This document shows, one piece after another, positions 1 to 38,951 of a DNA stretch of 38,951 nt. Within the stretch, counting starts at the first letter, position 1, and every line of letters starts with the position of its first letter. This stretch comes from an uncultured Coriobacteriaceae bacterium. GTDB lineage: Bacteria > Actinomycetota > Coriobacteriia > Coriobacteriales > Atopobiaceae. The stretch is taken from assembly GCA_902766835.1 (NCBI GenBank), contig CACXFC010000089.1, forward strand, positions 1 through 38,951. The letters are read 5' to 3'. The notes below the pieces were generated by a model. It did not search any database. It was not told the DNA's origin and worked only from the letters and a program-made list of their open reading frames with translations. The translations under genes were made by a program, and so were the position numbers.

Positions 1-899
1 AGGGTGCCCATGATGCCCGGGTGGATGGTGAACTTGTCGACGTCAATCTGCGTGAACACGGTGTCGAGGTGCATGAAGGCACGGGACACGGGGATGTTGA
101 ACGCGTAGATGGTGTCGATCTCGGAGCCACGGTTGCCCCAGAAGCAGTTCTGGGCGAGCTCGTCGATGGCGGCAGCCTGGGTACGCTGCGAGATGCCGAT
201 GGCCAGCGTATGGGCGTTGAGGTTCAGCACGTCGCCGCCCTCTACGTGGTACGAGGAGTCGCGGCTGTACCACTGCGGGGAGCGCTTGTACTCGGGGTGA
301 TACTTGAAGATGAACTTGCCAAGCAGGGTCTCGCGGTTGCGCGTCACGGAGTACATGTGATGCAGCATGACACCCTTGCCCACGACCGCAAACGGGTCAC
401 GCGTGAAGTAGGTGTTGGGCATCGGGTCGATCAGCAGGTCGGTCTCGGTGTCCTGGTCCTGGCCGACGAGGTCGGTAAGCAGGGTGCTCGAAGCGGAGGG
501 CAGATCAATCTCATTCTTGCGCAGACCAGCGATCGTCTTGTCGACGAACTCCTTGGTGTCACGGATGGAGTACATGTACTCCTTGACGGCGGCAAGCATG
601 TTCTTGCCACGCAGGCCAGACTCCTGCAGCCACTGCTCGGTGTACTCCTCGCGAGCACCGGGCTCGGCATCCAGCGCCTCGGCGCAGAGCTTCTCGAGGT
701 ACAGAACCTCGACGCCCTGCTCGCGCAGAACCTCGGCGAACCTGTCGTGCTCCTGCTGGGCGACCTCCAGGAAGGGGATGTCGTCGAACAGAAGGCGCTC
801 AAGGTCGTCCGGAGCAAGGTTCAGCAGCTCCTCACCAGGACGATGGAGCAAGACCTTCTTCAGGGGGCCGATTTCGCTGTGGACGTAAAGTCCCTTCAT
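1..899 (-). CDS. arcA: Arginine deiminase (N-terminal about 299 residues; continues past window edge)
   Basis: Hydrolyses L-arginine to citrulline and ammonia, the first step of the cytoplasmic arginine deiminase (ADI) pathway, which yields ATP and raises pH. The reading frame runs off the left edge, so only about 299 of the usual roughly 410 residues are visible. It starts MKGLYVHSEIGPLKKVLLHR, typical of ArcA. Further on it shows the FTRDPFA motif, the EGGDVL segment and HLDTVFTQ, all family signatures. The ATG at 899 is preceded by AAAGGAG and GGAGGG purine tracts. The catalytic cysteine near the C terminus lies outside the window. Other arc genes, if present, would lie to the left. Family assignment is secure. 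Confidence 0.95.
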   Translation of the reverse strand, partial: MKGLYVHSEIGPLKKVLLHRPGEELLNLAPDDLERLLFDDIPFLEVAQQEHDRFAEVLREQGVEVLYLEKLCAEALDAEPGAREEYTEQWLQESGLRGKNMLAAVKEYMYSIRDTKEFVDKTIAGLRKNEIDLPSASSTLLTDLVGQDQDTETDLLIDPMPNTYFTRDPFAVVGKGVMLHHMYSVTRNRETLLGKFIFKYHPEYKRSPQWYSRDSSYHVEGGDVLNLNAHTLAIGISQRTQAAAIDELAQNCFWGNRGSEIDTIYAFNIPVSRAFMHLDTVFTQIDVDKFTIHPGIMGT

Positions 900-977
900 G
901 ATGCCCTCCACTCCTTTCGTGCCAGCCTGGCTGACACACGAACCAATAGAAACAAATTAATAGGTACTGTCTGCTCG

Positions 978-997
978 TGTGCAGATCTCACTGCACA
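978..997. promoter_or_regulatory. 20-bp inverted repeat upstream of arcA (possible operator)
   Basis: TGTGCAG (978-984) and CTGCACA (991-997) form a perfect 7-bp inverted repeat with a 6-nt spacer, about 80 bp upstream of the arcA start. The spacing resembles sites of dimeric Crp/Fnr-type regulators, several of which control ADI operons in other bacteria, but the half site is not a recognised consensus. It could equally be a small leader hairpin. Confidence 0.4.
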
Positions 998-1357
998 ACA
1001 GTAACCTTTATCGTAACTATATGCAATATCCAATCTGTTTCTCTTTTACGGGATTGTTCTTGTCGTTAACGGTAGTTTTTGGCTTGCAAACGGTTTAGCT
1101 CTGAGCGCAATTACACTTATCGGCCATATTTACCTGCGTATTCTCAAATGTCTTGTTCTGGTATGCCTCCTAGTCAACCGCTTGCATCATTTTGAAATGA
1201 GAATTGCAAAAGTATGCTGTAACATTGTCGAAACTATTGTTTTATGCAATTATTTTTCATATTTATTCTGCAATATTACGTATTAGCACCACTGACGGCG
1301 CCACGCTCTCACGCACACCGCGCCACTTGCCATTTGCCGCACCACTGGGCTTTGTGT

Positions 1358-1386
1358 TTGGAAACCCTCGTTGTGCCTGATAGAAT
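1358..1386 (+). promoter_or_regulatory. Predicted sigma-70-type promoter of ppk
   Basis: TTGGAA at 1358-1363 (4 of 6 matches to the -35 consensus) and TAGAAT at 1381-1386 (5 of 6 matches to -10) are separated by exactly 17 bp, about 44 nt before the ppk ATG. This is the best-formed promoter-like pair in the intergenic region. Confidence 0.55.
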
Positions 1387-1429
1387 CATTGATTTGTAGG
1401 CTTATGTTCACGAGCGTTTTGGGGAACGA

Positions 1430-4399
1430 ATGGCAAGCAAGAAGAGCACGGAGAAAAAAGCACGTAAGCGGCTTTCAAAGAAGCTTCGCAAGACCACGAA
1501 GCGTCTCGCCAAGGAGATTGATTCCGAGGTAACCCGAGAGGCGCTTGCCAAGCGCGCCGAGAAGCTCGAGCGCAAGCTCGAGAAGGCGCGCAAGGCCAAC
1601 GAGAAGGTCCATGGTAAGCGTCCGGACGACAGCCCAAAGCGCATATTCGACTACACGCAGAACCGTGAGGTCAGCTGGCTGCGTTTCGATGACCGCGTGC
1701 TTGACGAGGCCTTCGACGAGACGGTGCCACTCTTCGAGCGCCTCAAGTTCGTCTCCATCTTTGGCAGCAACCTCGACGAGTGGTTCATGGTCCGCATTGG
1801 CGGGCTGTCCGATCTCGCGCTCCTCAAGAACCAGCCGCGCGACATCCGCTCCAACGAGACGCCCTCCGAGCAGATTGCCAACGTGCTTGCCATGCTTCCG
1901 GCGCTCGTCGAGCGTCAGGCGCAGGTTTTCTCGGGCATCGAGGCCAACCTCGCCGGTGCCGGCCTCACCCGCGTTCACGCGAGCGACCTCACCGATGCCG
2001 ACCTCAGGCGCATTGCGCAGCACTTCGACGCGCGCATCGCCCCCATCATGTCGCCCATGATCATCGACCCGCGCCACCCGTTCCCCAACCTCAAGAACGG
2101 ACGCCTATACGTGGCGTGCTCGCTCGATGGCCCCGAGGAGAGCGGGATGCTTGGCGTTGTCGAGGTACCCCACTCGCTGAGCCGCGTGGTGCCCCTCCCC
2201 TCTACCACGCGCAACTACCGCTACATCCTGCTTGAGGACATCATGCTCTTCAAGCTGGGCGACTGCTTCGGCGACTACGCCCCCACCAGCTCCGCCATCA
2301 TCAGGGTCACCCGCAACGCGGACATCGACCCCGACGGCGAGGGTGTCGAGGAGGACGAGGACTATCGTCAGCACATGAAGTCGATCCTGCGCGAGCGGCT
2401 CCGCCTACAGGCCGTGCGCCTCGAGATCGACGGCAAGCTCAATGCCGAGCTCGAGCGCTTCGTGACCGACTCGCTGCACCTCACGCCCAACCGCGTGTTC
2501 CACACCAATATGCCGCTCGACCTTGGCTATGTGTATGGCCTTGAGGCGCATATCCCCAACCCGTCTCGCTCCAAGCTGCTCTTCGAGCCCTTCGAGCCCC
2601 AGCCCTCCCCCATGGTCGACGCGCACGAGCCCATGCGCGCGCAGATCGAAGACCACGACGTCCTGCTGTGCTATCCCTACGAGGGCATGGACCCACTGCT
2701 GCGCCTGCTGCGCGAGGCGTCGAACGACGACAGCTGCATCTCTATCAAGATCACGCTCTACCGCGTGGCAAAGCAGTCGAAGCTCTGCGAGAGCCTCATT
2801 GCCGCCGTCGAGAACGGCAAGGAGGTCACGGTCCTCATGGAGCTGCGCGCCCGCTTCGACGAGGCCAACAACATCGCCTGGGCCGACCGCCTCGAGAGCG
2901 CGGGATGCACGGTCATCTATGGTTCCGAGGGCTTCAAGGTGCACTCAAAGATCTGCCAGATCACCTATCACGACGGCGGCCACATCCGCCGCATCACCTG
3001 CTTGGGCACGGGCAACTTCAACGAGAAGACCGCACGCCTCTACTCCGACTTCATGCTGCTGACCGCCCACGAGGGCATCGGCGAGGACGGCAACACCTTC
3101 TTCCGCAACCTCTCGCTTGGCAACCTGCGCGGCACGTACAAGTATCTAGGCGTTGCCCCCATCAGCCTGAAGCCACTGGTGATGCGCGGCCTCAACCGCG
3201 AGATCGAGCGCGCCCGCTCGGGCGAGGACGCCCAGGTGTTCCTCAAGATGAACTCGCTCACCGACCGCGACGTCATCGACAAGATTGCCGAGGCGTGCGA
3301 CGCGGGCGTGCGCGTCATCATGATCATCCGTGGCATCTGCTGCATCCGCGCCAATGTCAAGGGCTACACCGAGGGCCTCATGGTGCGCCAGATTGTGGGC
3401 CGCTTCCTCGAGCACACCCGCATCTACGCCTTTGGCACCAAGGCCGACACCATCTATCTCTCCTCGGCCGACATGATGACGCGCAACACCGAGCACCGCG
3501 TGGAGATTGCCTACCCCGTGCTCGACGACTTCTGCCGCAAGCTGGTGGTGCAGTTCGTCAACATCCAGCTGGCCGACAACACCAAGGCACGTGAGCTCAC
3601 CGAAGAGGGCACCTGGCGTGTTGTGGAGCCGGAGCCGGGCGAGCCCTCCATCAACGCGCAGGAGCTTCTGCTCTCGCTCGCCTATCGTCGCGCCCATGGC
3701 GAGCTGGTCGATGGCGCAGAGCTGCTGCTCTCCGATGGCATCATCGCCGAGCTCCCCTTGGAGCAGATGCGCAAGCTGGCCATGCTGCCCACTATGTCTC
3801 ACATTGAGGATGTCCTCCACGCCGAGCAGAAGCCCGCAGAAGAGATGCTTGATGCTCCGGTCGAGGTCGAGGTCGAGGCAGAGGCGGCTGCGCCACAGGC
3901 TGTTGTCACACCTGCTGAAGAGGCCGCCGAGCAAACCGAAGCTGCACCTGCGGTAGAGGCCACCCAAGAGCCCGCGGTAGCACCCGAACCCCAGCAGGAG
4001 CCAGAGTCGGAGGCTGAGCCTGAGCTTCAGCCCGCGGCCGTCGCTGCCGAGCAGACCCCTCAGGCAGCAAGCGAATCGGTTGAGGAAGTCATTGACGACG
4101 CCGTTACCGCGGCGGTCGCCGAGAAGCAGCCGGCAACTCCCGCACAGGAAGACGTAGACGAGCCCGAGGAGCACACCGAAGAGGACAACGGCGTTGTGGT
4201 GGAAGTCGTGCTTCCTCCCGAGGAGGACGAGCCCGAAGCCGCGCCGCAGACCAAGGCCGCCCCAACCGAGCATACCGCCATCGAGCCGCGCACGCCCGGC
4301 AGGATCAAGGTTGCCTTCCGCCTCATCGGCATGGGCATGAGGGAGCTCTTCACGGGCTACATCACTCGTGAAAACAAGAGGAAGAAGAAGCGCGGCTAG
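1430..4399 (+). CDS. ppk: Polyphosphate kinase 1 with long basic N-terminal and acidic C-terminal extensions
   Basis: Reversibly polymerises the gamma phosphate of ATP into inorganic polyphosphate. The two PPK1 histidines are present: H505 in VHSKICQ (autophosphorylated) and H662 in FLEHTR. They are 157 residues apart, the same spacing as H435 and H592 of the E. coli enzyme. The protein is 989 aa against about 690 for the family. Roughly 70 extra N-terminal residues are Lys/Arg/Glu-rich and probably helical. About 230 extra C-terminal residues follow the core: a low-complexity Glu/Pro/Ala-rich segment (about 800-950), then a tail ending in KRKKKRG. The ATG at 1430 follows GGGGAA. A strong terminator follows the gene. 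The core assignment is secure; the role of the extensions is unknown. Confidence 0.95.
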   Translation: MASKKSTEKKARKRLSKKLRKTTKRLAKEIDSEVTREALAKRAEKLERKLEKARKANEKVHGKRPDDSPKRIFDYTQNREVSWLRFDDRVLDEAFDETVPLFERLKFVSIFGSNLDEWFMVRIGGLSDLALLKNQPRDIRSNETPSEQIANVLAMLPALVERQAQVFSGIEANLAGAGLTRVHASDLTDADLRRIAQHFDARIAPIMSPMIIDPRHPFPNLKNGRLYVACSLDGPEESGMLGVVEVPHSLSRVVPLPSTTRNYRYILLEDIMLFKLGDCFGDYAPTSSAIIRVTRNADIDPDGEGVEEDEDYRQHMKSILRERLRLQAVRLEIDGKLNAELERFVTDSLHLTPNRVFHTNMPLDLGYVYGLEAHIPNPSRSKLLFEPFEPQPSPMVDAHEPMRAQIEDHDVLLCYPYEGMDPLLRLLREASNDDSCISIKITLYRVAKQSKLCESLIAAVENGKEVTVLMELRARFDEANNIAWADRLESAGCTVIYGSEGFKVHSKICQITYHDGGHIRRITCLGTGNFNEKTARLYSDFMLLTAHEGIGEDGNTFFRNLSLGNLRGTYKYLGVAPISLKPLVMRGLNREIERARSGEDAQVFLKMNSLTDRDVIDKIAEACDAGVRVIMIIRGICCIRANVKGYTEGLMVRQIVGRFLEHTRIYAFGTKADTIYLSSADMMTRNTEHRVEIAYPVLDDFCRKLVVQFVNIQLADNTKARELTEEGTWRVVEPEPGEPSINAQELLLSLAYRRAHGELVDGAELLLSDGIIAELPLEQMRKLAMLPTMSHIEDVLHAEQKPAEEMLDAPVEVEVEAEAAAPQAVVTPAEEAAEQTEAAPAVEATQEPAVAPEPQQEPESEAEPELQPAAVAAEQTPQAASESVEEVIDDAVTAAVAEKQPATPAQEDVDEPEEHTEEDNGVVVEVVLPPEEDEPEAAPQTKAAPTEHTAIEPRTPGRIKVAFRLIGMGMRELFTGYITRENKRKKKRG

Positions 4400-4429
4400 T
4401 ACGCCTGCGCACCTTTTGCGTTACGCTTT

Positions 4430-4464
4430 GGGTCGGCGATCTCGTTCGCCGACCCTCTTTCTTT
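4430..4464 (+). terminator. Rho-independent terminator after ppk
   Basis: A perfect 10-bp stem, GGGTCGGCGA (4430-4439) with TCGCCGACCC (4446-4455), has a 6-nt loop and is followed by TCTTTCTTT. It separates ppk from the downstream methyltransferase gene. Confidence 0.85.
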
Positions 4465-4480
4465 GACGATTGGATGACAC

Positions 4481-5812
4481 GTGGCATCAGTTGACGAGCT
4501 CACCCTGCACATCGAACGCATGACCTATGGCGCAGACGGCATATCCCACACCCCCGAGGGCAAGACCGTCTTTGTGGCAGGTGGCCTTGCAGGCGACACG
4601 GTTCGGGCGCGCATCACGTCCGACGGCAGCTCGTTTAGCCGTGCCGAGGTAACCGAGCTTCTGGAAGGCTCCTCGCAGCGTGTCACGCCCGCCTGTCCCT
4701 ACACCGGCATCTGTGGAGGATGCCCCTGGGCCGCCATGAAGCGCGAGGCTCAGCTTGCGGCAAAGCGCGCCAATGTGGTCGACGCGCTGGTCCGCATAGC
4801 CCACTGGGATGCGCATGAGGTCGATGCGCTCGTCGCGCCCTGCGAGGCGCCAAGCGATGCCTGGGGATACCGCAACAAGATCGAGCTCGCCTTCCAGCGC
4901 AAGCATGGTCGAGCCATCATCGGCATGCATGACCGCAGTGGGGCCGGAGTCGTCAAGGTTGATTCGTGTCTGCTCCTCGACAGCCGCTACAAGAAGGTTG
5001 CCAAGTCCGTTGCCGGTGGCCTCACCTACCTCTCGGGCTCCCAAGAGCTGGGCATTGAGCGTGTGGGCATCCGGGCCTCGCGGCGCACGAAGGACGTGGA
5101 GGTGGCACTGTGGACCTCCACCGGCCCCTTCCCGCGCGCACAGGTGGCCAAGGTGCTCTCCGATGCCTGCAAGGCCAGCTCGGTCGTGCGCGTGCTGGTT
5201 AAAGGCCCTCAGAAGGCGCGGCGCGTTTCGGGCGTTGAGCGTCTGGCCGGAAAGGGATACTGGGAGGAACGTCTGGGAGAGGCGACCATGGCGCTGTCGG
5301 CTCCCTCGTTCTTCCAAGTGAACACCGCAGGAGCGCAGCGCCTTGTCGAGCTGGTGCTTGCGGGCCTAGAACCCGACGAGGACGACGAGGCCATGGATCT
5401 CTACTGCGGTGCGGGCACCTTCACCCTGCCGCTGGCCCGTCGTGCGGGATTCGTCTCTGCCGTGGAGTCGTATGGTCCTGCCGTGCGCGACCTGCGACGC
5501 AACCTTGAGCGAGCACGCCTCGACAACGTCGATGCCGTGGGCGGCGACGCGGGACGCGAGTTCCCCGACACCGATGCCGACATCATTGTGGTAGACCCGC
5601 CACGCGCAGGGCTATCCGCAGACGTGGTCGAGCAGCTCTCGGATCAGCCGGCACGCGCGATTGCGTATGTGAGCTGCGACCCCGCAACGCTGGCACGCGA
5701 CCTTGCGCGCTTTGCCGAACAAGGAACCTTCGCACCGTCAAGCATCACACCGGTTGACCTCTTCCCCCAAACCTTCCACGTAGAGACGGTCACCATCCTG
5801 CGCCGCAAGTAA
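4481..5812 (+). CDS. 23S rRNA (uracil-C5)-methyltransferase, RumA/RlmD (TrmA) family
   Basis: SAM-dependent C5 methylation of a uridine in 23S rRNA is expected; the exact target (U1939, U747 or both, as for RlmCD) cannot be told. Residues 1-60 resemble a TRAM RNA-binding domain. C72, C78 and C81 (CPYTGICGGC) plus a later Cys in VDSCLL fit the [4Fe-4S] cluster of RumA-type enzymes. The SAM site DLYCGAGTF begins at D306, followed by VVDPPRAG and the catalytic Cys399 in YVSCDPATLARD. At 443 aa it is of normal family length. The start is a GTG at 4481 with only a weak GGAT upstream, so the start is less certain than the rest. Confidence 0.9.
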   Translation: MASVDELTLHIERMTYGADGISHTPEGKTVFVAGGLAGDTVRARITSDGSSFSRAEVTELLEGSSQRVTPACPYTGICGGCPWAAMKREAQLAAKRANVVDALVRIAHWDAHEVDALVAPCEAPSDAWGYRNKIELAFQRKHGRAIIGMHDRSGAGVVKVDSCLLLDSRYKKVAKSVAGGLTYLSGSQELGIERVGIRASRRTKDVEVALWTSTGPFPRAQVAKVLSDACKASSVVRVLVKGPQKARRVSGVERLAGKGYWEERLGEATMALSAPSFFQVNTAGAQRLVELVLAGLEPDEDDEAMDLYCGAGTFTLPLARRAGFVSAVESYGPAVRDLRRNLERARLDNVDAVGGDAGREFPDTDADIIVVDPPRAGLSADVVEQLSDQPARAIAYVSCDPATLARDLARFAEQGTFAPSSITPVDLFPQTFHVETVTILRRK

Positions 5813-5864
5813 AAGAGGTGAGTCAATACGCATCAGGGACATATCCCAGCAAGCACTGCGCTTG

Positions 5865-5936
5865 GATATGGCAGCTAAGGGACACGCCCTTTTTGCCCCG
5901 CGGGGCAAAAAGGGCGTGTCCCTTAGCTGCCATATC
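5865..5936. repeat. Perfect 72-bp palindrome between convergent genes (dispersed repeat copy 1)
   Basis: Two 36-bp arms are exact reverse complements with no spacer; the centre is CCGCGG at 5898-5903. The inner 50 bp (5876-5925) recurs exactly at 11851-11900. It lies between the convergent methyltransferase and S58 peptidase genes. It could act as a bidirectional terminator or belong to a REP/MITE-like family. It lacks the usual T tract after the stem, although it carries internal A and T runs. Confidence 0.9.
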
Positions 5937-5955
5937 GTATCGGATGCCTAGCTCC

Positions 5956-6924
5956 TTATGCCAGGTCAGCGGCTGCCATGAGCCCCCGTGCTCCCTGAGC
6001 AGACCGCGCGGCATCCACAATGGCCTGCTCAAGGGCAGAGGTCGCCAGCATTCCCACGGCATCCACCTCTGCCTCAACCTCACCGGTTGCCATCACGAAG
6101 ATACTGTCGCCATCGTTTGTAGTGTGGGTGGGCCTGATGGCGTGTGCATAGGCGTCGGCAGCCATCTGGGCGACCTTGGTAGCCTGTGCCTTGGTCAGCT
6201 TCGCGTTGGTCACCACGCACGAGATGGTCGTGTTCGTGCGCAGCGGCATGGCGGCAGCAGCCTCGGCGAAGGCTTCCTCAACCGAGATGATGTGCGTGCC
6301 ATCAGAGGAGAGCACGCCTGCGACGAACTCGCCTGTGGCAGGGTCCACCACGTTGCCCACCGCATTGACGGCAGCAACGGCACCGCAGACCAGCTCGCCC
6401 GCATGGCAGACGCTCTCGCCAAGCCCGGTCTTCATCGAGCGCTGCGGGCCGGCAACCTTGCCCACCGTACACCCCGCTCCCGCGCCGACGTTGCCGCGCG
6501 CAAGCGGCTCACCCGCATGTGCAAACGCATCCGCCACCGCCTGGGCGCCCATCGACGCATCCGGTCGCACATGCGCGTCTCCGCACGCGAGGTCAAACAG
6601 GCAGGCACCGCTTACGATGGGCACCTTGGCAACCATCACGTCAAGGCCAATGTCGCGCCGCTCGAGCTCCTCGGCAACGCCGGTAGATGCCGCAAGGCCA
6701 TAGGCGCTTCCGCCCGAGAGCACCACGGCATGGAGGGCCTGCACGGTCTCCTCAGGGCGCAGCAGGTCGGTCTCGCGCGTCGCCGGAGCGCCACCGCGCA
6801 CGTCTACCGCACCAGTCGCCCCCTCCGGGCACACGATGACGGTACATCCCGTGGCGGCCTCTTCGTTGGTGGCATGCCCGGCATAGATGCCGGCAATCTG
6901 TGTGATGCTTTCGATCTTAGGCAT
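5956..6924 (-). CDS. P1 family peptidase (S58, DmpA/L-aminopeptidase-like)
   Basis: A member of the self-processing N-terminal-nucleophile aminopeptidases (DmpA and BapA relatives) that release N-terminal residues from small peptides. Visible signatures are the glycine-rich GNVGAGAGCTVGK (about 144-156), LSGGSAYGL (about 69-77), and RTNTTISCVVTNAKL (about 229-243). In the last of these, the first Thr of NTTI (about residue 232) aligns with the autoproteolytic Ser/Thr nucleophile. Length is 322 aa, within the family range. The ATG at 6924 follows GGAGGAACGAA. The first 8 bases overlap the end of maf, so the two are probably translationally coupled. The natural substrate is unknown. Confidence 0.88.
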   Translation of the reverse strand: MPKIESITQIAGIYAGHATNEEAATGCTVIVCPEGATGAVDVRGGAPATRETDLLRPEETVQALHAVVLSGGSAYGLAASTGVAEELERRDIGLDVMVAKVPIVSGACLFDLACGDAHVRPDASMGAQAVADAFAHAGEPLARGNVGAGAGCTVGKVAGPQRSMKTGLGESVCHAGELVCGAVAAVNAVGNVVDPATGEFVAGVLSSDGTHIISVEEAFAEAAAAMPLRTNTTISCVVTNAKLTKAQATKVAQMAADAYAHAIRPTHTTNDGDSIFVMATGEVEAEVDAVGMLATSALEQAIVDAARSAQGARGLMAAADLA

Positions 6925-7546
6925 TTCGTTCCTCCAATAGACGCTCTACCAAGTTGTCCTCGCCTGCCGCGGAAAGCCGTGCCATCTCGCGCACGACGCG
7001 GCAGGTGGGCAGGCCCACTACGTTGTCGTAGTCGCCCTCGATTCCCTTTACCAGAAGGCGTCCGGTTCCCTGTATGGCATAGGCACCCGCCTTGTCCGAG
7101 CACTCTCCGCTGCGCACATAGGCATCTATTTGGCCTTTAGTCAGCTCATAGAAGGTGACGTCGGTTGTCTCGACAAAGGAGGCCACCTGTTGCTCTCCCC
7201 CATCGCCCTGATAGATGATGCAGACACCAGTTGAGACATGATGGGTTCTGCCAGAGAGCTCGGCCAACATGGCTGCCGCCTCAGCGTCATCGGCGGGCTT
7301 TCCCAGGGCCTCGTCAGCCATCCACACGATGGTATCGGCCGCAAGGAGGTAGCCGTCTTTCCCCACGCCCTCAAGGTCGTACACATGCAGGGCCTTCTCG
7401 TGCGCCAGACGACACACCAAGTCGCGCGGATGCTCGCCAGGCAGGCGTGACTCGTCGATGTCTGCCGGTACGATGCGCAGCTTGAAGCCCAGCTTGGACA
7501 TCAGCTCCTGACGTCGCGGCGATGCGGAAGCAAGTATCACAGTCAT
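6917..7546 (-). CDS. maf: Maf-family nucleoside triphosphate pyrophosphatase
   Basis: Maf proteins hydrolyse non-canonical or methylated NTPs (dTTP/UTP or m7GTP type) to the monophosphate and can influence septation. The protein begins MTVILASASPRRQEL, with the SASPRR motif that is diagnostic for the family. It also has the internal LAADTIVW motif and the FxELTxxQIDAYV region. I chose the ATG at 7546 (209 aa) because it places the conserved N terminus first and follows GGGGAG; an upstream in-frame start would add 18 unconserved residues. The stop overlaps the peptidase start in ATGCCTAA. Confidence 0.9.
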   Translation of the reverse strand: MTVILASASPRRQELMSKLGFKLRIVPADIDESRLPGEHPRDLVCRLAHEKALHVYDLEGVGKDGYLLAADTIVWMADEALGKPADDAEAAAMLAELSGRTHHVSTGVCIIYQGDGGEQQVASFVETTDVTFYELTKGQIDAYVRSGECSDKAGAYAIQGTGRLLVKGIEGDYDNVVGLPTCRVVREMARLSAAGEDNLVERLLEERNA

Positions 7547-7554
7547 TCTCCCCA

Positions 7555-7594
7555 CAAGCAAAGCGGTGGCCGGCAAATCATGCCCGACCACCGC
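7555..7594 (-). terminator. Probable terminator of the glycosyltransferase operon
   Basis: An 11-bp stem (GCGGTGGCCGG at 7563-7573, partner at 7584-7594, one G-T pair) with a 10-nt loop lies 30 bp past the glycosyltransferase stop. Read on the minus strand it is followed by TTTGCTTG, a weak T tract. It lies just before the maf ribosome-binding site. Confidence 0.5.
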
Positions 7595-7624
7595 CAACAA
7601 ACAAGCTATATGCCTAGAACCGCG

Positions 7625-8659
7625 CTAGTTGAACTTCACCAGCTTCTGTGCCACATGATAGAGGCCGATGGTGGTCTTCTTGCCCCACTCGCCCGGCAGG
7701 TTTGTGGCCAAGCCCACCACGCCCATGCGTGCGCGACGATACATGCGAGGATCGTATTCCTTGAGGTCTTCCCACAGCGCATCCATATTGGGCATGGCCT
7801 CTGGGTCGTCGCTCAGCTTCGAGAAGATGGTGCTGACGGCCATCATCAGCGTGAAGTAGTCGACCATGTAGGCGCGCAGCTTCGACTCCTCCACGTCGTC
7901 ATAGAGGTGATAGGCGTGCATCATGATGCGCGTGATGCGCAGTTGCTGGTCGATGCGGCCAATCATCACTGACTCGTTGACCGATTGGTCTTCGCGGCCA
8001 ATGAAGTAGCGATAGAGGTCGACATCGAGGTAATAGATGGTCTTGCAGCGCGGCAGCGGCACGAAGGCGTAGATGTTGTCCACATAGAACGTGTGCGGCG
8101 GCATGGGCACGCCACCGTCTCGCAGCACGTCGGTGCGGTAGCACAGCGAATGCATGAGCAGGTTCTGCGTCATGTTGAAGTGGCCGATCTTCGACCACGT
8201 GAAGATCTTGCCGCGCGGCAGCACATGGTGGTAGTCGATGACAATCTGCTTGCCATCCTCCACATGCTCGTAGACATAGTTGCTGATGACCAAATCGACG
8301 CGCGTGTCGAACTCGATGAAGTGACGCAGCTTGGCTATGAGCAGGGTCAGCGCCTCGGCATCGAGCCAGTCGTCGGAGTCGACCACCTTGAAGTAGGTGC
8401 CCTCGGCGTTCTCGAGCGCCTTGAGCACTGCCGCCCCATGCCCGCCGTTCTCCTGGTGAACCGCCTTGACGATGGTGGGGTACTCAGCCTCCCACTTCTG
8501 AGCCTTCTCGAGCGTGTTGTCCTTCGTGGATCCATCGTCCACCACCACGATCTGCACGTCCTGGGCATAGCCCGTTCCCTGCAGGATGGAGCTTATGCAA
8601 TGGTCCATATACTCTGCCGAGTTGTAGCAGGGTATGCCGAAGGTTATGGTCTTCTGCAT
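7625..8659 (-). CDS. Family 2 glycosyltransferase
   Basis: A GT-A fold transferase that uses a nucleotide sugar to extend a glycan at the cytoplasmic membrane face. The N terminus, ITFGIPCYNSAEYMDHCI, is typical of GT2. The nucleotide-binding VVVDDGSTKDN follows at about residues 38-48, and the metal-binding DSDDWLD (DXD-like) at about 94-100. There are no obvious transmembrane segments. Length is 344 aa. It lies 39 bp downstream of glf, so a role in galactofuranose-containing surface polysaccharide is plausible, but donor and acceptor cannot be read from sequence. The start ATG at 8659 has a modest AAGGACGGG upstream. Confidence 0.88.
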   Translation of the reverse strand: MQKTITFGIPCYNSAEYMDHCISSILQGTGYAQDVQIVVVDDGSTKDNTLEKAQKWEAEYPTIVKAVHQENGGHGAAVLKALENAEGTYFKVVDSDDWLDAEALTLLIAKLRHFIEFDTRVDLVISNYVYEHVEDGKQIVIDYHHVLPRGKIFTWSKIGHFNMTQNLLMHSLCYRTDVLRDGGVPMPPHTFYVDNIYAFVPLPRCKTIYYLDVDLYRYFIGREDQSVNESVMIGRIDQQLRITRIMMHAYHLYDDVEESKLRAYMVDYFTLMMAVSTIFSKLSDDPEAMPNMDALWEDLKEYDPRMYRRARMGVVGLATNLPGEWGKKTTIGLYHVAQKLVKFN

Positions 8660-8698
8660 CGAAGTGCCCGTCCTTACGTTCGTGCCTTGTGCGACGTT

Positions 8699-9901
8699 CT
8701 ATCGGTTGCTGCTGATGAGTTCGTCAGAAAGCTCGAGAGCCGAGGCAACCACGCCGTCCATGTCGTAGTAGCGGTACTCGGCGAGCCTGCCCACGCAGTG
8801 GAAGTTTAGGATGGGGTCGACGCGGTCGCGGTACGCGCGATACAGCGCCTGGCTCTCGTCCTCAAGGATGGCATAGTAGGGCGTCTGGCCGCTCTCGGGC
8901 TCGTAGGCCTTGGAGTACTCGCGCATGATGGTCGTGACGCCCGGAACCTCCTGGCCCGTCATCAGCTTGAACTCGGTGATGCGCGTGAAGTCCTCGGTGG
9001 TGGTGTAGTTGACCGTGGCCACCGGCTGGAACTGGTCCTGCTTGAGGGTCTCGAACTGCATGTCGAGCGTGCGGTACGGAAGCGCACCGAGGTCGAGGCC
9101 GAACAGCTCGTCGAGCTGGCCGGTATAGATGACCTCACCGCCGTAGGGGCGGTCGCACACCATCACGCGGCCATCCTTGACAGCAAGGATGTCGCGCACA
9201 TCAACGCCCAAGAACACGTTCACCAGGTCGTGGTCGAGCAGGCGCTCGAACAGACGGGTGTAGCCCTCGGTCGGCATGCCCTGATGCGGTGCCGCCGGGA
9301 AGTAGCGGTCGTCGTCGCCCACGAACACGGGCACGCGGCCGGTGATGGAGGGGTCGATCTGGTCGGGCGTCTTGCCCCACTGCTTCATGGTGTAGTACAG
9401 GAAGATGTTCTCGTAGACGTAGTCGGCCACCTCGGTGAGCTCGGGGTCGTTCTTGCTACGCAGCTCCATGATGGGCACCTTCTTGTTCTCGCCGAAGGTG
9501 GCCACGAGCTTCTGGTAGAGGTGCTCGCCCTTCTCCTCGCCAAACGCGAGCTTGAGCGACTGGTGGTTGAAGGGAACCGGCATCAGCGTGCCGTGAATGT
9601 TGGCCAGCACCTTGTGCTGATAGTCGGTCCACTCGGTGAAGCGCGAGAGGAACTCATGCACGCGATCGTTGGTGGTGTGGTAGATGTGCGGGCCATACTG
9701 ATGGATGAGCACGCCGGCCTCGTCCACGCAGTCATAGGCATTGCCGGCAATGTGGGGGCGGCGCTCGATGACCGCGACCTTGTGCCCGCACGCCTCAGCG
9801 AGCCTACGGGCGCAGACCGCACCCGCATATCCAGCTCCCACGACGATGACGTCGTAGGAATCGGGGTTGAAGCTAGCAGGTAGACCGTTGTTGATGCTCA
9901 T
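8699..9901 (-). CDS. glf: UDP-galactopyranose mutase
   Basis: FAD enzyme that converts UDP-galactopyranose to UDP-galactofuranose for cell-surface glycans. The N-terminal dinucleotide fold VIVVGAGYAGAVCAR is followed by an ERRPHIAGNAYD FAD-binding segment. GPHIYHTTN, MKQWGKTPDQI and the C-terminal RLAEYRYYDMD are classic Glf motifs. I chose the ATG at 9901 (400 aa), preceded by AAAGGA; a longer frame would add 35 residues that do not resemble the family. It is followed closely by a GT2 gene in the same direction, a typical galactan biosynthesis pairing. Confidence 0.95.
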   Translation of the reverse strand: MSINNGLPASFNPDSYDVIVVGAGYAGAVCARRLAEACGHKVAVIERRPHIAGNAYDCVDEAGVLIHQYGPHIYHTTNDRVHEFLSRFTEWTDYQHKVLANIHGTLMPVPFNHQSLKLAFGEEKGEHLYQKLVATFGENKKVPIMELRSKNDPELTEVADYVYENIFLYYTMKQWGKTPDQIDPSITGRVPVFVGDDDRYFPAAPHQGMPTEGYTRLFERLLDHDLVNVFLGVDVRDILAVKDGRVMVCDRPYGGEVIYTGQLDELFGLDLGALPYRTLDMQFETLKQDQFQPVATVNYTTTEDFTRITEFKLMTGQEVPGVTTIMREYSKAYEPESGQTPYYAILEDESQALYRAYRDRVDPILNFHCVGRLAEYRYYDMDGVVASALELSDELISSNR

Positions 9902-9956
9902 GAGCGTCCTTTCGTGGAACACCGATGTGTTGTCCCATTCTTTACTGCACAAATAA

Positions 9957-9986
9957 ATCGAGTGAGCGCTGTGCGCCTCGCTCGAT
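9957..9986. promoter_or_regulatory. Inverted repeat in the glf/pta divergent region
   Basis: ATCGAGTGAG (9957-9966) and CTCGCTCGAT (9977-9986) form a 10-bp inverted repeat with one G-T type mismatch and a 10-bp spacer. It lies between the divergent glf and pta genes, just upstream of a TATAAT box. An operator is possible; the cognate factor is unknown. Confidence 0.4.
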
Positions 9987-10013
9987 GTTGCGCTAGATTC
10001 TATCATTGCGCTC

Positions 10014-10019
10014 TATAAT
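10014..10019 (+). promoter_or_regulatory. Consensus -10 box for pta
   Basis: A perfect TATAAT lies 80 bp before the pta start. No good -35 sits at 16-18 bp; TTGCGC occurs at a 20-bp spacing. The nearby inverted repeat suggests regulated initiation. Confidence 0.5.
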
Positions 10020-10098
10020 GGGTAACGACGGGACACAAATGCCCAACTAACGCATATGTTCCCACGGTTATGTGACGATTCAGGGATGGAGTAGACGC

Positions 10099-11073
10099 AT
10101 GAGTGAGTTTCTCGACCGCATGAAGGCCCTTGCCAAGGCAGACAAGAAGACCATCGTTCTGCCTGAGGGCGAAGACCCCCGCACCATCGAGGCTGCCAAG
10201 AAGATCGTAGCCGAAGACCTCGCCAACCTTGTCATCCTCGGCAACCCCGCCGAGATTGACGTTGACGGCGTCACCGTCATCGACCCGGCCGTCTCCGACA
10301 AGCGCCAGGCCTATGCCGACACCCTCTACGAGCTGCGCAAGGCCAAGGGCATGACGCCCGAGCAGGCTTACGAGACCGTTGCCGACAACACCTACTTCGG
10401 CACCATGATGATCAAGTGCGGAGACGCCGACGGCCTTGTCTCGGGCGCCTGCCACTCCACCGCCAACACCCTGCGCCCCGCGCTGCAGATCCTCAAGACC
10501 GCACCGGGCACCAAGCTCGTGAGCTCGTTCTTCATCATGTGCACCCCCGCCACCGAGTACGGTGAGGGCGGCACCCTGCTGTTTGCCGACTGCGGCCTGA
10601 ACATCGCCCCCGACGCCGAGCAGCTCTCCGAGATTGCCATCTCCAGCGCCAACACCTGGAAGAGTCTGATGAGCGACGAGCCCGTCGTTGCCATGCTCTC
10701 CTACTCCACCATGGGCTCCGCTGGTGGCGACACCGCCGAGAAGGTCCAGGAGGCAACCCGCCTGGCCAAGGAGAAGGCCCCCGAGCTTGCCCTCGACGGC
10801 GACCTGCAGCTTGACGCGGCCCTCGAGGCCAGCGTGGGCCTGCTGAAGGCACCCGAGTCCAAGGTCCCCGGCAAGGCCAACATCCTGGTCTTCCCCGACC
10901 TCGCCGCTGGCAACATCGGCTACAAGCTGGTCCAGCGCTTTGCCAAGGCCGAGGCCTACGGCCCGGTGCTGCAGGGCATCGCCCGCCCGGTCAACGACCT
11001 CTCGCGCGGCTGCTCCGCCGATGACATCGTGGGCGTCGTGGCCATCACCGCCGTTCAGGCCCAGATGGCGTAA
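10099..11073 (+). CDS. pta: Phosphate acetyltransferase
   Basis: Interconverts acetyl-CoA plus phosphate and acetyl phosphate plus CoA, supplying acetate kinase (present at 23299-24471) for ATP generation. It is the short 324-aa Pta form, consisting of the PTA_PTB catalytic domain only. Family features are KTIVLPEGEDPRTIEAA near the N terminus, LVSGACHSTANTLRPALQI, and the C-terminal NILVFPDLAAGNIGYKLVQR and PVNDLSRGCSADDIVGVVA. The ATG at 10099 follows GGAG with an 8-nt spacer; an upstream in-frame start lacks a better site. A hairpin terminator follows. Confidence 0.95.
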   Translation: MSEFLDRMKALAKADKKTIVLPEGEDPRTIEAAKKIVAEDLANLVILGNPAEIDVDGVTVIDPAVSDKRQAYADTLYELRKAKGMTPEQAYETVADNTYFGTMMIKCGDADGLVSGACHSTANTLRPALQILKTAPGTKLVSSFFIMCTPATEYGEGGTLLFADCGLNIAPDAEQLSEIAISSANTWKSLMSDEPVVAMLSYSTMGSAGGDTAEKVQEATRLAKEKAPELALDGDLQLDAALEASVGLLKAPESKVPGKANILVFPDLAAGNIGYKLVQRFAKAEAYGPVLQGIARPVNDLSRGCSADDIVGVVAITAVQAQMA

Positions 11074-11098
11074 GCGTTTGCGCACATAGGCAAGCTTT

Positions 11099-11131
11099 GA
11101 AGCCCCTGGCAAGGTCGGGGGCTTCTTGTGT
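11099..11131 (+). terminator. Terminator after pta
   Basis: GAAGCCCC (11099-11106) pairs with GGGGCTTC (11118-11125) around an 11-nt loop and is followed by TTGTGTG. It is a GC-rich hairpin with a moderate T tract, 25 bp after the pta stop. Confidence 0.6.
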
Positions 11132-11248
11132 GCGTGGCAATCCCCGGAGGATAGGTCAGCCGTATTGGGTAGACTCGTCTCTGTTTGCACGATACGGATA
11201 GGCGGGAGCGCCGACCAAAGCCGCACGCCCGCACAGAAAGGCACATGC

Positions 11249-11827
11249 ATGAGCAACGAAGGAAAGCAGGTCAGCGTCCATTACGTGGGCACGCTCGACG
11301 ACGGAACCAAGTTCGACTCCTCCCGTGACCGCGGCGAGCCGCTGCAGTTCGTCTGTATGGCGGGCATGATGATCCCTGGCTTCGACCAGGCCGTTCGCGA
11401 CATGGAGGTTGGCCAGACCGTCACCGTGCGCCTTGAGCCCGAGGATGCCTATGGTCCGCGCAGCGAAGATATGGTCCAGACGTTCAGGATTGCCGACCTG
11501 CCCGGCTCCGAGCACCTCGTTGCCGGCCAGCGCGTCATGCTGGGTGGCCCCTACGGCCAGCCCATCCCGGCGCTTGTAGCCCAGAAGACCGACGAGCTGG
11601 TGACCCTCGACCTCAACCACGAGATGGCCGGCAAGGCCCTCACCTTCGAGATCGAGCTGCTCGAGGTGGCCGATGCGCAGGAGCATCACTGCTGCGGCCA
11701 CGGGCATGGTCACGGTGGCTGCTGCCATGGCGAGGGCCACGACGACGGCGAGTGCTGCCACGGCGAGGGCCACGGCGACGGCGAGTGCTGCCACGGCGAG
11801 GGAGAGTGCTGCCACAACGAGGACTAA
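11249..11827 (+). CDS. slyD: SlyD-like FKBP-type peptidyl-prolyl isomerase with Cys/His-rich metal-binding tail
   Basis: A cytoplasmic proline isomerase and chaperone; SlyD proteins also bind nickel and help metallocentre assembly. The FKBP part includes VHYVGTLDDGTKFDSS, GMMIPGFDQAVRDMEVGQ and EDAYGPR, interrupted by the insert-in-flap chaperone domain. NHEMAGKALTFEIELLEV closes the fold near residue 145. The last roughly 45 residues are almost only His, Cys, Gly, Glu and Asp, with GECCHGEG units repeated, and form a strong metal-chelating tail. I chose the ATG at 11249 (192 aa) because the FKBP domain starts directly after it; upstream in-frame sequence looks non-coding. Related FKBPs share the core; the tail favours SlyD. 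Confidence 0.88.
   Translation: MSNEGKQVSVHYVGTLDDGTKFDSSRDRGEPLQFVCMAGMMIPGFDQAVRDMEVGQTVTVRLEPEDAYGPRSEDMVQTFRIADLPGSEHLVAGQRVMLGGPYGQPIPALVAQKTDELVTLDLNHEMAGKALTFEIELLEVADAQEHHCCGHGHGHGGCCHGEGHDDGECCHGEGHGDGECCHGEGECCHNED
11720..11803 (+). repeat. 33-bp tandem repeat encoding the SlyD tail
   Basis: An 11-codon unit encoding CCHGEGH(D/G)DGE occurs at 11720-11752 and 11753-11785, with a partial third copy to 11803. The two full units differ at only two bases, suggesting recent expansion and possible copy-number variation of the metal-binding tail. Confidence 0.85.
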
Positions 11828-11850
11828 GCCCCTCTCCTCTCATTGGAAAT

Positions 11851-11900
11851 TAAGGGACACGCCCTTTTTGCCCCGCGGGGCAAAAAGGGCGTGTCCCTTA
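11851..11900. repeat. Perfect 50-bp palindrome between convergent genes (dispersed repeat copy 2)
   Basis: This 50-bp perfect palindrome is base-for-base identical to the core of the element at 5865-5936 and again lies between convergent genes, slyD and pckA. The outer flank is partly conserved on one side (GTTGCC here, GCTGCC in copy 1), so copy 1 is the more complete version. It may end transcripts from both directions. Confidence 0.9.
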
Positions 11901-11925
11901 GTTGCCTAACTATAGGTGCCGTGAG

Positions 11926-13578
11926 CTACGCAGAGTGCGGGCCAGCCGCGCGCACCTCGGGCGACATGTCGGGATACTTCTCTGCCGCGTTGTCCTCGAA
12001 CATCTTGGCGAGCTTGCGGGCCGCCTTGTCATAGGCGTCCTTGTCGGTCCAGGTGTTGCGGGGGTTGAGCACGCGGGTCTCCACGCCGTCCACGTGCTGC
12101 GGCACGTCGACGTTGAAGATGGGGTCGCGCACGAACTTGGCGTTCTCGACGGAACCTTCCAGCGCGGCCGTAACCATCAGACGCGTGGAGGGAAGGTCCA
12201 TACGGGTGCCGACGCCATAGGGGCCACCGGTCCAGCCGGTGTTGATGAGGTAGACGCGCGTGCCCGAGCGCTCCATGCGCTCGCCGAACATCTTCGCATA
12301 GCGAAGCGGGTCGAGCGGCATGAACGGCTCGCCGAAGAGCGTGGAGAAGGTCGGCTGCGGCTCGGTGATGCCACGCTCCGTACCGGCAACCTTGCTGGTA
12401 AAGCCAGAGAGGAAGTGGTACATGGCGCTGTTCTTGTCAAGACGCGAGATGGGCGGCAGGACGCCAAAGGCATCGGCCGTGAGGAAGATGACCACGTTGG
12501 GGTAACGGCCCTGGCCCATGGCAGCCGCGTTGTCGATGAAGTTGATGGGGTATGCCACGCGCGTGTTCTCGGTGAGGCGATCGTCGAAGTAGTCGGGGTT
12601 GCGGGTGGAACGGTCCACGATCACGTTCTCGCAGATGGCACCGAAGCGAATGGCATTGAAGATCTGCGGCTCGGTGGCCGACGAGATCTTGATGGCCTTG
12701 GCATAGCAGCCGCCCTCGAAGTTGAAGACGCCGCCGTCGGCCCAACCGTGCTCGTCGTCGCCAATGAGCACGCGCTGCGGGTCTGCGGAGAGGGTCGTCT
12801 TGCCCGTGCCGGAAAGGCCGAAGAACACAGCCGTCTCACCGGTGGAGGGGTCCATGTTCGCCGACGAGTGCATGGGGAGGATGCCCTCCTCAACCGGCAT
12901 GATGTAGTTCAGAACCGAGAAGACGGCCTTCTTGATCTCGCCGCTGTACTTGGTGCCAGCCACGATGATGCAGCGGTCCTGGAAGTTGAGCAGGACGGCA
13001 GCCTCCGAATGGGTGCCGTGCTTCTCGGGGTCGAGCTTCAGGCCAGGAGCGGCGAGCACCGTGAAGTCCTGAATGCCGTAGTTGTCCAGCTGACGGCGCG
13101 ACGGGCGGACGAGCAGCTGGCGGGCAAACAGCGCCTGGCTCGCGCGCTCGCACACCACCAGGAACTTCCTGAACCAACGGCGGTCGGCACCGCCAATGGC
13201 GCGCACCACAAACAGGTCGCGCTGCTGCAGATAGTCAAGGACCTCTTCCTTCACGAGCTTGTAGTTCTCGACGGAAAAGGGCTTGTTCACCGGGCCCCAG
13301 GCAATCTGGTCGTGGACGTCGGGGGTGTCGACGATGAAGCGGTCCTCGGGCGAGCGGCCGGTGTACTTGCCGGTCTCGACCGCCAAGGCGCCCTTCGAGG
13401 TGAGGATGCCCTCGTTGCGGTTAAGGGCCTTCTCGACGAGGGTCGCCGGCGCGGCATCGACGATGATGGCGCCATGGCAGTCGACCAGGCCGCAGGCGGC
13501 GAGCTGATCTTGAATGGAGCGCTGGCCATGAGAGCGGATGGAGCGCACAAACGAACCAATCTGGTCCTGAATAGGCAT
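11926..13578 (-). CDS. pckA: Phosphoenolpyruvate carboxykinase (ATP)
   Basis: Interconverts oxaloacetate plus ATP with phosphoenolpyruvate, CO2 and ADP. In anaerobic fermenters it often runs towards oxaloacetate. The P-loop FFGLSGTGKTTLSADP (kinase-1a), the kinase-2-type segment HGWADGGVFNFEGGCYAKAI, ARKF-like basic residues and INTGWTGGPYGVGTR identify the ATP-dependent class rather than the GTP form. The 550-aa length is normal. The ATG at 13578 has a near-perfect AAGGAGGT six bases upstream; a longer in-frame version would add 34 hydrophobic and basic residues with no family support. The palindrome at 11851-11900 follows the gene. Confidence 0.95.
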   Translation of the reverse strand: MPIQDQIGSFVRSIRSHGQRSIQDQLAACGLVDCHGAIIVDAAPATLVEKALNRNEGILTSKGALAVETGKYTGRSPEDRFIVDTPDVHDQIAWGPVNKPFSVENYKLVKEEVLDYLQQRDLFVVRAIGGADRRWFRKFLVVCERASQALFARQLLVRPSRRQLDNYGIQDFTVLAAPGLKLDPEKHGTHSEAAVLLNFQDRCIIVAGTKYSGEIKKAVFSVLNYIMPVEEGILPMHSSANMDPSTGETAVFFGLSGTGKTTLSADPQRVLIGDDEHGWADGGVFNFEGGCYAKAIKISSATEPQIFNAIRFGAICENVIVDRSTRNPDYFDDRLTENTRVAYPINFIDNAAAMGQGRYPNVVIFLTADAFGVLPPISRLDKNSAMYHFLSGFTSKVAGTERGITEPQPTFSTLFGEPFMPLDPLRYAKMFGERMERSGTRVYLINTGWTGGPYGVGTRMDLPSTRLMVTAALEGSVENAKFVRDPIFNVDVPQHVDGVETRVLNPRNTWTDKDAYDKAARKLAKMFEDNAAEKYPDMSPEVRAAGPHSA

Positions 13579-13600
13579 GTAGAAACCTCCTTGTGAGACA

Positions 13601-13619
13601 CGTCGCAACGTGCGCGACG
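13601..13619 (-). promoter_or_regulatory. Small hairpin in the pckA leader
   Basis: CGTCGC (13601-13606) and GCGACG (13614-13619) can pair around a 7-nt loop, directly upstream of the pckA ribosome-binding site. This could influence mRNA stability or translation; there is no further support. Confidence 0.3.
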
Positions 13620-13664
13620 AACTACTAGTACAAGGGTATGCCAAAGCCACAAGAAGGCAGAAAG

Positions 13665-13685
13665 AGTTAACAAAAAACATTAACT
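13665..13685. promoter_or_regulatory. AGTTAA-N9-TTAACT inverted repeat upstream of pckA
   Basis: A perfect 6-bp inverted repeat with an A-rich 9-bp spacer lies 87 bp upstream of pckA and 207 bp upstream of the divergent epimerase gene. It has the form of a dimeric repressor or activator site, but no known consensus was recognised. Confidence 0.35.
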
Positions 13686-13834
13686 ATGTGTACATCTCGG
13701 GGAGTCTGCCAGAGTCACTTTGGTGAGAGGACAAACGTGTCGGTAAACGTGAGAGTCGCGCGTCAGGGCGTGCAAGCCGGCGTTCCACCTTGCCGTTCGC
13801 GCCCCATTTTGGCGCCTGAGCCATACCCACCCAT

Positions 13835-13863
13835 TTGTGACGTGCGACAATCAAAGCTATGGA
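13835..13863 (+). promoter_or_regulatory. Possible promoter of the aldose epimerase gene
   Basis: TTGTGA (13835-13840) and TATGGA (13858-13863) have a 17-bp spacing and end 28 bp before the start codon. The -10 match is poor (3 of 6), so this is tentative. Confidence 0.35.
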
Positions 13864-13891
13864 AAAGCACGCATAGGAGGGAGCCTCACCA

Positions 13892-14773
13892 ATGGGCACT
13901 ATCAGCACTATTTCCTCTGGCAGGGTGACGGCGGCCGTCGATTCGGCAGGCGCACAGCTCATGAGCCTCACGCTCGATGGCGGCGAGTATCTGTGGCAGC
14001 GTGACGAGCGCTGGTGGCCGCGCTGCGCCCCGGTCCTCTTCCCCATCGTGGGCAACATTCGCGACGACCGTGCGACGTCGGCCCAGGGCGAGGTCAAGTT
14101 CGGACGCCATGGCCTGGCCCGCAACTACGACCACAAGCTCGTCGAGAGCGGAGACGACTTCCTGACCTACGAGCTCACCTCCTCTGACGACACGCGTGCG
14201 AAGTTCCCCTTCGACTTCTGCCTGCGCATGACCTATCGCATCGTCGACGATGCCCTTGCCCAGGAGTTCTACGTGGAGAACACCGGCTCGGTCACCCTGC
14301 CCTTCGTGGTGGGCGGACACCCCGCCTTCAACGTTCCGGCCCCCGGTGATGACGCCGACTTCTCCGAGTACTGCCTGAAGTTTGCCAAGCCGTGGACCTA
14401 CGCCTCGCCCACGATCAGCACCGAGACGGGCCTGCTTGACTGGGGTACCCGCTTCACGCTGCTCGACAACTCCGACACGCTTCCGCTGACTCACGAGCTC
14501 TTCGACGTTGATACGCTGACCTTCGAGAACGTGCCCGAGCGCACCATCACCCTCGTGGGCCCCGCCGGCCACGGCATGCGCGTGGACTTCGATGGCTTCG
14601 ACTACCTGGGCGTCTGGAGCGCCGCGGGCGGCGCGCCGTTTGTCGCACTGGAGCCCTGGTGCGGTACGGCCACCAGAACGGACGAAGATGACGTCTTCGA
14701 ACACAAGCAGGGAATGATGTTCCTCGAGCCGGGCGAAAGCACGACGAAGACCTTCGTTATGCGTCCCTTCTAA
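13892..14773 (+). CDS. Aldose 1-epimerase family protein (LacX-like)
   Basis: Belongs to the galactose mutarotase-like fold, which interconverts alpha and beta anomers of hexoses. The LacX subgroup is less well defined in substrate. Visible features are GGEYLWQRDERWWPRCAPVLFP near residues 30-50 (the WPR and AP-LFP signature of LacX-type proteins), FGRHGLARN (about 70-78), VVGGHPAFNVP (about 142-152, with the conserved His), and FVALEPWCGTA (about 249-259, with the catalytic Glu position). Length is 293 aa. The ATG at 13892 follows AGGAGG. It stands alone, bounded by a strong terminator. The exact sugar is unknown. Confidence 0.88.
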   Translation: MGTISTISSGRVTAAVDSAGAQLMSLTLDGGEYLWQRDERWWPRCAPVLFPIVGNIRDDRATSAQGEVKFGRHGLARNYDHKLVESGDDFLTYELTSSDDTRAKFPFDFCLRMTYRIVDDALAQEFYVENTGSVTLPFVVGGHPAFNVPAPGDDADFSEYCLKFAKPWTYASPTISTETGLLDWGTRFTLLDNSDTLPLTHELFDVDTLTFENVPERTITLVGPAGHGMRVDFDGFDYLGVWSAAGGAPFVALEPWCGTATRTDEDDVFEHKQGMMFLEPGESTTKTFVMRPF

Positions 14774-14800
14774 ATTACCCCTTTCACCTGCGCTTTTATT

Positions 14801-14842
14801 GATCGCCTCCCCTGTCTTCGCAGGGGAGGCGATCTTTCTCTT
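14801..14842 (+). terminator. Strong terminator after the aldose epimerase gene
   Basis: A perfect 14-bp stem (14801-14814 with 14821-14834), loop TCTTCG, is followed by TTTCTCTT. It isolates the epimerase gene from the pilus operon. Confidence 0.92.
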
Positions 14843-14884
14843 CACGGGGTCTCCTCATATGCCTTGAAGGCGTGCCCAAATAGT

Positions 14885-14949
14885 GGTCGCACGGCCCCTG
14901 CGGAAGTGTGAACAAAGCGCAGGCAGACAACACTTTCGGTGCTGCGACC
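14885..14949 (+). promoter_or_regulatory. Nested inverted repeat upstream of the pilus operon
   Basis: GGTCGCA (14885-14891) pairs with TGCGACC (14943-14949). Inside it AAGTGT (14904-14909) pairs with ACACTT (14930-14935), leaving a 20-nt apical loop and asymmetric internal loops. It lies about 160 bp before the first pilin gene. It might be a structured leader or an operator; no riboswitch family was recognised. Confidence 0.35.
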
Positions 14950-15109
14950 TACCGGGCTGCGACAAGCAACCAACCGGAAGCGTATATCAATTTCCAAATC
15001 CGATCGAGCGGGTACCCGACGCCTCTAGCGTTAGGTATGCGCCAGGCACGCATGTGGAGTCTGCCCCATGCCACCCAACGCATCAGCCAGCTTCGTCGGA
15101 GGGAATGTC

Positions 15110-16801
15110 ATGAACACAACGACGCAAAGGGCGGGAAGCGCTTTGCGCTGCGCCGCAACCTGCCTTGCCGTACTTGCCGGGGTCCTCTCTGTGCTCATAT
15201 TGCGCAGCGGCAGGGCACTGGCGGCGGAAGCGACCATCACCATAGAGCAACAGGACAACCTAGACGCAACCTATGACGCATACTGCCTGTTTTTGGCGGA
15301 TATAGACGAGAACGACGTAGCCACGCATGTGACCTGGGCCTCCGATGACGCACGCGAGGCGGTGCTCGGCTTCCTCTCGACAACCGGCTACGACGACTGG
15401 CTTGCGCAGGAGCATGCGGGCACCGCAAAGCGTGGCCTGGCGCAACATGCCGCAGAGTATCTCGCGGCACAGATTGGCACCTCCAGCAGCTCAAAGATGG
15501 ATGCGACCGAACAGGTGGCACCCGATGGCTCGTCGTTTGCGAGCAGGCTTGCGCGCCACATTGCCGCCTCATCGCTGCAGCCGCAGAAGGCAGCGCAGGG
15601 AGAGCCGTTCTGTGCCGCAGAGGGGTACTGGCTGTTCGTCACAAGCCCTTCCGCCATGGGGCAAGATGTCGATGCCGGAACCGCGCCGATCTGGGTGCCG
15701 CTGGGCGGCTCGGCAAGCCGGATCGTGGAGAAGACCTCCGTGCCCTCCGTCGACAAGCAGGTTTGGGACGAGTCGCTCGACGCGTGGGGCACCGTGGCCG
15801 ACGCGCACGTGGGACAGGCGGTCATCTATCGCCTGGTGGGCACGCTTCCCCAGAGCTTCGCAAGCTACGACACCTACCATTACGCCTTCCGCGATCACCT
15901 TTCCGAGGGACTCGAGCTCGCAGTGCCAGCAGGCTCCACGCTTGCCGACAGCCTGCAGGTGACCATAGACGACACGCCGGTGGCCATAGACGGCACGTCC
16001 CTCTCGGCAAGCCTCGAGGCAAACACGCTCTTTGTCGAGTTCAGCGACCTGAAGAGCGAGCGTTGGGCGAACTATCGCATCGGCCCGCAAAGCAGAATAT
16101 GCGTTACCTATCGGGCGCGACTCACGGATAAGGCTGTCGTAGGGTCTCGCGGCAACCCGAATGACGTCGTCCTCATCTACACCAACGATCCCGTGAGCAG
16201 AGGCGAGGGCAAAAGCGAGCCACGACGCAACAAGCTCTTCACCTATGCCCTGCGGCTCAGAAAGCTTGCGCAAGACGGACGCTCGTCGCTTTCAGGCGCG
16301 GAGTTTGTCGTACGGCGCACGGGCGACCGGCAGGATGACCAAGCCCTCTTTGTCCAAAAGGACGGCACCCTGGGAAAGGAGCCCCATGCCTTTGTGACCA
16401 ACGGTGAGGGCATCATCGCGCTCAGTGGCCTCGATGCCGGAACGTATGCCATAGCCGAGACCAAGGCGCCAGAGGGATATGCGCAGCTCACCCACGAGAT
16501 AGTAGTGTCCATTGCATCCGAGCTTGACGACCAGGAGCTTGCCCTCGCAAACCTCAAGGCATCAGTCGACGCGGGCGATGCGCAGGTGGAGCACATCGAT
16601 GCCGAGGCAGGGCTGGTGACCCTCGCCGTCACCAACAGGGCGCTTCCGCCCGGACAGACAGACGCGCGTCGCCTTGCCCAGACAGGCGTTGGTCCTGTGG
16701 GCAGCACCCTGCTGCTCGCCGGCATGGGGACCTTGGGCATCTCGCGCCTCACCCGCGCGCACACATCGCAAAGCCGTCGGCATCGCCGACGTACCGCATA
16801 G
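15110..16801 (+). CDS. Isopeptide-forming fimbrial subunit with LAQTG sorting signal (pilin 1)
   Basis: A secreted, sortase-anchored pilin of the FimA/SpaA type. It has a signal peptide (residues 1-38, ending ALA-AEA), then an N-terminal pilin domain beginning with ATYDAYCLF. The isopeptide D2-type domain starts SVPSVDKQVWDE, and the Lys of VDK would cross-link to the Asn in NPNDVVLIYTNDP. A Cna-B domain carries the E-box ETKAPEGY. The C terminus is LAQTG, a hydrophobic stretch and an Arg/His-rich tail. Pro is replaced by Ala in the expected LPXTG. I chose the ATG at 15110 because GGAGGGA precedes it. It is the first gene of a five-gene operon and a paralogue of the next. No YPKN-type pilin motif is visible. 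Confidence 0.88.
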   Translation: MNTTTQRAGSALRCAATCLAVLAGVLSVLILRSGRALAAEATITIEQQDNLDATYDAYCLFLADIDENDVATHVTWASDDAREAVLGFLSTTGYDDWLAQEHAGTAKRGLAQHAAEYLAAQIGTSSSSKMDATEQVAPDGSSFASRLARHIAASSLQPQKAAQGEPFCAAEGYWLFVTSPSAMGQDVDAGTAPIWVPLGGSASRIVEKTSVPSVDKQVWDESLDAWGTVADAHVGQAVIYRLVGTLPQSFASYDTYHYAFRDHLSEGLELAVPAGSTLADSLQVTIDDTPVAIDGTSLSASLEANTLFVEFSDLKSERWANYRIGPQSRICVTYRARLTDKAVVGSRGNPNDVVLIYTNDPVSRGEGKSEPRRNKLFTYALRLRKLAQDGRSSLSGAEFVVRRTGDRQDDQALFVQKDGTLGKEPHAFVTNGEGIIALSGLDAGTYAIAETKAPEGYAQLTHEIVVSIASELDDQELALANLKASVDAGDAQVEHIDAEAGLVTLAVTNRALPPGQTDARRLAQTGVGPVGSTLLLAGMGTLGISRLTRAHTSQSRRHRRRTA

Positions 16802-16825
16802 CAAACCCCATCGATTGGAGTGGAC

Positions 16826-18496
16826 ATGTCTATCAAGAGTGTATCGAGGCCTTCCTATGCCGTGCGTGCAGGACTTGGACTGCTGCTCGCCCTTGGGATA
16901 GGCCTTCCGGGCACAACCGCCTACGCCGCCGAGGCGAGCGTCACCATCACGCAGCGCAACAACGAGCAGGCAACCTATGACGCCTACCAGATCTTCGCAG
17001 CCGACATCAGCGAAGACGACCAGGCAACGCACGTGGCGTGGGCCTCGCCCGACATGCAACGGACGGTTCTTGCCTTCCTCGATTCACACGGATACACGCA
17101 GTGGCTTGCCGACAACCACCCTGGCGGCGATCAGCGCGACCGACCCCAGAACGCCGCGGAATACCTTGCCCAGCAGATAGCGTCCTCGCGTACCGACGAA
17201 GGTGCCAACACCACGCCCCGCACGACCGCAGGCAGCAGCTTCGCAAACGAGCTCGCCCAATTCCTCGCAAGCAACTCCGCCAACAAACAGACCGCTCTCT
17301 CGGGAGAGCCGTTCAAGGGTGCAGAGGGCTATTGGCTCTTCGTCACCACCGATGCCACGACGCAAGACTACAACGAGGCAGGAAGTGCCCCCATCTACCT
17401 TGCGCTGGGAGGATCGGTCTCGACCGTCTACGAGAAGTCCTCCGTCCCCACCATCGACAAGGAGGTGCTCGAGGACTCAACCGACACGTGGGGCAAGGTG
17501 GCCGACGCAAACGTTCTGCAGGCCCTCTCCTACCGGCTCACCGGAACGCTCCCAACCAACTACGGCGCCTTCGCCCACTATCACTACAAGTTCACCGACA
17601 CGCTGAGCGATGGCCTCGACCTCGCAGTTCCCGAAGGCACCGACCTTGCCTCATCGCTTGTCGTGCGCATCGGAGAGCGCCAGGCGCCCATAGACGGAGA
17701 AAACCTGAAGGCCACGTACGCAAATCGCGTGCTCACCATAGAGTTTTCCGATCTCAAGTCACCGTGCTGGGAGAAGTACGGCATTACCAAGGACACCGTC
17801 ATAAGCGTCACCTACCAGGCGCATCTCAACGCTTCCTGCCGCCTTGGCGCACCGGGCAACCCCAACGACGTGTGGCTAACCTACACCGATGACCCCGTCA
17901 GCGAGGGAGACGGACGCACGCGCGAGGTCCCCGTCAAGGTGTTCGCCTACAAGCTGCGCCTCACCAAGACCGACGGACAGACTCTTGAGCCCCTGGCCGG
18001 CGCAGTCTTCTCCATTCAGGTGGCAGAGAGCAACGCCGACGCAACGTCACGGGGCATGTATGTCCAGGCCGACGGATCGCTGGCCAATGAAGCCCACCGC
18101 TTCGAAACCAATGATGACGGCCTCATCGAGGTGCAGGGTCTTGACGAGGGCACCTATCGCATCTGCGAGCTTGCCTCGCCAGATGGCTACACCGCCTCTG
18201 GTGACGCCATAGACCTTGTCATCACATCCACGCTTGACGGCACCGGGCGCACGTTGACGGCACTCCAGGCCTCGGTGGATGTCCCCGACGGCCAGCAGGG
18301 GCTCTTGGCAGACGTGTCGGAAGTGGACGGCAATGCGGGAACCGTGCTGCTCAACGTCAGCAACGACCGCCTGCTCACGCTGCCCCTAACGGGACAGGCA
18401 GGCCTTCCCCTCGGTGGCCTTGTGGCGCTTGCCATGGTGGGTGGCTCGTCCTTCGGCCTCTGGCAGCATCGCTCGTCGCGCACGAAGCTCTCCTGA
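16826..18496 (+). CDS. Isopeptide-forming fimbrial major-subunit-like protein with LPLTG sorting signal (pilin 2)
   Basis: A paralogue of the upstream gene with the same domain order: signal peptide (ending AYA-AEA), pilin N domain (ATYDAYQIF), isopeptide D2 domain (SVPTIDKEVLED with NPNDVWLTYTDDP), Cna-B domain (LRLTKTD with E-box CELASPDGY), then LPLTG, a hydrophobic segment and a basic tail (HRSSRTKLS). At 556 aa it is almost equal in length to pilin 1. I chose the ATG at 16826, five bases after GGAG; a GTG at 16820 would overlap that site. One of these two is presumably the pilus shaft, but which one cannot be decided from sequence because neither shows a canonical pilin motif. Cross-linking residues are inferred by family analogy. 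Confidence 0.88.
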   Translation: MSIKSVSRPSYAVRAGLGLLLALGIGLPGTTAYAAEASVTITQRNNEQATYDAYQIFAADISEDDQATHVAWASPDMQRTVLAFLDSHGYTQWLADNHPGGDQRDRPQNAAEYLAQQIASSRTDEGANTTPRTTAGSSFANELAQFLASNSANKQTALSGEPFKGAEGYWLFVTTDATTQDYNEAGSAPIYLALGGSVSTVYEKSSVPTIDKEVLEDSTDTWGKVADANVLQALSYRLTGTLPTNYGAFAHYHYKFTDTLSDGLDLAVPEGTDLASSLVVRIGERQAPIDGENLKATYANRVLTIEFSDLKSPCWEKYGITKDTVISVTYQAHLNASCRLGAPGNPNDVWLTYTDDPVSEGDGRTREVPVKVFAYKLRLTKTDGQTLEPLAGAVFSIQVAESNADATSRGMYVQADGSLANEAHRFETNDDGLIEVQGLDEGTYRICELASPDGYTASGDAIDLVITSTLDGTGRTLTALQASVDVPDGQQGLLADVSEVDGNAGTVLLNVSNDRLLTLPLTGQAGLPLGGLVALAMVGGSSFGLWQHRSSRTKLS

Positions 18497-18528
18497 ACCC
18501 AGTAGTCCTCCAAGAGAAGGGAACGCCC

Positions 18529-20895
18529 ATGCTCGCAAAGCCTCACAAGCTACCGCTACCAATCATGCACGTGCTGTTATTCGTTGTGACGGCCCTTGGG
18601 CTGCTCTTGGCGCAGCCCGCCACCGCGCGGGCGTCCTGGGGCTCGCTCACCATGCGCTACAACGCGGATGGGACCATTTCGGGAACCTGCCATGTGGTCA
18701 TTAACGCGTCGTACGAGTCGAACGGCGCAACGGGAGACCGCGCGTCTCAGTTCTACGTGACCTTTCCTGACGGGCAGGTCGTCATCGGCTACTGCGGCAA
18801 TTCCTACTTTTCCGAACCCGATCACGGCAATCATGCCCAACCGGGCGAAGACGACTACGCCTTCACCGCCACGAGCAATGGCAATGGGTCGTACAACGTC
18901 ACCATCCACAGCGAGAACTCCCGCTATGTGAACAACTTCAACAACTACAAGGCCACCATCGAGCAGTGCCCGGGCCTGTTCTCGCGCACGCGACAGCGCG
19001 TCTATGTACCCTGGTGGATACCCCGCGAGGGTGACGTGGAGCTGATGAAGGTCTCCGAGAACCCCGAGCTGACCGACGGAAACGACGCCTACTCGTTCGA
19101 AGGGGCCATATACACCGTGCGCAACGACGATGCCACGCTCTCCTCGCTTGACGCCTACCTGTACGTGGACAAAACCGGCCTGGGAACGCTCCGCAAATGG
19201 ACCGACGGGACAAGCCCGAACCCCAATGACCCGCGCATCAAGATTCCCACCGGCTCATACGTGATCTGGGAGCATGCCGCGCCAAAGGGCTACCAGCTCG
19301 ATGCCACGCAGTATCGCGTGTCGGTCAGCGAGGGCCAGGTGGCAAAGATAACCGTGAAGGAGAAGCCAACGGGCGGCACGCTCGAGCTGCTCAAAGTGTC
19401 GGCCAACGAGGCGTTGAGCTCGGACAACCCCTGCTATACGCTCGCAGGCGCTGAGTACCACGTGTATCGCGACGAGTCCTGCACCAACGATGTGGGCACA
19501 CTCACCTGCAAAGAAGATGGTTCCACAAACACCCTCACGCTGTCGACAGGCACCTATTACGTGAAGGAGACACGTGCCTCGAGGGGCTATGCGCTCGATC
19601 CCCAGGTATACGAGGCAAAGCTCGAAACGGGAAAGAAGACCGTCATCGAGGCCCACGAGATTCCCCAGTGCAACCCCGTGAGCGTCATGGTCCAGAAAGT
19701 TGACGCCGACCTTGCGGCCGCCACGCCTCAGGGCTGCGCGGAGCTTCAGGGAGCGCAGTTCCGCATCGACTTCTACGCCGGATACTACGACGAGACCGCC
19801 TCTCTGCCCGACAAACCCACGCGCAGCTGGACGCTCGAGACAAGTGCGCGCGGTCAGGCCGTCCTTGCCGACGCCTCGAAGGTCACAGGTGACGACTTCT
19901 ACTACAACACGTCCGGAACCCCCTCGCTGCCCCTGGGAACCGTTGCCATCACGGAAGTGAAGGCCCCGCTGGGCTATACCCTGCCGCAGGACGCCAGCAA
20001 GCTCTTCAAGATCACCCCTGATGGCACCGAAGAGACGCTCGCCTGCTATGTGGAGCCAGACCCAGGCAACCCCACCACCGCCGAGCAGGTTTGTCGCGGA
20101 GGCGTGCAGCTGCTCAAGCATGATGACCAGGGCAATCCCTTGGCCGGAGCAGCATTTAGCGTGGTCAGCACCTCACCAAATCCCGTTGTGGTCGACGGGA
20201 CCACCTTCGAGAAGGGCGACGTGTGCCTGACGCTGCGCAGTGGCGATGATGGCATTGCCAGCTGCCCCGCAACGACCCTGCCCTATGGCACCTACGAGAT
20301 ATGGGAGTCTCGCGCGCCGCGCGGGCACACCATCAACGCCGACTGGAAGGAGTCCTTCTCCATTGAGCAAGACGGCCAGATGGTCGACCTCACCTCACGG
20401 CCGTGCATAAATCCCACCACGACGGTTTCGGTGGTGCTCGAGGCGATGAAGGAGTTCGACGGCGCGTCGCAGGGCCGCTCGATCCAGGAAGGCCAGTTCA
20501 CATTCCTGCTGAAGGATGCGGAGGGCAACGTCCTGCAGACCAAGACCAACGACGCGGCGGGGATGGCAAGCTTTGACGCCCTCACCTTCAACTTCGATGA
20601 CCTGGGCACGCATGAGTACACCATTGTCGAGGAGGCTGGCTCCGACGAGGAGATTGTCTACGACGAGCATGTGGAGCAGGTGACCGTCGAGGTCATCGCC
20701 TCCGACGAGTGGACCCTCGACGCCGTGGTGAAGACCGATGATGACGGCATCGTCTTCCACAACGCCACGGTTCCCGCCATTGGCTTGCCGCTCACCGGCG
20801 AGGACGGGGCCAAGGGCGTTGCGGCCAGCACGACACTGGCAATGCTGGCCGGCACCACTGCGGGCTCTCGCTTCCTGGGAAGGAGAAGGCGTTGA
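18529..20895 (+). CDS. Large multidomain LPLTG surface protein: SpaA/Cna-B repeats plus pilin isopeptide linkage domain (probable tip or minor pilin)
   Basis: A 788-aa secreted protein with a signal peptide (about 1-36), then an unassigned domain (about 37-165) rich in Asn, Gly, Tyr and Ser. Four prealbumin-like SpaA/Cna-B domains follow (about 165-280, 283-375, 383-510, 525-625). Each has an N-terminal Lys (LMKVS, LLKVS, VQKVD, LLKHD) and an E-box (WEHAAPKGY, KETRASRGY, TEVKAPLGY, WESRAPRGH). Next comes a Spy0128/FctA-like pilin isopeptide linkage domain (about 630-755, with QFTFLLKD and HEYTIVEE). The C terminus is LPLTG, a hydrophobic segment and RRRR. The order suits a tip adhesin or minor subunit. 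The stop overlaps the sortase start by 3 bases. Confidence 0.88.
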   Translation: MLAKPHKLPLPIMHVLLFVVTALGLLLAQPATARASWGSLTMRYNADGTISGTCHVVINASYESNGATGDRASQFYVTFPDGQVVIGYCGNSYFSEPDHGNHAQPGEDDYAFTATSNGNGSYNVTIHSENSRYVNNFNNYKATIEQCPGLFSRTRQRVYVPWWIPREGDVELMKVSENPELTDGNDAYSFEGAIYTVRNDDATLSSLDAYLYVDKTGLGTLRKWTDGTSPNPNDPRIKIPTGSYVIWEHAAPKGYQLDATQYRVSVSEGQVAKITVKEKPTGGTLELLKVSANEALSSDNPCYTLAGAEYHVYRDESCTNDVGTLTCKEDGSTNTLTLSTGTYYVKETRASRGYALDPQVYEAKLETGKKTVIEAHEIPQCNPVSVMVQKVDADLAAATPQGCAELQGAQFRIDFYAGYYDETASLPDKPTRSWTLETSARGQAVLADASKVTGDDFYYNTSGTPSLPLGTVAITEVKAPLGYTLPQDASKLFKITPDGTEETLACYVEPDPGNPTTAEQVCRGGVQLLKHDDQGNPLAGAAFSVVSTSPNPVVVDGTTFEKGDVCLTLRSGDDGIASCPATTLPYGTYEIWESRAPRGHTINADWKESFSIEQDGQMVDLTSRPCINPTTTVSVVLEAMKEFDGASQGRSIQEGQFTFLLKDAEGNVLQTKTNDAAGMASFDALTFNFDDLGTHEYTIVEEAGSDEEIVYDEHVEQVTVEVIASDEWTLDAVVKTDDDGIVFHNATVPAIGLPLTGEDGAKGVAASTTLAMLAGTTAGSRFLGRRRR

Positions 20896-21854
20896 GGACG
20901 GCACGCCGGCGCCGCTCTGTGAGGCGTGGGAGGGGCAGGCGACATAGGTACGACCTGCTCCTCCTTGTCCTCTTTCTGGGATCGTTCGCCATCTGCCTCG
21001 TTCCCGTCATCGAGCTGGCGCGCACGGATGCCCAGGCGCGGCAGGCCGTTTCGAGCATGTCCTGCGCAGTCGACGCCACCTTTGACGAGTCGCGCATGGA
21101 TGCGCTGTCGCAGGCACAGCGCTACAACGAGGCACTCTGCGGCGCCGCGTACAACTCAGAAAGCCACCTCGGCGGTGGCAATGGCGGGAATGACGATGTG
21201 CTCCAGGTTGCCTCGCGAACTGAAGGAGAACCGCTTCTCCCCTATGACGAGCAGCTGAGGTGGCGTGACGGTGCGGGCATGTGCTGGCTCGAGATCCCGC
21301 GTCTTGAGCTGAAGGAGGTGGTGTACCACTCAACCAGCGACGAGGCGCTCTCTATGGGCGTTGGCCATGTGGAGTGGTCATCCCTGCCCATAGGCGGCCT
21401 CCCCAGCCACTGCGTATTGGCCGCGCACTCTGGCATGCAGCAGGCGCTCATGTTCGACCAGCTCGACTTGCTGAAGGAGGGAGACACCTTCACCGTCCAT
21501 ACCCTCGGAGACGCCTACCAGTACCGCGTCTTTGCCGTCGAGACCGTGCTTCCCGACCAAGCGCAGGACCGCTGCGCCATCGTGCCCGGCGACGACCTCT
21601 GCACGCTCATGACCTGCACGCCCTACGGCATTAACACCCATAGGCTGCTCGTGCATGGGCGCCGCTGCGCCTTCGACGCAAGCCCTGCGCCGCAGAGGAT
21701 GACGCTTGAGCGCGCCGCCCACAACCGCCATATCTATCCGCTCGCCCTCCTCTGCGTGAGCAGCTGCATGCCCCTTGGGGCACGCGTCGCATCGGCGGTG
21801 CTGAGGCGCATCCGCAGCCGAAGGGTAAGCCACAAGACCTGGAGGGACTACTGA
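20892..21854 (+). CDS. Class C (pilin-polymerising) sortase
   Basis: A membrane transpeptidase that joins pilin subunits through their C-terminal sorting signals. It has an N-terminal basic stretch and transmembrane segment (about 20-40), then the sortase core with catalytic H179 (LAAHSG), C242 (TLMTCTPYG) and R251 (NTHRLLVHG). A second, C-terminal hydrophobic segment (about 276-296) is followed by a basic tail. The two membrane anchors and the TCTPYGxNTHR motif mark class C. HSG replaces the more usual HRG, and no clear DPW-type lid was seen. The start is TTG at 20892, 7 bases after GGAG, and overlaps the upstream stop, indicating coupled translation. Confidence 0.9.
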   Translation: MRTARRRRSVRRGRGRRHRYDLLLLVLFLGSFAICLVPVIELARTDAQARQAVSSMSCAVDATFDESRMDALSQAQRYNEALCGAAYNSESHLGGGNGGNDDVLQVASRTEGEPLLPYDEQLRWRDGAGMCWLEIPRLELKEVVYHSTSDEALSMGVGHVEWSSLPIGGLPSHCVLAAHSGMQQALMFDQLDLLKEGDTFTVHTLGDAYQYRVFAVETVLPDQAQDRCAIVPGDDLCTLMTCTPYGINTHRLLVHGRRCAFDASPAPQRMTLERAAHNRHIYPLALLCVSSCMPLGARVASAVLRRIRSRRVSHKTWRDY

Positions 21855-22711
21855 TGCGTCACGGCAGCATCCGCCATCACACAAGCGATGTCTTCCTCAT
21901 GCTGGGCATTGTGCTCATTGGCTGTGGCTGCGGCGTCTACCTCAGGCATGCCCTGACATCCCATGCGTACGCGCGCCTTCGGGACCAGGCCTCAGCAGAG
22001 CAGAGCGCTGCACCATCAGTCTCCCAAGATGCGTCGGAAGAGCCAGCTTGCGGCAAGGATTGGGAGCTACTCAGAAGCCAGAGTGCCGATGTGGCTGCAT
22101 GGCTGAGCGTCGAGGGCACCTCCATTGACCTTCCCGTCATGCGCACATCCCTCACCGATGAGGACTTCTACCTGAGCCATGACTTTTGGGGCAGCCCATC
22201 ACTTGAGGGCGTACCGTTTCTGGACGTGCGCTGCCAGCCGAACGATGTGCATCGGCTGGTATACGGGCACCACCTGAGCATGGGCGGGCAGTTCAGCGAG
22301 CTTCAGAAGGCATACCGGCAAGCGGCCTTCGATGAGATTGGGCCCTGTCATTGGTCCACGCCGGCAAACGGAGAGGAGGTGTTTGCTCCCCTCTGCGCCC
22401 AGACGGCAGACGCCTGGGCCCAAGGTATTCAGCGGTTCTCGTTTGGCGGGCAAGACGACCTGCGCGGATGGCTGGGGTCCATCGCCAACGCCTCGTCAGC
22501 ACGCGCGACGCGCTGGAAGGCACTCGCCGCGTCAGCCACATCTGCCATAACCCTGGTCACCTGCACGTCCGATGGCTCGGGAGGGGCAGAACGCACGCTC
22601 GTAACCTTTGTCGCAACAAGCGCTGCGCCATGCGCGCACACGGGTACAGATGCCATACAGACCGTCAATGCGCAAAGAGCTGGTCCAGAAGGCCCTGCCG
22701 CTGGAGCTTGA
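21854..22711 (+). CDS. Class B sortase
   Basis: A membrane-anchored transpeptidase. It has an N-terminal transmembrane segment (about 12-31), then the class B signature WLSVEGTSIDLPVMR, DEDFYLSHDFWG and GVPFLDVRC. The catalytic residues are H139 (VYGHHLSMG), C237 (TLVTCTSDG) and R247 (ERTLVTFV). Length is 285 aa. It starts one base inside the class C sortase stop (TGATG) after GGAGGG. Class B enzymes usually anchor special substrates or attach pili to the wall, so here it could anchor the finished pilus or process the LAQTG pilin; that is inference. Its last 47 bases overlap the convergent Nudix gene, and the C-terminal tail after the core is unconserved. Confidence 0.88.
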   Translation: MRHGSIRHHTSDVFLMLGIVLIGCGCGVYLRHALTSHAYARLRDQASAEQSAAPSVSQDASEEPACGKDWELLRSQSADVAAWLSVEGTSIDLPVMRTSLTDEDFYLSHDFWGSPSLEGVPFLDVRCQPNDVHRLVYGHHLSMGGQFSELQKAYRQAAFDEIGPCHWSTPANGEEVFAPLCAQTADAWAQGIQRFSFGGQDDLRGWLGSIANASSARATRWKALAASATSAITLVTCTSDGSGGAERTLVTFVATSAAPCAHTGTDAIQTVNAQRAGPEGPAAGA

Positions 22712-23216
22712 CCCACGCCACATAGAGCTCGGGATGTATGGGTGCACCCTCGTCAATCAGGCGCTCGACCTCTGTGCGCTCAAGCAGCACCAGCTCAACC
22801 TGCTCGCCACGATCCAATGCACGGTCTTCCACCGTGGCATCGCAGCGTGCCGCAAAGAGGTGACAGCATTCGTCGGTAGAGCCGGATGACGTGAAGGTCG
22901 TGCCTAGGGAGAAGAGCTCGCGGGCACACAGCCCCGTCTCCTCGCGCAGCTCACGTACGGCTGCATCACAAGGGTCCTCGCCCACCTCTATGACGCCTCC
23001 CGGGAGCTCCCACATGTAGGTCTCGACCGCATAGCGATACTGGCGCACGCAGGCAAGGCGTCCCTCGACAAAGGCCGCGCAGCAGGCGAACGGCTTCATG
23101 CGCGCAACCGTATAGGGCGCCGGACCGTAAGGGGTCGCAAGCTCCGCCTGCTCAATCGCGAACCTGCCAATGCGCGTGGTGTTCAGCACCTGGTAGGGAT
23201 ATGGCTTCAATGGCAT
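22665..23216 (-). CDS. Nudix hydrolase, ADP-ribose pyrophosphatase-like
   Basis: Hydrolyses a nucleoside diphosphate linked to another moiety, most likely ADP-ribose. A complete Nudix box is visible at about residues 72-95: GGVIEVGEDPCDAAVRELRE followed by ETGL. It is preceded by VRQYRYAVETYMWELPGG, the arrangement seen in NudF-type enzymes. Length is 183 aa. I chose the ATG at 23216, seven bases after AGGTG; a GTG at 23231 is an alternative. The gene follows ackA on the same strand but is separated by a strong terminator. Its 3' end overlaps the sortase B gene on the opposite strand by 47 bp. Confidence 0.88.
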   Translation of the reverse strand: MPLKPYPYQVLNTTRIGRFAIEQAELATPYGPAPYTVARMKPFACCAAFVEGRLACVRQYRYAVETYMWELPGGVIEVGEDPCDAAVRELREETGLCARELFSLGTTFTSSGSTDECCHLFAARCDATVEDRALDRGEQVELVLLERTEVERLIDEGAPIHPELYVAWVKLQRQGLLDQLFAH

Positions 23217-23229
23217 GTCAGGGCACCTC

Positions 23230-23271
23230 ACAAAAGTGCGCCCCGGGGGCCAAGTACCTTCCGGGGCGCAC
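23230..23271 (-). terminator. Terminator after ackA
   Basis: An 11-bp GC-rich stem (23236-23246 with 23261-23271, GTGCGCCCCGG type) is followed on the minus strand by TTTTG. It lies 28 bp past the ackA stop and immediately ahead of the Nudix ribosome-binding site. Confidence 0.85.
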
Positions 23272-23298
23272 CAGCATCAAACGAACGTGTGAACAGCT

Positions 23299-24471
23299 TT
23301 AGCCAAGCAGCTCGGCAACGTCGAGGGCAATCATGTACTCCTCGTTGGTGGGAACCACCAGGACGCGGATCTTGCTGTCGGCAGCGGAGATCTCGCGCAC
23401 CTCGTCGGAGCGGATGGCGTTCTTCTCGTCGTCAATCTTGACGCCGAGCCAAGCGAGCTTCTTGGCAACCTCGGCACGCATGGTGGCGGAATTCTCGCCG
23501 ATGCCAGCCGAGAAGGCGATGGTGTCGATGCCCTCGTTGGCCTGGGCCATCTCGCACACGAGCTGGGCGGTGCGATAGGCGAACATCTCGATGGCCATGG
23601 CAGCCTTGTCGTCACCGTTGGCAGCAGCCTGCTCGATGTCGCGCGAGTCGGAGCTGATGGCCGAGACGGCAAGCAGGCCAGACTGCTTGTTCATCATGGT
23701 GTCGACCTCGTCGACGGTGTAGCCACCCACGCGCTGGAGGTAGCACACGGTGGCCGGGTCGATGGTGCCGCAGCGGGTGCCCATGATCAGGCCATCGAGC
23801 GGGGTCAGGCCCATGGTGGTGTCCATGTTCTTGCCGTCGGTGATGGCGCACAGCGACGCGCCGGAGCCAAGGTGGCAGCTCACGAGCTTGTGGAGGTCGT
23901 CACCCAGGAACTCCTTGGCGGCACGCCAGATGTAGCGATGGCTGGTGCCGTGAGCGCCATACTTGCGGATGTGCAGCTTGTCAACCACGTCGCGCGGCAG
24001 GGCGTAGCGATGGGCGCGCTCGGGGATGGCATAGTGGAAGGAGGTGTCGGCAACAACCACGTTGCCCTTGTCGGGGAACAGCTCGCGGCAGACCTCGATG
24101 GCGTCAGCCTCGGCGTAGTTGTGCAGCGGGGCAAGCGGGGCAACCTCGCGGACCCAGCCGAGCGACTCGTCGGTGACAACCTTGCTCTCGGGGAAGTACC
24201 AGCCACCCTGAACGACGCGGTGACCAATGCCGATGAAGTCCTTGCCCGTGGCGTTGATGATGTCGATGACGTACTGCATGGCGGTCTTGTGGTCGGGCAG
24301 AGGGGCCTCGATCTTCTGCTTGCCCTCGACGGCAATGGACTCATAGCCGACAAACGAGCCGTCGATGCCGATGCGCTCGCAGTTGCCCTTGGCGTAAACC
24401 TCACGCGTGTCGACGTCGAGCAGCTGGAACTTCAGCGAAGAGCTGCCGGCATTGATGACCAGTACATTCAT
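23299..24471 (-). CDS. ackA: Acetate kinase (variant acetate pocket)
   Basis: Transfers phosphate between acetyl phosphate and ADP, making acetate and ATP, and works with Pta. The N-terminal NAGSSSLKF, R85, H117 (APLHN), D142, H174 (GTSHRY region), the MGTRCGTIDP loop and GIGENS near the C terminus all match the family. The 390-aa length is normal. Two positions are unusual: A173 stands where Methanosarcina acetate kinase has the pocket residue F179 (KYGAHGTSH instead of KYGFHGTSH), and HGGE after the active arginine reads QGGW. The catalytic residues remain, so activity is expected, possibly with altered acyl preference. The ATG at 24471 follows GGAGGA. Confidence 0.95.
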   Translation of the reverse strand: MNVLVINAGSSSLKFQLLDVDTREVYAKGNCERIGIDGSFVGYESIAVEGKQKIEAPLPDHKTAMQYVIDIINATGKDFIGIGHRVVQGGWYFPESKVVTDESLGWVREVAPLAPLHNYAEADAIEVCRELFPDKGNVVVADTSFHYAIPERAHRYALPRDVVDKLHIRKYGAHGTSHRYIWRAAKEFLGDDLHKLVSCHLGSGASLCAITDGKNMDTTMGLTPLDGLIMGTRCGTIDPATVCYLQRVGGYTVDEVDTMMNKQSGLLAVSAISSDSRDIEQAAANGDDKAAMAIEMFAYRTAQLVCEMAQANEGIDTIAFSAGIGENSATMRAEVAKKLAWLGVKIDDEKNAIRSDEVREISAADSKIRVLVVPTNEEYMIALDVAELLG

Positions 24472-24578
24472 GTTCGTCCTCCGATGGTAAGGCGAGTGGC
24501 AGATACAGCAATCCTTATATTACGTCCGCTAGCCCGCAGCTATAGGCAGAATTCAAGGGCATAACGGTATCCCCGCAA

Positions 24579-24624
24579 TGAGACCGCTCTTTCGGCCTGT
24601 ATGCGTGCAGCGAGCAATGTCTCA
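24579..24624 (-). terminator. Possible terminator hairpin after the HIT gene
   Basis: TGAGAC (24579-24584) and GTCTCA (24619-24624) pair, with an inner GCTC/GAGC stem. They lie 23 bp beyond the HIT stop and ahead of the ackA promoter region. The T tract is poor, so function is uncertain. Confidence 0.35.
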
Positions 24625-24646
24625 GTGCGGCTTTGCGGCCTCGCCC

Positions 24647-24991
24647 CTACTTTGCAAGCAGGTCCTCGCCCAGGAAGCGGCCACCCAGCACATGCAGGTG
24701 CAGGTGCTTGACCACCTGGTCGGCATCGGGACCAGCGTTGGTTATGACGCGGAAGCCCGTCTCGCTAATGCCCTCGGACTTGGTGACCTCGTCGATGGCA
24801 TGGGCCATTGCGGCGAGGGTCTGGGCGTCGACCCCATCGACGATGGTCTCGTGGTGCTTCTTGGGAACAACGAGCACGTGGGTGGGTGCCGCCGGGTTCA
24901 TGTCGCGAAACGCACAGACCAGATCGTCCTCGTAGACGTAGTCGGACTCGATGATGTGGTTGGCAATCTTGCAGAAGATGCAGTCGTCCAT
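24647..24991 (-). CDS. HIT family protein (HinT-like histidine triad nucleotide hydrolase)
   Basis: Small purine nucleoside phosphoramidase-type hydrolase acting on AMP-linked substrates. The protein is 114 aa. It begins MDDCIFCKIANHIIESDYVY, whose FCKI is the standard HinT opening, and carries the triad HLHLHVLGG near the C terminus, with the nucleophilic middle His. The ATG at 24991 follows AAGGAAGGA. It is 29 bp downstream of xseB and is probably the last gene of the metallopeptidase-xseA-xseB operon. The physiological substrate is unknown. Confidence 0.92.
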   Translation of the reverse strand: MDDCIFCKIANHIIESDYVYEDDLVCAFRDMNPAAPTHVLVVPKKHHETIVDGVDAQTLAAMAHAIDEVTKSEGISETGFRVITNAGPDADQVVKHLHLHVLGGRFLGEDLLAK

Positions 24992-25020
24992 GCTGGTTCC
25001 TTCCTTGTGGGCAATACCTG

Positions 25021-25293
25021 CTACTCGTTGATGTAGGCCACAGACGGTGCCGAGACCGTGTCGACCGACACGGCGGGAGCCTCCGTCTGGTCGACGAGCT
25101 CCTGCACCTTCTGCTCGGCATGGGCCAGACGCTCGCGCAGGCTTGCAAGCAGGGCGACTCCCCTGCCGTACTTCTCCAGTGACTCCTCGAGCTCGAGGTC
25201 GCCCCGCTCCAGCGCGCGCACGATCTTCTCCAGCTCGATGGAGGCATCCTTGAAGGTCATGTCCTCGATGTTGCGCATCTCTTCGGTTGCCAT
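25021..25293 (-). CDS. xseB: Exodeoxyribonuclease VII small subunit
   Basis: Small helical subunit that assembles in several copies on XseA to form ExoVII, which degrades single-stranded DNA to oligonucleotides in both directions. The core motif TFKDASIELEKIVRALERGDLELEESLEKYGRGV, seen at about residues 13-46, is the XseB signature. A C-terminal extension rich in Val, Ser and Ala follows. Length is 90 aa. I chose the ATG at 25293, preceded by AAAGGA; an ATG at 25311 is possible and would overlap the xseA stop. Confidence 0.92.
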   Translation of the reverse strand: MATEEMRNIEDMTFKDASIELEKIVRALERGDLELEESLEKYGRGVALLASLRERLAHAEQKVQELVDQTEAPAVSVDTVSAPSVAYINE

Positions 25294-25307
25294 AGCCTGT
25301 CCTTTCG

Positions 25308-26816
25308 TCATCGTGCGTCCGCGGACGCACCGAGTTTCTCTTCGCTTCGCACTTCCGTAACCTGCGCCGCAATGCTTCCCGAGCCAAGCAGCACCGATAT
25401 GCGCTCGCCCTCCCGCACTGCCTCGGCGCTGCCAATGACATGGCCTTCTTCGTCGCGGGCGATGGCGTACCCGCGCGCAAGGACCTTGAGTGGCGAGAGT
25501 GCCTCGAGCTGTGCCGCGCACCGCCCGATCGTCTCGCGCTGGCTGCGCAGAAGACGGGGGCCGAGCGCACGCAAGCGCTGCTCCAACGCCTGCGTACTTG
25601 CATCGGTGCGTTCCAGCAGGCGCGGGAGCGCCTCGCTCATGCGCTTCGAAGCCGTATCGAGCACCTCGCGCCGGGCGACAAGCGGTGCCCATGGATCTTG
25701 CAGGCAGCGGTGGGCGGCAAGCGCATCAACTTGCGCCTCAAAGCGCGACAGCATGCGCGGCGCGGCGTCGTGCAGGCGCTGCGCGGTCAGCTCAAGCTGC
25801 ATCTGCCTATCGTCGAGCATGGACAGCGGAGCGCTCAGGGGGCGCCTCGACGCCAACGCCTCGACGGAGGCGCTGGCAGCGTCGAGGCGCGCACGCATGC
25901 CCTGGCGCGCACGCAGCTCGTATGCCTCGATCGTCTGGCGGCGCGCCTGCAGGGTCACGCCCATGGCGTGGGCAAGCCGCCGCTCGCGATCGTGGAAACT
26001 GCGTTGAATCTCGTCGAAGGCGGGAGCCACCGACTCAGCCGCCGCCGTGGGCGTAGAGCACCGGCGGTCGGCCACCATGTCGCAGATTGAGGTGTCTGGC
26101 TCGTGCCCGATGCCGGTCACCACCGGTATGGGGCATGCGGCAACGGCCCGCGCAAGCTGCTCATCGTTGAAGGTCATGAGGTCTTCGTAGGAGCCGCCGC
26201 CGCGCACGAGCAGGATGGCCTCGGGACGAGCCGCAACGGCGCGGTTGAGGGCAGCAATGATCTGGGCAGGGGCGCCCTCCCCCTGCACGGCGCAGCCCGA
26301 AACCAGAATCTCCACCAGGGGGTTCCTGCGGGCCAGGGTGCGCTTGACGTCGTCGATGACGCTGCCCGTGGGCGAGGTCACCACTGCCACCCGCGTGCAG
26401 AAAGCCGGTATGCTACGCTTGCGCGCGGGATCCATGAGGCCTTCTGCCTGCAGGCGCTTTGCAAGGGCGGCCACCTGCTGACGAAGCAGGCCCTCCCCCG
26501 ACACCTCAAGCGACTTGGCAACAAACGAAAGCCGTCCCGTGGGCGCGTAGATCTGGAAGCGCCCGGCCATGAGCACCTGAAGGCCGTCGCGCAGCTCGAC
26601 GCCACTGGCACGGTAGATGCCCTTCCACACGATGGCGTCCATCGCCGCGGAGTCGTCCTTGAGCTGGAAGTAGCAGTGCCCCGTACGCGCCGGGCCCCTA
26701 AAGCCCGACACCTCGCCGCTCACCAGCAGCGTGGGCATATTCTCGAGCGACGCCTTGGCAAAGCCAACGGCGTCGCTCACCGAAATCGCTTGACGGGCAA
26801 GGCTCTCGCTAGTCAC
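25308..26816 (-). CDS. xseA: Exodeoxyribonuclease VII large subunit
   Basis: Catalytic subunit of ExoVII. The N-terminal OB-fold covers about residues 10-110, with VSGEVSGFRGPARTGHCYFQ. The catalytic region has VAVVTSPTGSVIDDV, LLVRGGGSYEDLMTFNDE, VVTGIGHEPDTSICDMVADRR and CSTPTAAAE, followed by a long coiled-coil and a C-terminal SPLKVLARGYAI segment. Length is 502 aa, slightly above the usual 400-460, mostly in the coiled-coil. The start is a GTG at 26816 that overlaps the end of the upstream metallopeptidase gene by 8 bases (GTGACTAG), implying coupled translation. Confidence 0.94.
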   Translation of the reverse strand: MTSESLARQAISVSDAVGFAKASLENMPTLLVSGEVSGFRGPARTGHCYFQLKDDSAAMDAIVWKGIYRASGVELRDGLQVLMAGRFQIYAPTGRLSFVAKSLEVSGEGLLRQQVAALAKRLQAEGLMDPARKRSIPAFCTRVAVVTSPTGSVIDDVKRTLARRNPLVEILVSGCAVQGEGAPAQIIAALNRAVAARPEAILLVRGGGSYEDLMTFNDEQLARAVAACPIPVVTGIGHEPDTSICDMVADRRCSTPTAAAESVAPAFDEIQRSFHDRERRLAHAMGVTLQARRQTIEAYELRARQGMRARLDAASASVEALASRRPLSAPLSMLDDRQMQLELTAQRLHDAAPRMLSRFEAQVDALAAHRCLQDPWAPLVARREVLDTASKRMSEALPRLLERTDASTQALEQRLRALGPRLLRSQRETIGRCAAQLEALSPLKVLARGYAIARDEEGHVIGSAEAVREGERISVLLGSGSIAAQVTEVRSEEKLGASADAR

Positions 26817-27501
26817 GGTCGGAGCCCCTCACGCGTCCGGCGTAGTAGAGCAGCTGCAGCACCGAGGTGAGCGCGGCGGCCACATAGGTGAGCGCGGCAG
26901 CCGTGAGCACCTCCTTGGCACCCGCCTGGTCAATCTCGCTGACCGTGCCCAGGTAGTTAACCGCACGACGGGAGGCGTCAATCTCGACGGGAAGGGTCAC
27001 CAGGTGGAAGACCACCGACACCGCAAAGAACGCCACAGCCACGCGCATGAGGTTGAGCATCTGGAAGGCCCAGCCCGCCATGAAGAGCAAACCCCAGGTC
27101 TGCGAGGTAAAACTCACCGCCGGCACCAGTGCGGCGCGAATGCGCATCATGGTGTAGCCGGTTGCGTTCTGCACGGCGTGCCCTGCCTCGTGGCAGGCCA
27201 CCGCAACAGATGCGACCGAGCCCCTCCCGTAGTTCTCGCTCGAGAGATGCAGCATGTTGTCGCTGGGATCGTAGTGGTCGGTAAGGTGACCGCTCACCTG
27301 TGTGATTCCCACGGAGCTGGCTCCCATGGTGTTGAGCATGCGGCGTGCCACGTCGGCACCCGTGCCCTGCAGCTGCGTCGGTACCTGCGACCACTTGCGG
27401 TAGGCCGAGTTTATGTAGCCTTGCGTCACCAGACCCAAAATCAGCGAGACGATGGCGATCACGAGGTAGGGCAGGTCGTAGCCGTAGCCATAGCCATACA
27501 T
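26809..27501 (-). CDS. Membrane zinc metallopeptidase, YugP family
   Basis: Integral membrane protein of the YugP/neutral zinc metallopeptidase type; physiological substrate unknown. It has an N-terminal transmembrane segment (about 10-28), then a cytosolic or extracytosolic domain with SGHLTDHYDPSDNMLHLSSE. The zinc motif HEAGH (about residue 105) precedes two or three further hydrophobic segments (about 121-170 and 200-222). Length is 230 aa, normal for the family. The ATG at 27501 follows a strong AAGGAGGT. It is the first gene of an apparent operon with xseA, xseB and the HIT gene. Confidence 0.9.
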   Translation of the reverse strand: MYGYGYGYDLPYLVIAIVSLILGLVTQGYINSAYRKWSQVPTQLQGTGADVARRMLNTMGASSVGITQVSGHLTDHYDPSDNMLHLSSENYGRGSVASVAVACHEAGHAVQNATGYTMMRIRAALVPAVSFTSQTWGLLFMAGWAFQMLNLMRVAVAFFAVSVVFHLVTLPVEIDASRRAVNYLGTVSEIDQAGAKEVLTAAALTYVAAALTSVLQLLYYAGRVRGSDRD

Positions 27502-27522
27502 TAAGGACCTCCTTGTAACATC

Positions 27523-27594
27523 AGCGCGGCACAGGCCGCGCTTGCAGATGTCTTACTTTATACCCATCCCGCGACACGAATGACGCGAGATGGG
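27523..27594 (-). promoter_or_regulatory. Leader hairpin and inverted repeat upstream of the metallopeptidase operon
   Basis: AGCGCGGC (27523-27530) and GCCGCGCT (27535-27542) form an 8-bp hairpin 22 bp before the start codon. Further upstream, 27563-27573 and 27584-27594 form an 11-bp inverted repeat with one mismatch (CCCATC...GATGGG). On the minus strand this second repeat is immediately followed by TATAAA, a possible -10 box. This arrangement fits an operator overlapping a promoter plus a structured leader; the -35 is not clear. Confidence 0.4.
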
Positions 27595-27698
27595 GTGGGA
27601 GTCCACAGACGCATCTTAGGGAAGCAGCGATCAATTCATTTCGGCGTATCGCGCCCCAGGAACAGAGACGACAATATGCCAAGCCCTCGAAATACGCC

Positions 27699-28829
27699 CT
27701 AGAGCACCTCGACGCGCCCGTCCTTGACGGTAAGTCCTATCTCGCCGCTCAGCAGGCGGCTGAGCCGAGAGCCGGCCAGCTCGTAGCGCCAACCGCTCGA
27801 GAGACGGCATCCCTCGCGGCCCGCGGCCAGGTCGACGAGGTCTTCGCGGGTGGCAATGAGCTGCGGCGCGATGCCCGAGCGCTCAGATATGATGCGCAGC
27901 AGCGCATACATGAGGTCGATGGCACCCTCGGCCTCGGCCGAAGTGCGCTCGCGGCGCTTGGTGGCAGGAAGGTCGGTGGGGCCAATGGCCAGACCCTTGC
28001 GCACCGCACGCAGCAGGCCTTCCGCCTCAGCCTCCGATATCTGCTCGGTGCCCCTGATGCGGCGCAGCCGGTCCATGGTTTTGGGGCTGCGCTTGGACAC
28101 CTCCACCAGAATCTCGTCGGACACGAGCCACTTGCGCGGGATGTTGCGCTCGGCGGCACGGCGCTCGCGCCAGGCGCAGACCTCGCGGGCAACGGCCAGC
28201 TGGCGTCTGGTCAGCGAAGACGAGCGCTTGAGGTGGAGATAGGCCTGCTCGGGAATGCGCTCGAAGTGGGAGCGGTCGGCAAGCTCGTCCATCTCGGGCC
28301 TCAGCCACCCAAGGCGGTCCTTGGCCACAAGCTGCGTCATCATGGCGTCGTAGATGCCAGGGAGGTAGCGCACGTCATCTTCCGCATACGCAAGCTGCTC
28401 CTCGTCGAGCGGGCGACGCGACCAGTCGGTCAGCGAGTCTGCCTTGGGCAGGCGCACGCCGGTGTAATGCTCCACGAGCACGCCATAACCAACCTGCTGG
28501 CGCAGCCCCAAGAAGGCGGCCGCCAGCTGCGTGTCGAAGACCGGTGCCGCAACCACACCCAAAGAGTAGAAGATCACCTCAAGATCTTGCGTGCACGCAT
28601 GGAAGATCTTGGTGATGCGCTGGTCGGTCAGAAGGTTGCACAGGGGTGTCAGGTCGTCTATGGCCAACGGATCGACGCAGGCAGATTCGTCATGGGTGGC
28701 AATCTGGATGAGGCAGAGCTTGGGAAAGTAGGTCTTTTCGCGCAAGAACTCGGTGTCAACCGCAAGGATCCTCGATGATGCCGCACGATCGCAGAACGCA
28801 GCAAGGTCTTCGTATTTGGAAATGTACAC
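27699..28829 (-). CDS. rnd: Ribonuclease D-like 3'-5' exonuclease
   Basis: A DEDDy-family 3'-5' exoribonuclease that trims tRNA and other stable RNA ends. The acidic motifs are visible as VDTEFLREKTYFPKLCLIQ (DTE), HACTQDLEVI and YAEDDVRYL (YxxxD), followed by an HRDC-type domain (about 210-285, LTRRQLAVAREVCAWRERRA). I chose a GTG start at 28829, eight bases after AGGAG. The exonuclease domain begins there (VYISKYEDL), and a longer version would run into the divergent lipid kinase gene. This gives 376 aa. The upstream ATGs at 28898 and 28964 are less likely. Confidence 0.9.
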   Translation of the reverse strand: MYISKYEDLAAFCDRAASSRILAVDTEFLREKTYFPKLCLIQIATHDESACVDPLAIDDLTPLCNLLTDQRITKIFHACTQDLEVIFYSLGVVAAPVFDTQLAAAFLGLRQQVGYGVLVEHYTGVRLPKADSLTDWSRRPLDEEQLAYAEDDVRYLPGIYDAMMTQLVAKDRLGWLRPEMDELADRSHFERIPEQAYLHLKRSSSLTRRQLAVAREVCAWRERRAAERNIPRKWLVSDEILVEVSKRSPKTMDRLRRIRGTEQISEAEAEGLLRAVRKGLAIGPTDLPATKRRERTSAEAEGAIDLMYALLRIISERSGIAPQLIATREDLVDLAAGREGCRLSSGWRYELAGSRLSRLLSGEIGLTVKDGRVEVL

Positions 28830-28943
28830 GCGCAAGTCTCCTGTGGGGAAGATTGGGTACCATCTCTGATGGTGCTCGGTAACATGGGACGTCACCATAA
28901 TACCCAACACCGGCAGCATACGCACGAAGCGACAGGGGGAGCC

Positions 28944-29861
28944 TTGAGAAGCCTCATCATCCACAACTTAGGCTCGGGATTTGGGTCGGCAGAGATCTTC
29001 GAATTCGAGCGAGAGCTCATCGGCATGGGCGACGAGTGCGTCATGCGCTCGCTCTCGCGCAAGACCCCCGCCGCAGACCTCCTCACCGACGCCGAGGAAT
29101 TCGACCTTGTGGTGGTTTCGGGCGGAGACGGCACCGTTACCAACGCCCTCTATGCCCTGCGCAACCGCGACGTCATGACCTGCGTCTTTCCCTCGGGCAC
29201 GGCAAACCTGCTCTTTGCCAACCTGGGCAACGCGCCCGAGCCGGCAGCCATCGCCAACGCCTGCCGCAAGCACATGACGCGCGAGCTCGACCTCGGCGAG
29301 ATCTGCTGGACAGACGGCGAGGGCAACGAGCAGCGGAAGGGCTTCGGCATCATGTCGGGCATTGGCTTCGACGCCCAGCTCATGCAGTCCGCGTCCGTCA
29401 ACAAGCAGACTCTTGGAGAGGCGGCCTACTTCGCCGCCGTCCTCGACAACCTCAAGCCCACCGTCAGCACCTTCACCATCACGGTCGACGGGAAGACCTA
29501 CGAGCGGAAGGGCATCTCGTGCATCGTCGCCAACACCGCCATGATGCAGGGAGACATCAACATCATCCCCGGGTGCACCATGGATGACGGGATGCTTGAC
29601 GTCATGGTCTTGGCCACGACCGATGCGGTCCACCTGCTCATTCCCATCATCGCCGGCATCTTCGACCCGATGGGGCAGGTCATCGGCCGGCCGCGCATCG
29701 AGCATTTCAAGGGTTCGAGCATTCGCGTGGAGTCTTCCGTGCCGCTGCCCATACAAACCGACGGCGACCCCGTGGGCGATGTGGTCAGCTCCTACGAGGC
29801 AACGTGCCTGCCGGCAAGCAACCTCATCGTGGTGGACAACCACAGCCCCTACGCGCGCTAG
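28944..29861 (+). CDS. Diacylglycerol kinase catalytic-domain family lipid kinase
   Basis: Probable ATP-dependent lipid kinase of the DgkB/YegS/BmrU type, acting on diacylglycerol or a related membrane lipid. The key nucleotide-binding motif is VVSGGDGTVTNAL, followed by FPSGTANLLF and IMSGIGFDAQLM, and a C-terminal beta-sandwich domain with IQTDGDP. The start is uncertain. A TTG at 28944 gives LRSLIIHNLGSG, matching the normal start of the family, and sits just behind AGGGGG. ATGs at 28869 and 28884 lack ribosome-binding sites. Length is 305 aa from the TTG. It is divergent from the RNase D gene. Confidence 0.85.
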   Translation: MRSLIIHNLGSGFGSAEIFEFERELIGMGDECVMRSLSRKTPAADLLTDAEEFDLVVVSGGDGTVTNALYALRNRDVMTCVFPSGTANLLFANLGNAPEPAAIANACRKHMTRELDLGEICWTDGEGNEQRKGFGIMSGIGFDAQLMQSASVNKQTLGEAAYFAAVLDNLKPTVSTFTITVDGKTYERKGISCIVANTAMMQGDINIIPGCTMDDGMLDVMVLATTDAVHLLIPIIAGIFDPMGQVIGRPRIEHFKGSSIRVESSVPLPIQTDGDPVGDVVSSYEATCLPASNLIVVDNHSPYAR

Positions 29862-29900
29862 CGCCTAAGGCGCAGGTCCAGGCCGGCACGCGCCAGCTTC

Positions 29901-30227
29901 CTACAGCAGCGACGCCAGAGCGTAGACGCCCATCCCCACGACGGCGCACCAGATGAGCGAGCCGGTCTTTCGCGCCACCAGCAAAACGATGCCCGCAGAC
30001 ACCAGGGGCACCAGCACCCCGCGCGGGCCCTGGCCCCATGTGTCGGGCTGAATGAGGTCGTTTGCCACGAGTGCCGTGAATGCCGCCACGGGAATGGAGC
30101 CAACCGTGCGCTCGACGCGGGGCGGCAGCACCCTGCCCTGCAGCATCACGAGGGGGATGCACCGGCACGCGAGCATCACGGCAAGAAGGGCAGCCCACAT
30201 CAACATGATCTGTGCGGTGCTCATCAT
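29901..30227 (-). CDS. azlD: AzlD-family branched-chain amino acid export subunit
   Basis: The small membrane partner of AzlC in a branched-chain amino acid exporter. The 108-aa protein has four hydrophobic segments. It has the CRCIPLVMLQGRVLPPRVER region typical of AzlD (about 22-41) and SIPVAAFTALVANDL (about 45-59). The ATG at 30227, behind GGAGGAG, overlaps the azlC stop in ATGATGA. It ends 39 bp from the convergent lipid kinase gene. Confidence 0.88.
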   Translation of the reverse strand: MMSTAQIMLMWAALLAVMLACRCIPLVMLQGRVLPPRVERTVGSIPVAAFTALVANDLIQPDTWGQGPRGVLVPLVSAGIVLLVARKTGSLIWCAVVGMGVYALASLL

Positions 30228-30919
30228 CGCTGCTCCTCCCCCAGAAGCGCGTCCAGCGCCACGCCTGCCAGCACACCCGCGACGGCACCCAGAAAGATCG
30301 ATGACCCGCCAAGCACCATGAGCTTGCAGGCCAGCACGCTGGCGGCAGTGACCAGCGCAACGCGCACGGCCGAGGGCGTCCAGCTCTGACCCGCGAGCAG
30401 GCAGATGAAGACCGAGGTCATCCCAAAGGACATGATGTCGACGGGCAACGAGATGACCGAGCCGACCGCAGCGCCAATGAGGTTGGCAGTTGCCCACGAG
30501 AGCATGCAGGCCACATTCACCACGGTTGCCTTGTCAACATTCCATCCGTCGCGCGCGGCAAAGCGGCTGAAGTTGATTCCAAAGGTCTCGTCGGTCACCA
30601 AGGCGCCAAACCTCAGCACCTTGGGCGTCGGGACGCACTCCATATAGGGCGAGAGCGCCGTGGAGTACAAGAGCTGGCGGGCGGTCACAAGCGAGATGCT
30701 CAAGATCATGGTCACTAGAGGCGTGCCGGCAAGCCAGAGGTTCGACACCATGAACTGGCCTGCCCCCGAGTAATACGTGGCCGAGAACAGGAAGGCCATC
30801 AGCGGCGAGAATCCAATCTGGGCCTCCATCACGCCACAGGGAATGCCAATGGACACATAGGCGACCATCACCGGCAAGGCCAAGGCAACACACGAGGCGA
30901 TGTCATCACGCGAGAGCAT
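30224..30919 (-). CDS. azlC: AzlC-family branched-chain amino acid permease
   Basis: Integral membrane export subunit acting with AzlD. The protein has 231 aa and about seven hydrophobic segments. Family features are YVSIGIPCGVMEAQIGFSP, SATYYSGAGQFMVSNLWLAG and ISLVTARQLLYSTALSPYM, followed by LVTDETFGIN. The ATG at 30919 has only a weak GGA upstream, so the start is moderately supported. Substrate range (Val, Leu, Ile or analogues) is inferred from the family. Confidence 0.9.
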   Translation of the reverse strand: MLSRDDIASCVALALPVMVAYVSIGIPCGVMEAQIGFSPLMAFLFSATYYSGAGQFMVSNLWLAGTPLVTMILSISLVTARQLLYSTALSPYMECVPTPKVLRFGALVTDETFGINFSRFAARDGWNVDKATVVNVACMLSWATANLIGAAVGSVISLPVDIMSFGMTSVFICLLAGQSWTPSAVRVALVTAASVLACKLMVLGGSSIFLGAVAGVLAGVALDALLGEEQR

Positions 30920-31091
30920 GCGGCGTGTCCAATCGTTCGGCAGTCTCCATCAGGGCGAGCGCGAAAAAACGAGCATACATCTTAGGTGGTATCTCCCAAA
31001 TTGCCAACAGATTGTCCAAAGAAGTCGGATATTGTTACACGAGGCCTATCCATGGGCCAGAGCCCGGCACCCCTCTACCCTGCGAGGATCC

Positions 31092-31829
31092 ATGTACTCT
31101 TTCGAAAGCAAGGTGCGCTACAGCGAGTGCGACGAGAACGGCAACCTGTCGCTGCTCTCCCTCATCAACTACCTGCAGGACACCACCACGTTCCATTCCG
31201 AAAGCATCGACCGCGGCGTCTCCTACATGCGCGAGCGCGGCATCGCATGGCTCATTGCCGCCTGGCAGATAGAGATAGAGCGGCTTCCGCGCTTTTGTGA
31301 CGACATTTGTGTGAGCACCTGGTGCCACTCGATGGCGCGCACCCTTGCCACGCGCAACTTCGAGATTCGCGACGCCGCAGGCAACCAGCTCGTACGCGCC
31401 GATTCGCTCTGGTTTGTGTATGACTTCGCCACGGGAAGGCCGATTCGCATCCCCGATGACCAGCTGGTCTACCTCAGCGACGAGGCGCCGCTCGACATGC
31501 CGCCAACCCAACGCCGCCTGCCCATTGAGGGCGCGGGCGTGGAGGCTCCCAGCATTACCGTGGGAGAGCTGCACCTTGACACCAACCGGCATGTGAACAA
31601 CGCCCAGTACCTGGGCATGGCCGTCAACGCGCTTGCCGCGCTCTATGGCCACCACGCCGCCGACCAGGCGTCTTCCATCGCCCGCATCTGCATCCAGTAC
31701 AAGCGTCAGGCGCTCCTTGGCGACGTCATCGTCCCCCACGTGCACGTCGAGGGCAGCACCTGCACCGTCAACCTCACCGACGAGGACGGCAGCACCTTCG
31801 CCGTCGTGCGCATCGAGCAGCGTGCCTAG
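31092..31829 (+). CDS. Acyl-ACP thioesterase (FatA/B-like)
   Basis: Releases fatty acids from acyl carrier protein. The fold is a double hot-dog: the first half has RYSECDENGNLSLLSLINYLQD and VYDFATGRPI, and the second has LDTNRHVNNAQYLGMAVNAL, whose N-x-H-V-N-N segment carries the catalytic Asn/His of bacterial acyl-ACP thioesterases. Length is 245 aa, the usual bacterial size. I chose the ATG at 31092, preceded by GAGGA; the upstream in-frame sequence looks non-coding. Its stop codon overlaps the convergent DHFR stop (CTAG). Chain-length preference is not readable. Confidence 0.88.
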   Translation: MYSFESKVRYSECDENGNLSLLSLINYLQDTTTFHSESIDRGVSYMRERGIAWLIAAWQIEIERLPRFCDDICVSTWCHSMARTLATRNFEIRDAAGNQLVRADSLWFVYDFATGRPIRIPDDQLVYLSDEAPLDMPPTQRRLPIEGAGVEAPSITVGELHLDTNRHVNNAQYLGMAVNALAALYGHHAADQASSIARICIQYKRQALLGDVIVPHVHVEGSTCTVNLTDEDGSTFAVVRIEQRA

Positions 31830-32335
31830 AACCCAAGCGCGAGGTTCCTATACGTCGCAAAGTCGAAGGCGACCCCCGCGTTGGTGACACCGCCCTCCTC
31901 CACTTCCTCAAGCTCCCAGTCGGGGTCGGCGTCGAGGTTGGGGAAATAGGCGTCGGCAGGCACGCTCGTCCTGTTGCGCGTCACATAGCAGCGCTCGCAG
32001 CGCGGAAGCAGGGAGCGATAGAGGCGCTCGCCGCCAATAAGCCACACCCCGCGCCCCTCCTCGTCGGGAGCCACCAGCTCCAAGGCCGCGTCAAGCGAGT
32101 GGGCGCACTCGATGCCCGGATGGTCGCTCCCGTAGGAGGGCTGACGGGTCACCACCACGTTGCGGCGCCCCTTGAGCGGGCCATTGGGGAAGCTCTCGAA
32201 CGTCGTACGTCCCATGAGCACCGTCGCACCCGTGGTGAGCGCAACGAAGCGCCGCATGTCGTCGCGGTTGGGCACGATGAGGTGCCCCTCGTTGCCGATG
32301 GCCCAATCGGAAGTTACCGATACGATTGCGTTCAA
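31826..32335 (-). CDS. folA: Dihydrofolate reductase
   Basis: Reduces dihydrofolate to tetrahydrofolate with NADPH, recycling the dihydrofolate made by thymidylate synthase next door. Visible features are AIGNEGHLIV with the catalytic acid in RDDMRRF, TVLMGRTTFESFPNGPLKGR (NADPH site) and VWLIGGERLYRSLLP. The usual LPW is replaced by LIV. The protein is 169 aa. The start is a TTG at 32335 behind GGGGAG; the ATG at 32340 is in another frame and stops at once. It lies 33 bp downstream of thyA in the same direction. Confidence 0.92.
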   Translation of the reverse strand: MNAIVSVTSDWAIGNEGHLIVPNRDDMRRFVALTTGATVLMGRTTFESFPNGPLKGRRNVVVTRQPSYGSDHPGIECAHSLDAALELVAPDEEGRGVWLIGGERLYRSLLPRCERCYVTRNRTSVPADAYFPNLDADPDWELEEVEEGGVTNAGVAFDFATYRNLALGF

Positions 32336-32368
32336 AGCATCCGCTCCCCTCAGATGGATGTGACGTAG

Positions 32369-33220
32369 TTAGACCGCAATGGGAATGTTCTTCACCTGCG
32401 GCCCCGTCTCATAGCCCTCGACGATCAGGTCGTCGGTGGTGAAGGAGTAGAAGTCGGCCACCGCGGGGTTGAGGCTCACGCGCGGCGCTGCGTGGCGCTC
32501 CCTGCCCATGAGCTCACGCACGATGTCCACGTGCCGGTCGTAGATGTGCGCGTCGGCAATCATGTGGACCAGCTCGCCGGCAACCATGCCCGAAGCCTGG
32601 GCCACCATCATCAACAGGATCGCATACTGGCACACGTTCCAGTTGTTGGCGGCCAGCACGTCTTGGCTGCGCTGGTTGAGCACCATGTTGAGCGTGAGGC
32701 GCCCGTCGGCGCGACGGTCGTCGGTGACGTTGTAGGTGCAGCTGTACGCACAAGGGTACAGGTGCATCTCGTGCAGGTCGTCGAAGGCGTAGGTGTTGGT
32801 CATGATGCGCCTCGAGAAGGGCGTGTTCGCCAGGTCGAAGAGCACGCGGTCCATCTGGTCGAACTCGCCTTCGGGGTATACGCTCACGCGGCCGATCTGG
32901 TAGCCATAGGCCTTTCCAATGGAGCCGGTCTCATCGGCCCACTCGTCCCAGATGTGCGGCTTCAGGTCGTGAATGTTGTTGGACTTGCGCTGGTAGATCC
33001 ACAGGATCTCGTCCATGCAGCTCTTGAGTGCCGTGCGGCGCAGGGTGAGGGCAGGAAACTCCTCACGCAGGTCGTAGCGGTTGCAGACGCCGAAGCGCTT
33101 GATGGTGTAGGCGGGCGTGCCATCCTCCCAGCGGGGACGCACCTTCTGCCCCTCGGTGGTGGTGCCGTTCTCGATGATGTCCTGGCACATGGCCACAAAC
33201 AGGTCGTCTGCCTTGCTCAT
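32369..33220 (-). CDS. thyA: Thymidylate synthase
   Basis: Methylates dUMP to dTMP using methylene-tetrahydrofolate, producing dihydrofolate. Length is 283 aa. Visible segments are RTALKSCMDEILWIYQRKSNN, ETGSIGKAYGYQIG, the catalytic Cys region HLYPCAYSC, NMVLNQRSQDVLAANNWNV and the C-terminal ADFYSF and NIPIAV tail, all standard for ThyA. The ATG at 33220 follows GAGGAG. It forms a two-gene nucleotide module with DHFR; the two upstream minus-strand genes may be cotranscribed. Confidence 0.95.
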   Translation of the reverse strand: MSKADDLFVAMCQDIIENGTTTEGQKVRPRWEDGTPAYTIKRFGVCNRYDLREEFPALTLRRTALKSCMDEILWIYQRKSNNIHDLKPHIWDEWADETGSIGKAYGYQIGRVSVYPEGEFDQMDRVLFDLANTPFSRRIMTNTYAFDDLHEMHLYPCAYSCTYNVTDDRRADGRLTLNMVLNQRSQDVLAANNWNVCQYAILLMMVAQASGMVAGELVHMIADAHIYDRHVDIVRELMGRERHAAPRVSLNPAVADFYSFTTDDLIVEGYETGPQVKNIPIAV

Positions 33221-33300
33221 TGCAACTCCTCACCATCTTGCAGCGCGCACGGCGCATCGTTCGTTCGTCTTCCTCCAAGGACCGTCCCCGTTGCACATGG

Positions 33301-34149
33301 CTAGCGGTTCGCGGAATGCTGGAGGGCATCCTTGAACTCGTTGGCGGCATTCAGCGATGCCTGGGCCACGGCGTCATCGGTCTTTGCAACCTCGCCATAG
33401 CTCACCTCGTCGGCCTTCTGGAACAACTCTATCTGGGCGGCAATTGCCTGCCAACGTGCAATTGCCGCGCTCTTGCCCCGCTCAAGGCCTCCGGAGACCT
33501 CTGCCGCGTTGTTTCCCTCTATTGCGGGCAGTGCAACGGCGCGCAGCGACTCCTCGGTCTCCTTGGCCAGCGTCGCAGCCTTCTCAAGTGCCTCGCCCTG
33601 ATCCTTGTCGTTCCAGGCCACACCGTGCAGCAGGTTGGCCAGCTCGGTCGAGGCATCGCGGTCGATGAGGACCATCTCGCGAATGGTGGTGCGCACCGTA
33701 CCCTCGGCATTTGCATAGTCGGAGGCATAGAGCAGCGAGTCTATGGTGTCACGCGTGGCACTCAGCTCGGCGCCCATGACATCCTTGACCTCAACCATCT
33801 CGGACTCTCCGCCCTGCGGCCCCTGCTCGTCGACTACCTCATCCTCCCAGCCCCACGGGCCGTAGTCGTAGTCCTCATAGTTCTCATAGCCATCGGGATA
33901 CTCGTCGAAATAGACGTCATCCTCATACGGTGCACTCCCGTTGGAGCCAAGCTCCTCGTGAAAGGCCAGGCCAACGAGCCGCATGCACCCGGACGCGCAC
34001 GCCCCAAGCGTCAGGCACACCACAACCACGACGGCTGCGATGAGATAGGCACCATTGCCAGACTTTGCATTGTCGGGCGAAGTGGTGCCCGATGCCGTCT
34101 CTATCGAGCGCTTCTCGCGCGCGTCGGTCTCGTTATTGTCCAGAGCCAT
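33301..34149 (-). CDS. Membrane-anchored protein of unknown function with acidic Tyr-rich linker
   Basis: Not recognised as a known family. The 282-aa protein has a 30-residue cytoplasmic N terminus and one hydrophobic segment (about 34-54, ending CLTLGACASGC). That segment could be a membrane anchor or a late lipobox. It continues with a very acidic linker rich in Asp, Glu, Tyr and Gly (about 70-115), then a helical domain of about 160 residues rich in Ala and Glu, ending near the C terminus. The helical part suggests an extracytoplasmic domain tethered by the linker. I chose the ATG at 34149 behind GGAGGG. It lies upstream of thyA on the same strand. Confidence 0.7.
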   Translation of the reverse strand: MALDNNETDAREKRSIETASGTTSPDNAKSGNGAYLIAAVVVVVCLTLGACASGCMRLVGLAFHEELGSNGSAPYEDDVYFDEYPDGYENYEDYDYGPWGWEDEVVDEQGPQGGESEMVEVKDVMGAELSATRDTIDSLLYASDYANAEGTVRTTIREMVLIDRDASTELANLLHGVAWNDKDQGEALEKAATLAKETEESLRAVALPAIEGNNAAEVSGGLERGKSAAIARWQAIAAQIELFQKADEVSYGEVAKTDDAVAQASLNAANEFKDALQHSANR

Positions 34150-34237
34150 CAAAGCCCTCCTCACGCCTCATGCCTCGTTGCCATGATACCCTTCGGGACC
34201 ACGGCCACATGCTGCCTGCGGCATCCTCACAGCCCGC

Positions 34238-34654
34238 CTACAGGTGCGTTGATGCGAATATCTGGTCCCAGTAGCGGCCAAGCACCTCCACGACCCTGCG
34301 GTCTTGCGGCTGCCAGGTGAGATCTGCCAGCTCGTCGCGCCCGACCCATACGCCCTCGGCGCTCTCGTTCAGTGCTCCCTCGCCGCCAGGCACCGGGAAG
34401 CAGACGTAGCACTCGAGGCTCGCTTGGGAGGCGTCGTCGGCTGGTTCCACCGTGTCAAGCAGCCACATGGTGGAAAGACGTGCGCCAAAGCGCTCGCGTG
34501 CCAGACGTCGCAGGGCCTCCACGGCGGACTCCCCTACCTCCGCACGGGCAGCTGGAAACTCCCAGCTCGTCGCATCTTGGCCCTGCGTGCAGCGGGCCGC
34601 AAACACGCGCTCGTCCCTTACGATGATGGCCACCACGGCTGCAACGGCTTGCAT
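34238..34654 (-). CDS. Nudix-fold protein with degenerate Nudix box
   Basis: The overall sequence (VAAVVAIIVRDERVFAARC near the start, WEFPAARAEVGESAVEALRR in the middle) matches MutT/CTP pyrophosphohydrolase-type Nudix proteins of about 135 aa. The catalytic box is altered: the opening Gly residues are Ala/Ala, and the REUXEE core reads RRLARE, so two of the three conserved glutamates are Arg. The protein is 138 aa. It may be inactive or use another chemistry, perhaps binding nucleotides as a regulator. The ATG at 34654 follows GAGGAGGAG. A TAGAAT box lies about 30 bp upstream. Confidence 0.75.
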   Translation of the reverse strand: MQAVAAVVAIIVRDERVFAARCTQGQDATSWEFPAARAEVGESAVEALRRLARERFGARLSTMWLLDTVEPADDASQASLECYVCFPVPGGEGALNESAEGVWVGRDELADLTWQPQDRRVVEVLGRYWDQIFASTHL

Positions 34655-34739
34655 GACTCCTCCTCGTGCTTGGCAACAGGTTTCATTCTACCGTTGACCA
34701 TGCGCGACGGCAGCAGAGTTTGAGTATCCTGTTGTTCTC

Positions 34740-34808
34740 CTGACGTTACTCAGGGGCATCGCCAGACCTAGGTGCGTTTATCCGGCACCACCCCTGGTTT
34801 AGCGTCAG
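34740..34808. repeat. Compound nested inverted repeat between divergent genes
   Basis: Three nested perfect stems are visible: CTGACG/CGTCAG (34740-34745, 34803-34808), CAGGGG/CCCCTG (34751-34756, 34791-34796) and GGTGC/GCACC (34771-34775, 34785-34789). They are joined by internal loops. It sits between the putative promoters of the degenerate Nudix gene and the CDF gene. It could be a structured RNA or a DNA element; no known riboswitch consensus was recognised. Confidence 0.6.
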
Positions 34809-34833
34809 CACTACCCTGTCGTGCGGCAGATGG

Positions 34834-34896
34834 TTTCAAAGAATTGAAAAAGTTATTTGTTTGTGCACTAACATTTTGTGTCATAATGGTAGTGCA
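34834..34896 (+). promoter_or_regulatory. Promoter and operator-like region of the CDF transporter gene
   Basis: TTTCAA-AGAA-TTGAAA (34834-34849) is a perfect 6-bp inverted repeat. CATAAT (34882-34887) is a good -10 box with an unclear -35 (TTTGTG at 16 bp). The -10 is flanked by TGCACTA (34864-34870) and TAGTGCA (34890-34896), a perfect 7-bp inverted repeat. The two repeats are candidate sites for a metal-responsive repressor, by inference from the downstream gene. Confidence 0.45.
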
Positions 34897-34920
34897 TCAG
34901 ACACTTGAAGGAGCATAGAC

Positions 34921-36033
34921 ATGGATATGAGCCGTGATCAGCAAATCGTGCGCGTCAGTTACGTGGGCATTGGAGGCAACGTCGTTCTGGCAGCTCTGAA
35001 GGCCGCCATCGGTGTGTTCACCGGCTCCATTGCCATCGCGCTTGACGCCGTCAACAACCTTTCGGACGCCCTCTCCTCGCTCATCACCATCATTGGCACG
35101 AAGCTGGCGTCTCGCCCAGCCGACCGCAAGCACCCCTTCGGCTATGGCCGCGTGGAGTACCTCTCCGCCATCATCATCTCGGCCATCGTCCTCACGGCTG
35201 GCCTCACCTCGCTGCGCGAGTCGGTTGCGGCCATCATTCACCCCACAGAGCCCTCCTATGACATTGTGTCGCTCGTCATCCTTGTCATTGCGGTTGCCGT
35301 GAAGGTGGCCCTGGGACGCTACTTCATCGCTGCGGGCAAGCGCCTCTCCTCCGATTCGCTGATTGCCTCGGGCACTGACGCCACCATGGACGCCGTCATT
35401 TCCACGACAACGGTCATCGCCGCCATCCTGTACCTCACCTTGGGCATCAAGATAGAGGCCTGGCTGGGCGCCGTCATCTCCGTCGTCATCATCAAGAGCG
35501 GCATCGAGATGCTCACCGAGACGCTTTCGAAGGTCCTCGGGGAGCGTGCCGACTCCGAGCTTTCACGTGCCATCAAGCAGACCGTCGAGTCGGTGGATGG
35601 TGTGGAGGGCGCCTACGACCTGTTCCTGTATGACTACGGTCCCGAACGCATCCAAGGTTCGGTGCACATTGGCGTCAGCGATGCCATGACCGCAGCTCAG
35701 ATTGACAGCATCACCAAGAAGATCCAGGAGAAGGTGCTGCGCGAGCACGGCGTCATCCTGGTGGCCGTGGGCATCTATGCCACCAACGACTCGGACTCGC
35801 TGGCAGGCCAGATGCGTGCCACCATCGCGGGCATCGTGTGGTCGCACGAGCACATCCGCGAGATGCACGGATTCTACGTGGACCAGAAGACCAAGACGGT
35901 GCGCTTTGACGTGGTCATTGGCTTTGAGGACCCAAACCGCGCAGCCACGCGCGACGCCATCCAGAAGGAATGCGAGCAGGCCTTCCCCGGCTACACGTTC
36001 ATGATCTTCCTCGACTCCGACGTGTCTGACTAG
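34921..36033 (+). CDS. Cation diffusion facilitator (CDF) metal exporter, probably Mn2+ type
   Basis: Exports divalent metal from the cytoplasm by proton exchange. Six transmembrane segments span about residues 12-190, and a cytosolic domain of about 180 residues follows, longer than usual. HPFGYGRVEY is a CDF signature. The transport site lines up at N45, D49, D153 and D157 (NNLSD and TDATMD). The Asn-Asp/Asp-Asp set is associated with manganese exporters such as MntE, whereas the E. coli FieF site is Asp-Asp-His-Asp at the same numbers. Length is 370 aa. The ATG at 34921 follows GAAGGAG. Metal specificity is inferred, not shown. Confidence 0.88.
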   Translation: MDMSRDQQIVRVSYVGIGGNVVLAALKAAIGVFTGSIAIALDAVNNLSDALSSLITIIGTKLASRPADRKHPFGYGRVEYLSAIIISAIVLTAGLTSLRESVAAIIHPTEPSYDIVSLVILVIAVAVKVALGRYFIAAGKRLSSDSLIASGTDATMDAVISTTTVIAAILYLTLGIKIEAWLGAVISVVIIKSGIEMLTETLSKVLGERADSELSRAIKQTVESVDGVEGAYDLFLYDYGPERIQGSVHIGVSDAMTAAQIDSITKKIQEKVLREHGVILVAVGIYATNDSDSLAGQMRATIAGIVWSHEHIREMHGFYVDQKTKTVRFDVVIGFEDPNRAATRDAIQKECEQAFPGYTFMIFLDSDVSD

Positions 36034-36076
36034 GGGCGCAACCGTCCCGCACGAGGGCCATTTCGAAAGGGCGAGG

Positions 36077-36177
36077 TGGAGCGGAAAACTCCCCGGCACT
36101 TAAGTGCTCCCGCATGCGATTGCGGACTCGTATCCGCACCCATGGAGCACTTAAGTGCCGGGGAGTTTTCCGCTCCA
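36077..36177. repeat. 101-bp inverted-repeat element with 34-bp perfect arms between convergent genes
   Basis: 36077-36110 and 36144-36177 are exact reverse complements. The 33-nt centre contains a further hairpin, TGCGGA/TCCGCA (36121-36126 and 36133-36138). Each arm also contains the 12-bp palindrome GCACTTAAGTGC. No coding frame is present. It lies between the convergent CDF and lipoprotein genes and is unrelated in sequence to the palindromes at 5865 and 11851. It may be a MITE/REP-like element or a bidirectional terminator. Confidence 0.9.
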
Positions 36178-36212
36178 GCACCCGTACTGGGCTCGCTTGA
36201 CTCATGTTTGGG

Positions 36213-36250
36213 CACAACAGAAAGGCGCCCCTGGCTGGTCAGGAGCGCCT
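36213..36250 (-). terminator. Terminator after the lipoprotein gene
   Basis: An 11-bp stem with one G-T pair (36223-36233 with 36240-36250, AGGCGC type) and a 6-nt loop is followed on the minus strand by TTCTGTTGT. It lies 21 bp beyond the lipoprotein stop. Confidence 0.75.
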
Positions 36251-36271
36251 CATTTCAGTCTGTCGTATCTC

Positions 36272-36871
36272 TTAGAGCTGGATACCGCCATACATTGCGG
36301 AGACGACCTCGTTGACCGACTGCTCATCGAGCTTCCACTCGCCGTTCACCTTGGTGAGCTTGAGGGTGGCATCGGTGGTGACCAGGTCTTCGGAGGCATC
36401 AAGCTTCTCGTAGATCTTCGCGAACAGGCCCTTGGCAACCTCGAGCTGGGGATTGTCGCTGTTCTGGATTGCGGTGTAGTCAAGGTTGGCCATGTACTCT
36501 TCCTGTGCGGCCTGCATCGCCTTGCCCAGGTCGGCATTGGTCAGCGAGAGGCTTGCCGTGGCGCCGTCCTTCTCGACCTTCACCTCGTTGATCTTGTAGT
36601 CAAAGTGCGAGAAGCAATGGCCCAGGAACTCGTAGATGTCAACGCCATACTGCTCGAGCTCGTCGAGGTTGACGTCCGACGCGTCGACAAACTGCTTCAG
36701 ATTCTCCTTGGTGGGATTCTTGAAGGCATCCATGACCTGGGAGACTGCCGAGCGGATCTGCTCCTCGTCATTGCTCTTCCCGCAGCCGGCAAGGCCGATT
36801 ACCAGTCCGAAGGCTAACACGCAACCCAACATGGTCGTCAAAATGCGTAGCAGGCCAGTGCGCTTGTTCAT
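36272..36871 (-). CDS. Putative secreted lipoprotein, unknown function
   Basis: The 199-aa protein has a lipoprotein signal peptide: basic start MNKRTG, hydrophobic core, and lipobox LAGC with the modified Cys at about residue 30. The mature part is soluble and mixed alpha/beta, with repeated short segments such as VSQVMDAFKNPTKENLKQFV and a later KLTKVNGEWKLDEQSVNEVV. This resembles small DUF4878/DUF5105-like (NTF2-fold) lipoproteins, but the resemblance is only at the level of layout. The ATG at 36871 follows AAAGGAG. A terminator follows. It appears monocistronic. Confidence 0.8.
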   Translation of the reverse strand: MNKRTGLLRILTTMLGCVLAFGLVIGLAGCGKSNDEEQIRSAVSQVMDAFKNPTKENLKQFVDASDVNLDELEQYGVDIYEFLGHCFSHFDYKINEVKVEKDGATASLSLTNADLGKAMQAAQEEYMANLDYTAIQNSDNPQLEVAKGLFAKIYEKLDASEDLVTTDATLKLTKVNGEWKLDEQSVNEVVSAMYGGIQL

Positions 36872-37007
36872 GATTGCTCCTTTGTCGTGCGCTTCCCCAC
36901 AAAGCCCACCATATCAGAAACCTGAAAACCTTATCCTGTGCCCGACCGCTAGTGGGCGGGGCAGTCTGGCAAGGGGCGCAAATCGGCCACGCGAGCGGCG
37001 GGACCCT

Positions 37008-37697
37008 CTAGGCTCTTGGCGAGAGCTCCTCCTCGAGGCGCATGACTTGGCTGCGGGCATCCTCGGCCGTGCAGCAGAGCTTGTGCCAGCCCCCATCGCG
37101 GGCGTCCTGCCAGCTCACACAGGGGCCAAAGCCATGCTGCAGGGTGCGGGCTGCCACCTCGAACGAGGCGTCGCCCTTCAAGCCCGGATAGGCAACCTGC
37201 CTCACGCTTGGGTGGCAGCGCAGATAAGAGGCCACCACCTGTGCCGCATCGCTTCTGCGGCGCCATGCCTCATCCATCTGAGCCAAGCGCTCCACGTGCG
37301 CGGCAAGACGCTCCTCGCTTGGGGCGTCCATGCCGTCAAGGCGCTCACGCAAGCCGGGAAGTACGCGCTCGGCGTCTGCGCTCAGCGCCACCAGGCATGC
37401 GTCACCTAGGGCAATGAGCTCCACGTGCGCCCCGAGGCGAACGCCCGCACACCCCTCTACCCCAATTGCGCTGCCATCGACGACAAGCGGCCGCACCTCC
37501 GCACGCGCCTCTGCCGCCAGCGCGCGGATGTCCCGGCATGCCACCGGATTGCCAACGAGGGGCTCAACCAGCTCAAGTGCGGGGTTCAGGGCTTGAAGCT
37601 CTGCAAGCATCGCGGCAAAGCAACGCTCTGGGAGCCAAGCCTTGCTGGCTCCCAGAGCGCGTGCGATGCTGCCATATGTCTGCGTGCATCCACTCAT
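37008..37697 (-). CDS. Truncated Cys/Met-metabolism PLP-fold protein (MetY-like) lacking the PLP lysine
   Basis: The 229-aa protein reads like a shortened O-acetylhomoserine sulfhydrylase. VEPLVGNPVACRDIRALAAEA aligns with the ETIGNP-DI-AIA block. VVD with D74 matches the Asp that holds the PLP ring nitrogen. VASYLRCHPSVRQVAYPGLKG and GFGPCVSW match the C-terminal domain. The lysine that binds PLP is replaced: where the family has HSATK, this reads LIALGD, with D99 at the Lys position. The first roughly 100 residues of a normal enzyme and a later block of about 70 are absent. It is probably a pseudoenzyme or decaying gene. No good ribosome-binding site precedes the ATG at 37697; an ATG at 37610 is an alternative. 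Confidence 0.6.
   Translation of the reverse strand: MSGCTQTYGSIARALGASKAWLPERCFAAMLAELQALNPALELVEPLVGNPVACRDIRALAAEARAEVRPLVVDGSAIGVEGCAGVRLGAHVELIALGDACLVALSADAERVLPGLRERLDGMDAPSEERLAAHVERLAQMDEAWRRRSDAAQVVASYLRCHPSVRQVAYPGLKGDASFEVAARTLQHGFGPCVSWQDARDGGWHKLCCTAEDARSQVMRLEEELSPRA
37624..37659 (-). terminator. Perfect 14-bp hairpin, possible terminator of the amphipathic-repeat gene, inside the next reading frame
   Basis: 37624-37637 and 37646-37659 (CGCTCTGGGAGCCA type) are exact reverse complements with an 8-nt loop, followed on the minus strand by TTGCTTTG. It lies 62 bp past the stop of the 37721-38395 gene but inside the start of the MetY-like frame. It could limit expression of that frame or be a coincidence. 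Confidence 0.45.
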
Positions 37698-37720
37698 CGA
37701 ACGGTGCCGTCAAGCGCTGC

Positions 37721-38395
37721 CTACTCGGCGCTGGCTTCCTCGGCGGGTGCCTCCTCGCCCTCGGTCTCCACGACCTCAGGCTCAACCGGCGCCTCAGCGG
37801 CGGGAGTGGGCTCCTCAACCTCGGGCTCCTCCACAACCTCGGCAGTGTCTGCCGCCGCGTCCTCGTGCACCTCAGGCTTGACCTCAACCTCAAGGGCCTT
37901 CTCGACGGCCTCGCCAATCACGCCGTCGCCGTCAAGGTCGGTCTTGGTCTGCTTCTCGATGAAGTCAAAGGCCTTGTCGAGCATGCCGGCTGCCCAGTCC
38001 ACGGCACGCTCGGCATGGGGCTTTGCTTTGTCGGCAAAATCGCTCGCGGCGCTCACAGCCTGGTCTACATAGGGCTTGGACTTGTCCATGAAGTCGCTTG
38101 CCGCATCCAATGCCTGGTCTGCGAAGGAGCCGGCCTTCTTCATGGCGTCATCCACGATGGGCTGAGCCTGCTGCGCGATGCCGTCGGCGGCATCCTGCGC
38201 CTGCTCGACGATGGGGGCCACGCGCTTGGCCGCCTCGTCAACATAGGGCTTTGCCTTGTCGGCGATGGGGCTCACGGCCGCGGCAGCCTGGTCGACGTAG
38301 GGCTTTGCCTTGGCATGCAGGTCCTCTGCCGTGTCGATTGCCTGGTCAACAAAGTCGTTAGCGCGGTTCTTCAGGTTGTCAACGTCAATTGCCAT
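37721..38395 (-). CDS. Amphipathic 18/11-residue helical repeat protein with EF-hand-like loop and acidic tail
   Basis: No known function recognised. The 224-aa protein has no signal peptide. Residues 29-147 are built from repeats starting (K/Q)(A/S)(K/Q/L)(P/D), of 18 residues (at 29, 47, 76, 105, 123) or 11 residues (at 65, 94). Examples are KAKPYVDQAAAAVSPIAD and QAQDAADGIAQ. Periods of 18 and 11 equal five and three helical turns, so each repeat makes an amphipathic helix as in apolipoprotein or LEA-like proteins that lie on membranes or lipid surfaces. DLDGDGVIGE (153-162) resembles half an EF-hand or dockerin calcium loop. The last 50 residues are Glu/Pro/Ala-rich. The ATG at 38395 follows GGAGG. 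Confidence 0.75.
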   Translation of the reverse strand: MAIDVDNLKNRANDFVDQAIDTAEDLHAKAKPYVDQAAAAVSPIADKAKPYVDEAAKRVAPIVEQAQDAADGIAQQAQPIVDDAMKKAGSFADQALDAASDFMDKSKPYVDQAVSAASDFADKAKPHAERAVDWAAGMLDKAFDFIEKQTKTDLDGDGVIGEAVEKALEVEVKPEVHEDAAADTAEVVEEPEVEEPTPAAEAPVEPEVVETEGEEAPAEEASAE

Positions 38396-38522
38396 TGCGA
38401 TAACCTCCATAGGTTGGTTCACGAGTTAATGACGATACTCTCATTGTCCCCGTTTTGTCTCACGCCTAACAGGCAAATATGCGCCGAGTACAATGCCTAA
38501 TCCGCAGACGGACTCCCACCAC

Positions 38523-38558
38523 AAGAGAAGGGCCCGCAGGCGCATGCCCACGGGCCCT
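38523..38558 (-). terminator. Terminator after thrS
   Basis: AGGGCCCG (38529-38536) pairs with CGGGCCCT (38551-38558) around a 14-nt loop. The stem is followed on the minus strand by TCTCTTGT. It lies 27 bp past the thrS stop. Confidence 0.7.
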
Positions 38559-38584
38559 CGTTCAGTGCTTACGCGCGTGAATGC

Positions 38585-38951
38585 CTAGCCGCGGCGCTCG
38601 GCAATCTCCTCGGTGATGGAGGCGACGAACTCCTCCAGCGTGCTGGGATGGGTCTCGTTGGAGCGGTCGCGGACGCTGATGTTGCCCGCCTCCTTCTCCT
38701 TCTCGCCCAGGATCAGCATGTATGGGACGCGGTCGATGCCACGGGCCTCGCGGATCTTGTAGCCGATCTTCTCGTCGCGCTCGTCCACCTTTACGCGGAC
38801 ACCCGCGGCGCGCAGCTTGGCGCCCACCTCGAGGGCGTACTCGCGCGTCTTCTCGGAGACAGGCAGCACCTTGACCTGGCAGGGGGCGAGCCAGGTGGGG
38901 AACTTGCCCGCGTACTGCTCGGTCAGCATGCCAATGAAGCGCTCGAAGCTG
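38585..38951 (-). CDS. thrS: Threonyl-tRNA synthetase, C-terminal part (5' end outside window)
   Basis: Charges tRNA-Thr with threonine. Only the last roughly 122 residues are present; the frame is open at the right edge. The visible part is the class II anticodon-binding domain, opening SFERFIGMLTEQYAGKFPTW and continuing QVKVLPVSEKTREYA, VKVDERDEKIGYKIREA and VPYMLILGEKE, all standard ThrS sequence. The catalytic core lies beyond the window. A terminator follows the stop. Confidence 0.95.
   Translation of the reverse strand, partial: SFERFIGMLTEQYAGKFPTWLAPCQVKVLPVSEKTREYALEVGAKLRAAGVRVKVDERDEKIGYKIREARGIDRVPYMLILGEKEKEAGNISVRDRSNETHPSTLEEFVASITEEIAERRG

Follow-up and report, generated by a model that had tools for sequence, protein, structure and literature searches.

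A lineage-restricted population of near-perfect palindromes in an uncultured coriobacterium, best read as REPINs with a cognate RAYT-type transposase

REPIN–RAYT systems, as described in Pseudomonas and enterobacteria, comprise hundreds of extragenic inverted doublets with rare singlets, a cognate single-copy RAYT gene flanked by the repeats, and arms that vary symmetrically, i.e. by compensatory changes already known in REPINs (PMC3116915, PMC8049555); their transposase genes have been reported to be inherited vertically (PMC8049555). The REP/BIME elements of Escherichia coli, served by TnpA-REP (structure 4ER8; PMC8266576), are imperfect, GTAG-tagged hairpins with a conserved bulge, which lie outside genes and downstream of them, a bias already known for REPs (PMC3733652), form mosaics with other repeats and have been proposed to protect RNA 3' ends. 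A further branch, the TIRYT transposases and TIRtrons (PMC3733652), which has been equated with RAYT group 1 or TnpA-Y1 subclass 2.1 (PMC6006769), carries its transposase between long self-complementary terminal repeats without GTAG, which form dimers. These TIR families are moderately abundant in one account (PMC3733652), and in another no REP-like sequences were found near subclass 2.1 genes (PMC6006769).

The locus considered here lies in a stretch of 38,951 nucleotides (the window) from the draft genome of an uncultured Coriobacteriaceae bacterium. Direct reading bears out a perfect palindrome of 72 bp at 5865-5936, which the first-pass annotation had pointed out, with 36-bp arms that abut without spacer (GATATGGCAGCTAAGGGACACGCCCTTTTTGCCCCG followed directly by CGGGGCAAAAAGGGCGTGTCCCTTAGCTGCCATATC). 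Its 50-bp core recurs identically at 11851-11900, and both copies lie between convergent genes, likewise as annotated. The features are as follows.

5865-5936, no strand: copy 1, a REPIN-like perfect palindrome with 36-bp arms; the family unit covers roughly 5869-5931
5865-5900, plus strand: left REP half of copy 1; the half-REP of the family consensus folds at -20.7 kcal/mol
5901-5936, minus strand: right REP half of copy 1, the exact reverse complement of the left half
5877-5891, plus strand: inner AAGGG-ACACG-CCCTT hairpin in the left half, then a T-run at 5890-5894; mirrored at 5910-5924
11844-11906, no strand: copy 2, with 94% identity over 63 nt and the perfect core at 11851-11900
4481-5812, plus strand: left-hand convergent gene at copy 1, product presumably RNA methyltransferase-like
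5956-6924, minus strand: right-hand convergent gene at copy 1, product taken to be P1-family aminopeptidase-like
11126-11827, plus strand: left-hand convergent gene at copy 2, product presumably peptidyl-prolyl isomerase-like with a His-rich repeat tail
11926-13680, minus strand: right-hand convergent gene at copy 2, product which we take to be ATP-dependent PEP carboxykinase-like

A chance origin is excluded, because the 20-nt half-site AAGGGACACGCCCTTTTTGC matches four times in the window (at most three mismatches) and never in 100 shuffles, and because the 72-mer folds as RNA at -70.8 kcal/mol (z = -14). Two other repeats in the window may be recorded here: the His-rich tail of the 11126-11827 product is encoded by tandem repeats of 33 bp (window 11703-11822) at the gene's 3' end, and a second inverted repeat with 34-bp perfect arms and a 33-bp spacer lies between convergent genes at 36077-36177, its arm matching 17 times in the window's own genome and nowhere in 20 relatives.

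That the palindrome belongs to a dispersed family, as first proposed, is fully borne out. The half-site matches 662 times (328 forward, 334 reverse) in the window's own genome, a draft of 2.55 Mb in 291 contigs that is 90% complete, and the same pattern read backwards matches there not once; the converse outcome that the annotation had allowed for, a genome with no other copies, thus failed decisively. Within 732 kb of this genome, 110 inverted pairs stand against 20 singlets, but this sample is enriched for contigs already known to carry copies and its pair density is therefore too high; from the genome-wide half-site count, the whole genome has roughly 300 pairs. Hundreds of extragenic inverted doublets with rare singlets are what REPIN–RAYT systems show. 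Unlike in those systems, the population is limited to one species of the genus, with only 0-5 half-site matches in each of 17 congeners. Four congeners have one orthologous copy of the family in common, at an alpha-glucosidase/LacI junction; as an ancestral copy shared with the window's genome this candidate was rejected, since the LacI orthologue is absent there (best match 29%) and so is the neighbourhood of the copy. Neither Rfam nor viral contigs nor phage records gave a match, so that nothing points to an origin from a phage or to an RNA already in the catalogue.

The family unit measures approximately 62-68 bp and consists of a half-REP, a centre of 2-4 bp and the reverse complement of the half. 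The consensus of the half is GGGG[C/A]AA[T/C]TA[A/G]GGGACACGCCCTTTTT(T)GCCCC, or, in a variant notation, GGGG[C/A]AA[T/C]TA[A/G]GGGACACGCCC-T5/6-GCCC. Each half can fold alone, with an outer stem of 7 bp, an inner stem of 5 bp and the loop ACACG, so that the palindrome amounts to a head-to-head pair of REP-like hairpins; the full consensus unit folds at -65.6 kcal/mol. Beyond roughly 11 bases outside GGGACACG, left-right symmetry no longer exceeds chance, and the outermost GATAT/ATATC of copy 1 therefore need not belong to the element and is probably a chance or local feature. Matching beyond the unit ends is distributed approximately as expected by chance for 107 copies, and the idea that fold-back synthesis had extended the palindrome into its unique flanks was discarded, the extension lengths falling off much as by chance. 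One outlier among these copies (L082, near 10658) has an internal spacer and flanks that match in inverted orientation for 9 bp past the element, beyond chance; it is possibly an insertion into an existing hairpin. The annotation had also held such spacerless palindromes to be rare because of their instability, which does not apply to the present genome: among the 110 sampled copies, 49 run without interruption for at least 60 bp, and the longest reach 72 bp, a length that the window copy shares.

Arms are far more alike within than between copies, i.e. they are kept alike: over 19 nt, copies differ from each other at 2.03 positions on average and the two arms of one copy at 0.41, the 19-nt arms are identical in 84 of 109 copies, representing 30 different versions, and the T-tracts agree between arms in 88 of 92. 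This likeness may result from inter-arm copying at replication, from selection on the hairpin or from source copies that were already symmetric, and it parallels the symmetric arm variation of known REPINs. When only the symmetric ones of the 110 copies (L061-L120 and the window) are considered, the two most frequent arm variants, at a distance of 3 bp, form all four possible combinations in similar numbers (30/17/17/20). Some copies are part of larger structures. A composite repeat of GTCAAGTGCAGTGGTATACGAG, the palindrome and CTGAGTTAGCCGAAGCAGTCGCTAC is found in L096 (near 560) and L117 (near 5644), with about a dozen one-sided cases, and in L094 (minus strand, near 7403) the composite flank is kept with most of the palindrome lost. 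In chimeras in L067, L077, L080 and L092 the palindrome is joined to a GAATCGGGGACGGTCCTCG-type repeat, with CATCCGTGTGAA meeting ATTAAGGG at the junction; this repeat resembles those near a second RAYT gene, and the chimeras resemble the mosaics of E. coli BIMEs.

The first-pass annotation had further suggested a REP-like unit moved by a RAYT-type transposase and a search for a Y1/RAYT gene. This search yielded three genes with a Y1_Tnp domain in the window's own genome, one of which (G000:C189:2561-3316), encoding a transposase of 252 amino acids, has palindrome copies on both sides (L033 1304-1373 and 2230-2297), so that the suggestion is borne out at the level of gene linkage and mobilization itself would follow from it as an inference. 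The bracketing copies both belong to the commonest sequence class, in T-tract as well as centre, and are distinguished by the position that varies most often, where the left copy has T and the right one C; the two other Y1 genes each lie amid a different repeat family. The 252-aa protein matches Pfam Y1_Tnp above cut-off and the NCBIfam model 'REP-associated tyrosine transposase' with 59.7 bits, below its cut-off of 80 bits, and 14 homologues all share its catalytic motifs, HUH (H60, H62) and Y119---N123-P124, without change. Searching the PDB with the single sequence gave nothing; a profile search found E. coli TnpA-REP (4ER8) as the best match (E = 8e-5). The same structure is the best Foldseek match of an AlphaFold model (mean pLDDT 86), with 161 residues aligned by VIA-align at Z 17.0 and rmsd 3.0, i.e. 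the catalytic domain is the same; transposases of the IS608/IS200 type form the next group (Z around 11, at most 11.1). Thg1-like proteins at Z 7-8 were set aside as having a common ferredoxin-like architecture. Unlike the E. coli enzyme, which has 165 aa and lacks a C-terminal extension, the protein described here ends in approximately 60 residues of extra helices (190-248 in the model) outside the part aligned to 4ER8, which match HTH_7 and HTH_28 weakly and below cut-off. In named genomes the RAYT protein matched distant homologues only. The bacterium may be an actinobacterium of the Collinsella/Atopobium type, with which a Collinsella match of 30% agrees weakly.

Homologues of the RAYT, 52-61% identical, are present in the relatives G001, G006 (twice), G011, G017 and G022. 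Long near-perfect palindromes bracket the gene in G001, at one G006 locus and in G017, and single inverted hairpins do so in G011 and G022; the outer arms differ in each relative, and the inner hairpin retains a G-run and a C-run around a short loop. The G017 palindrome has 54 + 67 matches in G017, 2-6 in two other genomes and none in the rest, and another palindrome family is common to several congeners. Since the DNA beside the RAYT gene of the window's genome does not match that beside its homologues, the gene occupies different places in the relatives, in contrast to the vertical inheritance reported elsewhere (PMC8049555). Repeats and transposase are not strictly coupled, as a few congeners have 1-3 copies of the family without a RAYT of this type. 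Comparison with the relatives revealed no insertion or excision event and no exact empty site, their intergenic DNA being too diverged to show any.

In how it works the system is like REPIN–RAYT: every testable feature of membership was found except the GTAG tag. GT[AG]G is present at 29 of 214 hairpin feet compared with 50 of 632 in the background, a slight excess, and the element is thus not a canonical GTAG REP; its halves and centre, moreover, form a virtually spacerless perfect palindrome, unlike known REPINs and unlike the bulged REPs of E. coli. Absence of GTAG, long self-complementary repeats, an arm motif GGG(G)ACAC close to GGGGWSAS and the C-terminal extension of a protein of about 250 aa, with its weak matches to helix-turn-helix models, all point to the TIRYT/TIRtron branch (PMC3733652), which the element resembles and to whose subclass 2.1 the transposase may belong. 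Exact GGGGWSAS occurs in 39 of 214 arms and in the orthologous copies of the congeners (TAGGGGACACG), the common form being AGGGACAC. Measured against either published account (PMC3733652, with TIR families of moderate abundance, and PMC6006769), a family of about 300 dimers is large.

Given the copy number, the inverted-pair unit and a RAYT gene bracketed by the repeat, with homologues bracketed by palindromes or hairpins of their own, the element is best read as a non-autonomous REPIN that has reached about 300 copies in this lineage by means of a cognate HUH/Y1 transposase of the RAYT type (probability roughly 0.87); lineage restriction and catalytic motifs, too, are directly observed. Two REP-like hairpins fused head to head, nearly without spacer, would make the DNA read as a perfect palindrome. 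The RAYT, whose contact with the repeat is suggested by linkage, would cut the single-stranded hairpin, probably on the exposed lagging-strand template, and then copy or paste it; copies would persist at gene ends, where they would be harmless and might serve as hairpin terminators for both directions or protect 3' ends.

The positions of the copies relative to genes bear on this last step and on the most serious alternative, i.e. that the repeats were amplified or kept because they end both converging transcripts, mobility being secondary or past, to which we give slightly less than an even chance. Genes were called with a home-made program (640 genes; 85% of the sequence coding), and no pair out of 110 lies inside one; 44 are in convergent, 44 in tandem and 11 in divergent spaces and 11 at contig edges, with 92 convergent, 342 tandem and 96 divergent spaces sampled. 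Per kilobase of intergenic DNA this corresponds to 2.5, 0.87 and 0.35 copies, respectively (convergent versus tandem spaces, Fisher p = 6e-12). Median distances are 22 bp to a stop and 134 bp to a start codon, and in tandem spaces 40 of 44 copies are nearer to the upstream stop than to the next start, all of which suits a stable hairpin shortly after the stop codon that terminates transcription. Avoidance of genes and promoters alone, however, gives much of the same bias. The internal AAGGG/CCCTT hairpin is followed by T5-6, yet the sequence after the outer stem shows no enrichment in T, T-tract terminators have the same frequency whether or not the element is there, and T-runs in sister families are short or absent. 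Flanks at both window junctions contain no other strong stem, and several relatives have other hairpins at these junctions, the one orthologous to copy 2 being a convergent junction with other long inverted repeats in G008 and G011 (L265, L267). Another strong hairpin is present in 49% of element-free convergent spaces and in 30% of those with the element (scores, p = 0.0008), but a length-matched comparison is not significant (p = 0.14). Replacement of ancestral terminators, sought as shorter leftover intergenic DNA, was rejected, this length being the same with and without the element (p = 0.5). Of the bidirectional terminator considered in the first-pass annotation, the positions thus stand and a T-run after the outer stem does not; convergent preference and proximity to stop codons make terminator or 3'-end protector a likely candidate role.

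Protection of RNA 3' ends, in which the hairpin would block 3'-5' exonucleases without ending transcription, would be served by so stable a structure (-65 to -71 kcal/mol) at this distance from stop codons; the present data do not separate protection from termination. As a primary explanation we regard it as rather unlikely. Hundreds of near-identical palindromes would also suit a dimeric nucleoid-associated or chromosome-organizing protein, the former being another option of the first-pass annotation, but a lineage-specific sequence that is nearly absent from congeners is unlike a conserved chromosome site, and the strong downstream-of-gene bias and the transposase linkage leave this explanation very improbable. 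That the repeats are artefacts of a metagenome-type draft assembly, some of whose 291 contigs end inside an element, can practically be dismissed, as in 46 of 61 stretches copies are found within contigs and flanked by unique sequence, and as relatives, whose genomes are independent, have the same architecture built from different sequences.

Overall, the REPIN–RAYT kind of system is already known, and the population described here is a large new member of it: near-perfect REPINs together with an untagged, TIRYT-like RAYT that carries a C-terminal extension, outside the much-studied proteobacterial systems. The congeners, with homologous transposases but different palindromes, thus provide a natural experiment on how the specificities of transposase and hairpin change jointly, as well as on a possible takeover of transcription termination by mobile repeats. 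With 44 copies in the 92 convergent spaces sampled, one may speculate, at odds that we consider poor though well above negligible, that throughout the genus RAYTs repeatedly reseed gene ends, each species having its own RAYT and palindromes, which would now be working bidirectional terminators at a large proportion of convergent junctions. If so, transposon activity would renew part of a genome's set of terminators from one related species to the next.
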